Shown here piece by piece: positions 1 through 64,000 of a DNA stretch of 64,000 nt (its first letter is position 1; every line of letters begins with the position of its first letter). The DNA comes from Hydrogenovibrio crunogenus (GTDB lineage Bacteria > Pseudomonadota > Gammaproteobacteria > Thiomicrospirales > Thiomicrospiraceae): positions 682,001-746,000 of the forward strand of contig NZ_CP032096.1 in NCBI RefSeq assembly GCF_004786015.1. The letters are read 5' to 3'. The position numbers and the translations under genes were made by a program. The notes below the pieces were generated by a model. The model was not told the origin of the DNA. It was given only the letters and a program-made list of their open reading frames with translations, and did not search any database.

Positions 1-2
1 CT

Positions 3-1193
3 CTAGCCACTCATGCCGATCGAAAGCACTTATTTGAAGAAGCGGGTCGTCGAATTGTCGAACTTGCTAAGCTTTATTATGAAAAAGATGATGATGGTGT
101 CTTACCTCGTTCCATTGCAACGGTTGAAGCATTTGAAAATGCAATGGCATTGGATGTTGCAATGGGCGGTTCAACCAATACGGTTTTGCATCTATTGGCA
201 ATCGCGCGCGAGGCAGAAGTCAATTTTACAATGGCAGATATGGATCGAATTTCAAGGAATGTTCCATGTTTAGTCAAGGTTGCGCCAAACTCAAAAGAGT
301 ACCATATGGAAGATGTTCATCGAGCCGGTGGTATTATGCGAATTCTAGGTGAGCTAGATCGCGCAGAGCTATTGAATCGAGATGTTAGAACCGTTCATGC
401 GTCGACTATGGCTGCGGCGATTGATTTATGGGATATTACGCGCACAGATGATGAAGCAGTTAAAACTTTTTATAGAGCTGCGCCGGGCAATGTCAGAACG
501 ACAGAAGCATTCAGTCAAAACAAACGTTGGAAGACGTTGGATGATGATGATGCAAATGGTTGTATTCGAAGTGTTGAGCATGCTTATACAAAAGAAGGCG
601 GTTTGGCTGTCTTATACGGTAATATCGCGTTAGATGGCTGTATTGTCAAAACGGCAGGTGTAGACGAAGAGATCTTCAAGTTTTCAGGACCAGCTCGGAT
701 TTACGAAAGTCAAGATGCTGCAGTGGCTGCGATTTTAGGTGATGAGGTGAAATCCGGAGATGTTGTTCTAATACGCTATGAAGGGCCAAAAGGTGGTCCA
801 GGAATGCAAGAAATGTTGTATCCGACCAGTTATCTGAAGTCAAAAGGGTTGGGCAAAGAGTGCGCTCTTTTAACTGATGGGCGTTTCTCTGGCGGGACTT
901 CAGGTCTCTCGATTGGTCATTGCTCGCCAGAAGCTGCAGAAGGCGGTAATATCGGATTGGTTGAGGAAGGAGACCTTATTAAGATTGATATTCCAAATCG
1001 AACCATCAGTGTTGATTTAACGGATGAAGAATTAGCCGAAAGAAGACAGGCTATGGTTGCAAAAGGCAAAGCTGCCTGGAAACCTGCTGAACAGAGAACA
1101 AGAAAAGTCAGTGCGGCGTTAAGAGCGTATGCCGCGATGACAACCAGTGCGGCGTTTGGTGCAGTTCGAAACGTTGAGCAGATTGAGCATTAA
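3..1193 (+). CDS. ilvD: Dihydroxy-acid dehydratase, 3' part (5' end outside window)
   Basis: Dehydrates 2,3-dihydroxy-isovalerate and -methylvalerate to the 2-oxo acids in valine and isoleucine synthesis; a cytoplasmic Fe-S enzyme. The frame is open from base 3 without a start, so roughly the first third of a normal ~600-residue IlvD lies upstream. Family signatures seen: [20 protein letters not shown] at the left edge, [29 protein letters not shown] and [11 protein letters not shown]. It ends with [13 protein letters not shown] and is followed 28 bp later by a TerB-like gene with no terminator between, so the two are probably cotranscribed. The other branched-chain genes (ilvIHC, leuA) lie elsewhere in the window. 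Identity is very secure. Confidence 0.96.
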
Positions 1194-1221
1194 AATAAAT
1201 TATATGAAAGGATAAAAACAC

Positions 1222-1623
1222 ATGTTTGCAGATAGATTAACTTCTGAACAGCGCCAAGCGGTATTCGACTTAGCTGTATTACTTGCTCACGCAGATCATG
1301 ATGTGTCTGATGAAGAGCAGCAGTACTTAAAGAATTTTAGTGATGCTTTTGGTATTGAGTATGATTTGGATAAATCTGAAATAAACATTGATGATACTCT
1401 AACGGCATTCAGTTCAAAACAATCAAAAATGATCTTATTACAAGAACTGGTTAAATTGTCCTATAAAGATGGACACTTTGGTCAGGAAGAGCAAGAGAAT
1501 GTGTTTATGATTGCCCAGAAGGTTGGTTTAAATGACCCTGAATTGCTGATTCGTATTGAGAAATGGGTTCGTGAAGGGTTTAACTGGGTTTATGAAGGTG
1601 AGCAGATGCTTGAAGTGAATTAG
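1222..1623 (+). CDS. TerB-like (DjlA N-terminal type) small cytoplasmic protein
   Basis: A 133-residue, mostly helical acidic protein. The pattern LAVLLAHADHDVSDEEQQYLKNF followed about 60 residues later by KLSYKDGHFGQEEQENV resembles the duplicated acidic helix repeats of the TerB/tellurite-resistance fold, which probably binds metal. There is no signal peptide or membrane segment. The start at 1222 has AAAGGA about 10 bases upstream. It follows ilvD closely and ends just before a strong terminator. No other ter genes are near, so a role in tellurite resistance should not be assumed; the specific function is unknown. Confidence 0.72.
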   Translation: MFADRLTSEQRQAVFDLAVLLAHADHDVSDEEQQYLKNFSDAFGIEYDLDKSEINIDDTLTAFSSKQSKMILLQELVKLSYKDGHFGQEEQENVFMIAQKVGLNDPELLIRIEKWVREGFNWVYEGEQMLEVN

Positions 1624-1653
1624 CATTACTTACAGGTTGACGTGCCTTCTTTA

Positions 1654-1680
1654 AAGCCGCTGGTTTCAGCGGTTTTTTTA
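1654..1680 (+). terminator. Rho-independent terminator after ilvD-terB
   Basis: GCCGCTG, a short TTT-type loop and CAGCGGTTTTTTT form a stem with a T7 tract, 30 bases after the terB-like stop codon. Confidence 0.85.
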
Positions 1681-1805
1681 TGTCTGCGTGTCAGGACAGG
1701 ATCTGAAAGGTAGTGTAAATAGTTAGGAAGGATGAGCTTCAGGGAAGTAAATAGCAGAAGGTAGGCGAGAGGTTGCTTTATAAGGTTTTAAAATAGAGGG
1801 ACAAT

Positions 1806-1834
1806 AAAAAACCCGCTTAATAGCGGGTTTTTTA
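1806..1834. terminator. Bidirectional terminator downstream of soxA
   Basis: AAAAAACCCGC, loop TTAATA, GCGGGTTTTTT: an 11-bp perfect stem with A and T tracts on both sides. It lies 29 bases past the soxA stop (minus strand) and would also stop rightward transcription. Nothing gene-like is visible between this and the terminator at 1654. Confidence 0.88.
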
Positions 1835-1862
1835 TTATAGGTCTTTAGAATAGAGCTTAAGC

Positions 1863-2693
1863 TTATTCTCTGTAACCAGGTCCATCAATTTCAATGCCGT
1901 TTGACATATAAGCTTCGAAGAACTCAAGGTTACGGTATTCTTCGCTTTGCGCTTTAAATGGCTTGGCACGCATGTTTTTATTACAGCCACCAAAACGACG
2001 GTGTAACGTTCCTAGTTCTTGCCATTTAGCACGGAAAACAGGGAAGTGACTTGTATGACCAAGGTTTGGAGATAATAAGTTCGCGCGTGCTTTACGACCA
2101 TCATTATAAGTATGACACTTAGCACATGATAGGTTTAGCTGACCACGAGGTTTGATGTAGAAATCTTGACCTGCAAAGAATGCTTTTTTAGCTCCTTCAG
2201 ATTCGATTTTAACATCAATTTTTTGTCCACGAGCATTGTAAGCAAAGTAAGCGGAAAGTTGAGCGATAGAGCCTTTTTTCCATTTAAATGCTTTCAAACC
2301 TGCATCTGTACGACACTTATTGATTTGTTGTTCTAACGTTTCAACTTGTTGTGTATCTTCGTTGAAGCGTGGGAACATGACGCGTACTTTTGTAACATCT
2401 TTACCAAAGCATTTTTGATAAGTTGCTTTGTCTTTATTGTAAAGTGCTTCACCGGCATCAATTGCGTCTAGATATGGAGGAAATTCTTCAGCGGCTTCCC
2501 ACTGAGCTTTCTTGTCCTCTGAGAAATTATAGGCACCGAGTCTATAATCTTCGAATTTGATATTTGGATGCTTCGCTTGAAAGTAGTCTACTAATTGTTG
2601 ACGACTTTGTTCAGGATCCATATTCGCAGCCATTGTCATATTGGCTGTCGCTGTTGCACCTAATGTTAAGGCGACTAGCAATGTTTTCTTCAT
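1863..2693 (-). CDS. soxA: Sulfur oxidation c-type cytochrome SoxA (mono-haem type)
   Basis: Catalytic subunit of SoxAX, which couples thiosulfate oxidatively to the Cys arm of SoxY in the periplasm. 276 residues with a Sec signal (MKKTLLVALTLGATATANMTMAA). One haem motif, CAKCH, lies at residues 190-194. HRRFGGCNKNMRAKPF at 231-246 carries Cys237, the expected cysteine ligand of the active-site haem. The N-terminal haem motif of di-haem SoxA is absent; Cys94 and Cys127 occupy that domain and probably form a disulfide, as in mono-haem SoxA proteins. Last gene of the soxXYZA operon, behind a 101-bp gap containing a hairpin, with GGAGGAATAGG just before the start. Confidence 0.95.
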   Translation of the reverse strand: MKKTLLVALTLGATATANMTMAANMDPEQSRQQLVDYFQAKHPNIKFEDYRLGAYNFSEDKKAQWEAAEEFPPYLDAIDAGEALYNKDKATYQKCFGKDVTKVRVMFPRFNEDTQQVETLEQQINKCRTDAGLKAFKWKKGSIAQLSAYFAYNARGQKIDVKIESEGAKKAFFAGQDFYIKPRGQLNLSCAKCHTYNDGRKARANLLSPNLGHTSHFPVFRAKWQELGTLHRRFGGCNKNMRAKPFKAQSEEYRNLEFFEAYMSNGIEIDGPGYRE

Positions 2694-2754
2694 CCTATTC
2701 CTCCGTCCGAGAACTCTTTATTTATAAAGTATTATTATATATAGAAAGGTTGCT

Positions 2755-2774
2755 CTTCCCTTATAAAAGGGAAG
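2755..2774 (-). other. Hairpin in the soxZ-soxA gap
   Basis: CTTCCCTT, loop ATAA, AAGGGAAG: a perfect 8-bp stem with no T tract on the minus strand. A similar CTTCCCTT...AAGGG element lies in the soxX leader near 4098-4116. It is probably an mRNA-stabilising or processing stem between soxZ and soxA rather than a terminator (inference). Confidence 0.5.
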
Positions 2775-2794
2775 AAGCTAGGTCTGCAATTAGC

Positions 2795-3106
2795 TTATCT
2801 TAGCTTAATTGTTTCAGTTCCTTTTTTACCAGTGTTGTCAGCTAGAGAAAGAGTAACTTCGTCACCTTTGTTAGCTTTAACTTTAACACCCATGTAAGGG
2901 TTTGCAGAAACAGCACCAGACCATTGAGCATCAACTGCTTTAGTTCCGTTTACAGTAACTTCAACCATGTTGATGAACTCAGCAGGATATGGCTTGCCTG
3001 TTTTTTTGTTCATACGAGCACCAGATTCCATTTTGTGCTTGATTAGTGCTTTTACTTCAGCAACGCCACCTTTAGATTTTCCACGCATTCTGATTTTAAT
3101 TGACAT
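2795..3106 (-). CDS. soxZ: Sulfur-carrier complex subunit SoxZ
   Basis: Binds SoxY to form the SoxYZ carrier, on which sulfur intermediates are held in the periplasm. The product is about 103 residues with the typical MSIKIRMRGKSKGGVAEVKA start, PAEFINMVEVTVNG core and a C-terminal beta-rich segment. It has no signal peptide, as usual for SoxZ, which is exported as a passenger of Tat-targeted SoxY. An upstream in-frame ATG at 3121 would add five residues, but AAAGGAAA sits directly on that codon and at proper distance from the ATG at 3106, so I chose 3106. Third gene of soxXYZA. Confidence 0.95.
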   Translation of the reverse strand: MSIKIRMRGKSKGGVAEVKALIKHKMESGARMNKKTGKPYPAEFINMVEVTVNGTKAVDAQWSGAVSANPYMGVKVKANKGDEVTLSLADNTGKKGTETIKLR

Positions 3107-3166
3107 GTTATTTCCTTTCAATTTCTTGCAGTTATTAATTTAAGTATCATTCAAAGGGTTGATGGA

Positions 3167-3634
3167 TTAACCACCACAACCACCGATTGTTACTTTAACT
3201 TCTTGTTCTGCTTTGTATAATTTACCACCAGCTTTAACAACTGCCATTACGTTTTGTGTTTCACCCATTTTGATACGTGTAGAAACATAACCAATTGCAG
3301 GGCCAGAGAAGCTATATTCACAAACTAAAGGCATAGGGTTTTTGCTAGCTAGGATTGCGATAGACTCAACACCAGACATTTTAGAAGCATCAACCTTAAT
3401 AGGTGTTACAGCACCGTTTTCAGCAATAGCTGGAGCATTAAGTTCGATGTCACCTGATTTAGCAACTGATGCACTACCGAAAGTTGCGTTTAGCGCATCA
3501 TCAGTTGTTTTAGCTTCGAATGCTTTTTTGTTCCAAGCTGCTAGTACAGTTGAAGGTGTTAGAAGACCAGCGTTAACTGCGACAGCAGCTGCACCAGTTG
3601 CAAGGGTACCTTTAAGGAAAGATCTACGTTTCAT
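3167..3634 (-). CDS. soxY: Thiosulfate oxidation carrier protein SoxY
   Basis: Periplasmic carrier whose C-terminal swinging-arm cysteine holds sulfur intermediates during Sox-dependent thiosulfate oxidation. 155 residues. It starts with a Tat signal (MKRRSFLKGTLATG, then a hydrophobic stretch to STVLA) and ends exactly with GGCGG, the family's invariant terminal motif, with the carrier Cys third from the end. An ATG with GGGAG upstream supports the start. It lies between soxX and soxZ with gaps of 44 and 60 bases, consistent with one transcript. Confidence 0.97.
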   Translation of the reverse strand: MKRRSFLKGTLATGAAAVAVNAGLLTPSTVLAAWNKKAFEAKTTDDALNATFGSASVAKSGDIELNAPAIAENGAVTPIKVDASKMSGVESIAILASKNPMPLVCEYSFSGPAIGYVSTRIKMGETQNVMAVVKAGGKLYKAEQEVKVTIGGCGG

Positions 3635-3678
3635 AAGGTTTAAAACTCCCGGTTAAGGTTTAAATAAAAAAACTAAAA

Positions 3679-4053
3679 TTATAGCGTATAGATGAAATCA
3701 ACAATTTTTTGAATTTCATCGTCTGATAAGATTCCGTTTTGTCCGAACGGAGGCATCATGCTGTCTGGAACCTGTGTATCTGGTGTACCCCAAACCTTGT
3801 CATACAATTTTTGTTTGTCAGGATAGCGTAATTTCATTGCAATTAACGCTGGTCCAATGTTACCAGGTAGGTTTCCACCAGGAACCATATGACAAGCTAG
3901 ACAGTTTCCTTTTGAGCGACTGAAAGCTAATTTTTTACCTGCTTCAATATTATTAGCACCTTTATCGGCTGCTTGAGTCGCTAAAGGTGCTGAGACCATT
4001 GCTGTTGAGATGGTCAGAGCAGTTAGTAATTGCTTCATTTTCGTTTTCAACAT
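3679..4053 (-). CDS. soxX: Sulfur oxidation c-type cytochrome SoxX
   Basis: Mono-haem electron-accepting subunit of SoxAX. 124 residues with a Sec signal ending near LATQA, haem motif CLACH at residues 51-55, MVPGGNLPGNIGPAL after it, and a C-terminal SMMPPFGQNGILSDDEIQKIVDF segment with the probable distal Met. The start at 4053 is set by TAGGAGGATAAG immediately upstream. It is the promoter-proximal gene of the minus-strand soxXYZA operon. soxB and soxCD are not in this window, so the full Sox system must be split across loci. Confidence 0.95.
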   Translation of the reverse strand: MLKTKMKQLLTALTISTAMVSAPLATQAADKGANNIEAGKKLAFSRSKGNCLACHMVPGGNLPGNIGPALIAMKLRYPDKQKLYDKVWGTPDTQVPDSMMPPFGQNGILSDDEIQKIVDFIYTL

Positions 4054-4233
4054 TCTTATCCTCCTAAAAAAAGCCTAATCGCTTTTCTAATATATTCTTC
4101 CCTTTTGAAGTAAGGGTAGTTATTTTTGAGCACTTTGAGCTCTTAGAAGCATAGGTTACTCATATAAATAATATTCGCAAGTATTTTGTTGTTATTCGTA
4201 TATAGTAATATTTAATACTGTTTAAATAAATTT

Positions 4234-5664
4234 TTATGACGGTTGATTCCGTTGTTGTTTTTGAGAAATTTTATCGAGTTCATTTTTTAATTGAATGATC
4301 TTTTGATAAAGCTTTGATTTTTTATTTTTTGTGATCTTCTCAGCTTGATTGACCAAAAAAGTGCTTTTGGGAAGGTTCCCAATATTATAGTTTGCCAATG
4401 CATCATAGTAGTAACTGTAATCATTCTGGTTTTTTTCCGCATACAGCTTTGAAAGCTCTGAATACAGTAAATATTGATAATGAAACTTAGGGGTTTTCTG
4501 GGTGAGTAACTGAATGGCTTCTTGTGTTCGATTAAAGCTGATTAGGCTCTTAGCGTATAAATACACGATGCTGAAGTCTGACGGGTAGACGGCTGTTAAA
4601 TATTCATAGTCTTGTAATGCAGATGAATCGCCTGTTTCTGTCTTAATTTTCGCTAAGAGTAGTTTATAGAGTCTTTCTTTTGGGTTTTGTTCAGATGCGG
4701 CTTTCAGGCAACTTAAGTCATATTGAGGACGACTTAAACCTTGATCTGATAGATTTTTCAAGTTATTGAGATAGCAGGTTTCAGAAGATGAAAGCGTTTT
4801 GGTATTGTACGTTTGAGTTTGTGTTTTTGTGACAAAGTTTAAACGAAGCTGAACTAAAGTTAATGAGTCGCTCTTAAGAAGCTGTGATTCAGTTTTTAGC
4901 TGAGCAGCACGATCATTCGCTTTTGCAAGACGGTTTGCTGTGACAGGGTGTGTTAATAATATTTCTGGTGGCGTACCTTCATAGATTTGCATTTCCTTAG
5001 ATAAGCGCCCAAAAAACTCTCCCATCGCATAAGGGCTGTAGCCTGCTTGGTTCAGGTATTTAATGCCAAAATAATCCGCTTCACTTTCATAGATTCGAGA
5101 GTTTTTAAGTTGTTGTTGGATATTGAGACCCATTGCCCCCATGTAGGTTGCAATCCCTGCGCTTGGGTCTTGCGATCCTATCAATATAGCCGCAATTAAT
5201 GAAGCAATGCTGGCTGTGTTGACGTTACTCTGATATTCAAATGTGCGTGAAAGATGTCTTTGGGTGACATGCGCTACTTCGTGTGCGATAACTGAAGCCA
5301 GTTCATCTTCAGACTGAGCAGAGGCGATTAATCCCGTATGAATTCCAATTACCCCATTAGGGCCAGCAAAGGCATTGATTTCAGGGTTGTCAATAATAAA
5401 GAAGCTAAAGTTTCTGTTTTTGCCGGTTTCACTGGTGATTTTCTCACCGATTCTTCGTATATAACTCAGCATGATAGGGTCGTAGACTAGGTCATAATGG
5501 GTATGGAGGGCTGTTGAAAAAGCTTGTCCCAGTTGTGTTTCTGTATGGCTGTCATAATCTTTTAAATCAGGAGCGCCCAAGTCTGGCAGGTTGTTTGAAG
5601 CAAATGCCAATGGTAAGCAAAAACAATATAAAAGCAAAAACCTCAAAAGCATTTTTATTGACAA
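4234..5664 (-). CDS. bepA: BepA-like M48 periplasmic metalloprotease with TPR domain
   Basis: Probable outer-membrane-protein quality-control protease/chaperone related to E. coli BepA (YfgC). 476 residues. Signal peptide at 1-22 (LLLYCFCLPLAFA). Zinc motif HEVAH at 128-132 followed by VTQRH, third zinc ligand region ESEADYFG at 193-200, then helical repeats to the C terminus with a basic, Gln-rich tail. Length and domain order match BepA. BepA works with the BAM complex, and bamB is elsewhere in the window. It is transcribed away from the tusA-like gene, leaving a short divergent promoter region, and ends 180 bp upstream of soxX. Confidence 0.85.
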   Translation of the reverse strand: MSIKMLLRFLLLYCFCLPLAFASNNLPDLGAPDLKDYDSHTETQLGQAFSTALHTHYDLVYDPIMLSYIRRIGEKITSETGKNRNFSFFIIDNPEINAFAGPNGVIGIHTGLIASAQSEDELASVIAHEVAHVTQRHLSRTFEYQSNVNTASIASLIAAILIGSQDPSAGIATYMGAMGLNIQQQLKNSRIYESEADYFGIKYLNQAGYSPYAMGEFFGRLSKEMQIYEGTPPEILLTHPVTANRLAKANDRAAQLKTESQLLKSDSLTLVQLRLNFVTKTQTQTYNTKTLSSSETCYLNNLKNLSDQGLSRPQYDLSCLKAASEQNPKERLYKLLLAKIKTETGDSSALQDYEYLTAVYPSDFSIVYLYAKSLISFNRTQEAIQLLTQKTPKFHYQYLLYSELSKLYAEKNQNDYSYYYDALANYNIGNLPKSTFLVNQAEKITKNKKSKLYQKIIQLKNELDKISQKQQRNQPS

Positions 5665-5733
5665 CTCTTTATTAATAACAGTAAAGCTATTGTAAGATAA
5701 GTTTGTAAGTATTGCATTGAAGGAATGTGAATT

Positions 5734-5967
5734 GTGAAATCCCCTTTTTTATTAGATGTTAAGAAGCTTCCTTGTCCTTTGCCTTTGGTTAAGCTTAAAA
5801 AGGCATTGGCAGAGGTCGATATTCATCAGCAAAATATTCAGTTAAGCGTAACCGATAAATCAGCTTTAAAAGATATTCCGGCTTTTTGTGTAAGTCAGGG
5901 GTTGGTGTCATCCGTTGTGGAAGATAATGATGCCGAAATTGTGTTTTTAATTTCAGCCAAAGGATGA
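5734..5967 (+). CDS. TusA/SirA-family sulfur-carrier protein
   Basis: A 77-residue TusA-fold protein with the hallmark CPLPL motif near the N terminus (Cys14), whose cysteine carries a persulfide in characterised members. Family members pass sulfur to tRNA thiolation, molybdenum cofactor synthesis or, in sulfur oxidisers, cytoplasmic sulfur-oxidation routes. The GTG start at 5734 is preceded by AAGGAA at the right distance, and no better ATG exists. It is divergent from bepA and about 110 bp upstream of galU. Which TusA branch this is cannot be told from sequence alone; the sox genes nearby make a role in sulfur metabolism attractive but unproven. Confidence 0.82.
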   Translation: MKSPFLLDVKKLPCPLPLVKLKKALAEVDIHQQNIQLSVTDKSALKDIPAFCVSQGLVSSVVEDNDAEIVFLISAKG

Positions 5968-6076
5968 ATTTATTCTTTTTTTGGGTATTATTGTGTATAA
6001 GGGATGTTTTAGGGTAGAGTCAACGATGGCTTTATAATAAGAATAGATAGTAAATTGAAGAGTGTGCTGAGAAATT

Positions 6077-6955
6077 ATGTCGTATAAGAAATTAACAAAA
6101 GCCGTTATTCCTGTAGCTGGGTTGGGCACCCGTTTTTTGCCAGCAACAAAAGCCATTCCGAAGGAGATGTTGACGGTCGTAGATAAGCCTTTAATTCAAT
6201 ATATTATTCACGAAGCAGCTGAAGCCGGGATTACCGATATTATTCTGGTGACTCATTCAAGTAAAGGGGCAATCGAAAATCACTTTGATAAGCATTATGA
6301 GTTGGAAGCGGAGTTAGAAATTAGGGGGAAAAAGGACCGTCTTGAATCCTTGAAAGAGATTACGCCAAAAGGCGTTCGAATTGTCAGTGTGCGCCAGCCT
6401 GAAGCTTTAGGGTTGGGTCATGCTATTTTATGCGCATCCCCAATTATAGCCGATAACGAGCCGTTCGCGGTCTTGTTACCGGATGTGTTGATGCATCATT
6501 CAGTTAAAGGTTGTTTGGCTCAGATGACAGAGCAGTATCGAAAAATGCATACCAGTGTGGTGGCATTGGAGGCGGTGCCGGATGACCAAGTTGAAAAATA
6601 TGGTATTGCTGCGGTAAAAGGACCTGATCTTAGAATTGTAGAACTGGTAGAAAAACCAAAGCCAGCGGATGCACCTTCCAACCTGTCTGTTGTCGGGCGC
6701 TATATTTTTACACCAAGATTGATGGAAATTTTAAAAACCACTAAGCCAGGAGCTGGCGGTGAGATTCAGCTTACTGATGCGATGGACGAATTGCTGAATG
6801 AAGAAGTCATGTTTGGTTTCGAATTTAAAAATGGCCAGACGTATGATTGTGGGGACAAGTTAGGCTATCTCCAAGCAAATGTTGAATACGCATTAAGAGA
6901 TAAAGCTTTGGGGAAAGGGTTTAAAGCTTACTTAAAATCGTTGAAGTTAAGTTGA
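6077..6955 (+). CDS. galU: UTP-glucose-1-phosphate uridylyltransferase
   Basis: Makes UDP-glucose from UTP and glucose-1-phosphate for polysaccharide and lipopolysaccharide synthesis. 292 residues with the nucleotidyltransferase signature AGLGTRFLPATKAIPKEML at residues 14-32, followed by VDKPLIQYIIHEA, then VEKPKP and GGEIQLTDA. Length is normal. It is followed by pgi and a ugd-like gene on the same strand, a sugar-nucleotide gene set. A TATAAT at 6033-6038 could be its -10 box, but no good -35 is visible. Confidence 0.96.
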   Translation: MSYKKLTKAVIPVAGLGTRFLPATKAIPKEMLTVVDKPLIQYIIHEAAEAGITDIILVTHSSKGAIENHFDKHYELEAELEIRGKKDRLESLKEITPKGVRIVSVRQPEALGLGHAILCASPIIADNEPFAVLLPDVLMHHSVKGCLAQMTEQYRKMHTSVVALEAVPDDQVEKYGIAAVKGPDLRIVELVEKPKPADAPSNLSVVGRYIFTPRLMEILKTTKPGAGGEIQLTDAMDELLNEEVMFGFEFKNGQTYDCGDKLGYLQANVEYALRDKALGKGFKAYLKSLKLS

Positions 6956-7010
6956 TTTAATTTTCGAGAAAAAATAAGGTTGTATTGAACTATTAAATTA
7001 AGGGGATTCG

Positions 7011-8642
7011 ATGGGCGTTGAGACATCATCCGCATGGCAAGCGTTACAGCTTCATAGCGACTCCGGAATGGGGTCCGTTCATTTGTCGAAACTATTTCAA
7101 GATACGAGTCGGCAAGATGATTTTTCTTTAGAGTTATCGGACATATATGTTGATTTCTCAAAGAACCGTATTACACAGGAAACCATCCAGCTTTTAATCG
7201 AGTTAGCCGAACAGCAGAAATTGCCGAAAGAAATTCATCGTCTTATGACTGGTGAGCATGTTAATGATACCGAAGATAGACCTGCTTTACACACTGCGCT
7301 GAGAGCCTTAAGTAAAGATGTTTCGGGAGTCGCGGAAACGGTTCAACCTGATATTGAGCAGGTATTGCGGAAAATGGAGTTGATGACTAAAAAGATTCGC
7401 TCTGGCCATTGGCGAGGTTACAGTGGTAAGCCGATCACGGATGTAGTGAATATTGGAGTGGGAGGATCGGATTTAGGGCCACTAATGATCACCCATAGTT
7501 TGCAAACGATGAGTTCTCCCATCAATTTGCATTTCATTTCCTCAATTGACGGCACACAAACCTCTAATCTGCTTAGAGGGCTTAAACAAGAAACCACGTT
7601 ATTCATTCTTGCATCCAAGTCTTTTACAACCATTGATACTCTTTCCAATGCTGAAACGGCCAAAGATTGGTTGAAAGAATGCATTAAGGATGAGCGAGTT
7701 ATTCTTTCACAGCATTTTATTGGGGTCTCAACAAAACCGGATAAAATGCAAGAATGGGGAATTCCGCCCGAAAACCAATTAATGTTTTGGGATTGGGTCG
7801 GAGGGCGTTATTCACTTTGGTCTGCAATAGGTTTTCCGATCGCACTGAAAATTGGTATGGATGGGTTTCGTGAGTTGCTGCAAGGTGCACATGAAATGGA
7901 TCAGCATTTTGCAACAGCGGATTTGAAGAAGAATATACCGGTTATTTTGGCTTTAATTGATATTTGGAATATCAACTTTTTAAACATTCATGATAAGGCC
8001 ATTTTGCCTTATGATGCTCGGTTGCGTTATTTGCCAGCGTATCTTGAGCAGTTGGTTATGGAAAGTAATGGTAAATCCGTTGCGCGTTCGGGTGAGTCTG
8101 TTCCTTATAAGACTTGTCCTGTTCTATGGGGGGAAGTGGGGCCGAATGCACAGCATGCTTTTTATCAACTTCTGCACCAGGGAACGCAAGCTGTTATGTG
8201 CGATTTCATTGCACCCGTTGAGCGGGATGACTTTGATGCGGACTCACATACTGAACGAGATGAAAGTTTAAGACACCAGCATGAGTTGGCACTGGCGAAT
8301 TGCTTTGCCCAGTCTCGAGTTTTAATGTTGGGGGACAACGCTATTCCTTCAGATTTAAAAGCCAGTTTTGATTCTCCTTTTAAACATTATCCAGGCAACC
8401 AGCCTTCGAATACCATTCTGATTAAAACCATATCGGCTAAAACGCTCGGAATGTTGGTCGCCATGTATGAGCATAAAACCTATGTGGAAAGTGTGATCTG
8501 GGAGATAAATCCTTTTGATCAATGGGGTGTGGAGCTCGGAAAATTAATTGCAAAAGAAACCTATAATGCCATCAAAGACCAGCCGTTGGCAGACAGTTTC
8601 GATAGTTCGACTAAAGGGTTAATTGACAGGGTTGTGAAATGA
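7011..8642 (+). CDS. pgi: Glucose-6-phosphate isomerase
   Basis: Interconverts glucose-6-phosphate and fructose-6-phosphate in the cytoplasm. 543 residues, normal for the bacterial enzyme. The sugar-phosphate loop NIGVGGSDLGP lies at 147-157. The signatures VARSGESVPYKTCPVLWGEVGPNAQHAFYQLLHQGTQ and QWGVELGKLIA near the C terminus match both PGI family patterns. The start has AAGGGGATTCG upstream. Its stop codon overlaps the start of the next gene in an ATGA arrangement, so translation is coupled to the ugd-like gene. Confidence 0.97.
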   Translation: MGVETSSAWQALQLHSDSGMGSVHLSKLFQDTSRQDDFSLELSDIYVDFSKNRITQETIQLLIELAEQQKLPKEIHRLMTGEHVNDTEDRPALHTALRALSKDVSGVAETVQPDIEQVLRKMELMTKKIRSGHWRGYSGKPITDVVNIGVGGSDLGPLMITHSLQTMSSPINLHFISSIDGTQTSNLLRGLKQETTLFILASKSFTTIDTLSNAETAKDWLKECIKDERVILSQHFIGVSTKPDKMQEWGIPPENQLMFWDWVGGRYSLWSAIGFPIALKIGMDGFRELLQGAHEMDQHFATADLKKNIPVILALIDIWNINFLNIHDKAILPYDARLRYLPAYLEQLVMESNGKSVARSGESVPYKTCPVLWGEVGPNAQHAFYQLLHQGTQAVMCDFIAPVERDDFDADSHTERDESLRHQHELALANCFAQSRVLMLGDNAIPSDLKASFDSPFKHYPGNQPSNTILIKTISAKTLGMLVAMYEHKTYVESVIWEINPFDQWGVELGKLIAKETYNAIKDQPLADSFDSSTKGLIDRVVK

Positions 8643-9949
8643 GAATTACAGTTTTTGGATGTGAGTTAAGTGGACTTGTCACGGCAGGCTCTTTGGCGCA
8701 CACAGGTAACGAGGTTTTAGCCATTCCAGTCGGAAAGGCGAAAGCGGAAGAATTGAAACAGGGGCTCTTGCCGAGAGATGAACCCGGTCTTGATCAATTA
8801 ATCGCAAGCCAAGTAAAAGAAGGTCGGCTGGATTTTTCTCATGATTGGTCAGAAGGGATTCAACATGGAGAAGCGTACTTTCTCAGTATGCCTTCTTGGC
8901 GAGCAGACAAAGCAGAGCTGGTCATTGATGCAATCGGACAGTCGGCTTCAAAGGATGTCTTGGTTGTAAATCAAAGCACTTTTCCTATTGGAACGGCGGA
9001 TCGTTTCGAAGCAAGCATTAAGTTAGCCTTTGCGCAAAGAGGGCTGGTTGCAAACGTTGCGGTTGCTTCAATGCCCGAGTTTATCAGTGAAGGTTCTGCT
9101 ATCAGTGATTTTTCCAAACCCTCGCGTGTTGTTTTAGGTTGTCATAATGAGGGCGCTATTGCTTTGATCAAAGACTTGATGCGGCCTTTTAATCATGTGA
9201 CGGATCAAGTCAAAATCATGTCGACTCGAGCCGCTGAATACACCAAGTATGCGGTGAATGCACTTTTAGCCACTCGAATCAGTTTGGTGAATGAACTGGC
9301 GAATAATGCCGAGCATTTTAATATTGATATTGAAGAAGTCCGTCAGGGCTTAGGCTCGGATTCAAGGATTGGGTTTAATTATTTGTTTCCAGGATGTGGT
9401 TTTGGTGGCCCGAGCTTTGCGGCCGATGTGCAGGCGTTAGTCGGCACTTTTGAGTCAAAAGGCTACGATGCAGACCTATTGAAAGCGGTATTACAAAACA
9501 ATGAAACACAAAAAGAAGTGATGTTTAGAAAAGCTTGGCGATTCTTCAAAAATGATTTGAGAGGTTTAAAGGTTGCTGTCTGGGGGTTGTCATTTAAACC
9601 GAATACCGCAACAGTGGATAATGCACCGAGTGTTAAAACGATTGAAGCGCTCGTGGCACAAGGAGCTGAAGTGGTGGCTTATGACCCAAAAGCCAATAGC
9701 GCTTTTAAAGATTACTGGGGTGACCAATCAGGTGTGACTTTAGTAACAGAAATGTACGACGCACTAGAGCAAGCAGATGCATTAATGGTGTTAACTGAAT
9801 GGCGGCGTTTTTGGAGTCCGGATTATGTCAGGATGTTTGAATTGATGAAGCGGCCTATCATTTTCGATGGTCGCAATATTTATGAACATGAAGTCCTAGT
9901 CGATCATGGCTTTAGACACTTTGGTGTTGGGCGAGGTGAAGTCGTTTAA
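8639..9949 (+). CDS. UDP-glucose/GDP-mannose dehydrogenase family protein, atypical active site
   Basis: 436 residues with the three-domain layout of UDP-glucose 6-dehydrogenase, translationally coupled to pgi (ATGA). Several conserved residues remain: QSTFPIGT, MPEFISEGSAISDF, AEYTKYAVNALLATRISLVNE and the C-terminal WGLSFKPNTATVDNAPS. Key residues are changed. The nucleotide loop reads GCELSG at 7-12 instead of GxGYVG. The acidic NAD-ribose ligand region VDVD is replaced by IPVG at 29-32. The catalytic GGSCFPKD is GGPSFAAD at 256-263, so the nucleophilic Cys is Ser259 and the conserved Lys is Ala262. It is therefore either an enzyme with changed chemistry or a pseudoenzyme. Family assignment is firm; canonical UDP-glucose oxidation is doubtful. 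Confidence 0.85.
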   Translation: MRITVFGCELSGLVTAGSLAHTGNEVLAIPVGKAKAEELKQGLLPRDEPGLDQLIASQVKEGRLDFSHDWSEGIQHGEAYFLSMPSWRADKAELVIDAIGQSASKDVLVVNQSTFPIGTADRFEASIKLAFAQRGLVANVAVASMPEFISEGSAISDFSKPSRVVLGCHNEGAIALIKDLMRPFNHVTDQVKIMSTRAAEYTKYAVNALLATRISLVNELANNAEHFNIDIEEVRQGLGSDSRIGFNYLFPGCGFGGPSFAADVQALVGTFESKGYDADLLKAVLQNNETQKEVMFRKAWRFFKNDLRGLKVAVWGLSFKPNTATVDNAPSVKTIEALVAQGAEVVAYDPKANSAFKDYWGDQSGVTLVTEMYDALEQADALMVLTEWRRFWSPDYVRMFELMKRPIIFDGRNIYEHEVLVDHGFRHFGVGRGEVV

Positions 9950-9965
9950 GGCTAATTTTTCTGAT

Positions 9966-9989
9966 AAAAGCCCGTTTGGGCTTTTTTGT
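9966..9989 (+). terminator. Terminator after the pgi/ugd-like pair
   Basis: AAAAGCCC, loop GTTT, GGGCTTTTTT: a compact stem with a T tract 17 bases past the stop codon. Confidence 0.85.
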
Positions 9990-10062
9990 TTTTTAAGGTC
10001 TTTAACTGTTGTTTGTCTGGCAGATTGTTTATAAAATGAATCTTTACTTCTAATTAATATAA

Positions 10063-10887
10063 ATGAGTGATATGAAACCATTTGAAAAAGGCATTTACCT
10101 CCTTCCCAACTTAATGACAACGCTTGCTTTGTTTGCTGGATTCTACGCCGTAATTGCGGGGATGAACGGCCAGTTCGAGTTAGGCGCCATTGCTATTTTT
10201 GTCGCGATGATCTTTGACGGCTTGGATGGACGAGTTGCGCGCATGACAAATTCTTGTAGTGCTTTTGGCGCAGAATATGACAGTCTGGCAGATATGGTTT
10301 CTTTTGGATTGGCACCGGCGTTATTGGTTTATCAATGGGCTTTGCACGACTTTGGTAAGCTAGGGTGGTTGGTTGCGTTTATTTTTACTGTTGGGGCTGC
10401 ATTGCGTTTGGCTCGGTTCAATACTCAAGTCGGGATTGCCGATAAACGTTATTTTCAAGGGCTACCGAGTCCTGCGGCGGCGGCACTGTTGGCCGGGTTC
10501 GTGTGGATGATTGAAACCAACAATATTCATACTGGATTGGAATCCTTAATGGTGTTGGTTTTGACAGTCGTTTCAGGGTTGATGATGGTTAGTAATATTC
10601 GATTCAGTTCTTTCAAGGAGTTGAATTTAAAGGATAAGGTTCCATTTGTTACTTTGTTAATCGTGGTCTTAGTGTTTGTGGTTATCACGATTAAACCGGC
10701 TATGATTTTATTTGTCGTCTTTTTCGGCTATTTATTATCCGGTCCTATTGTGACACTTAGGGTGATACAACAAAAACGTGCTATGCGTCGGCAAGCAAAA
10801 AAAGAGACAAAATCAGCCGAACCAACCTCAGATAAAACTACTAGCACTGAGACTGAAGCCTCTAATTACGCAGAAAATAAAGAGTAG
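10063..10887 (+). CDS. pssA: CDP-diacylglycerol-serine O-phosphatidyltransferase
   Basis: Inner-membrane enzyme making phosphatidylserine, the precursor of phosphatidylethanolamine. 274 residues. The CDP-alcohol phosphotransferase motif is complete: D55 G56, A59 R60, G69, D73 and D77 in [19 protein letters not shown] followed by SLAD. Several hydrophobic segments follow (about 85-105, 135-150, 165-235), then a hydrophilic Lys/Glu/Thr-rich tail. This is the integral-membrane type, not the peripheral PLD-type PssA of E. coli. It lies 5 bp upstream of leuA and so shares a transcript. Confidence 0.93.
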
Positions 10888-10892
10888 AACTT

Positions 10893-12437
10893 ATGAAAGA
10901 AGAATTGGTTATATTTGATACGACGCTAAGGGATGGAGAGCAAAGTCCTGGCGCTTCGATGACCAAGGAAGAAAAAATTCGCATAGCCAAACAACTTGAA
11001 AAATTGCGTGTTAATGTGATTGAGGCAGGCTTCCCCGCTGCAAGTCAGGGAGATTTTGAGTCGGTTCAAGCGGTGGCTTCTGCGATTAAAGACTCTACAG
11101 TCTGTGGCTTGGCACGAGCCGTTGAAAATGACATTGTGAGAGCGGGGGAAGCTATTAAGCCAGCTAATTCAGGGCGTATCCATACTTTTATTGCAACGTC
11201 TCCGATTCACATGGAGAAAAAATTAAAAATGTCACCCGATGAGGTGGTGGAACGCGCTGTTTGGGCTGTAAAACGTGCACGTGATTTTACCGATAATGTT
11301 GAATTCTCTCCCGAAGATGCGGGGCGCTCCGATTTAGATTTCTTATGTCGAGTGATTGAGGCGGCGATTGACGCGGGCGCGACCACCATCAATATTCCGG
11401 ATACCGTTGGGTATAATGTTCCGGAGCAGTTTGGTGAATTGTTTCATCAATTATTAAATCGAATTCCAAACGCAGATAAAGCCATTTTTTCAGCTCACTG
11501 TCATAACGATTTAGGACTTGCTGTGGCAAATTCATTGGCAGCCGTTAAATCAGGCGCTAGACAGGTTGAGTGTACTATTAATGGATTGGGTGAGCGAGCT
11601 GGAAATACTGCGCTTGAAGAGGTGGTAATGGCCGTGAGAACCAGGCAAGACTGGTTTGATGTCGATACGCGTATTCATACCCCTGAAATTTTAGCCGCAT
11701 CACGTTTAGTAGCGGGGATCACCGGGTTTGCAGTTCAGCCGAATAAAGCGATTGTTGGAACCAATGCTTTTTCACATGAATCAGGTATTCACCAAGATGG
11801 TGTTTTAAAACATCGTGAAACCTATGAAATTATGCGAGCGGAAGACGTGGGTTGGAGTACCAATAAAATGGTGCTCGGGAAGCATTCTGGACGCAGCGCT
11901 TTTCGTTCGCGTTTAAAAGAACTGGGAATCGAATTTGAAACGGAACAAGAACTAAGTGATGCGTTTATCGGCTTTAAAGAACTGGCCGATCGTAAACATG
12001 AGATTTATGATGAAGATATTCAGGCCTTGGTGACGGATAATAATACCCGACGAGTAGAGAATGAAACATTTCGTTTGGTGGCGCTGAAAGTAGGAACCCA
12101 AACTGGGGATGCTCCGACAGCTGAAATTACACTCTGGATTGACGGAGAAGAAAAAACCGCTTCTTCAGAAGGGGGCGGTGTCGTGGATGCCACTTTCAAA
12201 GCGATTGAAAAGTTAGTCAGTTCTGGAGCAACTCTGGAATTGTATTCGGTCAGTAATGTGACGAATGGCACCGATTCTTTGGGTGAAACAACCGTTCGAA
12301 TGGAGAAAGCAGGGCGTATTGTGAATGGTCAAGGGGCGGATACTGATATTGTGACAGCGTCAGCCAAGGCTTATATTAATGCGCTAAACAAATTGCTTGA
12401 TATGGGCAGTAAAGAGCATCCGCAGGCGCCCGTATAA
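10893..12437 (+). CDS. leuA: 2-isopropylmalate synthase
   Basis: Condenses acetyl-CoA with 2-oxoisovalerate, the first committed step of leucine synthesis. 514 residues. Signatures: [17 protein letters not shown] at the N terminus, the metal-binding [13 protein letters not shown] segment, [18 protein letters not shown], the [13 protein letters not shown] motif, and a C-terminal LeuA dimer regulatory domain for leucine feedback. The pssA-leuA pairing is common in gammaproteobacteria. leuBCD are not in this window. Confidence 0.97.
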
Positions 12438-12473
12438 CATGATTATTTCATTTTATCGTGTGAGTAACGTGTA

Positions 12474-13040
12474 ATGGGCAGTCCTGTGATTCCTGCACAT
12501 TTACTGAATACGCTGGGGCTACCGATATGGCAGAGCAGGTCTGGTCAATTTTTAACTTCTCAAAAAGTGAAAGAATCGCTCTCCCCAAGTTACGCTGTTT
12601 CGGATGAGGAGCCGCAAATTGACACAACTCAAGTGGAAGAGAGGGTAACTGCTGTTGATTATGCTGCTTCATTGGTAGAAGAAGAGCTTCAAAGAGTGTT
12701 TGTTTTTTTAGGCGCAGGGTTAAGCACCATTTGGCAAAATGAAGATTGTTCAGAATGGCAGCTGTTCTTAAATATCTTATCGGTGTTTCATTTGTCTGAA
12801 GATCAGGTTCGTTTTTTTGATACCAGTCAGTTGGTGACAGAAGAAGCGATTTTTGCAACGCTGGATGAGATTATTGAGTTAGGTGTTGAGCAGGTGTTTG
12901 CCTTTGATGAAACGGGCCCTTTGCTGCAAGAATTGAGTGAGGGGGCGCAGATTGTTGTGATGCCTTCATTTGAAGACTTGTTAAACTCACCTCGAGCAAA
13001 ACGGGACTTTTATCATCTGATGATGGTTCAGCTCACTTGA
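12474..13040 (+). CDS. holD: HolD-like DNA polymerase III psi subunit (diverged)
   Basis: A 188-residue protein placed immediately before rimI, exactly where E. coli has holD. Two stretches recall HolD from memory: LLNTLGLPIWQSR near the N terminus (compare QLGITQWSLRR) and PSFEDLLNSPRAKRDFY at the C terminus (compare PALTDLRANPTARAALW). Psi links the clamp loader to SSB through chi. It is about 50 residues longer than E. coli HolD, with an insert around residues 30-70. No strong ribosome-binding site precedes the ATG at 12474. A near-copy of the dispersed repeat lies at 12535. HolD is poorly conserved, so the call rests mainly on synteny. Confidence 0.62.
   Translation: MGSPVIPAHLLNTLGLPIWQSRSGQFLTSQKVKESLSPSYAVSDEEPQIDTTQVEERVTAVDYAASLVEEELQRVFVFLGAGLSTIWQNEDCSEWQLFLNILSVFHLSEDQVRFFDTSQLVTEEAIFATLDEIIELGVEQVFAFDETGPLLQELSEGAQIVVMPSFEDLLNSPRAKRDFYHLMMVQLT
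12535..12553 (+). repeat. Near-copy of the dispersed CCAGGCCTGG repeat (in holD-like)
   Basis: GCAGGTCTGGTCAATTTTT; core 8/10, with the TCA and T-rich tail. Read as SRSGQF. Confidence 0.5.
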
Positions 13041-13047
13041 ACGGCAG

Positions 13048-13530
13048 TTGAGCGTGTTTAGTTATTTTCGCACGATGACTTCATCAGACTTAAGTTGGGT
13101 CTTAAGTGTTGAGCAGCAATCCTACGATTACCCTTGGAGTGAGCAAGGGTTTGAAAAAGCATTGGATGATGGGCTGGCGTATTTATTATGTGACCTTGAT
13201 CATCGTCCTTTAGGGTACGCTTGTTTTTTAACGGTCTTGGATGAGGCGCACCTTTTAAACTTTTGTGTCGCACCTAAATATGCCCGACAAGGGATTGGGT
13301 ATGCCGCAATGCTTGCACTTATTGAGTATTTTAAATCGGCAGATTATCACATCATGTTGCTGGAAGTTCGTGAGTCGAATTCGGCGGTGAACCTGTATAA
13401 AAAGTTAGGGTTTGAAGAAAATGGAATTCGTCCTAACTATTATAAGACTCTGGTCTACCAAGAAGGTGAGTTAGTTCAGGGTAGAGAAGATGCGATTTTG
13501 ATGTCGTTAAATTTGATGGATCAAGAATAA
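13048..13530 (+). CDS. rimI: Ribosomal-protein-alanine N-acetyltransferase (GNAT)
   Basis: Acetylates the N-terminal Ala of ribosomal protein S18 in E. coli. The product has the GNAT fold: VEQQSYDYPWSEQGF (typical RimI start), LLNFCVAPKYARQGIGYAAM (acetyl-CoA loop RQGIGYA), LLEVRESNSAVNLYKKLGFEENGIRPNYY and GREDAILMSL. The start is uncertain: TTG at 13048, GTG at 13054 or ATG at 13075 are all in frame. The holD-rimI order is conserved. It is followed by a terminator built on the dispersed palindrome. Confidence 0.9.
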   Translation: MSVFSYFRTMTSSDLSWVLSVEQQSYDYPWSEQGFEKALDDGLAYLLCDLDHRPLGYACFLTVLDEAHLLNFCVAPKYARQGIGYAAMLALIEYFKSADYHIMLLEVRESNSAVNLYKKLGFEENGIRPNYYKTLVYQEGELVQGREDAILMSLNLMDQE

Positions 13531-13557
13531 AAAACCACCAGGCCTGGTGGTTTTTGG
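13529..13557. terminator. Bidirectional terminator formed around the CCAGGCCTGG repeat
   Basis: AAAAAACCACCAGG paired with CCTGGTGGTTTTT is a perfect palindrome with A and T tracts, so it can terminate both rimI (plus) and suhB (minus). Its core, 13538-13547, is an exact copy of the dispersed 10-mer. Confidence 0.8.
13538..13547. repeat. Exact CCAGGCCTGG repeat, in terminator
   Basis: Exact core with symmetric flanks ACCA/TGGT extending into A and T tracts. Confidence 0.8.
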
Positions 13558-13572
13558 TTAGAGTAAAAAGGA

Positions 13573-14373
13573 CTATCGACGGTATTCTTCTGGGATGGTC
13601 TGCCCAATAATTTTAGCCATTTCCTTTAACATTTTCCCGTTTGCAGCAATTAGATTGCCGGATTCAAGAAAGTTATTGCCACCTTTAAAATCAGTGACCA
13701 ATCCGCCTGCTTCCATAACGATTAATGCGCCAGCTGCAATATCCCATGGTTTGAGTTTAAGTTCCCAGTAACCATCGACACGACCGCAGGCAACATAGGC
13801 TAAGTCTAAAGCTGCCGACCCTGCGCGACGGATACCAGCTGTGCTCAGCATAAATTGTTTTAAGCTTTCTAGGTAGGCATCAACATAGTCAAAGTCGTAA
13901 TAAGGAATGCCGGTTGCCATTAGAGCATTTTGCAGCGTTTTTTGTTCACTGACACGAATACGATAATTATTTAAACGTGCGCCTTCACCGCGTGAAGCAG
14001 AGAATAACTCATCTTTTAGAGGATCATAAACTACCCCATGCGTTAAACGCCCTTTCTCGGTCACTGCAATCGACACAGCAAATTGTGGAAACTGGTGCAG
14101 GAAATTGGTTGTACCATCTAATGGGTCGATAATCCATTCAAAGTCAGAATCGGTTTTATGGTGCCCACTTTCTTCTGCTTTTATGCTGTGTTCAGGGTAA
14201 TATTTACGTATGGTATCGATAATGATTTGTTCAGCATGCTTGTCAACTTCACTGACATAGTCGTTGCGCCCTTTTTCTTCAATACTGATACGATCAATGT
14301 TATTAAGCTGGTTTGCAATGAATTCACCGGCTTCTTTAGCTGCGATGGTGGCAATATTTAAAATAGGATGCAT
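13573..14373 (-). CDS. suhB: Inositol-1-monophosphatase family protein SuhB
   Basis: 266-residue Mg-dependent phosphatase; in E. coli SuhB also takes part in rRNA transcription antitermination. Motifs: EESG metal ligand around residue 72, WIIDPLDGTTNFLHQFPQF with the DPLDGT metal site, and KPWDIAAGALIVMEAGG near the C terminus. Length is typical. It is divergent from trmJ, with 64 bp between starts, and convergent with rimI, sharing the terminator at 13529. Confidence 0.94.
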   Translation of the reverse strand: MHPILNIATIAAKEAGEFIANQLNNIDRISIEEKGRNDYVSEVDKHAEQIIIDTIRKYYPEHSIKAEESGHHKTDSDFEWIIDPLDGTTNFLHQFPQFAVSIAVTEKGRLTHGVVYDPLKDELFSASRGEGARLNNYRIRVSEQKTLQNALMATGIPYYDFDYVDAYLESLKQFMLSTAGIRRAGSAALDLAYVACGRVDGYWELKLKPWDIAAGALIVMEAGGLVTDFKGGNNFLESGNLIAANGKMLKEMAKIIGQTIPEEYRR

Positions 14374-14437
14374 AAGTTTGATTCCAGTTGTTAGAATAAT
14401 CGGTTATTCGAATATAGCGAATTATAGCGGAAAATAG

Positions 14438-15244
14438 ATGATAGAAGATTACAGAACGCACTCAAATTTAGCAAAGATTAAAATTGTCATGGTAGAAACC
14501 TCTCATCCAGGCAATATTGGCGCCGTTGCACGGGCAATGAAAAATATGGGGTTGAGTCAACTAGTCTTAGTCAATCCTAAAGATTTTCCGAGTCAAGTTG
14601 CCTCGGCACGAGCATCGGGTGCGGCAGACGTTTTAAATGATGCCGCAGTTGTTGATACGTTAGAGCAAGCGATTGCTGATTGTAAATTGGTTGTTGGTGC
14701 CAGTGCAAGGCTCAGAAAAGTTTCGTGGCCGCAATTAGATGTACGGCAAACGGCTGAATTGGCCATGGAAACTGTTGGGCAGGATGACGAAGATAATCAA
14801 GTCGCTATTTTATTCGGACGAGAAGATTCGGGGTTAAGTAATGCTGAGCTGGATAAATGTCATTATTTGGCACATATTCCAACGAACCCGACTTACAGCT
14901 CACTTAATATTGCCGCAGCGGTCCAAGTTTTTGTTTATGAGTTATTGATGGCAACAGATATCAAAAGCGTTCATGAAGCTGAAGGGTATCGCCATAAGTT
15001 AGCCAGTTCTGATCAGCTGGAAGGGTTTTACGATCATTTATATCAGGCTTTACAGGATATTGAATTTTTAGACCCAACAAAAAATGCGCGTTTTATGCGC
15101 AGAATGAGACGTCTGTTTAATCGGAGTCAGTTGGATGTGAAAGAAATTGATATTTTACGGGGTGTTTTGACGGCGGCACAAAGACAAACAAAACAACTGG
15201 ACACTTATCGACAACAAGCGCCATTATCAAAAGAAGAGTCTTGA
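14438..15244 (+). CDS. trmJ: tRNA (cytidine/uridine-32-2'-O)-methyltransferase
   Basis: SPOUT-class enzyme that methylates the ribose at position 32 of the tRNA anticodon loop. 268 residues: VETSHPGNIGAVARAMKNMG near the N terminus, VILFGREDSGLSN-type motif (AILFGREDSGLSNAEL) and the knot-forming IPTNPTYSSLNIAAAVQVFVYE, then a helical C-terminal extension typical of TrmJ. It precedes cysE and iscR, the usual gammaproteobacterial order. No clear ribosome-binding site precedes the ATG. Confidence 0.95.
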   Translation: MIEDYRTHSNLAKIKIVMVETSHPGNIGAVARAMKNMGLSQLVLVNPKDFPSQVASARASGAADVLNDAAVVDTLEQAIADCKLVVGASARLRKVSWPQLDVRQTAELAMETVGQDDEDNQVAILFGREDSGLSNAELDKCHYLAHIPTNPTYSSLNIAAAVQVFVYELLMATDIKSVHEAEGYRHKLASSDQLEGFYDHLYQALQDIEFLDPTKNARFMRRMRRLFNRSQLDVKEIDILRGVLTAAQRQTKQLDTYRQQAPLSKEES

Positions 15245-15282
15245 GTGGTGTTGACTGTTAAGGTATTTTTTAAGGGGAAAGC

Positions 15283-16065
15283 ATGTTTAAAAGAATAAAA
15301 GAAGACATTCATTCTGTCTTTGATCGTGACCCAGCTGCGAGAAATAGTTTTGAAGTGCTCACAACCTATCCTGGTGTGCATGCCATACTTTGGTATCGGC
15401 TGTCGCATTGGTTATGGGGAAAAGGGTTAAAGTGGTTCGCCCGTTTTATTTCAGGGTTGGCACGTTGGTTTACTGGGATTGAAATTCATCCAGCTGCAAA
15501 AATCGGTCATCGTTTTTTTATTGACCATGGTATGGGTGTTGTCATTGGGGAAACGGCGGAAATTGGAGATGATTGTACGCTGTATCATGGTGTGACCCTT
15601 GGTGGAACCAGTTGGAATGAAGGTAAGCGACATCCTACATTAGGGGATCGAGTCGTTGTTGGGGCTGGTGCAAAAGTGTTAGGGCCGATTGAGATTGGTG
15701 ATGATGCTCGAATAGGCTCGAATGCAGTGGTCATTAAATCGGTTCCCAATAATAGAACTGTGGTTGGGATTCCAGGGAGGATTGTGGAAACCAATTTAAC
15801 TGAACAAGAAAAAAGACGTCAGAAAATGGCTCAGAAAATTGGCTTTGATGCGTATGGTGTCGGGCAGAATGTAGAAGACCCTGTTGAAAAAGCCATTTAT
15901 AGCTTGTTGGATCATGTGCAAAGTCAGGATGAACAGCTAGAAAAGTTGAATGAGCAAATTAAAAAGCTTGGTGGGGCAGATACGCATATGGATTTACCCA
16001 GCCTGGAAGATGCTGTTTTGGAGCCAGACGACCCAGAGCAAAGGGCTCACTTTAAAGCGGAATAG
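15283..16065 (+). CDS. cysE: Serine O-acetyltransferase
   Basis: Acetylates serine to O-acetylserine for cysteine synthesis. 260 residues: N-terminal helical region ([32 protein letters not shown]), then left-handed beta-helix hexapeptide repeats including [20 protein letters not shown] and [22 protein letters not shown] with the catalytic His/Asp region. The C-terminal coiled tail is acidic and lacks the ...GI ending I would expect for a cysteine-synthase-binding CysE, so complex formation is uncertain. AAGGGGAAAGC precedes the start. It lies between trmJ and iscR. Confidence 0.94.
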
Positions 16066-16223
16066 TTTTTTAAATCATTGAGATACCTTGTTTCTGGCGC
16101 GAGAAGAAGCAAAGCAGGAAATTCTTGAGTTAAAAGGTAGGTTATTGTAGAATTGATTTACTTATTTAATTAATAGATGATTTGCCTGAGGGTGGTCAGA
16201 TATTTTCAAAAGGTTTTATTTCT

Positions 16224-16652
16224 ATGAAGCTCACCTCAAAAGGACGTTACGCCGTGACTGCGATGCTTGATATCGCTTTAAACCAGTCAAAAGGCCCGAT
16301 TACATTAGCCATGATTTCTGAAAGGCAGGATATTTCATTGTCTTATCTGGAGCAGATTTTTGCTAAATTGAAGAAATCTGGGTTGGTTTTGAGTGCGCGT
16401 GGGCCAGGTGGAGGCTACCGTTTAAGTCGTGATGCCAACGAGATTTCTGTCAGTGAAGTGATTGGCGCGGTGAATGAAGATCTGGAGCCTAGAAAGTGTC
16501 GTGGTAAATCCAATTGTCAAAATGGTGTTCAGTGCTTGTCGCACGAACTTTGGGCAGACTTGAGCGGTATGATTAATGAATTTTTGGATGGCGTAACTTT
16601 GCAGCAAATTATTGATCGACGTTCTTCTATCCAGTCTGTTCAATTTGCATGA
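16224..16652 (+). CDS. iscR: Fe-S cluster regulator IscR (Rrf2 family)
   Basis: Transcription factor that senses [2Fe-2S] status and controls Fe-S assembly genes. I place the start at 16224 (MKLTSKGRYAVTAMLDIAL), the universal IscR start, although the frame is open from 16182. A winged-helix domain is followed by the cluster motif CRGKSNCQNGVQC with three Cys spaced as in IscR, then LSHELWADL. 142 residues. Only an iscA-like gene follows; iscS, iscU, hscBA and fdx are absent. The 158-bp upstream gap probably holds its autoregulated promoter, but I could not match a full IscR site by eye. Confidence 0.94.
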   Translation: MKLTSKGRYAVTAMLDIALNQSKGPITLAMISERQDISLSYLEQIFAKLKKSGLVLSARGPGGGYRLSRDANEISVSEVIGAVNEDLEPRKCRGKSNCQNGVQCLSHELWADLSGMINEFLDGVTLQQIIDRRSSIQSVQFA

Positions 16653-16685
16653 ATTAATTAAAGAAAGAAAAGGTTTGAAGTCAGA

Positions 16686-17012
16686 ATGGCAGTAACATTA
16701 ACACAAGCAGCGGCAGATCGAGTTAACAGTATGTTAGAGAAAAGGGGCCAAGGTATTGGCTTAAGAGTTGGTACAAAGGTGAGTGGTTGTGCCGGATTTT
16801 CTTATGTTGTGGACTATGCCGATGAAATTAGGGACAACGATGAAGTGTTTGAAAGTTTTGGCGTTAAGGTTGTTGTGAATCGAAAAAGCTTGGAACAGAT
16901 TGATGGTATGGAATTGGATTACGTGAAGGAAAGTCTTTTGAATGAAGGATTTGAATTTAATAATCCTCGTGTAAAAGACAGTTGTGGCTGTGGAGAGTCC
17001 TTTACCGTTTAA
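16686..17012 (+). CDS. iscA: A-type iron-sulfur carrier protein (IscA/ErpA family)
   Basis: 108-residue HesB-like protein with the three conserved cysteines: VSGCAGFSY and the C-terminal DSCGCGESF. It delivers Fe-S clusters or iron to apoproteins. It lies 33 bp after iscR, with AAAAGGTTTGAAG upstream of the start. IscA, ErpA and SufA cannot be separated by inspection; linkage to iscR favours IscA. A good terminator follows, so iscR-iscA forms a minimal two-gene unit. Confidence 0.9.
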   Translation: MAVTLTQAAADRVNSMLEKRGQGIGLRVGTKVSGCAGFSYVVDYADEIRDNDEVFESFGVKVVVNRKSLEQIDGMELDYVKESLLNEGFEFNNPRVKDSCGCGESFTV

Positions 17013-17033
17013 GCATTTTAACCGCATGCCCGC

Positions 17034-17066
17034 AAAAAGCCCCAGGTAGTTTACCGGGGCTTTTTT
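17034..17066 (+). terminator. Terminator after iscR-iscA
   Basis: AAAAAGCCCC, inner GGTA/TACC pairing, GGGGCTTTTTT: a stable stem with a T6 tract, 22 bases after the stop codon. Confidence 0.87.
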
Positions 17067-17166
17067 GTTTAAAACGAAATTTTATTAACATAAAAAGCCT
17101 TTTTTCTGCAATGTTTTTATCAGATTGTTAAAATAACTCTCTTATACGAATATTAGGAAAGCAAAT

Positions 17167-17592
17167 ATGCTGGAAAGAACTTTTTCGATTATTAAACCGG
17201 ATGCAGTAAAGCGTAATCTGATTGGTCAGATTGTCTCTAAACTTGAGCAAAATGGATTGAAGATCATTGCGTCAAAAATGGTTTTTTTGACGGTTCAAGA
17301 AGCAAAAGGGTTCTATGCAGAACACGATGGGAAACCTTTTTTTGATACTTTAATTAAAAATATGACGGCAGGTCCCATTATTGTTCAAGTCTTAGAAGGC
17401 GATGATGCAATAGCAAAAAATCGTGAAATCATGGGGCCAACCGACCCGGAAAAGGCACCGGCAGGGTCTATTCGTAAAGAATATGCTATCTCAATGCAGC
17501 AGAATTCAGTCCATGGTTCTGACTCTCCTGAAAGTGCACAAAGAGAAATTAGCTATTTTTTCAGTGAGATTGAAGTTTTTTCAGCACCTTAA
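17167..17592 (+). CDS. ndk: Nucleoside diphosphate kinase
   Basis: Transfers the gamma-phosphate of ATP to other nucleoside diphosphates through a phosphohistidine. 141 residues, normal length. [20 protein letters not shown] at the start and the catalytic [17 protein letters not shown] segment with the active His are intact. Genes downstream follow the order rlmN-rodZ-hisS-yfgM-bamB-der. Confidence 0.97.
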
Positions 17593-17635
17593 AATGAAAA
17601 TGTGCTCAATAGAATTGCGGGCAAGTAGGTATTAA

Positions 17636-18748
17636 GTGACGGATAAGATAAAAAATAAAGTCGATTTACTCGGTATGGATCGTACTGAATTAACAGAGTT
17701 TTTTGCCAGTATTGGCGAAAAGCCGTTTCGTGCCGGCCAGGTAATGAAGTGGATTCATCAGTTCGGTGTCAGTGACTTTGAAGAAATGACCAATATCAGC
17801 AAGTCGCTTAGAGACAAACTGTCGAAAACAGCGCTTATTCGCACGCCTAAAATTGTTTCGGAGCAACGTTCGGCAGACGGTACCATTAAATGGTTGTTAG
17901 AAGTTGATAATCATAATTGTGTTGAAGCAGTCTTTATCCCTGAAAAGTCACGTGGGACTCTGTGTATCTCTTCCCAGGTAGGGTGTGCACTGGAATGCAG
18001 TTTCTGCTCAACCGGACAGCAAGGTTTTAACCGAAACTTAGAAAACTGGGAAATTGTTGCTCAGATGTGGGTTGCCAACAAAGCTCTAGGCTGTAAACCT
18101 AAAGAAGAGCGTATTATCTCCAATGTGGTTTTTATGGGAATGGGTGAACCGCTGTTAAACGTAAAACACACCTTTCCAACAGCCCGTATTTTGATGGATG
18201 ATAATGCTTATGGCTTGTCCAAGCGCCGTGTGACGATCAGTACGGCCGGAGTTGTGCCGGCCATTGACAAGATCAAAGAGTCTTTGGACGTTAGTTTGGC
18301 GATTTCACTGCATGCTCCTAATAATACCTTACGTGATGAGTTGGTTCCAATTAATAAGAAGTACCCGCTTGAAGTACTGATGCCAGCTTTACATCGTTAT
18401 GTGGAAGGCGGTCACAGCAAGAAGCATGTGACGGTTGAATACGTAATGCTGGATCATGTGAACGATCGACTGGAGCATGCTCAACAGTTAATTGAACTGC
18501 TTGGCGATTTGCCTTGTAAAGTGAATTTAATTCCTTTCAATCCTTTCCCGAATACCGATTATCAACGTTCTTCAAATAATGCTGTGCATCGTTTTAAGGA
18601 CGCCTTGATGGAAGCGGGGGTGAATTGTACTGTTCGCCGTACGCGTGGCGATGATATTGATGCGGCATGTGGACAACTTGCAGGCAAAGTTAAAGACAGA
18701 ACCAAACGAACTCTTCAAACTGTTAACTTGGATAAATTACATGGCTAA
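17636..18748 (+). CDS. rlmN: Dual-specificity 23S rRNA/tRNA adenine-C2 methyltransferase RlmN
   Basis: Radical-SAM enzyme that methylates C2 of adenosine 2503 of 23S rRNA and A37 of some tRNAs. 370 residues; CALECSFC at 117-124 gives the CxxxCxxC cluster motif. GMGEPLLN and [11 protein letters not shown] follow, and C-terminal [19 protein letters not shown] holds the second catalytic Cys. The start is GTG at 17636. The stop overlaps the next gene's start by 8 bases, so translation is coupled to the RodZ-like protein. Confidence 0.96.
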
Positions 18749-19154
18749 TGAAGCGCACCAAGAATCTACTTCTGATGAAAGCCCCGTCTTTACGGATCTC
18801 AGTCGAGCATTGAAAGCGGCTAGAGAGCAGAAAAAGCTATCTGTAAGTGATGTGGCGGAGCAATTAAAAATAGCATCGTCTCATATTCAATATTTTGAAG
18901 GGGATCATTTGGATTTGACACAATTGGATCCTTTTCAAAGAGGCTACCTCAGAAACTACTCTGAATTATTGAATGTTGATATAAAACCTTATGAATCCGT
19001 TTTTCCAGAAGTGGTTGATGTGGGGTCCAGTCTGCAATCGGTTGATTTAGAAGAACACGCTACTAAGCCGATTATCTCCATTGCCATGATGAGAATTCTC
19101 AGTACCTTGGCGGTAATCGGAATCATCATTTTACTGATAGCCATTAACGTATAA
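18741..19154 (+). CDS. rodZ: RodZ-like helix-turn-helix membrane protein, shortened
   Basis: 137 residues from the ATG at 18741 (MANEAHQES). The frame runs open further upstream inside rlmN, but this ATG fits the conserved gene boundary. It has an N-terminal Xre-like HTH ([20 protein letters not shown], then [15 protein letters not shown] and [13 protein letters not shown]) as in RodZ, which anchors MreB in rod-shaped cells. One transmembrane helix (about 118-135) lies at the very end, and the protein stops there: the large periplasmic beta domain of E. coli RodZ is missing. pilF and ispG, which flank rodZ in E. coli, are absent. RodZ is inferred from HTH type and position. Confidence 0.78.
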
Positions 19155-19188
19155 ATAATAAAAAATCGTAAAAGAGAAAAAAATCCCT

Positions 19189-20469
19189 ATGTCGAAGCAA
19201 ATCAATGCCATTCGCGGCATGAATGATTTATATGGTGATCAATCACATGCATTTGATTATCTTGTGCAAACAGCCGAGTCGGTATTAAAGCAATATGGAT
19301 TTCAATCCATTCGCCTACCGATTGTAGAGAAAACAGAATTGTTTGCACGTTCTATTGGTGAAGTCACCGATATTGTTGAAAAAGAAATGTATACCTTTGA
19401 AGATCGTAATGGTGATAGTTTGACCTTGCGTCCTGAAGGGACTGCCGGATGTGTTCGAGCGGTAATTCAAAACGGCTTGGCACATAATCAAATTCAAAAG
19501 TTATATTACACTGGGCCTATGTTTCGCCATGAACGCCCGCAAAAAGGCCGTTATCGCCAGTTTAATCAATTTGGTGTTGAAGTGTTTGGCATTGAAAGCG
19601 TTGATATTGATGCGGAATTGATAGCCTTATCTGCTCGTTTATGGGAAAGACTCGGATTGCAAAATCTAGAGTTGCAAATCAATTCGTTAGGAAGTCAGGC
19701 AGCACGCCAAGCTTACCGTGACATTTTGGTTGCCTATTTTGAAGAGCATAAGTCACAGTTAGATGAAGACAGTCTTCGACGTTTAAGTACGAATCCACTT
19801 CGTATTCTAGATACAAAAAATCCAGATATGAAAGCATTGGTGGAGGCGGCTCCTAAGTTAATGGATCATTTGGATGAAGCGTCTAAACAGCACTATGAAG
19901 AATTGAAGGCACATTTGGATGATTTGGGCGTGGCTTATGTTGAAAATCCAAACTTAGTGCGAGGATTAGACTATTATAATCGCACTGTATTTGAGTGGGT
20001 CACCACGGAGTTGGGCGCTCAGGGAACTGTGTGTGCTGGTGGGCGTTACGATGGGCTGGTTGAACAGATTGGTGGTAAGCCAACTCCTGCTGTTGGATTT
20101 GCGATGGGCATTGAACGCTTAATGGCACTACTAATGGATAATGAACTGGTTCATGAAGAAAATGGGCCAGATGTTTATATGGTATTGGCCGGAGACAATA
20201 CAAAGCGCCCAGGCCTGGTTATTTCTGAGCAAATCCGAGAGAATTTACCGGATATTAAAGTTCAAATGAACTGTGGTGGTGGTAGCTTTAAAAGTCAGTT
20301 TAAAAAAGCTGATAAGTCAGGTGCGCGTATCGCTCTAGTGTTAGGAGAAGATGAAGTGAACCAACAGCAAATTGCCGTCAAATATTTAAGAGAAGACCGT
20401 GAGCAAGAAATGGTGTACTGGGATCAGTTGTTTACGCTTTTAAAAACGGCATTAACCGAATCAAAATAG
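19189..20469 (+). CDS. hisS: Histidyl-tRNA synthetase
   Basis: Class II synthetase charging tRNA-His. 426 residues: [15 protein letters not shown] start, motif 2 [24 protein letters not shown], the histidine-binding [15 protein letters not shown], and motif 3 [12 protein letters not shown]. An anticodon-binding domain follows. An exact CCAGGCCTGG copy at 20209 is read here as RPGLV. Part of the rodZ-hisS-yfgM-bamB-der run. Confidence 0.97.
20209..20224 (+). repeat. Exact CCAGGCCTGG repeat inside hisS
   Basis: Exact core followed by TTATTT; read as RPGLV. Confidence 0.7.
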
Positions 20470-20503
20470 ATTTTTTATTTCTACATTTTAATAGGATAGT
20501 TAC

Positions 20504-21145
20504 ATGAGTCGTTACGAAACCGATGAAGAACAAGTTGAAGCCATTAAGAGTTGGTGGAAAAAAAATGGAACGCAATTATTATCGGGTATTTTGGTTATTG
20601 TTCTGGCCTGGACAGGATGGACATATTGGCAAAATGCCCAAATGACGAAAGCCTTGAATGCTTCGGCTGTTTTCGAGGTAATGCAGGTTAAACAAAGCCA
20701 GAATGCGTTAGGCGATGTCTTACGAGATGGTCTTAAGTTAATGGAAGAGCAGCCTGATAGTCCTTATGCATCCGGTGTGGCCTTAATGATAGCGAAGCAC
20801 TATTTTGATGAAAACGCGTTCGATAAGGCAATTGAAAATTATCAATGGACGATTGAGCATGCGCCAGATCATTCAATTGAATTGATTGCACGCTTAAGAT
20901 TAGTGACGGTTTATGTTCAAGAAAAAATGTTTGAAAAAGCCGATCAGGTGTTGGCAGGAATCGATCAGAAAGCATTAAGTTTGGCCGAAAAAGGGAATTA
21001 TGATTTCCAGGTAGCGGAGTTGGCATTGACCGAAGGCGATTTATCTCAAGCCAAAGAAGCTTATAACCGTGTTGTTTCGAATGCCGAGGCGCCAGAAAGT
21101 GTGCAAAATTTAGCTAAATTGAAGTTAGCAGATTTGGCAGGGTAA
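20504..21145 (+). CDS. yfgM: YfgM-type ancillary SecYEG translocon subunit
   Basis: 213 residues: MSRYETDEEQVEAIKSWWKKNG is the typical YfgM start, then one transmembrane helix (about 25-43) and a periplasmic TPR-like domain. YfgM associates with SecYEG and the chaperone PpiD in E. coli and contributes to periplasmic chaperone networks. The gene order hisS-yfgM-bamB-der matches E. coli exactly. The start has TAGGATAG upstream. Confidence 0.92.
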   Translation: MSRYETDEEQVEAIKSWWKKNGTQLLSGILVIVLAWTGWTYWQNAQMTKALNASAVFEVMQVKQSQNALGDVLRDGLKLMEEQPDSPYASGVALMIAKHYFDENAFDKAIENYQWTIEHAPDHSIELIARLRLVTVYVQEKMFEKADQVLAGIDQKALSLAEKGNYDFQVAELALTEGDLSQAKEAYNRVVSNAEAPESVQNLAKLKLADLAG

Positions 21146-21153
21146 GGATTATT

Positions 21154-22407
21154 TTGAATTACATAAATACATATTTTCTAAAAGGCATTGGCGCGTTATT
21201 GATTCTAGGGTTCATGGCTTCTTGTTCGTCCTCTAAAGTGGTGAGAGAGCCGGCCCCATTAATCGAAATGTCATCGCCTTATCAAGCTGAAAAGGACTGG
21301 CAAATTCAATTGGATGCTTTCAAGTATTCGGATGGAGAAGGGTTGTACTTTGCTGAGGATGCTGATTTTGTTTATTTTGGGACGCCTGCAGGTGTGCTGA
21401 CAAAAGCATTAAAAGCGACTCAGGATCGTTGGACCGATCAGGTTGTTTGGCAGAAGAAGATTCACGAACCGATTGTCTCAGGTCCGACCCTGTACCAAGA
21501 TCGGGTTATTGTCGGTACCGCGAAAGCCACTTTGATCAGTTTCGTGAAAAAGGATGCCAGCATTGCCTGGCAAACCGAATTGTCGAGCGAGGTCTTGAGT
21601 CGTCCAGTGATTGCGGAAGGGCAGATTTTCGTGCGCACGGTGGATGGGAAGCTTTATTCCGTAAATGCTGTGACAGGAAGAGTGAATTGGACCATTGAGC
21701 ATCAATTACCCAACCTTTCATTACGAGGGGTAGCACCGGTCACTTATGAAGATGGTGTTTTGTACGTTGGCTGGGAAACCGGTCAAGTTGAAGCACTTGA
21801 TGCGGCAACGGGAACCAGAAAATGGCAATCTCAAGTTGTGATTCCAAAAGGGCGCACCGATCTGGAAAGAATGGTTGATATTCAGGCAACTTTACGTTTA
21901 GAGGCCGGGCGCCTTTTTGTGTTGGGCTATCAAGGAAAATTAGCTGCTCTGAACCCTGAAAACGGGAATCTATATTGGTCAAAAGACATTTCGGGGTTTA
22001 GAGATTTTCTAATTGATGATTCAGCGCTTTATGTCGTGGATGAAGATGATATTTTATATGGCTTTGACTACGTGAATGGCACGCAACTTTGGAAGCAGGA
22101 CAATTTTAAATATCGACAAGCGATCGATTTGGTTTTCTACCAAAAGAAACAGATTTTATTAGCCGATGGACAAGGGTATCTGCACTGGATTGATAAGCTG
22201 GATGGTACGCCTGTCGCAAGAATCAAACATGGTAGTCATTATGGAACCAGTAATGGCATTGTGCGAGTCTGGACAGCGGGTAACCGAGTTTATGTACAAG
22301 ATACTGATGGATTTAATAATGCGTATACCATTAAACCATCTAACTGGTATCAATTTAATCACCCGGAAGATCCATTGGGTATTTTAAAGAAAAAGGATAG
22401 CGAGTGA
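21154..22407 (+). CDS. bamB: Outer membrane assembly lipoprotein BamB
   Basis: Lipoprotein of the BAM complex that inserts beta-barrel proteins into the outer membrane. 417 residues; the N terminus has a lipobox (GFMASC), so it is lipidated at the Cys. The body is a PQQ-like beta-propeller with repeats such as LYSVNAVTGRVNW, VEALDAATGTRKW and LAALNPENGNLYW. A TTG start at 21154 is needed to include the whole signal peptide; AAGGAT lies just upstream. The stop codon overlaps the GTG start of der. Confidence 0.93.
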   Translation: MNYINTYFLKGIGALLILGFMASCSSSKVVREPAPLIEMSSPYQAEKDWQIQLDAFKYSDGEGLYFAEDADFVYFGTPAGVLTKALKATQDRWTDQVVWQKKIHEPIVSGPTLYQDRVIVGTAKATLISFVKKDASIAWQTELSSEVLSRPVIAEGQIFVRTVDGKLYSVNAVTGRVNWTIEHQLPNLSLRGVAPVTYEDGVLYVGWETGQVEALDAATGTRKWQSQVVIPKGRTDLERMVDIQATLRLEAGRLFVLGYQGKLAALNPENGNLYWSKDISGFRDFLIDDSALYVVDEDDILYGFDYVNGTQLWKQDNFKYRQAIDLVFYQKKQILLADGQGYLHWIDKLDGTPVARIKHGSHYGTSNGIVRVWTAGNRVYVQDTDGFNNAYTIKPSNWYQFNHPEDPLGILKKKDSE

Positions 22408-23846
22408 GCAAAACTGTCATCGCGTTAGTCGGCCGACCTAATGTCGGTAAATCAACGCTTTTTAATCGATTAACCCGTTCGAGAGATGCGATTGTAGCGG
22501 ATTACCCGGGACTGACTCGGGATCGCCAGTATGGCACAGGTCGTGTTGGATCCACGCCGTATATTGTGGTGGATACCGGTGGGTTAAGCGGTGAGCAAGA
22601 AGGGGTTGATCCTTTAATGGCCGGACAAGTTCAGTCAGCTATCGGCGAGGCGGATGCCGTTCTATTTTTGGTTGATGGCCGAGCAGGATTGATTCCGGCT
22701 GATGAGAGTATTGCAAGTTATATCCGACACTTCAATAAGCCCGTTTATTTATTAGTCAACAAGGCTGAAGGCCACAAAAAAGATGTGATTGCCAATGACT
22801 TCTATCAAATGGGCTTAGGCGAGCCATTTGTGATTTCATCAGCGCATGGTGATAACGTTAACGAGATGATTGAAAACGTATTATCAGATGTCGCACAGGA
22901 TGTTGAAGACGAAGATGAATTGGACTTGGATAAGCATCCCGGTATTCGTGTTGCGGTAATCGGACGACCTAATGTTGGCAAATCTACCTTGATTAACCGC
23001 ATGATCGGTGAAGAACGGGTTGTGGCATTCGATATGCCCGGAACGACGCGTGACAGTATTTACGTGCCGTTTGAGCGTCAAGGAGAACTTTATACCTTGA
23101 TTGATACTGCCGGTGTGCGTCGTCGTAAGAATATCAAAGAAAAGATCGAAAAATTCAGTATCGTGAAAGCGATTGAAGCGATGGAGTCTTCCAATGTTGT
23201 GGTTTTGGTTGTTGATGGCTCAGAAGGGATTACCGATCAGGATTTGACTTTGCTAGGCTTGGCATTGGAGTCGGGACGAGGCTTGGTGATTGCCATTAAT
23301 AAATGGGATAACTTAACGCCTGATCAACGAGCCAAAATCAAGCATGAGCTGGAATATAAGCTGCATTTTGTCGACTATGCGAAGCGCCATTTAATCTCGG
23401 CCTTGCATGGTACTGGAGTCGGGGATCTCTTCAAAACGATCAACGCTGTTTACCATGCGTCGATGAAGCAGGTATCGACTTCTGATTTGAACAGAGTTTT
23501 AGAGCAAGCAGTTCTGGATCACCAGCCGCCATTGATTGGTGGGCGTCGTGTGAAATTGCGTTATGCTCATCTGGGTGGATTGAATCCGCCAAGAGTCATT
23601 GTTCATGGAACACAAGTGGATAAGTTGCCGCAGGCATACTCCAAATACTTGATGAATGTGTTCCGCAAAGCATTTAAATGGGTAGGGACACCCGTGATGA
23701 TTGAGTATAAAGTGACTTCAAACCCTTATGAGGGACGAAAGTCTAACTTTACTTACCGTAAAGGGAAGTCGGAATCTCAAGCGCAAAATGCCTATTTAAA
23801 ACGAAAGAAGAAAAAGAAACCCCAGCAAAAACGCCGAACCAGTTAA
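22404..23846 (+). CDS. der: Ribosome-associated GTPase Der (EngA)
   Basis: Essential tandem GTPase for 50S ribosome maturation. 480 residues with two G domains, each starting VALVGRPNVGKSTLFNRL or VAVIGRPNVGKSTLINRM, with DTGG/DTAG switch motifs and NKAE/NKWD base-specificity motifs. A KH-like C-terminal domain ends in a strongly basic tail (KRKKKKKPQQKRR). It starts with GTG in a GTGA overlap with bamB. A bidirectional terminator follows. Confidence 0.97.
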   Translation: MSKTVIALVGRPNVGKSTLFNRLTRSRDAIVADYPGLTRDRQYGTGRVGSTPYIVVDTGGLSGEQEGVDPLMAGQVQSAIGEADAVLFLVDGRAGLIPADESIASYIRHFNKPVYLLVNKAEGHKKDVIANDFYQMGLGEPFVISSAHGDNVNEMIENVLSDVAQDVEDEDELDLDKHPGIRVAVIGRPNVGKSTLINRMIGEERVVAFDMPGTTRDSIYVPFERQGELYTLIDTAGVRRRKNIKEKIEKFSIVKAIEAMESSNVVVLVVDGSEGITDQDLTLLGLALESGRGLVIAINKWDNLTPDQRAKIKHELEYKLHFVDYAKRHLISALHGTGVGDLFKTINAVYHASMKQVSTSDLNRVLEQAVLDHQPPLIGGRRVKLRYAHLGGLNPPRVIVHGTQVDKLPQAYSKYLMNVFRKAFKWVGTPVMIEYKVTSNPYEGRKSNFTYRKGKSESQAQNAYLKRKKKKKPQQKRRTS

Positions 23847-23864
23847 TGGGAAGGATGCAGAATG

Positions 23865-23893
23865 ATAAAAAAACGGCTTTTAAGCCGTTTTTT
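23865..23893. terminator. Bidirectional terminator between der and the D2HGDH-like gene
   Basis: AAAAAAACGGCTT paired with AAGCCGTTTTTTT around a TT loop. It serves der on plus and the convergent flavoprotein gene on minus. Confidence 0.88.
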
Positions 23894-23912
23894 TGTTTTT
23901 GAGAGAACGTGT

Positions 23913-26705
23913 TTAGCGATTGCTCAGCGCCATGAAAAAGAGTTCAGCTGGGTGAAGCCCTTGTTTATCAGCGAAATCCTCCAGCTGGTGACGACAGCTC
24001 GTTCCTGTTGCAATGACCAAGTCATCTTGTTGTGCATTTTTTAAAGTCGGTAATAAGGTTTGGTTTGCAATCTTCAATGACACATCATAATTTTTATAAC
24101 CAAATTCACCCGACATACCGCAACACCCTGAATTGATATACTGCAACTTCAGTTCCGGAATTAAATTTAATGCTTTAACCGATTCTTGTGCATGCGCCAA
24201 AGACTTTTGGTGACAATGTACATGCAACCACGCATTTTTCGGAACGGCGCCTAATGCCAATTTAGATTGGGTATTCAGTTTCAACATCAACTCTTCAAAT
24301 AATAACACTGAGGTATAAAGCCAGGCCTGGTCATTTTTTGAAATGAGGTCTTTCGCCTCATCACGCCAAACTAGGGTGTCAGAAGGTTCGATTCCAACAA
24401 TGTGGTCATCCAGCGCCGCTTCTTTGAGCTGAGATTGAATTTTTTCCAATGCCTGTTTTGCTTCCGAAACCAGGCCTTGGCTTAATAAAGCACGTGGTGA
24501 GCTATCTAAGAAAATCGGTTTGACATTCATTCCCAGCAGCTCTAGTGATTGTATTGCAGCCTGTCCGATTTTAGGTTCTTGGTATTGAACGTATAAATCA
24601 ACCAGCACCCAAACAGTTGGTTTGCCTGGTTTGAAATTGACTTGTTTAGCATATGTTTTCCACCAGGTTTTTAGTGGCTGTTTGTCCAGTTTCGGTAGGG
24701 TACGTCGTGTGTCTACCCCCATGATTCTTTTAACCAATGACAGGTTTTGAACCCAGTTGTAAGCGCCTGGAACCCAAGCACCAATTTTCATGAGCTGGCC
24801 GTAAAATTTAATGGACAGTCGGCTCAATGAGAAAGCATTGATTTGGTACAACACTTCTGATTTCAGGCGTGCCATATCAACACTGGCTGGACATTCCGAT
24901 TTACACGCTTTACACCCCAAGCACAATGACAGGGCATCTTGCAGCTCGTCTTGTTTCAGCGCGGTTAATGGGTTCGGCTCAGTCAGCGCATGGCGTAATA
25001 AATTACTGCGACCACGGGTGGAATAATTTTCTTCTCGTGTGGCCTGGTATGACGGGCACATCACGCCATTTCCCGCTGACTTTCGGCAGGCTCCGGCACC
25101 GTTACATTTTTCAACAGCATCCATTAAAGATAAATCCCGTGTCCAATCATAGCCGGGACTCAGAAGTTGTTTCGGTTGGCGATCCGCACGTAGGTTTTCT
25201 GTGATGGAAGCGTCACCAATGATGACCCCCGGGTTGAATAAATTGTCTGGGTCAAAGGTGTTTTTAAGCTGAACCAAGCAGTTGTAAACATTCTCGCCGA
25301 CTTGTTCTTTAATGAAAGGGGCACGAATACGGCCATCGCCGTGTTCCCCTGAAATGGCGCCACGATATTTTTTAACTAATTTTGAACTGCGTTCTGCCAC
25401 AGTTTGGAAATAGCGCTTACCTTCTGGGGTCGCTAAATCCATTTCTGGGCGTACATGAATCAGTCCAACCGAGGCATGGCCATAATAGACACATCCAATA
25501 CCCAGTTCGGTCATTAAGTCTTGTGTGTCCTGGTAGAAATCCGGTAGGGATTTAACCGGAACCGCGGCATCTTCGATAACCGCAACCGCTTTATGGCGTG
25601 TGGGTTTGCCCATGAGTAGTCCTAACCCAGCTTTACGTAGATTCCAAACCTTTGCGCTGTCTTGCGGGTTGATAATCGGGCACGCGTAAGCGCCCTGTTC
25701 TAACATCCAGGCCTGGTCATTTTTTAAGCGCTGCTGCAGATTTTCGGCATCTTCATCAAACAACTCAACCACCAAGACGGCTTCAGGGTCTTTTTTAACC
25801 CATAAACGATTTTGAGTTTGCTCACTGTTGTTTTTAGTACCGTCTAAAGTGGCTTTATCAATTAATTCAATGGCTGCCGGTTTGAACGGCAAGTAATTCG
25901 GGACCACTTGCATGGCTGTATAGATCGAGTCGAAATGCGCACAGAACAGTTGACGATGTTTAGGAAGATCTACAAGCTTCAGCGTTGCCTTGGTAATCAC
26001 CCCCAACGTCCCTTCACTGCCGCAAATTAAAGGGGTTAGGTTAAAGGGTTTGCCTTCAGGGTTGAAAGGTTGGTAATCGGAATATAAAACATCCAATGCG
26101 TAGCCGGTTGTGCGACGAACAATAGAGGGATCTGGAAAGTTATCGACAATTTCCTGTCCGTGCTCTTCCAGCATGTTGATGACGGTGCGATAAATCTCAC
26201 CTTCTAATGTTTGCAGTGAAAGTTTTTCGTGCAGCTGCTCTGGTGTTAAATCGTGAAAGCTGACCAAAGCGCCATCAGCTAGAATGACATCTACGGACTT
26301 TACATGGTCACGAGTGGTGCCATAGTAAACCGAATAAGAACCACAGGAATTGTTTCCAATCATCCCGCCAATCATGGCGCGGTTGGAAGTCGAGGTATCT
26401 GGTGCAAAACGCAGGTTATCGGCTTTGACAAAATCATTTAAGTCGTCCTGAATCACCCCGGGCTGAACATCGACTTCTTTTTGTTCAGGGCGATAGTCCA
26501 AGATTTGGGTTAAATGCTTGGAAATGTCAATGAGCAGGCCTGAACCGATGGCTTGACCGCCTAATGAAGTTCCTCCTGCACGCATGGTAATGGCTTGTTT
26601 TTTTTCAATAGCCGACAGGATGCGTTGCTGTAGCGTTTCGATGTCTTTTGGATAAAGAAACTCTTGTGGAAAAATTTCAAATACGGAAGCATCAGTTGAA
26701 ATCAT
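23913..26705 (-). CDS. FAD/Fe-S oxidoreductase, D-2-hydroxyglutarate dehydrogenase (YdiJ) type
   Basis: 930-residue fusion. The N-terminal FAD-binding PCMH-type domain has TMRAGGTSLGGQAIGSG and GGMIGNNSCGSYSVYYG. A C-terminal FAD-oxidase domain includes SGEHGDGRIRAPF. Then come Fe-S motifs (CNGAGACRKSAGNGVMCPSY; LCLGCKACKSECPASVDM) and a GlpC-like cysteine motif (NSGCCGMSGEFG). The layout matches E. coli YdiJ, reported as a D-2-hydroxyglutarate dehydrogenase. The neighbour serA supports this, because SerA can make D-2-hydroxyglutarate. D-lactate or glycolate as substrate is an alternative. Two identical repeats at 24321 and 25707 are both read as KNDQAW. Confidence 0.85.
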   Translation of the reverse strand: MISTDASVFEIFPQEFLYPKDIETLQQRILSAIEKKQAITMRAGGTSLGGQAIGSGLLIDISKHLTQILDYRPEQKEVDVQPGVIQDDLNDFVKADNLRFAPDTSTSNRAMIGGMIGNNSCGSYSVYYGTTRDHVKSVDVILADGALVSFHDLTPEQLHEKLSLQTLEGEIYRTVINMLEEHGQEIVDNFPDPSIVRRTTGYALDVLYSDYQPFNPEGKPFNLTPLICGSEGTLGVITKATLKLVDLPKHRQLFCAHFDSIYTAMQVVPNYLPFKPAAIELIDKATLDGTKNNSEQTQNRLWVKKDPEAVLVVELFDEDAENLQQRLKNDQAWMLEQGAYACPIINPQDSAKVWNLRKAGLGLLMGKPTRHKAVAVIEDAAVPVKSLPDFYQDTQDLMTELGIGCVYYGHASVGLIHVRPEMDLATPEGKRYFQTVAERSSKLVKKYRGAISGEHGDGRIRAPFIKEQVGENVYNCLVQLKNTFDPDNLFNPGVIIGDASITENLRADRQPKQLLSPGYDWTRDLSLMDAVEKCNGAGACRKSAGNGVMCPSYQATREENYSTRGRSNLLRHALTEPNPLTALKQDELQDALSLCLGCKACKSECPASVDMARLKSEVLYQINAFSLSRLSIKFYGQLMKIGAWVPGAYNWVQNLSLVKRIMGVDTRRTLPKLDKQPLKTWWKTYAKQVNFKPGKPTVWVLVDLYVQYQEPKIGQAAIQSLELLGMNVKPIFLDSSPRALLSQGLVSEAKQALEKIQSQLKEAALDDHIVGIEPSDTLVWRDEAKDLISKNDQAWLYTSVLLFEELMLKLNTQSKLALGAVPKNAWLHVHCHQKSLAHAQESVKALNLIPELKLQYINSGCCGMSGEFGYKNYDVSLKIANQTLLPTLKNAQQDDLVIATGTSCRHQLEDFADKQGLHPAELFFMALSNR
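24321..24339 (+). repeat. Exact repeat with full TCATTTTTT tail, inside D2HGDH-like gene
   Basis: CCAGGCCTGGTCATTTTTT; on the coding (minus) strand it reads KNDQAW. Identical over 19 bases to the copy at 25707. Confidence 0.85.
25707..25725 (+). repeat. Exact repeat with full TCATTTTTT tail, second copy in D2HGDH-like gene
   Basis: Same 19 bases and same KNDQAW reading as the copy at 24321, about 1.39 kb away in the same gene. Confidence 0.85.
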
Positions 26706-26842
26706 CAGATAACCTTAGAATAATTGGAAAAGGGGTTGAAAGAACCGGTTATTTTAATAGATTCTCTATGATATTGCAGGGTTTTTTGTGTGTCGTTATA
26801 TCTGTTGTTGAGAACAAGAAAAGGGGAATGGATAAGGTAAGA

Positions 26843-26874
26843 AACCGCTTCTCTTTGCGTTAAAGAGAGGCGGT
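26843..26874 (-). terminator. Weak terminator-like stem after serA
   Basis: On minus: ACCGC-C-TCTCTTT, loop AACGC, AAAGAGA-A-GCGGT, then TTCTTACCTT. The stem is long but has one mismatch and a poor T tract; it may attenuate read-through from serA into the flavoprotein gene. Confidence 0.5.
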
Positions 26875-26884
26875 ATGCGAAGCA

Positions 26885-28114
26885 TTAGTGAAGGACGCGT
26901 GTACGAATTGTTCCTTCGATGGCTTTTAGTTCTTTCAAGCCCGCTTCACGATCTTCAGAGTTGATGTCGATGACCACATACCCAATTTCTGCATTGGTTT
27001 GCAGGTATTGCGCAGCCACGTTAATGCTTTTATGAGCAAAGGCTTCATTGATTTTGGTCATGATGCCCGGCTGATTTTTATGGATATGGAGTAAACGACT
27101 TCTATCCTTATGTTCCGGCAACGAAACTTCGGGGAAGTTCTTCGCTGACAATGTTGTTCCCGTATCTGAATAGCGGACTAGCTTTGTGGCAACTTCTTGT
27201 CCAATGTTCTCTTGCGCTTCTTCCGTGCTACCACCAATGTGAGGGGTAAGGATAACATTATCCAATCCTCTCAAAGGAGAGACAAATTCTTCATTATTAG
27301 ACTTCGGTTCAACTGGGAAGACATCAACGGCTGCGCCAGAAAGGTGACCGGATTTAATCGCATCTGCCAGTGCTTCAACATCCACTACCGTGCCTCGGGC
27401 GGCATTAATGAAGATAGCCCCTTTTTTCATTAAGGCAAACTGTTCCGCGCCCATCATGTTTTGAGTTTCTTCGGTTTCTGGAACATGTAATGACACAATG
27501 TCAGAAATTTTTAACAACTCTTCCAATGACTTGACCTGGGATGCATTGCTTAATGGCAACTTGGTTTCAATGTCATGAAAACGGACTTTCATCCCAATGT
27601 TTTCTGCCATGATGCTCAATTGAATCCCAATATGACCATAACCAACAATGCCCAGTGTTTTACCGCGTGCTTCAACCGACCCTACGGCAGATTTATCCCA
27701 TTCACCACGATGGACTTTGGCATTTTTAGCAGGAATGTCTCTTAAAAGTAATAGGATTTCACCTAAAACCAGTTCCGCTACTGAGCGAGTGTTGGAAAAA
27801 GGGGCATTGAAAACCGGGATTCCGCGTTTTTGGGCGGCTTTTAAATCCACTTGGTTGGTTCCAATACAGAAACAACCGACACCGACAAGTTTTTTCGCTG
27901 CTTTAAAGACATCTTCCGTTAAGTTTGTGCGTGAACGGATGCCAATAAAGTGTACATCGGCAATTTTTTCTTTCAACTCCTTGTCAGAAAGTGAGCCCTT
28001 AACATATTCAATGTTATTGTAGCCGTTCTCATTAAATACTTCGACGGCACTTTGGTGCAGTCCTTCAAGGAGTAAGATTTTAATTTTATCTTTAGCAAGT
28101 GATTTGTCGTTCAT
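26885..28114 (-). CDS. serA: D-3-phosphoglycerate dehydrogenase
   Basis: First enzyme of serine synthesis. 409 residues: substrate-domain start KDKIKILLLEGLHQSAVEVF, NAD-binding TLGIVGYGHIGIQLSIMAE, catalytic Arg/Glu/His segments INAARGTVVD and ILTPHIGGSTEEAQENIG. A C-terminal ACT domain (HIHKNQPGIMTKINEAF) provides feedback inhibition by serine, as in the E. coli short type. It lies upstream of, and on the same strand as, the D-2-hydroxyglutarate-dehydrogenase-type gene. Confidence 0.96.
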   Translation of the reverse strand: MNDKSLAKDKIKILLLEGLHQSAVEVFNENGYNNIEYVKGSLSDKELKEKIADVHFIGIRSRTNLTEDVFKAAKKLVGVGCFCIGTNQVDLKAAQKRGIPVFNAPFSNTRSVAELVLGEILLLLRDIPAKNAKVHRGEWDKSAVGSVEARGKTLGIVGYGHIGIQLSIMAENIGMKVRFHDIETKLPLSNASQVKSLEELLKISDIVSLHVPETEETQNMMGAEQFALMKKGAIFINAARGTVVDVEALADAIKSGHLSGAAVDVFPVEPKSNNEEFVSPLRGLDNVILTPHIGGSTEEAQENIGQEVATKLVRYSDTGTTLSAKNFPEVSLPEHKDRSRLLHIHKNQPGIMTKINEAFAHKSINVAAQYLQTNAEIGYVVIDINSEDREAGLKELKAIEGTIRTRVLH

Positions 28115-28244
28115 GGGTGTCCAACGTCTTAAATTTTAAGAAGCCGTTATTATAAAGGATTCGTTGTCAATTTTTGAATGAACTCAAAAAAAGCCTTCAA
28201 TCCCACTATTTTTAACGATTGTTTGGGTCTAGGGAAGTGCTTTT

Positions 28245-28278
28245 CTCTACTGAATGGCTTAGTCAGCATTCAGTAGAG
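28245..28278 (-). repeat. 12-bp inverted repeat between a cytochrome c gene and serA
   Basis: CTCTACTGAATG and CATTCAGTAGAG are separated by 10 bases. The stem is perfect, but neither strand has a T tract, so it is not a standard terminator. It could be an operator for serA or an mRNA 3'-end stabiliser for the cytochrome gene. Confidence 0.55.
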
Positions 28279-28289
28279 AGGCTTTGGTA

Positions 28290-28589
28290 TTATTTAGCTT
28301 CTTGTGAAGCGTAATATTCAGCCAATTCTTTGATTTCTTTATCCGACAGATTTTTCGCGAAAGTTTCCATTGTGGCATCTTTGCGGAAACCATCACGGAA
28401 ATCTTTCAGTGCCTTTTCAAGGTATTTAGCATGCTGACCCGCTAACTTAGGAAAGTTTGGAACCATGCTGTTTCCATCTACCCCATGACACCCGACACAG
28501 GTTTTTGCTTTGGCTGGCATGTCAGCCGAAAACGCTGGGTTGCTGAATAGAAAACTCACTGAAAAAGCCATTAGAAATAATTGTTTCAT
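28290..28589 (-). CDS. Small periplasmic cytochrome c (c553-like)
   Basis: About 99 residues from the chosen ATG at 28589 (MKQLFLMAFSVSFLFSNPAFSA is a good Sec signal). The frame is open to 28685, but the extension spoils the signal; GAGATG lies upstream of the chosen ATG. One haem motif CVGCH is followed by GVDGNSMVPNFPKLAGQHAKYL, and a late Met (DATMETF) probably provides the axial ligand. Class I cytochrome c fold. It is a probable soluble electron carrier, for example from Sox to a terminal oxidase (inference). A second cytochrome c gene lies 167 bp upstream on the same strand. Confidence 0.85.
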   Translation of the reverse strand: MKQLFLMAFSVSFLFSNPAFSADMPAKAKTCVGCHGVDGNSMVPNFPKLAGQHAKYLEKALKDFRDGFRKDATMETFAKNLSDKEIKELAEYYASQEAK

Positions 28590-28699
28590 AGCATACATCT
28601 CATTTTGGTTGATTTTAGATGCAGTTATTAGAAACCATTCAGGAAAGAAGGTCAAGAAGGAGTCTTGACAGAAATGATAAAACAAAAAGGATCAATATA

Positions 28700-28731
28700 A
28701 AAAAAGCCGCATAGGAGCGGCTTTTCTTTTA
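28700..28731 (-). terminator. Terminator after the 28756-29064 cytochrome gene
   Basis: On minus: AAAAGCCGC, loop TCCTAT, GCGGCTTTTTTTATA. The T7 tract is on the minus side, so it separates the two cytochrome genes into different transcripts. Confidence 0.82.
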
Positions 28732-28755
28732 ATAACAAAGCTTATTCAGATGTTA

Positions 28756-29064
28756 TTAAAGTGTTGCAACGTAAGCTGCGATGTTTTCGATGTCAGCATC
28801 AGATAGGCCAGCAGCCATCGGAGCCATCATTGAAGTCATCGGACCAACTTGCTCACCAGCTTTATACTTGTGAAGTTTAGCTTTGATGTCTGCAGCAGAT
28901 TGACCTGCTAGTTTAGGACCAACACCACCTTCACCAGCTGCACCGTGACAACCAACACAAGTTGAGTATGCAGATTGACCAGCTGTCGCATTACCACCAG
29001 CGTTTGCAGCAGCACCGAAAGTGATTAAAGAAGTTGCAGATAATGCAAGTAATAATTTTTTCAT
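28756..29064 (-). CDS. Small periplasmic cytochrome c (class I)
   Basis: 102 residues: Sec signal MKKLLLALSATSLITFGAAANA, haem motif CVGCHGAAGEGGVGPKLAGQ, and a Met-rich loop (GPMTSMMAPMAAGLSDADI) that supplies the distal Met ligand. Resembles c5/c552-type carriers. TAGGAGAGTACAAAA precedes the start, and a good sigma70-type promoter lies upstream at 29117-29145. It is a probable abundant periplasmic electron carrier; the partner proteins are unknown. Confidence 0.88.
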   Translation of the reverse strand: MKKLLLALSATSLITFGAAANAGGNATAGQSAYSTCVGCHGAAGEGGVGPKLAGQSAADIKAKLHKYKAGEQVGPMTSMMAPMAAGLSDADIENIAAYVATL

Positions 29065-29116
29065 TTTTGTACTCTCCTAAGCACTTTAAAAAAAGTCGGG
29101 TTTAACCCTAGGCGCA

Positions 29117-29145
29117 ATTACAAACGAAATCAGCGTATTAGTCAA
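29117..29145 (-). promoter_or_regulatory. Sigma70-type promoter for the cytochrome c gene
   Basis: On minus: TTGACT, 17-base spacer, TGTAAT. It ends about 53 bases before the cytochrome ATG. One mismatch to consensus in each box. Confidence 0.68.
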
Positions 29146-29359
29146 GCATGAAACCTTAAGGAAGATTTAATATTATGGCTAGTTGACCAGCTTTATGGCG
29201 TTAAATTTGTGAATATAGAGAAAAGCTTAAGTAATACTATTGTAATGTTTGATGAAACAGGTATTTTAATGTGTCGTCTATGAATGATTTAAATATTTTA
29301 GCAATACAAGTGGTTTTATCAAAAATATCGTTATGGTTGGTTGCGTAGAGGTTTTTGAA
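29146..29359. other. Non-coding gap, mostly AT-rich
   Basis: Between the cytochrome promoter and the small membrane protein gene. I see no gene, RNA or terminator here; it presumably holds the promoter of the small ORF. Confidence 0.5.
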
Positions 29360-29372
29360 AAGGAAAAGTAAA

Positions 29373-29552
29373 ATGATGATGATTAAAGTTTGGCTGTTTA
29401 TTATGATTTTGACAGTGTTGAGCTGGTTCGGGTTGAAAATGGCCGGAAAGCCGTTGCATATCGGCTGGGTGTTTTTATTTTGGATTGTGACGATACTCGG
29501 TGGAACTGCTTTCTTTTATATGATTTCGGTGTGGTTTGTGTCCAGTCAGTAA
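29373..29552 (+). CDS. Small two-helix membrane protein, unknown function
   Basis: 59 residues from the ATG at 29373, which has AAGGAAAAG seven bases upstream; an earlier TTG at 29355 is in frame but lacks such a site. Two hydrophobic helices (about 3-22 and 30-54) are joined by a short polar loop, with no cysteines or recognisable motif. Orientation is opposite to both neighbours, so it is a single-gene unit. A good ribosome site and two helices support a real gene, but I do not recognise the family. Confidence 0.6.
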   Translation: MMMIKVWLFIMILTVLSWFGLKMAGKPLHIGWVFLFWIVTILGGTAFFYMISVWFVSSQ

Positions 29553-29581
29553 TTGCTTGGAGCAAGATATGATAAATGTGG

Positions 29582-29603
29582 CCAGGTCTGGCCATTTTTT
29601 AAC
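29582..29603 (+). repeat. Near-copy of the repeat at the rsgA 3' end
   Basis: CCAGGTCTGG then CCATTTTTTAAC; core 9/10. The T-rich tail overlaps the rsgA stop codon. Confidence 0.7.
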
Positions 29604-30621
29604 CGGCTGGGCTGTCTTTAAACTCACTGAGTAGTCTTTGGAAGCTTTGAAAGCGAGTGTAATGAATATCGCCTGTTTCTACCGCATGTTTAATGGCACA
29701 GTCAGGTTCGTTTGTATGAGTGCAGTTGTTAAATTTGCATTGTCCCAAGAAAGGAGCAAAATCAGGATAAGCTTGTTCTAATTCATGCAGTTCACAAGGT
29801 GCGGGACTAAATTGGCGCACCCCGGGAGAGTCAATAATATTACCTGTTTGCCCTTCAAATTCGGGCAAGTGGTAAAGAATACTGTTAGTGGTGGTGTGTT
29901 TTCCAAGTCCGGTCGATTCTGATAGTTGATTGGTTTTAATATCAATGTCGGGAATAAGCGCTTTGATGAGGGAGGATTTGCCGGCACCGGACGGGCCAAC
30001 AAACACACTGTTTTTATTCATTAAAACTTCTCTGAGTTCATCCATTCCTTCATTGGTTTCCGCAGAAACCGGCAAGATTTCAATGTCCATTTCATCGTAT
30101 GGAATGAGAAGTTCCGCAATGGCTTCCCATTGCTCATCCGAATCGATTAAATCAATTTTATTAATCAAAATCAAAGCCGGTAACTTAAGTTGGTGAGCAG
30201 CTACCAGATAACGGTCAATCATGTCTGGGTGAATGCCAGGCTCGATAGGAGCCACAATTCCAAGCCAATCAATATTGGCGGCTACCATACGTTTTTGACC
30301 GCGAAAGCCGGGACGGCTCAATTCCTGAGTGCGTGGTTCAGCGGAAACAACAACACCGGTGTTGGGTTCGATGTCGGTTTGCCAGGTGACGCGATCACCT
30401 GCCACCAGCTTGCCTAAGTGTTGACGTGCTGCGCAATTGTATATCTCGCCGTCGTTGGCTTCAATCAATAAGCGCTTGCCGAAATTGGTAATGACAAGAC
30501 CGGGTTGCTTCTCTCCTAAATGCTCTGAAGTGGCCGAAGAGTTTGAAGTCGCATCTGATTCAGCATGTTGCTTTTGCTGAACGCGGCGGCGTTGTTGGTT
30601 GCTGAGTTTTCGTTTGGCCAC
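29599..30621 (-). CDS. rsgA: Small ribosomal subunit biogenesis GTPase RsgA
   Basis: Circularly permuted GTPase assisting late 30S assembly. 340 residues: basic N terminus, OB fold, G4 NKID at 154-157 before G1 GPSGAGKSSLI at 209-219 (the permuted order), DSPGVRQF, and the zinc knuckle CKFNNCTHTNEPDCAIKHA. The stop codon is contained in a near-copy of the dispersed repeat (29582, TTTTTTAAC side), so the repeat touches the gene's end. Located near orn, as in many gammaproteobacteria. Confidence 0.95.
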   Translation of the reverse strand: MAKRKLSNQQRRRVQQKQHAESDATSNSSATSEHLGEKQPGLVITNFGKRLLIEANDGEIYNCAARQHLGKLVAGDRVTWQTDIEPNTGVVVSAEPRTQELSRPGFRGQKRMVAANIDWLGIVAPIEPGIHPDMIDRYLVAAHQLKLPALILINKIDLIDSDEQWEAIAELLIPYDEMDIEILPVSAETNEGMDELREVLMNKNSVFVGPSGAGKSSLIKALIPDIDIKTNQLSESTGLGKHTTTNSILYHLPEFEGQTGNIIDSPGVRQFSPAPCELHELEQAYPDFAPFLGQCKFNNCTHTNEPDCAIKHAVETGDIHYTRFQSFQRLLSEFKDSPAG

Positions 30622-30650
30622 AAGTGGTTACCTGGTGATGGGGTGAAACG

Positions 30651-30992
30651 TTAATCTAACAAAGCATCAATTTTGGCGGCCATAATGAAATCATTTTGAC
30701 TGAGTCCTTTAATGCTATGTGTGGTAAGAATGACTTTACATTCATTGTACCCAAAACAAATTTCCGGGTGGTGGTCTTCTTTATGGGCAACCCAGGTAAT
30801 CGCATTGACGAAAGCAACTGTCTGATGATAGTTTTTGAATGGAAAGGTCTTTGTCAATGTTTGGTAGTTCAGTGGAACATCCCAGCCCGGCATTTGTGAA
30901 AGATAACTTTCAATGCGGGGGATAATCATCGCTTTCGACCCTTTTTCGATGGTTTCACAAGACTGTTCTTTTAATGCAATTTCTGTCGTCAT
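30651..30992 (-). CDS. phhB: Pterin-4a-carbinolamine dehydratase
   Basis: Recycles the pterin cofactor of aromatic amino acid hydroxylases; some members have other roles. 113 residues with the diagnostic HHPEI pattern in VAHKEDHHPEICFGYNECKVILTTHSIKGLSQNDF. No phenylalanine hydroxylase gene lies nearby. It sits between the Ste24-like gene and rsgA on the same strand, 29 bp before rsgA. Confidence 0.88.
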   Translation of the reverse strand: MTTEIALKEQSCETIEKGSKAMIIPRIESYLSQMPGWDVPLNYQTLTKTFPFKNYHQTVAFVNAITWVAHKEDHHPEICFGYNECKVILTTHSIKGLSQNDFIMAAKIDALLD

Positions 30993-31063
30993 AGTAGGGA
31001 TCCTTTTGCCTTACTGTAAGAAAGGTCAGTATTCATCATGCTCTTACAGATAAGGTCAATGTT

Positions 31064-32311
31064 TTATTTTTCAAGAGATTTTAAATGGTCAATACGAATT
31101 TTGGCCGGAGGATGACTGTCATGATAACCAGAATAAGTCGGATCTGGTGTCAAGCTGCTGGCATTGTCACGATACATTTTCAGTAACGCTGAAATTAATG
31201 GAGATGAACCAACCGCTTCTGAGGCAAAGGCATCGGCTTCAAACTCATGTTTTCGGCTTTTGAAGGCGCTGATTGGGCCGAGGAAAAAGAACATCACCGG
31301 AATTGCGGTCATAAACAATAACAACGCTGCCGCAGGGGTTTGCGTGGTCATGCCTAATCCCGTATAAAACTCAATTTGCTGAGCCAGCCATCCTAAAATA
31401 GCTAGGCCTGCCAAGCTGAGTGCAAAGGATTCGAATAAGCGTTTTTTGATGTGTCCATGTTTAAAGTGTCCGAGTTCATGAGCCAGGACAGCTTCCACTT
31501 CTTCCGGAGTTAAGGTTTCCAGTAGTGTGTCAAAAAACACAATGCGTTTGTTTTTACCAAACCCGGTGAAATAAGCGTTGCCGTGACCTGAACGAGAAGA
31601 GCCATCCATGACAAAAATACCATTTGATTCAAATCCGGTTCTTTCCAGTAAGGCTTCAATACGCTGTTTCATTTCGCCTTCTTCTAAAGGAGTGAATTTA
31701 TTGAAAATGGGGGCAATCCATTTTGGGTAAGCCCAAATCAAAATCAGATTGAAGGCCATCCAGACAACCCAGGTATAAAACCACCAGGCCTGGTCAAAAT
31801 AGGTATCCATAATGGTGAGAATTGCCCAGATAAGAGGTAGACCGATGACTAAGACCAAAGCCCATTGCTTGAGTAAGTCCGTGACGAATTTGACGGGCGT
31901 CATTTTATTGAACCCGAAAGCTTCTTCAATTTTAAACGTCGAAATGATTGAAAATGGCAGGTGCAGTAAAGACAAGAACCAAAAGGTCGACAGTAAAAAG
32001 GCAGTATCTCGCCAAATCGGCGCAAGGTCGGTGGCTAGCCAGTAATTATAGATTTCTTGAAACCCTCCACCCAATGTCATGAAAAGCAACACTGCGGCAT
32101 CAAAAAAAAGGATGAAACGTGAAAGTTGGAGTTTTGCCCGGCTGTAATCAGCGGCTTTATGATGAGCTTCTAAGGACACCACCTCGCTGAAGTCGCTAGG
32201 CACTTCTGCACGATGACGGCTGATATGAAATTGGTTTTTGATGTTAAGCCAAAGTTCAATCGCAAGGTTCAAAGCAACGGCGGTAACAAATAGGGTTGTG
32301 ATCCAAAGCAT
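31064..32311 (-). CDS. Ste24-like M48 integral-membrane endopeptidase
   Basis: 415 residues with several membrane segments (N-terminal helix, about 65-95, 105-130, 150-200, 290-350). The zinc motif VLAHELGHFKHGH and a later KSRKHEFEADAFASEAVG third-ligand segment match the CAAX-protease (Ste24) branch of M48 rather than HtpX. Bacteria lack prenylated CAAX proteins, so the natural substrate is unknown; a membrane-protein quality-control role is plausible. An exact repeat copy at 31784 is read as FDQAWW between membrane helices. This is the second M48 protease in the window. Confidence 0.87.
   Translation of the reverse strand: MLWITTLFVTAVALNLAIELWLNIKNQFHISRHRAEVPSDFSEVVSLEAHHKAADYSRAKLQLSRFILFFDAAVLLFMTLGGGFQEIYNYWLATDLAPIWRDTAFLLSTFWFLSLLHLPFSIISTFKIEEAFGFNKMTPVKFVTDLLKQWALVLVIGLPLIWAILTIMDTYFDQAWWFYTWVVWMAFNLILIWAYPKWIAPIFNKFTPLEEGEMKQRIEALLERTGFESNGIFVMDGSSRSGHGNAYFTGFGKNKRIVFFDTLLETLTPEEVEAVLAHELGHFKHGHIKKRLFESFALSLAGLAILGWLAQQIEFYTGLGMTTQTPAAALLLFMTAIPVMFFFLGPISAFKSRKHEFEADAFASEAVGSSPLISALLKMYRDNASSLTPDPTYSGYHDSHPPAKIRIDHLKSLEK
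31784..31800. repeat. Exact CCAGGCCTGG repeat inside the ste24-like gene
   Basis: Exact core followed by TCAAAAT; the other flank is AAACCA. Read on minus as DQAW. Confidence 0.75.
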
Positions 32312-32347
32312 AATATTTCTTTTAATTTAAAGTTTTGGGATTGTTGT

Positions 32348-32451
32348 ATTTCAATAAATCCTATATAGGGTTTATGTGATTGAAATTCAAATGTGTCTGT
32401 TTCTAAAGATTGCTCACTATCCCATGTTCGGGTCGGAATTTCAATAAATCC
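32348..32451. promoter_or_regulatory. Repeated ATTTCAATAAATCC element in the ste24-like/orn divergent gap
   Basis: The 14-mer ATTTCAATAAATCC occurs at 32348 and again at 32438, 90 bases apart. The first copy is also the left arm of an imperfect dyad whose right arm reads GGGTTTATGTGATTGAAA. The spacing and position in a divergent promoter region suggest operators, but no regulator is identified. Confidence 0.4.
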
Positions 32452-32522
32452 CTCCGTTGTGGCTTATGGCAATAACGTTTAAGATAAGCGTTATTTTAAA
32501 TTAAAAAGGTTGTTCGCTCACC

Positions 32523-33074
32523 ATGAAATCAGAAAATAACCTGATCTGGATTGATTTGGAAATGACAGGATTGGATCATAAGACAGATCAAATTATTGAA
32601 ATTGCAACGGTTGTGACCGATGCGGAGTTGAATGTGCTTGCCGAAGGGCCTGTGATGGCGATTCAAACAGAGCAGCACTATTTAGATGGTATGGATGCGT
32701 GGTGTACGACCCATCATGGTAATTCAGGCTTGACTAAGCGGGTTCAGGAAAGCTCGATTACGATGACTCAAGCCGAGCAGGAAACGATTGCATTTTTAAA
32801 GCCCTATGTGTCGAAAGGCAAATCCCCAATGTGCGGGAACAGTATTTGTCAGGATCGTCGTTTTTTAATCGAGCAGATGCCTGATTTGGAGCAGTTTTTT
32901 CATTATAGAAATTTGGATGTGTCCAGCTTGAAGGAGCTGGCAAGGCGTTGGGCGCCATCTGTTTATAGCGGGTATAAGAAGAAGGGTGCGCACCTTGCGT
33001 TGGATGATATTTATGAATCGATTGACGAGTTAAGGTACTACCGACAAAATTTATTTTTACCAGAGTTTCACTAA
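32523..33074 (+). CDS. orn: Oligoribonuclease
   Basis: DEDDh 3'-5' exonuclease that degrades 2-5-nt RNAs and pGpG from cyclic-di-GMP turnover. 183 residues: [21 protein letters not shown] (first DE motif), [16 protein letters not shown] and the C-terminal [18 protein letters not shown] (H...D). Length is typical. Divergent from the ste24-like gene. Confidence 0.96.
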
Positions 33075-33109
33075 ACGCGTGGAACGTTTTGAAAGATAAA
33101 GGCTTCTAA

Positions 33110-33151
33110 ATGAGAATAAATCCTGCTTTATGCCTTTATAAAAGCATTTAA
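33110..33151 (+). CDS. Possible leader peptide upstream of ilvIHC
   Basis: 13-codon frame MRINPALCLYKSI. AAAGG lies seven bases before the ATG, and a hairpin with a T tract follows 21 bases after the stop. It contains two Ile and two Leu codons among 13, enough to suggest branched-chain attenuation but not rich enough to be convincing. Confidence 0.3.
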   Translation: MRINPALCLYKSI

Positions 33152-33172
33152 CTTCGTTATAATTCCTTTCTT

Positions 33173-33202
33173 GCCCTGCTAAATTGCAGGGCTTTGTTTT
33201 TT
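33173..33202 (+). terminator. Terminator or attenuator between orn and ilvI
   Basis: GCCCTGC, loop TAAATT, GCAGGGC, then TTTGTTTTTT. It lies about 100 bases after the orn stop and 90 before ilvI, so it either ends orn or attenuates ilvIHC. Confidence 0.75.
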
Positions 33203-33224
33203 AAGTTATTTTTTTAATCAGATT

Positions 33225-33270
33225 AAGCGACGGAAGTGGATAAAACAGACTCTGCTCCGACGCTTTTTTT
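33225..33270 (+). promoter_or_regulatory. Second attenuator-like hairpin just upstream of ilvI
   Basis: AAGCGACGGA and TCCGACGCTT pair with one mismatch across a 21-base loop that can form AGT/ACT, and T7 follows immediately. It sits only 24 bases before the GTG start, where an intrinsic terminator would act as an attenuator. Confidence 0.5.
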
Positions 33271-33293
33271 GACCCAAACGGAGGACCGTTGTT

Positions 33294-34997
33294 GTGGAAT
33301 TAACTGGTGCCCAGATTCTTGTACATTATTTGGAAGATGAGGGCGTAGAGCATATTTGGGGGTATCCAGGTGGTGCAGCATTGCCAATCTATGATGCCCT
33401 AGATACGGACGCAAAAAAATTAAAGCATGTGCTGGTCCGTCATGAACAAGCTGCTGTTCACGCAGCTGATGGGTTCTCACGCTCTACAGGTTTACCAGGA
33501 GTCGCGCTTGTAACTTCCGGCCCCGGTGCTACTAATACCGTCACCGGTATTGCGACAGCTTATATGGATTCGATTCCAATGGTTGTCATCACTGGGCAAG
33601 TTGCTACGAATATGATTGGCTTGGATGCATTCCAAGAAATCGATACGGTAGGAATTACAAGACCGATTGTTAAACACAACTTCTTGGTCAAGGATGTCAA
33701 TGACCTCGCGATGACGCTCAAAAAAGCGTTTTATATCGCAACGACTGGTAGACCCGGTCCAGTTGTGGTCGATATCCCGAAAGATGTACAAAATGCCAAA
33801 AGCTCTTATGAATATCCACAAGAAGTGAGTTTACGCTCCTATGTACCTGTAACGAAAGGCCATAGCGGACAAATTAAAAAAGCCATCGATATGATGTTGG
33901 CGGCGAAAAAGCCCATTATTTACACGGGCGGCGGCGTCGTATTGGGCGGTGCTTCTGAAGCATTGACCGACTTGGCGCGTCAATTAGGTTATCCCGTTAC
34001 CAATACCTTGATGGGGCTAGGTGCTTATCCGGCTGAAGACAAACAGTTTGTCGGTATGTTAGGGATGCATGGAACCTATGAAGCGAATTTGACCATGCAT
34101 AATTCGGATTTGATTATCGCGATCGGTGCACGATTTGATGATCGAGTGACTGGAAATCTAGAGAAATTCTGTCCGGACGCAAAAGTGATTCATGTTGATA
34201 TTGACCCTGCATCCATTTCAAAAAATGTTGTGGTCGATATTCCGATTGTCGGACCGGTCAAGCAAGTACTGAATGAGATGTTGTCTTTGTTGACGAAAAC
34301 AAAGAAACGGCCTGATCAAGAAGCACTGGATAGCTGGTGGGAGCAAATTGAAAGCTGGCGTTCGACAAACTGTCTGCGCTATGAGCAGTTGGGCCATAAA
34401 ATCAAACCGCAAGCAGCCATGGAAACTGTGTGGCAGGTGACTAATGGTGATGCTTATGTTACTTCAGATGTTGGGCAACACCAGATGTTTGCTGCACAAT
34501 ACTATAAGTTTAATAAGCCTCGCCGTTGGATTAATTCAGGTGGTTTAGGCACGATGGGCTTTGGTTTGCCTGCAGCAATGGGGGTGCAAGCGGCATTCCC
34601 TGATGCAACCGTAGTGTGTGTAACGGGTGAAGGTTCGGTTCAGATGAATATTCAAGAACTTTCAACGTGCTTACAGTATGGCTTGCCGATCAAGGTGCTG
34701 TGTTTGAATAACGGTTTCTTGGGTATGGTGCGTCAATGGCAAGAGTTCTTTTATGATCGTCGTTATTCCATGTCTTACATGGATTCTCTACCAGACTTTG
34801 TTAAGTTGGTGGAAGCGTACGGACATGTGGGGATTCGTATTGATAATCCAGAAACCATGAAAGAGCAGCTTGAAGAAGCGTTTTCCGATAAATACAAAGA
34901 TCGTTTTGTTTTCATCGATGTCATTACGGATCAACAAGAAAACGTTTATCCGATGATTCCTGCTGGTGCAGGGCTTGATGAAATGATTTTGGTATAA
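33294..34997 (+). CDS. ilvI: Acetolactate synthase large subunit
   Basis: ThDP-, FAD- and Mg-dependent enzyme that starts valine/isoleucine synthesis. 567 residues: [43 protein letters not shown] with the ThDP-activating Glu, the FAD region, and [20 protein letters not shown] (ThDP motif GxG...N). The GTG start has CGGAGGACC upstream. It precedes ilvH and ilvC on one transcript. ilvB and ilvI are paralogue names; the partner length favours ilvI/ilvH. Confidence 0.95.
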
Positions 34998-35008
34998 GGG
35001 GAAGACGA

Positions 35009-35500
35009 ATGAAGCATATTATTTCAATGTTAATTGAAAATGAATCAGGCGCCTTATCTCGTGTATCTGGTTTGTTTTCAGCGCGTGGTTACAATATCCA
35101 CGCCTTAACCGTTGCTCCAACCGATGATGAAACCATCTCTCGTCTAACTTTGGTGACGAGCGGAACCGAACAGCAAGTTGAGCAGATTGTGAAGCATTTG
35201 AATCGCTTGATTGATGTCATTAAAGTGGTTGATATCACGGAAGGCAGTCATATTGAACGTGAATTGATGCTGGTTAAGCTAAAAGCTTCTGGGGCGATGC
35301 GCGAAGAAATTAAGCGTTTAAGTGATATTTTCCGTGGCACGATTGTCGATGTGACAGCGAATATCTATACCGTTCAGCTGGTGGGTGAAAGCCAGAAACT
35401 TGATGCGTTTGTGGATGCCATTGACGAAGGGTTGATTGTCGAAGTGGTTCGCTCAGGTGCCGTTGGATTGATGCGTGGCGAGAAGTCACTTCATCTATAA
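35009..35500 (+). CDS. ilvH: Acetolactate synthase small (regulatory) subunit
   Basis: 163 residues, the exact usual length of IlvH. The N-terminal ACT domain (HIISMLIENESGALSRVSGLFSARGYNIHALTVAPT) binds valine for feedback inhibition; a C-terminal domain activates the large subunit. It lies 11 bp after ilvI with GGGGAAGACG as ribosome site, and ilvC follows after 50 bp. Confidence 0.96.
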   Translation: MKHIISMLIENESGALSRVSGLFSARGYNIHALTVAPTDDETISRLTLVTSGTEQQVEQIVKHLNRLIDVIKVVDITEGSHIERELMLVKLKASGAMREEIKRLSDIFRGTIVDVTANIYTVQLVGESQKLDAFVDAIDEGLIVEVVRSGAVGLMRGEKSLHL

Positions 35501-35505
35501 CCTAA

Positions 35506-36567
<1,062 letters not shown>

Positions 36568-36601
36568 TTATATTTTAAGAGATAACCTCTCTAAAATATA
36601 A
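36568..36601 (+). other. AT-rich hairpin directly after the ilvC stop
   Basis: TTATATTTTA and TAAAATATAA pair perfectly, with inner GAGA/TCTC pairing and a TAACC loop. It starts on the base after the stop codon and lacks a T tract; it probably stabilises the 3' end ahead of the terminator at 36609. Confidence 0.6.
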
Positions 36602-36608
36602 CGTTCTG

Positions 36609-36638
36609 AAAAGCCCGCATTATGCGGGCTTTTTTTAT
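36609..36638 (+). terminator. Terminator of the ilvIHC operon
   Basis: AAAAGCCCGC, loop ATTAT, GCGGGCT, then T7. A strong intrinsic terminator. Confidence 0.9.
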
Positions 36639-36900
36639 GTCTGAAATAAATTAAAAAAGGGCCAGGCCTGGTCAATATGGCAGAAATAATTAAGTCAGTT
36701 AATGCTGTTAAAAGCCCTATTTATCAGGTAAAGAAGATCTTATTGATCCTTATCAATTTCATTTTAAAGTTAGGTTATTTTTAATTTATGTTGTTATTAT
36801 AGTATTGAAACATTCTTGAAGTGTTGTTGAAAAAAGAAACGAATTTCTCTTGTCGATTTTGAGAAGATCGTATAAAAATAAGTGTGGTAACGGCTAATTT
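36639..36900 (+). other. AT-rich leader of the msh-type operon
   Basis: No gene is visible. It contains an exact CCAGGCCTGG copy at 36662. Upstream of mshM there is a weak promoter candidate, TTGTCG at 36850-36855 and TATAAA at 36871-36876, with a short 15-base spacer. There is no clear ribosome-binding site before mshM. Confidence 0.4.
36662..36676. repeat. Exact CCAGGCCTGG repeat after the ilvIHC terminator
   Basis: Exact core followed by TCAAT and preceded by AAAAAAGGG, in intergenic DNA. Confidence 0.8.
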
Positions 36901-38295
36901 ATGTATTGTTCATTTTTTGGGTTACAGAAATTACCATTTAAAATTTCACCCGATTTAAGCTTTTTCTATAAGCATGCTTCTCGTGATGACATTGTGCAAG
37001 CCCTACAGTATTCTGTCGAAAGAGGCGACGGTATTATCAAAGTCGTTGGTGAAGTTGGTGTTGGGAAAACAACCTTATTGCGCTTGTTGGCTGAAAAGCT
37101 GCCTAGTCATTATCAAAAAGTTTACATCTCTTCTCCTAATTTATCGTCACTCGACTTACTCAAGTTTATTTGTTCAGAACTCAACTTGAAAACAGAGCAA
37201 ATCAGTACGAAGCTCGACCTCATTAACCTCCTAAATAGTTTTTTAATTGACGAATATCGACAGGGACGCCGCGTCGTGATGTTAATTGATGAAGCTCAGT
37301 CGATGACGCTCGATACGCTTGAAGAAATCCGTCTGTTGGGAAACTTGGAAACCGAAGCGGATAAATTGTTGCAAATGGTGCTTTTTGGGCAACCAGAACT
37401 TGATGTAACCCTGCAAGATTCGCGTATTAAACCATTAAAAGATCGAATTGCCTGCCAAATATCCATTCCGCCATTAAATGCTGAAGAAGTGATGCGTTAT
37501 CTAAATTATAGAATGCGGGTCGCTGGCTATATGGGGCAAGATTTATTCAATTTAACCGTTTCCAAAAAGATTCAAAAACTGACGCAAGGACTGCCTCGGG
37601 CTATTAATCTTTTGGCAGATAAACTCTTAATGGTCGCTTATTCAAAAGGCAATCATAAGTTACAGTTAAAACATTTCAAAACTCTTGACCCTCAGTATTC
37701 AAATCGTTCCTTGCAATGGGAATTGAGTGCTATTTTGTTGATAACGATGATCGTGTTGGGGTGGAATCTTTACGTGACTTGGTTTGCCCCTCTGGGTAAA
37801 GAGAGTTTCCTTGTAAAATCAAAGGTAACCGAGGTACCTCACCAAAAAGCGACTAAACAAGTGGTTGCAGCCCCATCTTTTATGACGCCGATTCAAATCT
37901 CGCAGACATTAGGGGTGGAGTTTAATGAACTCTCTAAAATGGTTTCTCTGAAACAAAAAACAGAACGTTTTATCCAAACTCTTAAAGACGATGAACCCGT
38001 TATTTTGATGTCAGCGATGCCTATCAAAGATTTCACATCGGTATATTCAGAGGTACTTGCAGGATTGAGCACTAAAAACAGGGCTTATTTATTTGCCGTT
38101 TTTGAGCTCAACTTTGTGACAAACCACTTTCAATATCAACTTTTGTACTATCCCAGAGCTACCCGTTTTGATGTGCTTCAAGACAAGCAACAGGATTTAA
38201 TGGCTTTGGCCAATGTAACTGGTGCGAGGGTGATGGCTGCTTCGGAAGCGGGGCAACTTATTCAAAAACTCAATAATCAAGGGAAAACACTGTAA
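36901..38295 (+). CDS. mshM: MshM/ExeA-like AAA ATPase with C-terminal membrane anchor
   Basis: 464 residues. YCSFFGLQKLPFKISPDLSFFY is the classic start of ExeA/GspA/MshM ATPases. Walker A GEVGVGKTT lies at 50-58 and Walker B VVMLIDEAQSM at 125-135. A transmembrane helix follows (about 275-298), then a 160-residue domain I do not recognise, instead of the peptidoglycan-binding domain of ExeA. Such ATPases help secretin or pilus assembly through the wall. The stop codon directly abuts the mshL ATG, which starts the chain of tightly packed genes. Confidence 0.85.
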   Translation: MYCSFFGLQKLPFKISPDLSFFYKHASRDDIVQALQYSVERGDGIIKVVGEVGVGKTTLLRLLAEKLPSHYQKVYISSPNLSSLDLLKFICSELNLKTEQISTKLDLINLLNSFLIDEYRQGRRVVMLIDEAQSMTLDTLEEIRLLGNLETEADKLLQMVLFGQPELDVTLQDSRIKPLKDRIACQISIPPLNAEEVMRYLNYRMRVAGYMGQDLFNLTVSKKIQKLTQGLPRAINLLADKLLMVAYSKGNHKLQLKHFKTLDPQYSNRSLQWELSAILLITMIVLGWNLYVTWFAPLGKESFLVKSKVTEVPHQKATKQVVAAPSFMTPIQISQTLGVEFNELSKMVSLKQKTERFIQTLKDDEPVILMSAMPIKDFTSVYSEVLAGLSTKNRAYLFAVFELNFVTNHFQYQLLYYPRATRFDVLQDKQQDLMALANVTGARVMAASEAGQLIQKLNNQGKTL

Positions 38296-40002
38296 ATGTT
38301 GGACTCTAATAAACCCTTCCGCTGTGTTTGTTTTCGCACACTGATTTTGACTTCGTTAGTTTTATTAGTCGGATGTGGCGCAGAAACAGTCAAAAGAAAA
38401 CCATTGGCTCCGCCCGTTTCTGACAAATTTGAAATTCATGGCCATTTAGAGCCGAGATCCAAGGTTGAGGAAGTGGTTGAACACCCTTCACAGATTCCTG
38501 ATCTAGTGACGGTCGACGCCATTAATGTTAACCCTACCAAGCAATCCGTTCAGAAACTATACAGTGTGTCAGCGATAGAGGTGCCTGTGGCTGATTTATT
38601 GTTTAACCTAGCAAAAGACGCCGACAAACAATTAGATTTATCGTCTGATGTGCAAGGTTTGGTGACCATTAATGCCATTAACCAACCATTAGAAAGTATC
38701 ATGGAGCGTATTGTTGATCAGGTCGGTGCGGCTTATGAAATTTCATATGGTACGCTTCGTATCAAGTTAGATAAGCCATATTGGAAAAGTTATGAAATCG
38801 ATTATGTGAATGTAATTAAAAACATCAAAGACCTGACTGTCATGAAAATGTCAGTAGGGAATGTGTCAAAAAATAACAGAAACAATACAAACCAGGCGAG
38901 CGAGTTTACTTTAGAGTCTTCAGCAATTCACGATTTTTGGGATGCTTTACAATCTAATATTGCCTCTATGGCAAGACTTGATCCGCAAAAAGCCGAGCGA
39001 GATAAAGCAACAACACCGCCTGTAGAAAATGATGTTCGTGCGCAGTTGTCTGCGGATTCAAAATCACGAAAACAGTTTCAAAATGTTGTTGTGAACCGAG
39101 AGGCCGGGATGTTAAGCGTTTACACCACCGCTAAGAAACATCAACAGGTTAAAAATTATTTGGATTCCAGTTTAAACCGAACCAATAAACAAGTCTTGAT
39201 TGAAGCCACCGTTGTGGAAGTTGAGTTGAGTGACCAGTATCAGGCTGGAGTGGATTGGTCTGCTGTTAACTCAAACTCCGGCGGTTCTTCGGATATTTCG
39301 CAAAGCCTACTCGGAACCAACTTGTCTAAAGACCCTAATTTTTCCATTAACCTATCAAGTATTGGCACATGGAATTTTAATGTAGGCATCAAAATGCTTC
39401 AACAATTTGGGGATGCTAAAGTACTTTCCAGTCCGAAAATTATGGCAATGAACAATCAGGCCGCTTTGTTAAAAGTGGTCAATAATGAAGTGTATTTCAC
39501 GATAGAGGTTAATCGTGAGTCGGCAACGGCTTCCAGTGCGGGCGTGACGACCTACGAAACCACTGTGCATACAGTTCCAGTCGGATTTATGATGCATGTG
39601 ACTCCTTTTATCAGCGACGATGAAATTTCATTAAATATCCGTCCGACCTTGTCTCGAATCGTTGGATATGTCAATGACCCTAACCCGGATTTGGCAAGAG
39701 AGAGTATTGAAAGTAAAGTGCCGATTATCCAAGAACGGGAAATGGATTCTGTTTTGCGATTAAGAAATCGACAGACAGCCATTATTGGGGGGTTGATCCA
39801 AGATATACACGATAATCAGCGTCAAGGTGTTCCGGGGTTGAGTGATTTACCTTGGGTTGGAGACCTGTTTTCCTATCGAGACGATACGGTCAAAAAATCA
39901 GAACTCATTATTTTTATTCGTCCTATTATCGTGACCAATCCGGATGTCGATTATGGCGATCTTCAGGCGTTTAAACCTCTCATGAAGACAAAGATAAATT
40001 AA
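38296..40002 (+). CDS. mshL: MshL-like secretin (outer-membrane channel, lipoprotein)
   Basis: 568 residues with a lipobox (LVLLVGCGAE). An N-terminal secretin/TonB short domain follows (YSVSAIEVPVADLLFNLAKDADKQLDLSSDVQG). Then comes the secretin core: VLIEATVVEVELSDQYQAGVDW, VLSSPKIMAMNNQAALLKV, VPVGFMMHVTPFIS and VPIIQEREMDSVLRLRNRQTAIIGGLI. It forms the outer-membrane pore for an MSHA-type pilus or secretion machine. It starts immediately after the mshM stop and ends immediately before the next ATG. Confidence 0.92.
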   Translation: MLDSNKPFRCVCFRTLILTSLVLLVGCGAETVKRKPLAPPVSDKFEIHGHLEPRSKVEEVVEHPSQIPDLVTVDAINVNPTKQSVQKLYSVSAIEVPVADLLFNLAKDADKQLDLSSDVQGLVTINAINQPLESIMERIVDQVGAAYEISYGTLRIKLDKPYWKSYEIDYVNVIKNIKDLTVMKMSVGNVSKNNRNNTNQASEFTLESSAIHDFWDALQSNIASMARLDPQKAERDKATTPPVENDVRAQLSADSKSRKQFQNVVVNREAGMLSVYTTAKKHQQVKNYLDSSLNRTNKQVLIEATVVEVELSDQYQAGVDWSAVNSNSGGSSDISQSLLGTNLSKDPNFSINLSSIGTWNFNVGIKMLQQFGDAKVLSSPKIMAMNNQAALLKVVNNEVYFTIEVNRESATASSAGVTTYETTVHTVPVGFMMHVTPFISDDEISLNIRPTLSRIVGYVNDPNPDLARESIESKVPIIQEREMDSVLRLRNRQTAIIGGLIQDIHDNQRQGVPGLSDLPWVGDLFSYRDDTVKKSELIIFIRPIIVTNPDVDYGDLQAFKPLMKTKIN

Positions 40003-40434
40003 ATGAGTGTGTTGTTAGAAGCGTTAAAAAAAGCTGCGGAAGAAAAACAACGGAAACAATCCGGTGAGGAAACATCCTTGCCTGAAAACAAAGAGACTCC
40101 CTCGGTTCAGCCAGAGACGGCACTGGTTGAGAACAACGCTGCATCCATTAAATCAACAGACAGTCAAGCAATTGAAGAAGGTCCAGCATTTAAAATCGCT
40201 ACAGAGAAGGACGTTTCTTCTTCAGCTCATTCAAAAGAGAAAGTTTTAGATTTAGAAACCAACCTCGCCTTACATGACTCGTCATTTTCCAAGAAGATGG
40301 TTTTGGATGAAAACACAGAGGGAAAGAAGCTGGTTGGTCTCCAGTCGAGCCGGGAAAACAGAGTGAAACAGATTCAAGTTCTTCTAATTCTTCTTCATTC
40401 GCTCATCAGGCGGCTGAAAAAGATTGGAGTTTAA
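40003..40434 (+). CDS. mshN: MshN-like protein, N-terminal fragment (frameshifted)
   Basis: Starts with MSVLLEALKKAAEEKQRK, typical of the cytoplasmic N terminus of MshN-like proteins, followed by a disordered polar linker. Downstream of about residue 110 the reading frame becomes unnatural (VLLILLHSLIRRLKKIGV) and stops at 40434. The -1 frame is open from 40311 onward and reads SPVEPGKQSETDSSSSNSSS then FAHQAAEKDW, continuing smoothly into the next ORF. So this and 40470-41558 are one gene of about 518 codons, interrupted by a one-base frame change between 40311 and 40432. Real mutation, sequencing error or programmed shift cannot be told apart here. Confidence 0.75.
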   Translation: MSVLLEALKKAAEEKQRKQSGEETSLPENKETPSVQPETALVENNAASIKSTDSQAIEEGPAFKIATEKDVSSSAHSKEKVLDLETNLALHDSSFSKKMVLDENTEGKKLVGLQSSRENRVKQIQVLLILLHSLIRRLKKIGV

Positions 40435-40469
40435 ATCAGATTCCAGGGTATCAAAATCCCGAAAACGAT

Positions 40470-41558
40470 GTGCAAAAGAGCTCAATGTCTGCTCAGGATA
40501 TTTTGCAAGCCATGCGGTTCAAGCAGGAGCAAACCCTTGATTACTCTAAACTTGTTTTGTCGAGCTTAGTCGTAATGACTCTACTTCTTGGACTTGGGTA
40601 TTATGGTGTCATTTATTTTCAAAAACAGTCAGATAAAATGACGACAGAGTTACAACAGTATCAAGCTACCGAAGCGCCTTTAAAGGACAAAACGCTTGAG
40701 TTTGTTGATCATACCTTTTCTGAGACAGCGGATAAAAACACTCATTTGGCAGCTGTTCAAACAGACGGTCATCAGCCTGTAAAAGAGAAGCAAAAACAGG
40801 TTGAAAAGCAATCTAATGGAACTGTTGGAGGGGAGTCTTCAATAGAAAAAACGGTTCAGAGCCCCTCTGCTGTACCGATTGAAAAAACTGAGGTCAAGAG
40901 TGAGCAACCCTCTTCGTTAAAGATGATTCATGAACCAGGCAAACAGTTAAAGATCGTGAGTTCAATTCAAGTGTCAGATGAGGTATTAGGATATGCAGCC
41001 TATCAAAAGAATGATTTTCAGCAAGCTAAATTACACTATTTAGCCGCATTGAAAAAAAATCCTAAAAGCTTGGCAGCTTTGTTTGGTTTGGGGGCGACTT
41101 CAGCCAAGCAAGGGGAGGTGCATGCCGCTTTGAATTTTTATCGCCGAGCACTGGATATCTCTCCCTATAATAAAGAAGCGGAAACGGCGGTAGCCATTTT
41201 GGAAGCGACTTTAACTGAATCAGAGCCAGCCTCAAAGCGATTAAAATTTATGATCAATCAGTCGCCCAGTAATGCAAAGCTTCATGCCGCACTTGGGCAC
41301 CAATATGCAAAACAAAAAAATTGGCTTAAGGCCCAAAAACAGTACTTTAAGGCCTATCAGCTCAACCCGGATAATGCAGATTATGCGCTTAATCTAGCCA
41401 TTAGCTTAGATCGAATCGGCCAATATTCTCTGGCCAAACACTACTATCAACAAGCATTGGTTTTCTCTCAACAGAAGAAAACAGAAGCAAGCGCCAAGCG
41501 GATTAAAAACCGTTTATTGACCCTACAACAATATTTAGAGCAGGGAGGTGATCAATGA
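40470..41558 (+). CDS. mshN: MshN-like protein, C-terminal fragment with membrane helix and TPRs
   Basis: Continuation of the mshN-like gene in the shifted frame. The GTG at 40470 or ATG at 40485 could be used if translated separately. SAQDILQAMRFKQEQTLDYSK leads to one transmembrane helix (LVLSSLVVMTLLLGLGYYGVIYF), then a polar linker. A C-terminal TPR array follows (YAAYQKNDFQQAKLHYLAALKKNPKSLAALFGLG; LGHQYAKQKNWLKAQKQYFKAYQLNPDNADYALNLA). This matches MshN: inner-membrane anchor with periplasmic TPRs. The stop overlaps the mshE ATG (ATGA), and a near-perfect AGGGAGGTGATC Shine-Dalgarno lies within its last codons. Confidence 0.82.
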   Translation: MQKSSMSAQDILQAMRFKQEQTLDYSKLVLSSLVVMTLLLGLGYYGVIYFQKQSDKMTTELQQYQATEAPLKDKTLEFVDHTFSETADKNTHLAAVQTDGHQPVKEKQKQVEKQSNGTVGGESSIEKTVQSPSAVPIEKTEVKSEQPSSLKMIHEPGKQLKIVSSIQVSDEVLGYAAYQKNDFQQAKLHYLAALKKNPKSLAALFGLGATSAKQGEVHAALNFYRRALDISPYNKEAETAVAILEATLTESEPASKRLKFMINQSPSNAKLHAALGHQYAKQKNWLKAQKQYFKAYQLNPDNADYALNLAISLDRIGQYSLAKHYYQQALVFSQQKKTEASAKRIKNRLLTLQQYLEQGGDQ

Positions 41559-43237
41559 AGGGCGAAGATCGTTTAGGGGAGCACCTTGTTCAAGAAGGGT
41601 TGATTTCTCAAGATCAGCTTCGGATTGCTTTGACGGAACAACAAATAACCGGCAAGAAACTTGGAGAAATCTTAATTACATTAGATTTTTTAACAGAAGA
41701 AGTCTCGCGAAAGGTGGTTGGGAGCGCTGTGGGTTATTCCACCATGTCGCTGAAGGGGGTTGTGCCGGATTCAAATGCCCTCAGACTCATTTCCGAGTCA
41801 TTTGCGCGGGCCAATTTAGTAATGCCGATCAGTTTCGACGGAGAACTTTTAAAAGTTGGGATGGCCAGTCCAGATGATATCTTATTACTGGATAAGATTA
41901 AGCGACATATTAAACAGGATGTTCGTCTTGAACCGGTATTGGTTGTAGAAAATGAAATCCAATATTCAATTGATCACTTTTATGGTTATGAGCTGTCTAT
42001 CGACGGTATTCTTCGTGAACTAGAAACCGGGCAGGCGGATGATTATGTGTTGTCAGAACAACATGAATATTCACAGCCTATGGTACGTTTAGTTGACAGC
42101 CTCTTAACAGATGCAGTCAAAAAAGGTGCTTCCGATGTTCATTTTGAACCTGAGGAGTACTACATTCGAATCCGCTATCGTATTGATGGTGTCTTACAAG
42201 TGGTTCGTTTATTACATAAATCATTTTGGTCCGGGTTGGTGGTGCGTTTAAAAGTGATGTCGGATTTGGATTTGACTGACCAGAGAATGCCTCAAGATGG
42301 TCGAATGGAGTTGATTGTAAATGGTCGTCAAATCGACTTTCGTGTTTCATCTTTTCCGAGTTCCCATGGTGAAAATTTTGTACTTCGTATTCTGGACCGT
42401 GAGAAGGGAATTTTGCCTTTGGATGAGTTGGGACTGGACGTAGACAGTTATCAGGAACTTAAACTCATGATGTCACGCCCGACGGGCATTGTTCTGGTGA
42501 CGGGGCCAACAGGATCCGGTAAAACCACTACGCTTTATTCTTTATTAAATGAAATTAACCAAGAAGGGATCAATATCATGACCCTGGAAGACCCGGTGGA
42601 ATATCCGATGAAGATGATTCGACAAACCGCCATTAATGAAGAAATAGGGATGACATTTGCGACAGGGATTCGTTCATTAATGAGGCAAGATCCGGATATT
42701 GTTCTGATTGGTGAAATCAGAGACGATGAAACAGCTGAGATGGCGCTTAGAGCTGCAATGACTGGTCATCAGGTCTTTACGACGCTACATACAAATTCAG
42801 CCATAGGGGCCATTCCAAGATTATTGGATATAGGAATGTCCCGTTCAATTTTGGCTGGTAATGTCATCGGGATTTTGGCGCAACGTTTAGCCAGGCGATT
42901 ATGCCCACTATGTAAGGAACCTTACGAGCCTGATGGGTTTGAAAAAAGAATCGTTGGGTTTTCAGAAAATCAATCCGCCATGCTTTTTAGGGCAACGGGG
43001 TGTCCGGCATGTAATGGTATTGGGTATAAGGGGCGTTTGGCGGTTTTAGAAATTCTACGCTTTTCAAAAGAGATGGATGATTTGTTGTTAGAGGGAGCAT
43101 CGCAGCACGATATCTTAGATAAAGCGGTCGAACAAGGGTTTACGGATTTGTTGCATAATGCCTTAAGGTGGGTTCGTTCAGGAGATACTACCTTGGATGA
43201 AATCAGCCGAATTGTCGATTTGACGGAATTGGTTTAG
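41555..43237 (+). CDS. mshE: MshE-like type II/IV assembly ATPase
   Basis: 560-residue GspE/PilB-family ATPase powering pilus extension or secretion. The N-terminal domain (RLGEHLVQEGLISQDQLRIAL) is of the MshE type that binds cyclic-di-GMP in Vibrio. RLGEHLVQEGLI here is close to the RLG-x4-L-x-xxG pattern of such sites. Walker A GPTGSGKTTTL begins at 317, with an Asp box (LEDPVE), Walker B (LIGEIRDDETAEMALRAAMTGH) and the zinc tetra-Cys CPLCKEPYE...CPACNGIGYKGR. It has the best ribosome site in the operon. Confidence 0.92.
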   Translation: MKGEDRLGEHLVQEGLISQDQLRIALTEQQITGKKLGEILITLDFLTEEVSRKVVGSAVGYSTMSLKGVVPDSNALRLISESFARANLVMPISFDGELLKVGMASPDDILLLDKIKRHIKQDVRLEPVLVVENEIQYSIDHFYGYELSIDGILRELETGQADDYVLSEQHEYSQPMVRLVDSLLTDAVKKGASDVHFEPEEYYIRIRYRIDGVLQVVRLLHKSFWSGLVVRLKVMSDLDLTDQRMPQDGRMELIVNGRQIDFRVSSFPSSHGENFVLRILDREKGILPLDELGLDVDSYQELKLMMSRPTGIVLVTGPTGSGKTTTLYSLLNEINQEGINIMTLEDPVEYPMKMIRQTAINEEIGMTFATGIRSLMRQDPDIVLIGEIRDDETAEMALRAAMTGHQVFTTLHTNSAIGAIPRLLDIGMSRSILAGNVIGILAQRLARRLCPLCKEPYEPDGFEKRIVGFSENQSAMLFRATGCPACNGIGYKGRLAVLEILRFSKEMDDLLLEGASQHDILDKAVEQGFTDLLHNALRWVRSGDTTLDEISRIVDLTELV

Positions 43238-43259
43238 AGCTCAAGGATGAGGGACGAAC

Positions 43260-44465
43260 GTGCGTAATTATCGATACCGTGGAATTAGTCAGACGGGTAA
43301 AAGAGTTCAGGGAGAGATGCAAGCTTCGAATGAGCAAGATCTTGAACAACGTTTACGTGCTATCAACATTGATTTGCTGACCTTTAAAAATAAGCCTTAT
43401 AAAGGTGATCGGTTGTTTAAGCGTAGCAAAGTAACACGACGCGACATTATTGTGGTTACCAGTCAACTGCGTCAGCTTTTGAAAGCGGGTGTGCCGTTGA
43501 TGGATATTTTAGACGATTTACGCCGAACGTATGAAAACGAGGCGGTATGTGAAATTTTGTCATCTATTTATAAATCCATGGAAGGTGGAGAAAGTTTTTC
43601 ACTGGCGTTAAAAAATTATGAAGCTGTATTTGGAAAGGTTTATATTTCTCTAGTTGCGGTTGGAGAGAAGACTGGACAACTCGATCAGGTACTGGAAAAC
43701 CTGGAACATACGATGAAATGGGAAGAATCATTAGCATCTAAAGCAAAGAAAGTCATGATTTATCCTGCGATTGTTGCTACTGTCGTCCTAGCTGTGGTGG
43801 TTTTGTTAATGATTTTCGTCGTTCCCGAATTGCTTTCCTTTATAAAAGAAATGGATGGCAGCTTAGGCTTTGCAACGGTCTCTTTGATTGCGACATCACA
43901 TTTTATTAGAGAATACCTCATTTTTATTAGTCTCTTTTTGGCAGCCACGTTTTATCTTTTAAAATGGTGGTTAAAAAAGTCGCATGCCTTTAGAGTGAAA
44001 TTTGATCGTTTTATTTTTAAGATTTATATATTTGGACCGATTTTATTAAAATTGAAGATCGCTCGTTTTGCCAGTACCTTGTCCATTATGTATGGTGCTG
44101 GGATTAATTTTAATGACAGCTTAAAGCTCGCTTCAATGGTGACGGGAAATGCCTACTTGGAAGAGCGTGTTTCGGAATCACGGCATTTGATTGAAGAAGG
44201 CGAAACCATTTATAAAGCATTTGATTTATCCGGCTTGTTGCCGCCTTTAGCCGTAAGGATGGTCAAGGTAGGGGAGCAAAGCGGAAATATGGATGAAGCA
44301 CTTCGTAATGTGAGTGAGTATTATGATACGGAAGCTAAAGACTTAATTGAAAAAATAGAGCCAGCGATTGAGCCGATTTTAACGGTGGTGATGGCACTCA
44401 TGGTGGGGTGGGTGATGATGGCGGTGCTTGGACCTGTCTACGAAACGATTTCGAAGGTGCCATAG
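43260..44465 (+). CDS. mshG: MshG-like inner-membrane platform protein (GspF/PilC family)
   Basis: 401 residues: an N-terminal NYRYRGISQTGKRVQGEMQAS, two homologous GspF domains (RQLLKAGVPLMDILDDL...; FASTLSIMYGAGINFNDSLKLAS) and three transmembrane segments (about 170-190, 215-240, 370-395). It is the membrane platform that works with the MshE ATPase. The GTG start is preceded by AAGGATGAGGG; the stop codon overlaps the next GTG (TAGTG). Confidence 0.92.
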   Translation: MRNYRYRGISQTGKRVQGEMQASNEQDLEQRLRAINIDLLTFKNKPYKGDRLFKRSKVTRRDIIVVTSQLRQLLKAGVPLMDILDDLRRTYENEAVCEILSSIYKSMEGGESFSLALKNYEAVFGKVYISLVAVGEKTGQLDQVLENLEHTMKWEESLASKAKKVMIYPAIVATVVLAVVVLLMIFVVPELLSFIKEMDGSLGFATVSLIATSHFIREYLIFISLFLAATFYLLKWWLKKSHAFRVKFDRFIFKIYIFGPILLKLKIARFASTLSIMYGAGINFNDSLKLASMVTGNAYLEERVSESRHLIEEGETIYKAFDLSGLLPPLAVRMVKVGEQSGNMDEALRNVSEYYDTEAKDLIEKIEPAIEPILTVVMALMVGWVMMAVLGPVYETISKVP

Positions 44466-46054
44466 TGGACTATATTTTGTATTTAAAAGAACAAGATATT
44501 ACGGTGATTGATCGACAGTCATTTTGTAAACTCGGCCATGAAGTGTTGACGCTTAATTGGCAGGATGCTTCAGCCGAAACCTTTTTAGCAGGTCTTTCTA
44601 AATACAGTAAAGTCAGTGTGGTGCTAGATTTCATTGATGAAAATCTGCATTACGAATGGGTACCTAAATTACTGCCATGGGAAAAACCTTCTATGGTGAA
44701 GCGGTTAACGGCTAAAGCGAAGGCAGAAGGCAGTTTATTTGTTCATACCAAGTGGTTACCGGTTTTTCGCACCAATTCTTCAGGGCGAGAGGAGCAACAG
44801 CTTTTAATTGCCAGCGTGCTCCGCTCTCCAGAAGTTGAGCACTTATTCAATTTATTTGAAACGTTGCAAGTGACTTTAATCGGGGTTTACTCTTATGCAT
44901 TTTTAATGGGAGATTTTTTCTTTACCAAAGTGGCCCCCCGTCTGAGAATCAGCCGCAAACAATTAGCCAACCCTTTTTTACTGGTTTTGAGAGAAAGTGA
45001 TTGTCACTTTCGCCAGATATTCTTTCATCACGGCGTGTTAAAAATCAGTCGACATATTGATTTAGAGTTGGCGTCTGATGATGAAGAGCAGGCTTCTATA
45101 GCGCTAATTCATGAAACCAAAATTACTGTTAAGTATTTATATAATCAAAAGATCTTGCCAATCAATACTGAAGTCGGTTTTGTTTATTTAGATGTTGAAC
45201 GTGACCATGAAGACCAGATTGTTGAACAATTCAAACAATTGATACCCTTTTCAAATTGGCAAAATGTTAACTGGTTTGCTAAATCCGGCAACTTGAATGA
45301 GCTGTTGAACCTACAAGAGCACTGCCGAAATCAGGGAACGATGAATGTATTAATGAACTTTTTGTTCAACGCCAGACCTGGTAATTTTTATCATGTGCCT
45401 TATGCGGAAACTGTTCGGCAATTCTTAGCGCTTCGTAAGGGGGTGCATGCTTTATGGATAATCGGTGCCCTCATCGGAAGTTATGTATTTATCCAACAGG
45501 GGATTGATGGTTATCTATTGTCTGAGAAAAAACAATGGATTGAAGCGCAAAGTCAGCGACTTGATATGGAAAAAAGACAGTTACAGCGTTCCATTCATGT
45601 GAAATATAATGCTGAAGACATTAAAGCCATCGTCGAATTTTCCGAGTCTTTTTTACAAAATAAACCGGTCAGCTTTTTTAAAAAAGACCTCATTTTTTTA
45701 AGCCAGATTCTGCAGCAAAACCCCCATATTTTAATGACGGAATTGGAATGGCAAGCTCGTCAGAAACTTGACAGCGAGATAGTTTCCATTTCTTTGTCTG
45801 GACAAGTTTTTCCTTTTAAGAAAAACTATGGAATGCCTGTCAAATGGGTGGATGACTTTGTGTCCGATTTGACGGCTTCGCCAAGAGTGTTTTCAGTAGA
45901 ACTGGTACAAGAACCTCTTAATCGACGTGTTCAGAAATCGTTAGAAGTTGACGGCAAGTCAATCAGTAACGACCAGGCTTTACCGTTTGCCGTGCGCTTT
46001 AAAGTTCGAAATGAACCAAAGGTGCCGAACTCATTAAAGGGTAAGGTAGAATGA
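44465..46054 (+). CDS. Large GspL-like bitopic protein of the msh-type operon (unrecognised family)
   Basis: 529 residues from the GTG at 44465, coupled to mshG; the frame is open further upstream inside mshG. It has a long cytoplasmic N-terminal part (1-325) without clear motif, a single transmembrane helix (about 327-345, ALWIIGALIGSYVFIQQGIDGY), a short coiled coil and a C-terminal alpha/beta part. That is the layout of GspL or of a PilM-PilN fusion, so it may replace MshI/MshJ. No conserved actin-like ATP motifs are obvious. Function is inferred from position; the next gene has a PilO-like layout. Confidence 0.65.
   Translation: MDYILYLKEQDITVIDRQSFCKLGHEVLTLNWQDASAETFLAGLSKYSKVSVVLDFIDENLHYEWVPKLLPWEKPSMVKRLTAKAKAEGSLFVHTKWLPVFRTNSSGREEQQLLIASVLRSPEVEHLFNLFETLQVTLIGVYSYAFLMGDFFFTKVAPRLRISRKQLANPFLLVLRESDCHFRQIFFHHGVLKISRHIDLELASDDEEQASIALIHETKITVKYLYNQKILPINTEVGFVYLDVERDHEDQIVEQFKQLIPFSNWQNVNWFAKSGNLNELLNLQEHCRNQGTMNVLMNFLFNARPGNFYHVPYAETVRQFLALRKGVHALWIIGALIGSYVFIQQGIDGYLLSEKKQWIEAQSQRLDMEKRQLQRSIHVKYNAEDIKAIVEFSESFLQNKPVSFFKKDLIFLSQILQQNPHILMTELEWQARQKLDSEIVSISLSGQVFPFKKNYGMPVKWVDDFVSDLTASPRVFSVELVQEPLNRRVQKSLEVDGKSISNDQALPFAVRFKVRNEPKVPNSLKGKVE
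45372..45390 (+). repeat. Near-copy of the repeat in the GspL-like gene
   Basis: CCAGACCTGGTAATTTTTA; core 9/10, tail recognisable. Read as ARPGNF. Confidence 0.55.
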
Positions 46055-46686
46055 ATGCAAGTAACTTTTTTGTAAAGCGTTATCTTCTGCCTGCGCTAGG
46101 GATGTTGAGTGTGACATTATTGGTTTTTTTCGGGGGAAATTATGGGCTTTACTTACATAAACAAGAATTGAACCAGTCAGTTCAAGTTCAAAAACAGGCG
46201 CTTGAATCGGTGATACGCCAAGTTCAGTTTTTGAAAGACCAAAAACGCATTTCAAAAATTTACGATAAAAAATTTACGGCGTTAACCAATTTTGGAACGT
46301 TTTATAAGCAAAGTCGAGTTCGTTGGACCGATGAGTTGCTGGCGATTCAAAAGCAACTGGCATTTAAGCCATTTGTTATCCAGTTCGAGCCCAGGCAGCC
46401 ATTAAAACAAAACCAGTTGGCATTTATGCCATTGAAAAAAGATATTTTTTATTTTACGCGTTTAAATTTGACCGTTGGCATGCACTCGGATTCCGATATT
46501 ATTACCTTGTTTGACCGTATTTCTCAAAAGATTTCACCTCTGTTTTTTATTGAAAGTTGTCATTTAACGGCTCGTCCTAGTTATGTGAAATCACCTAAGT
46601 TTCGTTATGATGTTGCCGGCATGCAAGCTCAGTGCTCTTTGATTTTATTGGAAGCTGAGCCAACCGAATTTGAAAAGGTTCAATAG
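46051..46686 (+). CDS. PilO/MshJ-like inner-membrane protein
   Basis: 211 residues: an N-terminal transmembrane helix (about 10-32), a coiled coil (KQELNQSVQVQKQALESVIRQ) and a C-terminal alpha/beta domain with two Cys. This is the architecture of PilO/GspM/MshJ alignment-complex proteins. ATGA overlap with the preceding gene and direct abutment to the next show it belongs to the same operon. Sequence-level identity to MshJ is not evident by eye. Confidence 0.6.
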   Translation: MNASNFFVKRYLLPALGMLSVTLLVFFGGNYGLYLHKQELNQSVQVQKQALESVIRQVQFLKDQKRISKIYDKKFTALTNFGTFYKQSRVRWTDELLAIQKQLAFKPFVIQFEPRQPLKQNQLAFMPLKKDIFYFTRLNLTVGMHSDSDIITLFDRISQKISPLFFIESCHLTARPSYVKSPKFRYDVAGMQAQCSLILLEAEPTEFEKVQ

Positions 46687-47172
46687 ATGAGAAGGCTTCA
46701 ATATCTTGTTTTTGGTTTGTTGTGGGGTGTCAGTTTTGGCAGTTTTTCAGCTGATTTGGATCGGCTATTTTTAACCCCAGATCAGCGCCTTTTAATTGAC
46801 TCAGAAAGACAGGATTTTTTAAAAACAAAAACGTCAGGCTCGCTTTCAAAAGCAGAAAAAGCGCAACGTCAAATGACAGCCCCACCAAAAAGTACCGAGC
46901 AAACGCCGTTGAGTGTGACAGCCATTATTGTTTCGCCTAGTGGCACCCGGTATATTCGTTTGAATGAGAACTACCAAAAGGGGTTACCTGTTGGGAAAGC
47001 TGATAAAATAACTGAAAAACGTTCTTTTGAGACACCGTTTAATGTCAATGAGAAGCAAGTGGTGATTCCGGTTGGTCATACCTATTTACCGGATTCTAAA
47101 AAAATCATTAAAAACTATCAGTATAATCTTCGCAATAAAGCAGAAATGTCTGCTCTCGAAACATCAAAATAA
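46687..47172 (+). CDS. Periplasmic MshK/PilP-like protein of the msh-type operon
   Basis: 161 residues: signal peptide (about 1-22, ending GSFSA), LDRLFLTPDQRLLIDSERQDFL, a linker, then a small beta domain (LSVTAIIVSPSGTRYIRLNENYQKGLP). The beta domain resembles the periplasmic pilotin-linker proteins (GspC HR domain, PilP, MshK) that contact the secretin. The ATG directly follows the previous stop. Last gene of the operon; rmuC follows after 56 bp. Confidence 0.6.
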   Translation: MRRLQYLVFGLLWGVSFGSFSADLDRLFLTPDQRLLIDSERQDFLKTKTSGSLSKAEKAQRQMTAPPKSTEQTPLSVTAIIVSPSGTRYIRLNENYQKGLPVGKADKITEKRSFETPFNVNEKQVVIPVGHTYLPDSKKIIKNYQYNLRNKAEMSALETSK

Positions 47173-47228
47173 TGTATTTTCTCTGAGCTTTATTAAAGCA
47201 CGGCATAAAAAGGTAAAGGCAATCATTA

Positions 47229-48671
47229 ATGGACTTCATTCAGTTACTTTCTTCTCCTATGGCATGGCTTGTAATAGCGTTGATTGGCGGGATCGTATGG
47301 ATTGTGCTATTAAAGCAGGCATTGACATCAGCGAATGAAAAACTGCCAGGCCTGGCTGCACTAGAAGCGGATAATCAGTTTTTAAAGGTAGAGAATGAGC
47401 GTTTGAAATCAGAAATTTCTGACTTTCAGGTCATGAAAGGGGAGTCTAATCAACGAGCAGAACAGTTAGAGCAGCTGAGAGCGTTGCAAAAAGAACAGCA
47501 GACAGCTTATCAAGAACTACAAACACGGCATTCTGACACACAGTCCGAACTGGCCAGTCTGAAAAGCCGGTTGGAAACCGAACGAGAAAGTAATGCTGAA
47601 AAACTGGCGCTGTTGGATTCAGCCAAACAAACCTTAATGCAAGAGTTTAAAGTGCTGTCGAATGAAATTTTAGAGCAAAAGCAACAGCAAATGGGGCAGC
47701 AGAGCAAAGAGACCATCAGCGGTTTGGTTCAGCCTATCCAAACGTCTTTAGAGCAATTTAAACAGCGCATTGAAGCGGTGCATAAAGAAGATTTAGAAGG
47801 CCGCGCTTCTTTGACGGAACAGCTCAAATACTTAAAAGAATTGAATCAGACTATGAGCTTGGAAGCGCAGAACCTGACCAAAGCGCTAAAGGGAGATCAA
47901 AAGATTCAAGGGAATTGGGGCGAGTTTATTTTGCGTAAGCTTTTGGAATCAACCGGGCTACGGGAAGGCATTGAGTTTGAAACCGAGAAAAGCTTTAACC
48001 AAGAAGACGGTAAGCGACTTCGCCCAGATGTGATTATTAATTTGCCAGACAGCAAACATGTCATCATTGATTCAAAAGTATCATTAGTCAGTTATGAAGC
48101 TGCTTTGAACAGTGAAACGGAAAATGAAAGAGCACAGCATATAAAGAACCACCTTCAGAGTATCAGTAAGCATATCCAGGCACTATCTGAAAAACGTTAT
48201 GATCATTTGGAGCTGCTGAATGCGCCTGACTTTGTGTTGATGTTTATCCCGATTGAAGGCGCCTATTTGATGGCGATTGAACAAAATCCAGCGATTTTTG
48301 AGAATGCCTTTGATAAAAAAGTTGCTGTTGTGACACCGACAACGTTGTTTACCACTTTGAAAACCATTGAGCAGCTTTGGCGCTATGAACGTCAGTCCGA
48401 ACATACGGTTAAGTTGATTAAACGAGCAGCCGAGGTACATGATAAATTTGTTGGCTTTGTCGATACGTTTGAAAAAATCGGTAAACAGCTTGGTACGGCG
48501 CAAGGCTCTTTTGAGCAGGCACGTAAACAGATGTTGCAAGGCAATGGTAATTTGGTGCGTCAAGCTGAAATGTTGAAAGAATTAGCGGGTAAAACCAAAA
48601 AAGAAATCCCGCAGCATTTACTGGATGAAGCAGAAGGCGAACGACTTTTGCGTAATGACTCTGACACCTAA
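47229..48671 (+). CDS. rmuC: DNA recombination protein RmuC
   Basis: 480 residues: an N-terminal membrane helix (about 10-30), a long coiled coil (40-200), then the RmuC nuclease-fold core. Core motifs: GNWGEFILRKLLESTGLREGIEF, RLRPDVIINLPDSKHVIIDSKVSL and FVLMFIPIEGAYLMAI. It is thought to limit inversions and other rearrangements at short repeats. An exact CCAGGCCTGG copy at 47346 is read as LPGLA. AAAGGTAAAGG lies upstream of the start. Confidence 0.93.
   Translation: MDFIQLLSSPMAWLVIALIGGIVWIVLLKQALTSANEKLPGLAALEADNQFLKVENERLKSEISDFQVMKGESNQRAEQLEQLRALQKEQQTAYQELQTRHSDTQSELASLKSRLETERESNAEKLALLDSAKQTLMQEFKVLSNEILEQKQQQMGQQSKETISGLVQPIQTSLEQFKQRIEAVHKEDLEGRASLTEQLKYLKELNQTMSLEAQNLTKALKGDQKIQGNWGEFILRKLLESTGLREGIEFETEKSFNQEDGKRLRPDVIINLPDSKHVIIDSKVSLVSYEAALNSETENERAQHIKNHLQSISKHIQALSEKRYDHLELLNAPDFVLMFIPIEGAYLMAIEQNPAIFENAFDKKVAVVTPTTLFTTLKTIEQLWRYERQSEHTVKLIKRAAEVHDKFVGFVDTFEKIGKQLGTAQGSFEQARKQMLQGNGNLVRQAEMLKELAGKTKKEIPQHLLDEAEGERLLRNDSDT
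47346..47355. repeat. Exact CCAGGCCTGG repeat inside rmuC
   Basis: Exact core within the palindrome GCCAGGCCTGGC, no T-rich tail. Read as LPGLA. Confidence 0.65.
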
Positions 48672-48734
48672 AAGACCTTTTGTTAGAAAGAGATGCTTTT
48701 AACGATGTTTAGCCTAACTAAATGTCTGAAAAGA

Positions 48735-48763
48735 TTGATAAGTTTTCGAAAGTTTTATATAAT
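48735..48763 (+). promoter_or_regulatory. Sigma70-type promoter of the rpsP operon
   Basis: TTGATA, 17-base spacer, TATAAT (perfect -10). The leader of about 110 nt holds an AAGGTG/CACCTT hairpin at 48808-48823 and an AGGAATTCCT palindrome before rpsP. Confidence 0.8.
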
Positions 48764-48882
48764 CCCGCCTTTCCGATTTCCGGAATAGATTTTTTAAAGT
48801 CAAAAACAAGGTGTTTTCACCTTAGTAGAAGAATTTGTTAGCAGGAATTCCTGTTATCGCCGATCAAGATTAGGAGATTGAA

Positions 48883-49125
48883 ATGGTCGTAATTCGTTTA
48901 GCCCGTGGTGGCGCAAAAAAGAACCCTTACTACAGATTGATGGTAGCTGATCAACGTAAAAGCACTAATGGGCGTTTTATTGAGCAAGTAGGTTTTTATA
49001 ACCCAACTGCACGCGGCCAAGAAGAGCCTCTTCGTCTTGATATGGCGCGTATTGAACACTGGGTGGGCCAAGGCGCTCAATTAAGCCCTCGTGTTGCAAA
49101 ACTAGTTAAAGACGCTTCTAAGTAA
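48883..49125 (+). CDS. rpsP: 30S ribosomal protein S16
   Basis: 80 residues; [27 protein letters not shown] is the diagnostic S16 start. TAGGAGATTG precedes the ATG. First gene of rpsP-rimM-trmD-rplS, behind a strong promoter. Confidence 0.97.
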
Positions 49126-49146
49126 TTTGAGCGTTAGACTGAGTTT

Positions 49147-49692
49147 ATGATGTCTTCGAAGCAAGACGAGAAAATCATTCTTGGTCAAATTAATGGTATT
49201 TATGGCGTCCAAGGGTGGGTGAAGATTTTTTCACACACCGACCCTCGTCAAAATATTTTGAGTTATTCGCCTTGGCTCGTTAAGGTCAAGAATGAATGGC
49301 GTACCTTTGAAGTAGAAGATGGTCGTGCTCAGCAAGGTGGCAAAAGTGTTGTTGCTAAACTGGCGGGCATTGATGATCGAGATTTTGCGCGCGAATATAT
49401 TGGGTGTGAAATTGCGATCCTTCCAGAGCAGTTACCTGCGACGGATGAAGGCTTCTACTGGATGCAACTGATTGGCTGTCAAGTGACCAATGTAGAGGGT
49501 GAAGACCTGGGGCAAGTGACAGAAATCGTTGAGACGGGTGCACATGATGTACTCAGAGTGGAAAAACAGGCTGAAACAGGCTTGATTTCAACTTTAATTC
49601 CTTTTGTGATGGAAACTTTTATTTTAGAAGTGGATGTTGAGTCCAAGCAAATAAAGGTCGATTGGCAATTGGAAGATGCAACGGAATCCTGA
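49147..49692 (+). CDS. rimM: 16S rRNA processing/30S maturation factor RimM
   Basis: 181 residues: ILGQINGIYGVQGWVKIFSHTDP at the N-terminal RimM domain, EGFYWMQLIGCQVTNVEGEDLGQV and the PRC-barrel C terminus (LIPFVMETFILEVDVESKQIKVDW). Binds S19 during 30S head assembly. Second gene of the rpsP operon. Two adjacent Met codons leave the exact start open. Confidence 0.95.
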   Translation: MMSSKQDEKIILGQINGIYGVQGWVKIFSHTDPRQNILSYSPWLVKVKNEWRTFEVEDGRAQQGGKSVVAKLAGIDDRDFAREYIGCEIAILPEQLPATDEGFYWMQLIGCQVTNVEGEDLGQVTEIVETGAHDVLRVEKQAETGLISTLIPFVMETFILEVDVESKQIKVDWQLEDATES

Positions 49693-49703
49693 AGTTTTTA
49701 CTG

Positions 49704-50417
49704 ATGCGTTTTGACGTAATTACGCTGTTTCCGGAAATGTTCTCGGCTTTAATTGAGTCGGGTGTTTCTCGGAGAGCTTATCAAGATCAACTATATCAGT
49801 TTAAGACCTGGAATCCACGAACCTATACGACAGACCGTCATAAGACGGTGGATGACCGCCCTTATGGCGGTGGTCCGGGGATGCTGATGATGTATCCTCC
49901 GTTGAAGAAAACAGTTGATGCGATTACCGAAGAGGTGGGGGAGAAACCTTATGTGGTTTACCTTTCTCCTCAGGGGCGTCCATTAACTCAACAGAAACTC
50001 TCGGAGTTACAATCACATACTAATTTAACGTTAGTTTGTGGCCGCTACGAAGGCATTGATGAGCGTTTTATTGAAACGGTGGTTGATGAAGAGATCTGTG
50101 TAGGGGATTTTATTGTGAGTGGGGGAGAGTTACCTGCCATGATGTTGATGGATGGGATGATACGGCTGATTCCCGGTGCTTTGGGGCATAATCAATCAGC
50201 AGAACAAGATTCCTTTTCAGATGGTTTGCTGGATTGTCCACACTATACTCGACCAGTTGAGGTTGATGATATGGGGGTTCCAGAGGTGTTGCAAGAAGGA
50301 CATCATGCCAAAATAGAACAATGGCGTCATGAACAAAAACTTCTCAGGACGAAACAAAAACGTCCTGATTTATACACTGCTTATTTGGCGAAGCTTTCTG
50401 AGGCGCAAGATAAGTAG
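49704..50417 (+). CDS. trmD: tRNA (guanine-37-N1)-methyltransferase
   Basis: Methylates G37 next to the anticodon and prevents frameshifting. About 237 residues from the ATG at 49704 (MRFDVITLFPEMFSAL), chosen over the in-frame upstream ATG because it matches the family start. Motifs: RPYGGGPGMLMM, VCGRYEGIDERFIE and GDFIVSGGELPAMMLMD, the SAM-binding knot. Confidence 0.97.
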   Translation: MRFDVITLFPEMFSALIESGVSRRAYQDQLYQFKTWNPRTYTTDRHKTVDDRPYGGGPGMLMMYPPLKKTVDAITEEVGEKPYVVYLSPQGRPLTQQKLSELQSHTNLTLVCGRYEGIDERFIETVVDEEICVGDFIVSGGELPAMMLMDGMIRLIPGALGHNQSAEQDSFSDGLLDCPHYTRPVEVDDMGVPEVLQEGHHAKIEQWRHEQKLLRTKQKRPDLYTAYLAKLSEAQDK

Positions 50418-50517
50418 GTTTACAATTCGGATTCAACCTCTGGCAGCCTAGTCTGTGAACTGTTGGATAAAATTCATTTCAGCGAGAATTAGCTGATTTA
50501 TTTTGGAGTGCTTAGAG

Positions 50518-50865
50518 ATGAGCGATATCATCAAGCGTATTGAAGCAGAACAAATGACAAAAGAATTACCTGAGTTTGGTCCAGGGGATACTGTTGTTGT
50601 TCAAGTAAAAGTAAAAGAAGGTTCAAACGAGCGTTTACAGGCTTATGAAGGTGTTGTAATTGCTAAGAAGAACCGTGGTTTAAACTCTTCTTTTATTGTT
50701 CGTAAGATTTCTCATGGGGTAGGCGTTGAGCGTACTTTCCAAACTTACAGCCCACTTGTTGACTCTGTAGAAGTTAAACGTCGTGGTGACGTGCGTCGTG
50801 CGAAGTTGTACTATCTTCGTGACCTATCTGGTAAGGCAGCACGTATCAAAGAAAAAGTTAAATAA
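50518..50865 (+). CDS. rplS: 50S ribosomal protein L19
   Basis: 115 residues from the ATG at 50518 ([13 protein letters not shown]); an in-frame TTG fifteen bases upstream is unlikely. Contains [26 protein letters not shown] and the [15 protein letters not shown] signature. Last gene of the operon, followed by a strong terminator. Confidence 0.97.
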
Positions 50866-50883
50866 GTTTTATAACTTTTCTGG

Positions 50884-50912
50884 AAAGGCACTCAATAGAG
50901 TGCCTTTTTTGT
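50884..50912 (+). terminator. Terminator of the rpsP operon
   Basis: AAAGGCACTC, loop AATA, GAGTGCCTTTTTT. Confidence 0.9.
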
Positions 50913-50967
50913 TTATAGCCTCTTAAAATCCTCTCTTGTTTTTTCCGTATTATGCTATCTTTATTGC

Positions 50968-51861
50968 ATGCCTAATCCATTGACACCAGAAATTACCGAC
51001 TTTATTCAATACTTAAGATTGAACGAAGGCTTGAGTGAAAATACCTTGCAAGCCTATCAACGGGATCTCAAAAAAACACAACTTGCATTAGGTAAAACCG
51101 ATTTAAGTCAGGCTTCTCGTGAACAACTCGAGGACTACCTATTTCAGTTACACGTCGACCAGGTAAACCCGCGCTCAATCGCTCGGTGTTTGTCGGCATT
51201 GAAACGTTTTTATGTGTTTTTGATTTTGCATAACCGTATTCAACTCGATCCTGCCGCACAGCTTAAAGCCCCCCAGTTGATTAAAAAAATTCCTTCTGTT
51301 ATTTCGGAAAATCAGGTCGAAGCATTATTGAATGCGCCAGATCTGACCACACCACTAGGGGTAAGAGATAAAGCCATTCTTGAGTTAATGTACGCTTCCG
51401 GTCTACGGGTTTCAGAAGTTGTCAATTTGCCTTATGAGCAGCTTAATTTATCGGCTGGTTTAGTGCAGGTGGTAGGCAAAGGTAATAAAGAGCGTATAGT
51501 ACCGATTGGTCAAATAGCCATTGAAGCAATTGAGGCTTATTTAAAATCCGCCAGGCCTGCTTTGGTTGGGAAGCACAAATGGGTGTCGACATTATTTGTG
51601 TCGCGTATTGGACGAACAATGACAAGACAAACGCTTTGGCATCGTATCAAAAACTTGGCGCTTCAGGCGGATATCCGAAGTCAGTTATCGCCACACGGTT
51701 TACGGCATGCGTTTGCAACACATTTAATCAATCATGGTGCGGACCTGCGAACGGTTCAGTTGTTATTGGGGCATTCAGACCTGTCCACAACGCAGATTTA
51801 TACCCATGTTGCCAAAGAACGTTTGCAAAGTATTCATCATCAGCATCATCCACGTGGTTAA
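50968..51861 (+). CDS. xerD: Site-specific tyrosine recombinase XerD
   Basis: Resolves chromosome dimers at dif with XerC under FtsK control. 297 residues: an N-terminal SAM-like domain (IQYLRLNEGLSENTLQAYQRDL), catalytic Arg in YASGLRVSEVVNLP, HGLRHAFATHLINHGADLRTVQLLLGHSDLSTTQIYTHV with H-x-x-R, second His and nucleophile Tyr. The xerD-dsbC order is the usual gammaproteobacterial one. A 9/10 repeat copy at 51551 is read as ARPAL. Confidence 0.95.
   Translation: MPNPLTPEITDFIQYLRLNEGLSENTLQAYQRDLKKTQLALGKTDLSQASREQLEDYLFQLHVDQVNPRSIARCLSALKRFYVFLILHNRIQLDPAAQLKAPQLIKKIPSVISENQVEALLNAPDLTTPLGVRDKAILELMYASGLRVSEVVNLPYEQLNLSAGLVQVVGKGNKERIVPIGQIAIEAIEAYLKSARPALVGKHKWVSTLFVSRIGRTMTRQTLWHRIKNLALQADIRSQLSPHGLRHAFATHLINHGADLRTVQLLLGHSDLSTTQIYTHVAKERLQSIHHQHHPRG
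51551..51560. repeat. 9/10 copy of the repeat inside xerD
   Basis: CCAGGCCTGC, no T-rich tail. Read as ARPAL. May be chance. Confidence 0.35.
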
Positions 51862-51951
51862 AGTCAACTTATTGTCATGATGTTAATCGGTTCCAAAAGC
51901 TATTTTGGGTATAATTCTGACCAGATTGATTTTAAAGAGAAGGAAAAGTGG

Positions 51952-52680
51952 ATGAATCCGGTTTTAATAGTTAAACGACTAAGTCTAAGTATGATGGTTT
52001 TAGCGGCATCTAATCAAGTGGTTGCGGATGAGGCCGCGATTCAAAAAAAATTGAATCAGCTAATCCCTAATGCTGCGGCTGCCAATATCAAAGAAAGTGT
52101 CATCCCGAATGTGTATGAAGTCTCTTTGGGGGCCAAAATCATTTACATGAGCGGAGATGGTCAGTACATCATAAATGGTCATATCATTAATCTTGACACT
52201 AGAGAAAATTTGACCGAACAAGCTTTAAATGAAACACGCAAAACTGAATTGGGTAAACTGTCCTCCAGTAGTATGATCGTGTACCCTGCAAAAGGTCCGA
52301 AAAAGCGAACCATTACAGTTTTTTCAGATATTGACTGCCCTTATTGCCGCAAGCTGCATAAAGAGATTCCAGCTTTAAACCAGGCGGGTATCGAAGTGCG
52401 CTATATGGCTTACCCTCGGGCAGGGATTGGGTCAGAGGCCTACAAAAAGGCTGTTTCAGTTTGGTGTGCAAAAGATTCTGCTAAAGCAATGGATGAGGCT
52501 ATGACAACAGGTCATGTCACTTCAAAGACATGTTCCAACCCAGTCCGTAAACATATGCAGCAAGCAGAGAACTTTGGTGTCACAGGTACGCCAAACATTG
52601 TGTTTGACTCGGGAAGAATGATTCCAGGTTACGCACCTGCCAATGAATTGATTAAGTTATTAACGCACAAGGCTTCTTAA
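51952..52680 (+). CDS. dsbC: Thiol:disulfide isomerase DsbC
   Basis: Periplasmic disulfide isomerase. About 242 residues from the ATG at 51952, which follows AGAAGGAAAAG and opens a Sec signal; the longer in-frame start at 51877 has none. An N-terminal dimerisation domain is followed by a thioredoxin fold with CPYC (SDIDCPYCRKLHKEIP), a second Cys pair (C...KTC) and cis-Pro (GVTGTPNIVF). xerD-dsbC synteny supports the assignment. Confidence 0.93.
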   Translation: MNPVLIVKRLSLSMMVLAASNQVVADEAAIQKKLNQLIPNAAAANIKESVIPNVYEVSLGAKIIYMSGDGQYIINGHIINLDTRENLTEQALNETRKTELGKLSSSSMIVYPAKGPKKRTITVFSDIDCPYCRKLHKEIPALNQAGIEVRYMAYPRAGIGSEAYKKAVSVWCAKDSAKAMDEAMTTGHVTSKTCSNPVRKHMQQAENFGVTGTPNIVFDSGRMIPGYAPANELIKLLTHKAS

Positions 52681-52706
52681 AAGGCACATCAGCTAATAAA
52701 GAGGAG

Positions 52707-52740
52707 ATGAAGCAGTTGTCTTTGAAACACTGCTTCATTT
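52707..52740. terminator. Terminator-like hairpin between dsbC and the convergent gene
   Basis: ATGAAGCAG and CTGCTTCAT pair across a 14-base loop. The T tract is short on both strands, so efficiency is uncertain. Confidence 0.45.
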
Positions 52741-52753
52741 AAGAGAATTAACG

Positions 52754-53971
52754 TTATTCGTTGATTGTCTGTACAGGAGGTTCTTTAGAGCGATAACTGT
52801 ATGGTTGCGGTCTTGCCGCCAGTTCCTGAGTGACGCTTTCCAGTCCTTGTACTTTTTTCTGAATATGGTCCTGTTGAGTTTTGAGTTCACGAACTTGTGT
52901 ACTTAAATGTTTTAAGCTGGCATCGATTTTATCGAGTGCTTTAGGGGTATTGTTCGGTGCCGCTTTTGCAGGCTTTTGTGCCGTTAATGTTTTTTGGATC
53001 TCTTTTAGCAGTTTGCGTTGTATGCTCACTGACCACGCAATTCCGTTCAATTTTTTAACTTGTTCATCGGTTAATCCAGAGGAAATCACCGTTGTATCAG
53101 GCATTACTTGCTTTTTAGAAGCTTGGTGCAAGGTGGTCGCCTGAATTTTTTCTTGGGTTTTCAGAATTTGATCCAATAATCCTTGAATATGTTTCAACTG
53201 CTCTTCACGAGAGTTTGAAAGTTGTTTCATTTCACTCTTCAGCTCTGTCAAGTCAGGTTGGATGATTTTGGTTTCCACTGATGAAACTTGTGTTTCTTGA
53301 GAAGAAGTCGATACCTCTGCTGGTTTTTCCGTCGGCACTTTGGGGTTAGAGTCCCCAGCAGGCGTAGGCATCGTTTTTTCTTCATTATTCGACGATAGGT
53401 TTGGCTGTGAACCAGATCGGTTGAGTCTTTGAATATCCGCTGCTAATGCCTCAATTAAAGAGGATAATTGATCAATCTTTAGGTTCAGGTTTTTGTTAAA
53501 TAACGTGTTTTCAGTATTAATGATATCGAATACATCGCCTTTTAACATTTCATTTTTTTTGTTCAAACTGTTTAATAACCACCCCATGATGCTGACAGAG
53601 ATAACACTTACAACAATCGCAACCGTCATCATGATGGTGACGGCATTTCTTGCCGATTTCAAATCATTGGAAGCCGTTCGAAGCGATTGACGCCAAGCAA
53701 TATTGGAATCAGACAATTCCATAATTTGTGCTTTCTGTTCATGCGATAGCTTGATGGCCGCATCGGCCGCATTTTGACTTTGTTCGGCCGCTAGCTGCGC
53801 AGTTTTTGCCGCTTCCAATGAAAGTGCTGCGGAATCTAAACTGTCAGCACTGCCTGATGCTTCAAGTTTTTTAGTATTATCAGATGCGGTTTTGACTTCT
53901 TTCTGCATATCAGAAGAAGCGTCTTCCAGTTGTGATAATTCATCTAATAAATCGTCAGCAGTATCACTCAT
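52754..53971 (-). CDS. Unrecognised coiled-coil membrane protein
   Basis: 405 residues: an acidic, Ala-rich N-terminal coiled coil (1-100), one transmembrane helix at 111-133 (VTIMMTVAIVVSVISVSIMGWLL), then a long Ser/Thr/Gln-rich stretch and a second coiled coil to the C terminus. No enzymatic motif. AAAGGCG precedes the start. It lies 12 bp after a second, strongly acidic coiled-coil gene, so the two are cotranscribed. The opening MSDTADDLLDELSQLEDA resembles the DDLLDALDQVESDD stretch of its neighbour, suggesting a shared motif. I do not recognise the family. Confidence 0.7.
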   Translation of the reverse strand: MSDTADDLLDELSQLEDASSDMQKEVKTASDNTKKLEASGSADSLDSAALSLEAAKTAQLAAEQSQNAADAAIKLSHEQKAQIMELSDSNIAWRQSLRTASNDLKSARNAVTIMMTVAIVVSVISVSIMGWLLNSLNKKNEMLKGDVFDIINTENTLFNKNLNLKIDQLSSLIEALAADIQRLNRSGSQPNLSSNNEEKTMPTPAGDSNPKVPTEKPAEVSTSSQETQVSSVETKIIQPDLTELKSEMKQLSNSREEQLKHIQGLLDQILKTQEKIQATTLHQASKKQVMPDTTVISSGLTDEQVKKLNGIAWSVSIQRKLLKEIQKTLTAQKPAKAAPNNTPKALDKIDASLKHLSTQVRELKTQQDHIQKKVQGLESVTQELAARPQPYSYRSKEPPVQTINE

Positions 53972-53983
53972 AGTGTTTCGCCT

Positions 53984-55072
53984 TTATTTCTTTGCCAGTG
54001 AGTCAATTCGACTTTTCAAGGTAGTGTTGATATCTCTTAATTCTTTATTTCTCTGACGAATGTCATTCAAGATCGAAACCAGTTCATCATTTGAAATAGG
54101 GGTTGAAAGCTCTGCGAGTTCAATTTCATACCCCGCCTGTTTTGCCGCTTCAAAAGCACGTTCTGTCGCTGCAAAAGTCGCTTCTATTGCCTTCTGTGTT
54201 TTATCGGCAGAAGCTTGTGCTTTTTTAGTGACTTCAACGGCTAAACGCGTTGCTTCTTGTGCCGTGTTGCTGACTTCAGAGCTGATCTGTTTAATTTCAT
54301 CATCAATTGAAATAGCTTCTTCCATATTTTCAATGGACTCAGCTGTTTGTTCAATTAATGGACTGGCATCCGTCTTTTCATCCAGTGCTGGTTCTTTTTC
54401 TTCAGGCTCAGATGTGTTTTCTTCTGGCGTCTCAGTTTCTCCGGTCATTTCGTTTTCATCCGAATGAGTTTCACCATCATTGTTATCAGTGTCATTGTTA
54501 TCAGTGTCATTGAAACCATTCATACCTTCAGCAATTTTTTCAGACAGTTCTTCTTCAGGAAGTGCTGCTTCTGCTTCTTCTTGCGATAATGGAGGCTCTT
54601 CTTCTGTTTCGGTAACATCTTCATCCGGTGTGTCTGTAATATCGGCAGACTCTTCGTTAGAGTCGGTTTCCAAAGCATTCGTCTCATCCGTTAAATCATC
54701 TGCATCTTCCGTTGCTTGTTCTGTTGGAGATTCGTCGGAAGCAACCAGTTCAGGATCTTCTAAATCAGTTTCAAGTGCTTCGTCCAAGTCGGTCTCAATT
54801 GCATCGGAGTCTTCAATGTTGATTAATTCATCCACTGTGTCATCCGGTTCTTCGGCTGGCATTTCGTCGGTCTCGGTTGACTCTTCATCAATTTCATTGA
54901 TTTCATCTGCCAATTCATCTTCTGTATCATCGCTTTCAACTTGGTCTAATGCATCCAAAAGGTCATCTGTCTCGTCGGTTGAAGCAGGGCTCTCCGAAGC
55001 GGCATCGGGTTCACTCATCATTTGTAGCATTTCTTGAGTTGCTAAATCATCTTTTTCAGCGTCAATAGTCAT
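53984..55072 (-). CDS. Unrecognised highly acidic protein with C-terminal coiled coil
   Basis: 362 residues. Residues 1-250 are extremely rich in Asp, Glu, Ser and Thr with little hydrophobic content (probably disordered), including a short DNA-level duplication read as DTDNNDTDNND near 54480-54510. Residues about 255-362 form an amphipathic helix/coiled coil (SSEVSNTAQEATRLAVEVTKKAQASADKTQKAIEATF). No signal peptide or membrane helix. AAAGGGATTGAATC upstream supports the ATG. First gene of the pair with 52754-53971. The opposite-strand frames here are artefacts of the Ser/Glu codon bias. Confidence 0.7.
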   Translation of the reverse strand: MTIDAEKDDLATQEMLQMMSEPDAASESPASTDETDDLLDALDQVESDDTEDELADEINEIDEESTETDEMPAEEPDDTVDELINIEDSDAIETDLDEALETDLEDPELVASDESPTEQATEDADDLTDETNALETDSNEESADITDTPDEDVTETEEEPPLSQEEAEAALPEEELSEKIAEGMNGFNDTDNNDTDNNDGETHSDENEMTGETETPEENTSEPEEKEPALDEKTDASPLIEQTAESIENMEEAISIDDEIKQISSEVSNTAQEATRLAVEVTKKAQASADKTQKAIEATFAATERAFEAAKQAGYEIELAELSTPISNDELVSILNDIRQRNKELRDINTTLKSRIDSLAKK

Positions 55073-55176
55073 GATTCAATCCCTTTTGAATACGTAGTTC
55101 GCATGTTCTGTTTAGCGCATAATGATTGTGTTAAGTAAGAAGTCGTATAAATCATTAAAGCTTTTATTGTACGTCT

Positions 55177-55902
55177 TTAAGCAGAAAATGTGCCAGTTAA
55201 AAACTTTTCAAGAGAAATAAAATGCTCGAACTGCAGTGTTTGTCCCGTCTTGGGATGGGTTATTTTTAAGTTGGCTGCATGAAGTAATAGGCGTGTCGAA
55301 AGCGCCAAGCTTTGGCAATCGGCATATAGATTGTCCCCTAAAATGGGATGGCCAAGCATTTTCATATGGAGTCTTAATTGATGGGAGCGGCCAGTAATGG
55401 GGGTTAAATGAACTTCAAAAGCTTTGTCATACTGTGCTGTTAGTTTCCAGTGCGTCGTGGCTTCTTTCCCTTGTTTAAAGTCGATGATTTGTAAAGGTCT
55501 GTTCTCCCAATCGCAGCGCATGGGTAGGTTAAGGTATCCTTGATCTGTAGGCGGTTTTCCGAAACAGATAGCTTGATAAGTTTTTGATGTTAAGCGGTCT
55601 TGAAATTGAATGCTTAAATGCCGATGACTGGCTTTATTTTTTGCTAAAACCATAATGCCGGATGTATCCATATCTAAGCGGTGGACAATAAGGGCGGTTG
55701 GAGCATGTTTCTGGACTTGAGCCAGCAAATTGATTTCCGGATCCAAATTTTTTCCTGGCACGGAAAGAAGTCCGGCCGGTTTGTTAACCACGATAATGTC
55801 ATCGTCTTCATAAAGCACCCAGTCAAGCTGAAAAGGGATGGACATTAATTTAGGTTTCGGTTTCAGCATAGTAGGATTCGTTTTTGGATCGCTGGCGTGC
55901 AT
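55177..55902 (-). CDS. RluA-family pseudouridine synthase
   Basis: 241 residues, a short RluA-type protein without an S4 domain: DDIIVVNKPAGLLSVPGKN, the catalytic HRLDMDTSGIMVLAKN, and GRSHQLRLHMKMLGHPILGDNLYA. It modifies uridine in rRNA and/or tRNA; the length and the LSVPGKN motif favour RluA. The start is uncertain, since no ribosome site lies before the ATG at 55902 and a second ATG lies 33 bases inside. Another family member, rluC, is at 59435. Confidence 0.85.
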   Translation of the reverse strand: MHASDPKTNPTMLKPKPKLMSIPFQLDWVLYEDDDIIVVNKPAGLLSVPGKNLDPEINLLAQVQKHAPTALIVHRLDMDTSGIMVLAKNKASHRHLSIQFQDRLTSKTYQAICFGKPPTDQGYLNLPMRCDWENRPLQIIDFKQGKEATTHWKLTAQYDKAFEVHLTPITGRSHQLRLHMKMLGHPILGDNLYADCQSLALSTRLLLHAANLKITHPKTGQTLQFEHFISLEKFLTGTFSA

Positions 55903-55941
55903 ACGTTAAAATAAAGGCTTATTGTAAAAGAGAAGAGCACT

Positions 55942-56424
55942 ATGAGTCATAAAGTTTCAGTTATTTTTGTTTGTCTTGGCAATATTTGCCGTTCTCCAAC
56001 GGCTCACGCTGTGTTTCGAGATATTGTCAAAAGTGAGGGGCTGTTAGAAGAAATTTTGATTGATTCGGCAGGGACAGCCAGTTGGCATAAAGGCAAACCA
56101 GCAGACAGTCGGTCGATTCAAGTCGCTCAGAATAGAGGGATTGAGATGATGGATTTAAGATCTCGACCAGTGGATTTAGGGGATCTAATTGAATTTGATT
56201 ACATCTTAGCAATGGATGATGCGAATTATTCGGATTTGATGGAGATGGCTTTACCGGAACATCATGACAAAATAAAAATGTTTTTAGACTTTGCTCCGGA
56301 ATATCCTGAAACAGAAGTGCCTGATCCTTATTACGGTGGTCCGCAAGGATTTGATCATGTTTTTAATCTTGTGACAGCTGCATCCAGTGGATTATTGGAG
56401 GAGATAAAACAAAGACATTTATAG
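55942..56424 (+). CDS. Low-molecular-weight protein tyrosine phosphatase
   Basis: 160 residues with the catalytic loop VCLGNICRS (C11, R17, S18) at the N terminus and the general-acid motif DPYYGGPQGFDHVFNLV. Such enzymes dephosphorylate protein tyrosines, often of exopolysaccharide kinases, but no such kinase gene is near. Divergent from the RluA-type gene, convergent with rne. Confidence 0.92.
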   Translation: MSHKVSVIFVCLGNICRSPTAHAVFRDIVKSEGLLEEILIDSAGTASWHKGKPADSRSIQVAQNRGIEMMDLRSRPVDLGDLIEFDYILAMDDANYSDLMEMALPEHHDKIKMFLDFAPEYPETEVPDPYYGGPQGFDHVFNLVTAASSGLLEEIKQRHL

Positions 56425-56443
56425 TTTTGCATCTCACAGAAAC

Positions 56444-56491
56444 AAAAAGCCCCTAAAATAACCAGGCCTGGTCATTTTAGGGGCTTTTTTT
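56444..56491. terminator. Long bidirectional terminator with the palindromic repeat at its tip
   Basis: AAAAAGCCCCTAAAAT (56444-56459) pairs with ATTTTAGGGGCTTTTT (56474-56489). The apical part between them is ACCAGGCCTGGTC, an exact copy of the dispersed repeat, itself self-complementary. It would end both the phosphatase gene (plus) and rne (minus). Confidence 0.88.
56462..56478 (+). repeat. Exact repeat with TCATTTT tail at a terminator tip
   Basis: CCAGGCCTGGTCATTTT forms the top of the terminator at 56444-56491. Confidence 0.85.
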
Positions 56492-56509
56492 ATGGATTGA
56501 CGTAACGGG

Positions 56510-58762
56510 TTAAGCTTTGTTTTCTGCTGATTCCGTTGTGTTGTCATTGCCGGAAGATTGTCCTTCTTTATTTTGAGTGTCCGTTGCTTTTGGTTGCTCA
56601 GGTAAAGAGTGGATCGACATGTTTTCGGCACCTTCCGGTTTACGACGACGGCTGTTGTAGCTGCGAGTATTATAACGGCTTCGACGTCTTGGGCGATCAT
56701 TGCCTTGTTCTTTCTTCGCCGGCTTGTTAGCCGTATCAGCGGTTGTCGACTCATCGTTAGTTGATGCTTTTGACTGTCGAGTCGTGTCTTCAGTTTTATT
56801 TGAAGATGCTTTAGTGCTCTTAGTCTCTTTTGCGTCAGGCTTGTTGTCGCTTTGCGTATTGCGAGGACGTCGGCGACGAGGATTTTCACGCGACTCAGAA
56901 GGCTTGTCACTCGCCTTGTTCTCACTGCGTTTATTTTCCTTCCGAGACTCGTTTTTATCCGCGTTGTCATCATTTTCTGATGAAGAACGACGTCTGTTAT
57001 TACGGTTACGATTGTTGCGGTTTCGGTTGTTATTATTGCGATTGTTGCGACCTTTGTTCCCTGTTTTTTGCGGCTCTTCTTCTTTTTCAGGTTCTTCAGT
57101 CGCAAATAAGGTTTTCCAAAGACGAACGAACAAACCAGGCTTCGCTTCTGTTTTAGGTGCTGGCGGCGGTGAGCTTGGCTGCATGTTTTTAATGGCAGGC
57201 TCTTCCTTAGCAATCGTAGGTAAGTCTTGTTTTTGTTGAGTTTCCTTATCAATAAACTCTTTAATTTTATAGCTGGAGTCTGTTGATAGTTCATCACCAC
57301 TGCGTGTTCTTTCCATCAAGTAGTCTGGTGTATCAAGATGTTCATTTGGTACGATCAGCACATGTAGATTATGACGATCTTCAATGTTGATAATCTGGTG
57401 GCGTTTTTCATTCAATAAGAAGGTTGCAACATCTACCGGTAATTGTACTGTTACGCGACGCGTATTTTCTTTCATGGCTTCTTCTTCAAGCAAGCGAAGA
57501 ATAGAAAGCGCAAGTGATTGAACACCACGGATGACACCAACGCCGTTACAGCGAGGGCAAACCATTTGTGTGGACTCTTCGATAGAAGGGCGTAAGCGTT
57601 GGCGCGACATCTCTAATAAACCAAAGCGCGAGATTTTTCCAATTTGAACACGTGCACGATCCGATTTGACAGCCTCGCGCATTTTGTTTTCCACATCACG
57701 TTGATGTCGGTTGGAGTGCATGTCGATAAAGTCGATCACGACCAGACCGCCAATGTCTCTTAATCGAAGTTGACGGGCAATTTCGCACGCGGCTTCTAAG
57801 TTGGTGTGATAAGCCGTTTCTTCAATGTCGCCCCCTTTGGTTGAGCGGCTTGAATTGATGTCAATTGAAGTTAATGCTTCTGTGATATCAATGACGATTG
57901 CACCGCCTGATGGCAATGTGACTTCACGGGTATAAGCGGTTTCGATTTGAGATTCGACTTGGAAACGAGTAAACAAAGGAATGGTGTCTTGGTATGGCTT
58001 CACTTTGTATACCTGATGTGGCATAACATGTTGCACAAAGTCACGCGCTTTATGGAAAGTTTCCATATCATCAATGATGATTTCACCAATATCTTGGCGC
58101 AGGTAATCACGGATTGCCAAGATGACAATATCAGATTCCTGGTGAATCAAGAAAGGCGCGGATTTTTCTTTCGAGGCTTTCTGGATGGCTTCCCAAAGTT
58201 GGACTAGGTAGTTTACTCCCCATTGAAGCTCTTCGGTAGATTTACCAACACCAGCAGTACGGATAATCAATCCCATGCCTTCCGGCATGTTTAAATCCTG
58301 AAGGGCGTCTCGGGTTTCTGAGCGGTCTTCACCTTCAATGCGACGAGAGATGCCACCTGCTTTAGGGTTGTTAGGCATCATGACCACGTAAGGACCGGCT
58401 AGCGTGATTTGGGTGGTTAAAGCCGCCCCTTTGTTACCACGTTCTTCTTTTTGGACCTGAACGATGACTTCTTGGCCTTCTTTTAAAATATCTTTAATGG
58501 AAAGGCGGCCATTCCCCTTGTTGTCAGGATAGTATTCTTCAGCGATTTCTTTGAAAGGCAAAAAGCCATGTCTTTCGGCACCATAGTCGACAAATGCCGC
58601 TTCTAAACTCGGTTCAATACGAGTGATGGTTCCTTTGTATATGTTGGCTTTTTTCTTTTGGTGGTGCGGTGTTTCTACATCAAGGTCATAAAGTTTTTGA
58701 CCGTCAACTAAGGCAATACGCACCTCTTCGGATTGCGTAGCATTAATCAGCATTCTTTTCAT
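56510..58762 (-). CDS. rne: Ribonuclease E
   Basis: Endoribonuclease that organises the RNA degradosome and processes rRNA, tRNA and mRNA. 750 residues, shorter than E. coli (about 1060). The N-terminal catalytic half is complete: [21 protein letters not shown], the S1 domain ([22 protein letters not shown]), DNase I-like domain ([17 protein letters not shown]) and the zinc link [12 protein letters not shown]. The C-terminal part is a low-complexity Arg/Asn/Lys/Glu scaffold ([20 protein letters not shown]), as expected for an RNA-binding region. Divergent from rluC, as in E. coli. Confidence 0.95.
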
Positions 58763-59434
58763 GCGATTCTCTTTATTTTAGTATATAAGGGAAGTTCGCT
58801 GTGCAGGGTAAGGAGGGGATAAGACGAGATATTGAGTGATTAAGGCATCTTTATACGGTCGGTTTATTCTTGTTGCGCAAGTATAAACGCCTTGATTATA
58901 AATTAGCGTTTATGTGTAAAACATTGCGTTTTATTTTGAGACCGTCATTTTTTTCGAGCTTCTATTTTAGTGCTATAAAAGCTCTTAGCCAATCAGAAGG
59001 GCATATTGCAGTTCTAATTAATTTTAGTTATTCACTCGTGATTTGGTTACTATTGCATCTCGTATGGTTAGGCAATCGTCTTATGAACATCGCTTTTTGG
59101 CGGTTGCGATCGCTAACTTCTATTCTCTTCTGTCTTCTGCTAACAGCGTGACTTCAGGGTTAAAATCTGTATTAAATACCTGTTTTGAAGGCAACTAGCC
59201 TTTTGATTTAAATAAAAAACAGCTATTTATCATATTCTTCTTTGTCATTGCGCTGTAAATATATCATTCCTTTATACACCATGCAATTTAATTATCATTT
59301 AATCCTTCTTTAGGGAAGAGCGATGAATCAAATATGGGGAAGAATCGGATACAATAGGCTGTTATTTTTGAAATTCCTCTGACATTTTTCGTAAAAAAGC
59401 GATGTGTCGAGCATATACAGGTGTGAAGAGTTGT
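58763..59434. other. Long divergent rne/rluC intergenic region
   Basis: About 670 bp without a convincing gene. By analogy with E. coli it should hold a long rne 5' leader through which RNase E regulates its own mRNA, plus rluC promoter elements (a TACAAT lies at 59350-59355). An open frame at 58870-59151 starts with TTG, has no ribosome site and is not credible. No regulatory structure could be drawn confidently by eye. Confidence 0.5.
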
Positions 59435-60373
59435 ATGGGTGTTAGGTTTATAGAAGTGACTGCTGAGGATGCAGGCCAAAGAATAGATAACTTTTTGATG
59501 CGTCACTATCGTAATGTGCCTAAGACTTTAATCTATCGAATTATTCGTAAGGGCGAAGTGCGTGTCAATAAGGGGCGGGTGAAACAAAACACGCGTTTGA
59601 ATGAGGGTGATACCGTCCGTGTTCCTCCCATTCGAGTGCCAGAAAAGGCGGAAGTAGTGGTTCCGACGAATCAGATGCAACGCATTGAAGACAGTATCTT
59701 GTATGAAGACAAAGATCTATTGGTGATTAATAAGCCGTCCGGAATCGCAGTTCACGGTGGAAGTGGTATTCAATGGGGGTTGATTGAGATTGTGCGGGCT
59801 CTGCGACCATTAGCGAAGCGACTTGAGTTGGTTCATCGAATAGATCGTGATACGTCCGGATGTATTTTGCTGGCTAAGAAAGCGTCAGTGTTGAAAGCGC
59901 TGCATGAACAGATCCGCGAAAATAAAATGACCAAAGAATATCTGGCCTTGGTAGCACATCACTGGCCGAAAGGTTTGGAAAAAATTGATTTACCTCTATT
60001 AAAGAACACGCTTAAATCCGGCGAGCGGGTTGTGAAGGTTTCGGATGAAGGGAAGCCTTCCGTGAGTTATTTCCGAGTGGTTGAGTGCTATCAGGACTCT
60101 GATCTGGTGACGGTGCGCTTAAAAACAGGTCGGACACATCAGATTCGAGTGCATGCATTATCTCAAGGTTGTCCTTTGGTAGGGGATGATAGGTATGGTG
60201 AAAAAGAAACCAATAAACTGTTTCGGGCAAAAGGAATGAAGCGTTTAGCGTTGCATGCTCAGTATTTAGGGTTTGAGCATCCCGTAACAAAAGAGTGGTT
60301 AAAGATAGAAGCTCCTTTGCATGATGATTTTAAACAGACAATAGCAAATTTAAAGAGAGAAAAAAATGAATAA
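59435..60373 (+). CDS. rluC: 23S rRNA pseudouridine synthase RluC
   Basis: Makes pseudouridines 955, 2504 and 2580 of 23S rRNA (E. coli numbering). About 312 residues from the ATG at 59435 (MGVRFIEVTAEDAGQRIDNF), preferred over the upstream ATG because GAAGAG precedes it and it fits the family start. Contains an S4 domain (YRIIRKGEVRVNKGRVK), VINKPSGIAVHGGSG, the catalytic HRIDRDTSGCILLAKK, and GRTHQIRVHALSQGCPLVGDDRYG. Divergent from rne; its end overlaps the HAD gene by 8 bases. Confidence 0.95.
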   Translation: MGVRFIEVTAEDAGQRIDNFLMRHYRNVPKTLIYRIIRKGEVRVNKGRVKQNTRLNEGDTVRVPPIRVPEKAEVVVPTNQMQRIEDSILYEDKDLLVINKPSGIAVHGGSGIQWGLIEIVRALRPLAKRLELVHRIDRDTSGCILLAKKASVLKALHEQIRENKMTKEYLALVAHHWPKGLEKIDLPLLKNTLKSGERVVKVSDEGKPSVSYFRVVECYQDSDLVTVRLKTGRTHQIRVHALSQGCPLVGDDRYGEKETNKLFRAKGMKRLALHAQYLGFEHPVTKEWLKIEAPLHDDFKQTIANLKREKNE

Positions 60374-61049
60374 GCAGTATCAGTGTGTCATTTTTGATTG
60401 GGACGGGACGCTTATGGATTCAGAGGCGCGTATCGTTTCTTCGATACAGATTGCTGCCAAAAGAGCAAACTATCCTGTGCTGCCTTATGATGTTTCAAAA
60501 CAGATTATTGGGTTAAGCTTGGAGAAAGCAATTTTGACCCTTTATCCTGAAGCGGATGCAGCAGGTATAAAATCCATTTCAGAAGGGTATACCCAGTGTT
60601 TTCTTGAAGAGTCGGAAGTGCCGATGTTACCGTTTGAGGGCGCAGAAAGGTTGTTAAAATCTTTAAAGTCTCAAGGCACCAAATTGGCGATTGCCACGGG
60701 AAAAAGTCGACGTGGGTTGGATCAGGTGTTGGACGAGGTCGGGTTTGTTGATTATTTTGATTTGACGCGAACACCTGTGGAGTCTGAATCGAAACCGAGT
60801 CCCTTGATGTTGCAGCAAATTTTAGAGGCATTTTCGTTGGAGCCCGAGCAAGCCGTTATGATTGGTGACACTGAGTTTGATATGCAGATGGCGGCCTCGA
60901 TAAATATGGATCGGGTGGCTTTAAGTCATGGTGTGCATGAGTTAGAGCGCTTACAGTCTTTTGATCCGGTGGCTTGCTTTGATGATTTGCATGCGATGCA
61001 TGCTTGGTTGGCCAATAATATTATGCCGCACGAAGTTAAAAAGATTTAA
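60366..61049 (+). CDS. HAD-superfamily phosphatase (Gph-like)
   Basis: 227 residues: HAD motif I FDWDGTLMDSE (D11, D13), motif II region LAIATGKSRRGL, and motif III/IV KPSPLMLQQIL ... MIGDTEFDMQMA. Similar to phosphoglycolate phosphatase-type HAD proteins; the true substrate cannot be told. For a CO2-fixing organism, phosphoglycolate is an attractive but unproven substrate. Translationally coupled to rluC. Confidence 0.87.
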   Translation: MNKQYQCVIFDWDGTLMDSEARIVSSIQIAAKRANYPVLPYDVSKQIIGLSLEKAILTLYPEADAAGIKSISEGYTQCFLEESEVPMLPFEGAERLLKSLKSQGTKLAIATGKSRRGLDQVLDEVGFVDYFDLTRTPVESESKPSPLMLQQILEAFSLEPEQAVMIGDTEFDMQMAASINMDRVALSHGVHELERLQSFDPVACFDDLHAMHAWLANNIMPHEVKKI

Positions 61050-61083
61050 TAAAGTTAGAGACGTAAAGCTCTCTCGGAACTTT

Positions 61084-61686
61084 TTATAGAAACGGCAATT
61101 GAATGTCACATTGTTTTAAGAAACTGGTGAGATCAATTAAAGGTAGGCCGATCAGTGCATTAGGGTCCTTGCCTTCGATTTTACTGAATAATGTAATGCC
61201 AAGACCTTCGGATTTAAAACTTCCGGCACACTGGTATGGTTCTTCAAGTATTAAGTAGTTGTGAATGTCTGTTTCTGAGAGTGTTCTAAATGAAACTTTA
61301 GTAATATCGAGTGTTTGGTAAGTTTTCTGTGTTCTGCCATCAAAAACCACCAGGCCTGTGTTAAAGTGCACTGTTTCCCCGCTAAATTGTTTTAGCTGTT
61401 GGAGTGCATTTTGATAGGTATGTGGTTTGCCGACGGCTTTGTCTCGGTAAGTTGCGCTTTGATCTGATGCGATAACGATGGCATTAGGGTGTTTTTCAGC
61501 AATGACTTGGGCTTTGGCGAGTGATAAGCGGTTCACCATGTTGACCACGGATTCCTGAGGGAGTGGTGTTTCATCAATCGCGGGGTTTTCAGTCATAAAC
61601 GGGAGTCCGAGCTTTTGTAAAAGTGCTTTTCTGAAAGGGGAAGAGGACGCCAGAATAATTTTTGGCAATTTCGCCGTTGAGTTCAT
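61084..61686 (-). CDS. yceF: Maf-family nucleotide pyrophosphatase (YceF-like)
   Basis: 200 residues: ILASSSPFRKALLQKLGLPF (Maf signature), SDQSATYRDKAVGKP catalytic region and EGLGITLFSKIEGKDPNALIGLPLIDLTSFL. The position between rluC and yceD matches E. coli yceF, a 7-methyl-GTP pyrophosphatase; here it is on the opposite strand. A 9/10 repeat copy at 61350 is read as TGLVV. Confidence 0.92.
   Translation of the reverse strand: MNSTAKLPKIILASSSPFRKALLQKLGLPFMTENPAIDETPLPQESVVNMVNRLSLAKAQVIAEKHPNAIVIASDQSATYRDKAVGKPHTYQNALQQLKQFSGETVHFNTGLVVFDGRTQKTYQTLDITKVSFRTLSETDIHNYLILEEPYQCAGSFKSEGLGITLFSKIEGKDPNALIGLPLIDLTSFLKQCDIQLPFL
61350..61359. repeat. 9/10 copy of the repeat inside yceF
   Basis: CCAGGCCTGT preceded by CAAAAACCA, which mirrors the TGGTTTTT flank of the copy at 13538. 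Read on minus as TGLVV. Confidence 0.5.
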
Positions 61687-61777
61687 GCTAGGCCTTTGTT
61701 TTTTTTAAAGTTTGATGAAAAATGAGGCTGGATAATAATATCATTTATTTTTGACTTTAAATTGTAATAAGAGTATT

Positions 61778-62320
61778 ATGCGCGCCATGTTTGATAAGCT
61801 TCCAGATTTGATTGATCCTGTTTACTCTGCGCAACATAATAAACAATTTGTTGCTAGAGTCAATCAAGCGCGTTTTCCGCGTCTCAAAGAGCAGTTGGTT
61901 TCAGCTGAAAATGATGTGGAAGTGAATGTGCAGTTTTACTATCACAAGCAGTTTAAGATGCATGCGTTTGATTTGCAGCTGAAAACGGTTTTTGTATTGG
62001 AATGCCAGCGTTCATTAAAGCCTTTTGATTATCCTGTGACGTCATCGGTCACAGGGGTGTTTGTTGAGTCAGCGGCTTTGGCAGAAGATTTACCTTCTGA
62101 AGTTGAAGTGTATGAGCTTTTAGAAGAAAAGATTTCGTTGATTGAATTGATTGAAGATGAATTGCTTCTAAATATTCCTTTAGCAGCCATTAATGATCAG
62201 TCTGAAATGGCATATGACAATCAACTGGAAGATGAAGAGGCTTCTTTAGAAGTCGATGAATTAGAAAAGAAAGAAAATCCTTTTGCAGTATTGCAGGGAT
62301 TAAAAAATAACCCGAATTAA
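61778..62320 (+). CDS. yceD: YceD (DUF177), 23S rRNA accumulation protein
   Basis: About 180 residues from the ATG at 61778 (AAGAG upstream); TTG at 61751 and ATG at 61787 are alternatives. Contains the DUF177 patterns [17 protein letters not shown] and acidic C-terminal half ending near [10 protein letters not shown]. Usual partner of rpmF; affects 23S rRNA levels in E. coli. The order yceD-rpmF-plsX-fabH is conserved. Confidence 0.9.
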
Positions 62321-62337
62321 ATTCAGGAGAATATAAA

Positions 62338-62511
62338 ATGGCTGTTCAAAAAAGTCGAAAAACCCCTTCAAGACGTGGTATGCGTCGTTCTCATGATGCA
62401 TTGTCTGCAACGGCAATCACTGTTGATGAAACAACTGGTGAACTTCACCGTCGTCACCATGTAACTGCTGATGGTTACTATAAAGGTAAAAAAGTCATTC
62501 AAGACAAATAA
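62338..62511 (+). CDS. rpmF: 50S ribosomal protein L32
   Basis: 57 residues: [20 protein letters not shown] start, then [21 protein letters not shown] and GYYKGKKVI. This is the cysteine-free form of L32 as in E. coli, lacking the CxxC zinc pairs. TCAGGAGAATATAAA precedes the ATG. It sits 17 bp after yceD, before plsX. Confidence 0.97.
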
Positions 62512-62604
62512 TCTTTTTATGAGGATTTAGTTGGCGGCGCTGACTAGATCCTTCATTTCTTTTGTGTTTCTTCACGTCTACTATTTACTTTTTAGGATCT
62601 GACC

Positions 62605-63645
62605 TTGAGTATTAAAATTGCTATCGATGCGATGGGTGGCGACCATGGTATTAAGGTAACAGTACCTGCTTCATTGGAAGCGCTGTCCAAATTTTCTGAT
62701 ATTTCTATTGTGCTGGTAGGGAATCAATCCCTGATTGAAGCCGAACTTGCTAATCATAAGTATGACAAAAACCGTTTGTCTGTTGAGCATGCTGAGCAAG
62801 TTGTAGAAATGGACGATTTACCCTCAAAGGCTCTTCGAAATAAACGCAAATCTTCAATGAGAATCGCTTTGAATCTTGTAAAAGACGATGTTGCTCAAGC
62901 CTGTGTCAGTGCCGGCAATACTGGTGCTTTGATGGCCGTGTCTAAGTTTGTTCTGAAGACGTTACCGGGCATTGATCGACCAGCGATTTGTACTCAAATG
63001 CCCACCATGAAAGGACATGTTCATGTATTGGATTTGGGGGCCAATGTAGGCGCAGATGGCCAAAGTTTGGCGCAATTTGCTGTGATGGGGTCTGTTCTGG
63101 CGCAAGCGGTTGATAGCAATTCTCGCCCTAGAGTTGGGTTGCTTAATATCGGTGAAGAAGAAATTAAAGGTCATCAGCGCATTAAAGATGCCAATGAGAT
63201 TCTTAAGTCTTCCGATGCGATTAACTATGTCGGCTATGTAGAAGGTGATGAAATCTTTAAGGGTGATGTTGATGTGGTCTCTTGTGATGGGTTTGATGGA
63301 AACGTGGCGTTAAAAGCCAGTGAAGGGGTGGCTAAAATGATTGCTTTTTATCTGCGTGCTGCCTTTAATAAAAACCTTTTGACCAAGCTAGCAGGCCTGG
63401 TGGTTTATCCTGTTTTGAAAGCTTTTAAGGCAAAAGTGGATCCAAGACGTTATAATGGTGCTTCATTTTTAGGGCTACGTAAAATTGTCATCAAAAGCCA
63501 TGGTGGAGCAGATGTTTTTTCCTTCTATCATGCCATTGCGGAAGCGCGCTTAGAAGTGAATAAGAATGTTCCAGAGTTGATTGCAACAGAGGTAAAAACC
63601 ATTCTTGAAACACATCGAGCGGATGATGTTCAAACCAGTGAATAA
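62605..63645 (+). CDS. plsX: Acyl-ACP:phosphate acyltransferase PlsX
   Basis: Makes acyl-phosphate for membrane phospholipid synthesis. 346 residues, the usual length: IAIDAMGGDHG start, GNTGALMAVSKFVLKTLPGIDRPA, LLNIGEEEIKG, VVSCDGFDGNVALKASEG. The start is a TTG with AGGATC upstream. A 9/10 repeat copy at 63391 is read as AGLVV. fabH follows after 47 bp. Confidence 0.96.
   Translation: MSIKIAIDAMGGDHGIKVTVPASLEALSKFSDISIVLVGNQSLIEAELANHKYDKNRLSVEHAEQVVEMDDLPSKALRNKRKSSMRIALNLVKDDVAQACVSAGNTGALMAVSKFVLKTLPGIDRPAICTQMPTMKGHVHVLDLGANVGADGQSLAQFAVMGSVLAQAVDSNSRPRVGLLNIGEEEIKGHQRIKDANEILKSSDAINYVGYVEGDEIFKGDVDVVSCDGFDGNVALKASEGVAKMIAFYLRAAFNKNLLTKLAGLVVYPVLKAFKAKVDPRRYNGASFLGLRKIVIKSHGGADVFSFYHAIAEARLEVNKNVPELIATEVKTILETHRADDVQTSE
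63391..63406 (+). repeat. 9/10 copy of the repeat inside plsX
   Basis: GCAGGCCTGG followed by TGGTTT, the same flank type as 13538. Read as AGLVV. Confidence 0.5.
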
Positions 63646-63692
63646 GTAAAAAGAAAGTTAAAATAACTTAAGGCGCAGCTAAAGCAGGTCTC

Positions 63693-64000
63693 ATGAATCA
63701 AAGAATCTATAGTCGAATTGTTGGAACCGGTGGTTATCTTCCAGAGAAGGTAATGACTAATATTGATTTGGAAAAAATAGTCGATACCAGTGATGAGTGG
63801 ATTCGAGAGAGAACAGGAATCGAAGAGCGTCGAATTGCAGCAGAACAGGAAACAACGTGTGATCTTGCTGAAAAAGCATCTTTACAAGCCTTAGAAATGG
63901 CGGGGCTAGAAGGCAAAGATGTCGAATTGATTCTGGTCGCGACTACCACGCCAGATAAAATCTTTCCCAGTACAGCTACCTTGTTACAACACCGTTTAGG
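63693..64000 (+). CDS. fabH: 3-oxoacyl-ACP synthase III, 5' part (cut by window end)
   Basis: Initiates fatty acid synthesis by condensing acetyl-CoA with malonyl-ACP. About 102 residues are present: [36 protein letters not shown] and [17 protein letters not shown], all strong FabH signatures. The catalytic Cys lies just beyond the window. Confidence 0.95.

Follow-up and report, generated by a model that had tools for sequence, protein, structure and literature searches.

What is the function of a UDP-glucose dehydrogenase homologue that lacks the catalytic cysteine of its family? The question is raised by a gene in the window, the 64,000-nucleotide stretch of Hydrogenovibrio crunogenus DNA analysed here, which we call ugd* (8639..9949, + strand). 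A sequence-only reading had described it as lacking the catalytic Cys and the NAD-site residues in an otherwise intact framework, and had proposed a maintained protein, coupled to pgi, with altered or lost dehydrogenase activity.

Domain architecture

The ugd* reading frame starts with ATG and encodes 436 amino acids with zero internal stops; the reverse complement of the region, translated in one frame, contains many. The product passes the cut-offs of PF03721 (106.1 bits, cut-off 27), PF00984 (101.5 bits, cut-off 25.4) and PF03720 (98.1 bits, cut-off 30) with nearly full-length matches, and that of TIGR03026 (310.8 bits, curated cut-off 189.8). Its top NCBIfam score, 321.5 bits, is to the TuaD equivalog NF047673, whose cut-off is 700, and among solved structures it comes closest to UDP-glucose dehydrogenases (2y0e, E 5.8e-102). 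Judged from its sequence, Ugd* is a full-length member of the three-domain UDP-glucose/GDP-mannose dehydrogenase family. Structure prediction, from an alignment of the window protein and two relatives only, gave a mean pLDDT of 45.7 and a pTM of 0.32, and the pocket geometry discussed below is taken from homology alone. Comparison with orthologues covered the window's own family, Thiomicrospiraceae (62 genomes examined), and a second order (6 genomes), and yielded 61 ugd* orthologues in 60 genomes, 57 of the 62 own-family genomes and three of the six from the second order.

Loss of the catalytic cysteine and the NAD site

Residues are numbered as in the S. pyogenes enzyme unless the window protein is named. 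Cys260 is the nucleophile, Lys263 an NAD contact and Asp264 the general base, Asp29 contacts the adenosine ribose of NAD, and Arg327 forms a salt bridge to the NAD pyrophosphate (PMC4794789). In the window protein the motif GGSCFPKD is replaced by GGPSFAAD (residues 256-263; 9404..9427, + strand), with Cys260 changed to Ser259, Lys263 to Ala262, and Asp264 kept as Asp263. The GxGxxG loop is degenerate, reading GCELSG (residues 7-12; 8657..8674, + strand) with Glu in place of Gly9, and VDVD has become IPVG (residues 29-32; 8723..8734, + strand) with Asp29 aligned to Pro30. The translation bears out these three replacements as they had been read. Further losses, not named in that reading, are Tyr10 to Leu10 in the degenerate loop (thioester hydrolysis), Lys116 to Gln112 (loop support), the deletion of the VGTP loop bearing Thr83 (approximate site, about residues 84-85; 8888..8893, + strand), and, in the orthologue alignment, Asp327 in place of Arg327, which reverses the charge (9617..9619, + strand).

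Orthologues with an intact Cys were sought, and Cys260 is present in none of the 61; its position is held by Ser, Asn, His, Tyr, Asp or Gly, varying between branches, with Ser itself in only 23. The NAD contacts Gly9, Asp29 and Thr83 are likewise kept in 0/61, the Thr83 column being a gap throughout, while Arg327 is kept in three (Glu in 31, Asp in 15) and Lys263 in five. Gly7 is kept in all 61 and Gly12 in 28, and the general base Asp264 in 60, being lost only in G008. With Cys and three NAD contacts missing from every orthologue, these losses are not chance, and the absence of Cys together with most NAD contacts supports the proposed loss of dehydrogenase activity. Cys was reported as invariant across the 229 nucleotide sugar dehydrogenases of a family survey, yet the ugd* clade is devoid of it; of the 18 residues invariant in that survey (PMC4794789), ugd* has lost Gly9, Thr83 and Cys260 in 61/61, and Gly12, Thr118, Glu141, Ser117, Glu201 and Asp264 in 33, 34, 40, 10, 8 and 1 orthologues, respectively. 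The Thr and Glu sites are intact in the window protein, as had been claimed, but this does not extend across the clade: Thr118 is kept in 27/61, position 141 holds Glu in 21 and Asp in 39, and Glu145 is kept in 49. The active-site surroundings are therefore not untouched.

Retention of the UDP-sugar contacts

Lys204 and Asn208 contact the sugar O6 and Lys320 the UDP diphosphate (PMC4794789), and Arg244 is described as a sugar contact across subunits (PMC4794789 and excerpts of PMC3184952). By homology, these correspond in the window protein to Lys203 and Asn207 (9245..9259), Lys320 (9596..9598) and Arg243 (9365..9367), all on the + strand. Each of them, and Gly257, is kept in 61/61 orthologues. 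In the canonical rows of the alignment (n=36, canonical meaning Cys present), Gly9, Asp29, Thr83, Arg327, Lys263, Cys260, the five sugar contacts and Asp264 are each kept in 36/36. At the level of aligned residues, the losses in ugd* are selective: most of the residues that hold NAD have disappeared along with the thiol, and those tested as UDP-sugar contacts are kept. In addition, R213, F255, W300 and Q341 are fixed in 49/49 non-redundant ugd* sequences and occur in fewer than 20% of 34 canonical rows, which suggests a retained but changed function.

Distribution, phylogeny and selection

The five own-family genomes without a ugd* match comprise four that also lack pgi and one whose pgi is cut at a contig end. 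The ugd* frame is open in 61/61 orthologues, one (G038b) being interrupted by a contig end, and identity to the window protein drops to 38% within the clade. Outside the own family and the second order, the Cys position was examined at 32 loci (23 from a class scan and 9 from another search); the class scan at 1e-90 gave a match in 253 of 369 genomes, and a phylum scan at the strict threshold of 1e-147 matched only the window's own genome among 398. Independent losses of Cys may thus have occurred elsewhere as well.

The ugd* sequences form a single clade with support of 100/100, which is recovered at 99 SH-aLRT from central and C-terminal columns only, with the Cys loop and the Arg327 region excluded. 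Separate losses of Cys and NAD site in different lineages are disfavoured, as the trees give one ugd* clade. In the five least saturated pairs (dS 0.33-0.79), dN/dS is 0.009-0.057, and dN in the central domain is 0-0.012; ugd* is under purifying selection. Its occurrence in 60 genomes, this selection and the one supported clade uphold the view of a maintained protein.

A search for a canonical ugd in the window's own genome found two further distant homologues, with GGYCLPKD intact and 27-28% identity to ugd*. In 12 of the 62 own-family genomes ugd* is the sole PF00984 protein found, a count that any missed member would lower; four of these (G013, G046, G050 and G052) are single-contig assemblies, 99-100% complete. 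Because it is the only family member found in these four, ugd* need not serve an active Ugd.

The galU-pgi-ugd* unit

Upstream of ugd* lie the reading frames 6077..6955 and 7011..8642 (both + strand), which from their sequences we take to be galU (UTP-glucose-1-phosphate uridylyltransferase), the first gene of a conserved unit, and pgi (glucose-6-phosphate isomerase). The pgi stop and the ugd* start share a four-base ATGA overlap (8639..8642, + strand), in line with the coupling noted earlier and pointing to translational coupling of the two genes. A consensus scan gave an intrinsic-terminator-like hairpin of 8 pairs with a T-rich tail (9966..9985, + strand) that could mark the end of a galU-pgi-ugd* transcript, in a region whose hairpin count (7) is not above that of shuffled sequences (mean 6.5).

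The arrangement is conserved. pgi lies upstream of ugd* in 61/61 loci; in 57 of these the offset between its stop and the start of ugd* is between -11 and +1 bases, and in three the distance is 75, 196 and 1632 bases. A galU homologue precedes the pair in 30 of the 31 loci having at least 2.6 kb upstream, and none was seen in G041. In the second order, three of six genomes carry galU-pgi-ugd*, and the other three, without ugd*, have pgi next to a glgB-like gene: glgC and glgB surround pgi in G427 and G429, and in G377 pgi is flanked by a ROK-kinase-like gene and a glgB-like gene. In a quick Pgi tree with a very long outgroup branch, second-order Pgi proteins accompanied by ugd* stand among those of the own family (SH-aLRT 90), apart from those without it; such a pattern would be compatible with the cassette having been transferred as a whole, although the starred branches do not force it.

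The Cys-less form is not alone in this pairing: in G028 a canonical, Cys-bearing ugd also follows pgi. In G055 pgi and ugd* form one open frame of 943 codons, a fusion that may be an assembly slip, since the genome is a draft of 88% completeness and about one base distinguishes the junction from that of its relative G042. The operon position of ugd* is evidence of co-expression, not of contact.

Possible functions of Ugd*

Pseudoenzymes are known in many families. The explanation we favour, to which we give an even chance, is that selection has maintained Ugd* as a pseudoenzyme that binds a UDP-sugar and most likely acts, in connection with Pgi/GalU, as a sensor or regulator. The gene most likely traces back to a single origin from a TuaD-type UDP-glucose dehydrogenase, followed by fixation behind pgi; at sequence level the three domains, the subunit-bridging Arg and the tested UDP-sugar contacts are preserved, and most residues holding NAD, together with the thiol, have been shed. 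Because the sugar contacts are kept while most NAD residues and the thiol are gone, the most likely activity of Ugd* is reversible binding, with no oxidation, of UDP-glucose or a closely related UDP-sugar. Co-produced with Pgi and GalU, Ugd* would most likely report the UDP-glucose pool and adjust the route from fructose-6-P through glucose-6-P to UDP-glucose. The adjustment would probably involve contact with Pgi or GalU, a mode of feedback by a ligand-binding protein as proposed for GlmR and UDP-GlcNAc.

A role as an assembly partner of Pgi, acting as a scaffold or stabiliser without any sensing and retaining its UDP-sugar pocket chiefly for the sake of folding and dimer formation, is unlikely; in its favour, pgi precedes ugd* at every locus, including G041 where galU was not seen, the two are a single frame in G055, and conservation within ugd* is highest in the central domain. 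Canonical proteins, however, are also most conserved there (0.72 mean identity), the G055 junction comes from one incomplete draft genome, and among the kept residues are Lys204/Asn208 and, in the C-terminal domain, Lys320, all described as ligand contacts. Retention of Lys204 and Asn208 in 61/61 and of Asp264 in 60/61 could speak for an enzyme still active on a UDP-sugar through a different, NAD-independent chemistry; against this, the nucleophile position differs between branches (S, N, H, Y, D or G), we know of no relative with such chemistry, and we regard it as rather improbable.

Residual NAD-dependent oxidation, for instance with Ser in place of Cys, seems very unlikely. Gly7 is kept throughout, and a human Cys276Ser mutant accumulates a covalent adduct, as reported in excerpts of PMC3184952, but Gly9, Asp29 and Thr83 are gone in 61/61, position 327 is acidic in 46/61, and Ser is found in only 23/61. 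We give equally little credence to a regulatory subunit of canonical UDP-glucose dehydrogenase, for which the own genome offers two homologues with intact GGYCLPKD; these are only 27-28% identical to ugd*, and the 12/62 genomes, four single-contig ones included, in which the search found ugd* as sole PF00984 protein disfavour it as a general role. Decay is scarcely credible: identity falls to 38% within the clade, but the frames are open in 61/61, dN/dS is 0.009-0.057, and of the five own-family genomes without ugd*, four have no pgi either and one has a pgi truncated by a contig end, all in line with the sequence-only reading of a gene that is not decayed.

A more specific form of the pseudoenzyme explanation, which we put forward tentatively, is that Ugd* would be a dedicated intracellular UDP-glucose receptor derived from a gutted dehydrogenase, feeding back on Pgi (and GalU) and thereby setting how these sulfur-oxidising bacteria partition the carbon they have just fixed, as a UDP-glucose counterpart of GlmR. 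The clade, with sugar contacts kept and the NAD site shed, offers a natural experiment in the passage from enzyme to binding protein, and ugd* can be tested as a possible control point of UDP-glucose supply. As the window protein passes the TIGR03026 cut-off, family-based annotation can give genes of this type the name of dehydrogenase; UDP-glucuronate synthesis could then be predicted for genomes in which the search found no second family member.

Comparison with known systems

Within the set of papers searched, none joined 'UDP-glucose dehydrogenase' and 'pseudoenzyme', near-synonyms gave only papers unrelated by title, as did Hydrogenovibrio with UDP-glucose, and Thiomicrospira with UDP-glucose gave only a sponge symbiont paper (PMC5361782, excerpts). 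With the TuaD-type UDP-glucose 6-dehydrogenase (NF047673; PDB 2y0c-e), ugd* shares three full-length domains, the sugar contacts and the cross-subunit Arg, but it scores far below the NF047673 cut-off and is without the Cys, the NAD contacts and the VGTP loop. Likewise, it passes all cut-offs of the TIGR03026 subfamily (PF03721/PF00984/PF03720) and has nevertheless lost survey-invariant residues. GlmR (YvcK) is described in excerpts of PMC7525490 as a UDP-GlcNAc-binding regulator of GlmS, and in those of PMC10128056 also as an accessory uridyltransferase; it acts on a different sugar and enzyme, and its likeness to ugd* is drawn from the proposed mode only, the sensing of a UDP-sugar that tunes an early step of its own pathway (PMC7525490). 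The size regulators OpgH and UgtP are reported to respond to UDP-glucose (PMC3723540) and share with our proposal the use of UDP-glucose as a metabolic signal, but they are glucosyltransferases, unlike the dehydrogenase pseudoenzyme that ugd* probably encodes.

An intact homologue of UDP-glucose dehydrogenase behind pgi

The open reading frame at 8639-9949 (+) is intact and encodes 436 amino acids from an ATG placed inside the pgi stop codon (ATGA, a 4-base overlap), with a terminator-like hairpin 3' of it at 9966-9985. All three Pfam domains of the UDP-glucose/GDP-mannose dehydrogenase family score above their cut-offs in this protein, which we call ugd* together with its orthologues. It passes TIGR03026 (310.8 bits against a cut-off of 189.8) and misses the TuaD equivalog cut-off (321.5 versus 700 bits); the nearest solved structure is UDP-glucose dehydrogenase 2y0e (E 5.8e-102). 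The sequence-only reading had described a paralogue without the catalytic Cys and NAD-site residues, and translation of the frame reproduced each of its motif changes at the exact position. Elsewhere in the window, an ORF at 12448-12858 (-) runs antisense to that at 12474-13040 and is probably spurious.

Residues lost and retained

Across 60 genomes (57 of the window's family and 3 of f102, in a second order) we gathered 61 ugd* proteins and compared them with a canonical set of 36 homologues of this type that have the Cys, 32 of them from other families and 4 from genomes of the window's own family. Residue roles and S. pyogenes numbering follow PMC4794789. Gly9, Asp29, Thr83 and Lys116 are kept in none of the 61, the loop bearing Thr83 being deleted. 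Orthologues with an intact Cys were sought as counter-evidence to the claimed loss, and Cys260 was found in 0 of 61, its place being taken by Ser (23), Asn (19), His (11), Tyr (5), Asp (2) or Gly (1). Arg327 is kept in 3 proteins (Glu in 31, Asp in 15), Tyr10 in 4 and Lys263 in 5, and mixed columns are seen at Gly12 (28/61), Thr118 (27/61), Glu141 (21/61, with Asp in 39), Ser117 (51/61), Glu145 (49/61) and Glu201 (53/61). Gly7, Pro140, Lys204, Asn208, Asn219, Arg244, Gly257, Gly258, Asn287 and Lys320 are kept in all 61, and Asp264 in 60. From these per-residue counts, the loss falls selectively on the NAD side: judged by alignment, most NAD contacts are gone, and the UDP-sugar contacts examined are retained, as is the Arg that reaches across to the other subunit. 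In the human enzyme, according to PMC3184952, residues 265-280 wrap UDP-glucose and Arg260 from the other subunit touches its sugar.

Counting canonical columns at least 95% conserved, and taking as kept those retained in 80% or more of ugd*, 20/58 are kept in the N-terminal domain, 31/42 in the central and 20/31 in the C-terminal one. R213, F255, W300 and Q341 are fixed in all 49 non-redundant ugd* proteins and occur in <20% of canonical rows.

Distribution, descent and selection

A ugd* match (1e-30 or better) was found in 57 of the 62 genomes of the window's family, which is the entire order among the genomes searched, and all 57 carry a Cys-less copy with pgi upstream. The five absences look like assembly gaps, because four of these genomes also have no pgi match and in the fifth pgi is cut at a contig end. 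A profile of 21 ugd* members was run on 369 genomes of the class; among the matches listed, ugd* of four own-family and two f102 genomes scored 577-657 bits and every other match at most 510. Three of six f102 genomes have ugd*, the lowest score being 566 bits. In a scan of 398 genomes of the phylum at a threshold of 1e-147, the source genome alone passed.

The phylogeny proposed in the sequence-only reading places the ugd* proteins in a single clade with support 100/100 (82 rows), and the clade has an SH-aLRT of 99 when 79 rows are compared over columns of the central and C-terminal domains, the Cys loop and the Arg327 region being excluded. For the five listed pairs with dS 0.33-0.79, Nei-Gojobori dN/dS is 0.009, 0.009, 0.016, 0.018 and 0.057 (pairs 80-99.5% identical; dS of the remaining pairs is at least 1.2 or undefined).

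Genome G038, with a stated contamination of 4%, has two different ugd* copies (loci L057 and L058), one of them truncated at the end of its contig and separated by 1.6 kb from its pgi. A divergent ugd* in G008, of the window's own genus (locus L022, 46% identity), has the motif GGVGFSEG, has also lost the general-base Asp, and is the sole PF00984 protein found in that genome.

Gene neighbourhood

The distance from the pgi stop to the ugd* start is -11 to +1 bases in 57 of 61 loci, and 75, 196 and 1632 bases in three others. In one draft genome, G055, a single open frame of 943 codons spans both pgi and ugd* (locus L067, 2414-5242), an apparent fusion that hinges on about one base; in its relative G042 the two genes instead overlap by 4 bases. 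The fusion, if real, would point to physical contact. Upstream, galU is present in 30 of the 31 loci having at least 2.6 kb of sequence there (galU, pgi, glgC, glgB and ROK kinase are names that we presume from the sequences). Read by eye, the three f102 genomes with ugd* have the order galU-pgi-ugd*. At the pgi locus of the three without it, pgi adjoins a glgB-like gene instead of following galU, the other flank being glgC-like in G427 and G429 (L126, L127) and ROK-kinase-like in G377 (L128). A Cys-intact ugd directly follows pgi in 1 of the 36 canonical loci (L032 of G028, from another family, whose Pgi is 38% identical to that of the window); this pairing may be ancestral or independent.

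Possible role of ugd*

The search for a canonical ugd elsewhere in the source genome, a single contig of 2,453,259 bases in which the window occupies 682001-746000, returned two distant PF00984 homologues (L002 and L003, at C1:1655311 and C1:1851412; 27-28% identity to ugd*), both with GGYCLPKD intact and both presumably E. coli-type Ugd. Cys-bearing homologues also accompany ugd* in G007, which is of the same genus, and in G016, G020 and G056, and no pgi was seen in the stretch surrounding them. It is unlikely that ugd* serves in general as a partner to an active Ugd, since it is the sole PF00984 protein found in 12 of the 62 family genomes, among them four single-contig assemblies that are 99-100% complete (G013, G046, G050 and G052).

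We favour reading ugd*, here carried by sulfur-oxidising autotrophs, as a UDP-sugar-binding regulator or sensor. The contacts for a UDP-sugar persist in it, and its gene lies together with those for Pgi and GalU; from its residues, UDP-sugar binding is probable. We hypothesise, tentatively, that ugd* might sense a UDP-sugar and act on Pgi or GalU. Among the nearest working analogues are GlmR and OpgH (PMC3723540), which ugd* resembles by analogy only.
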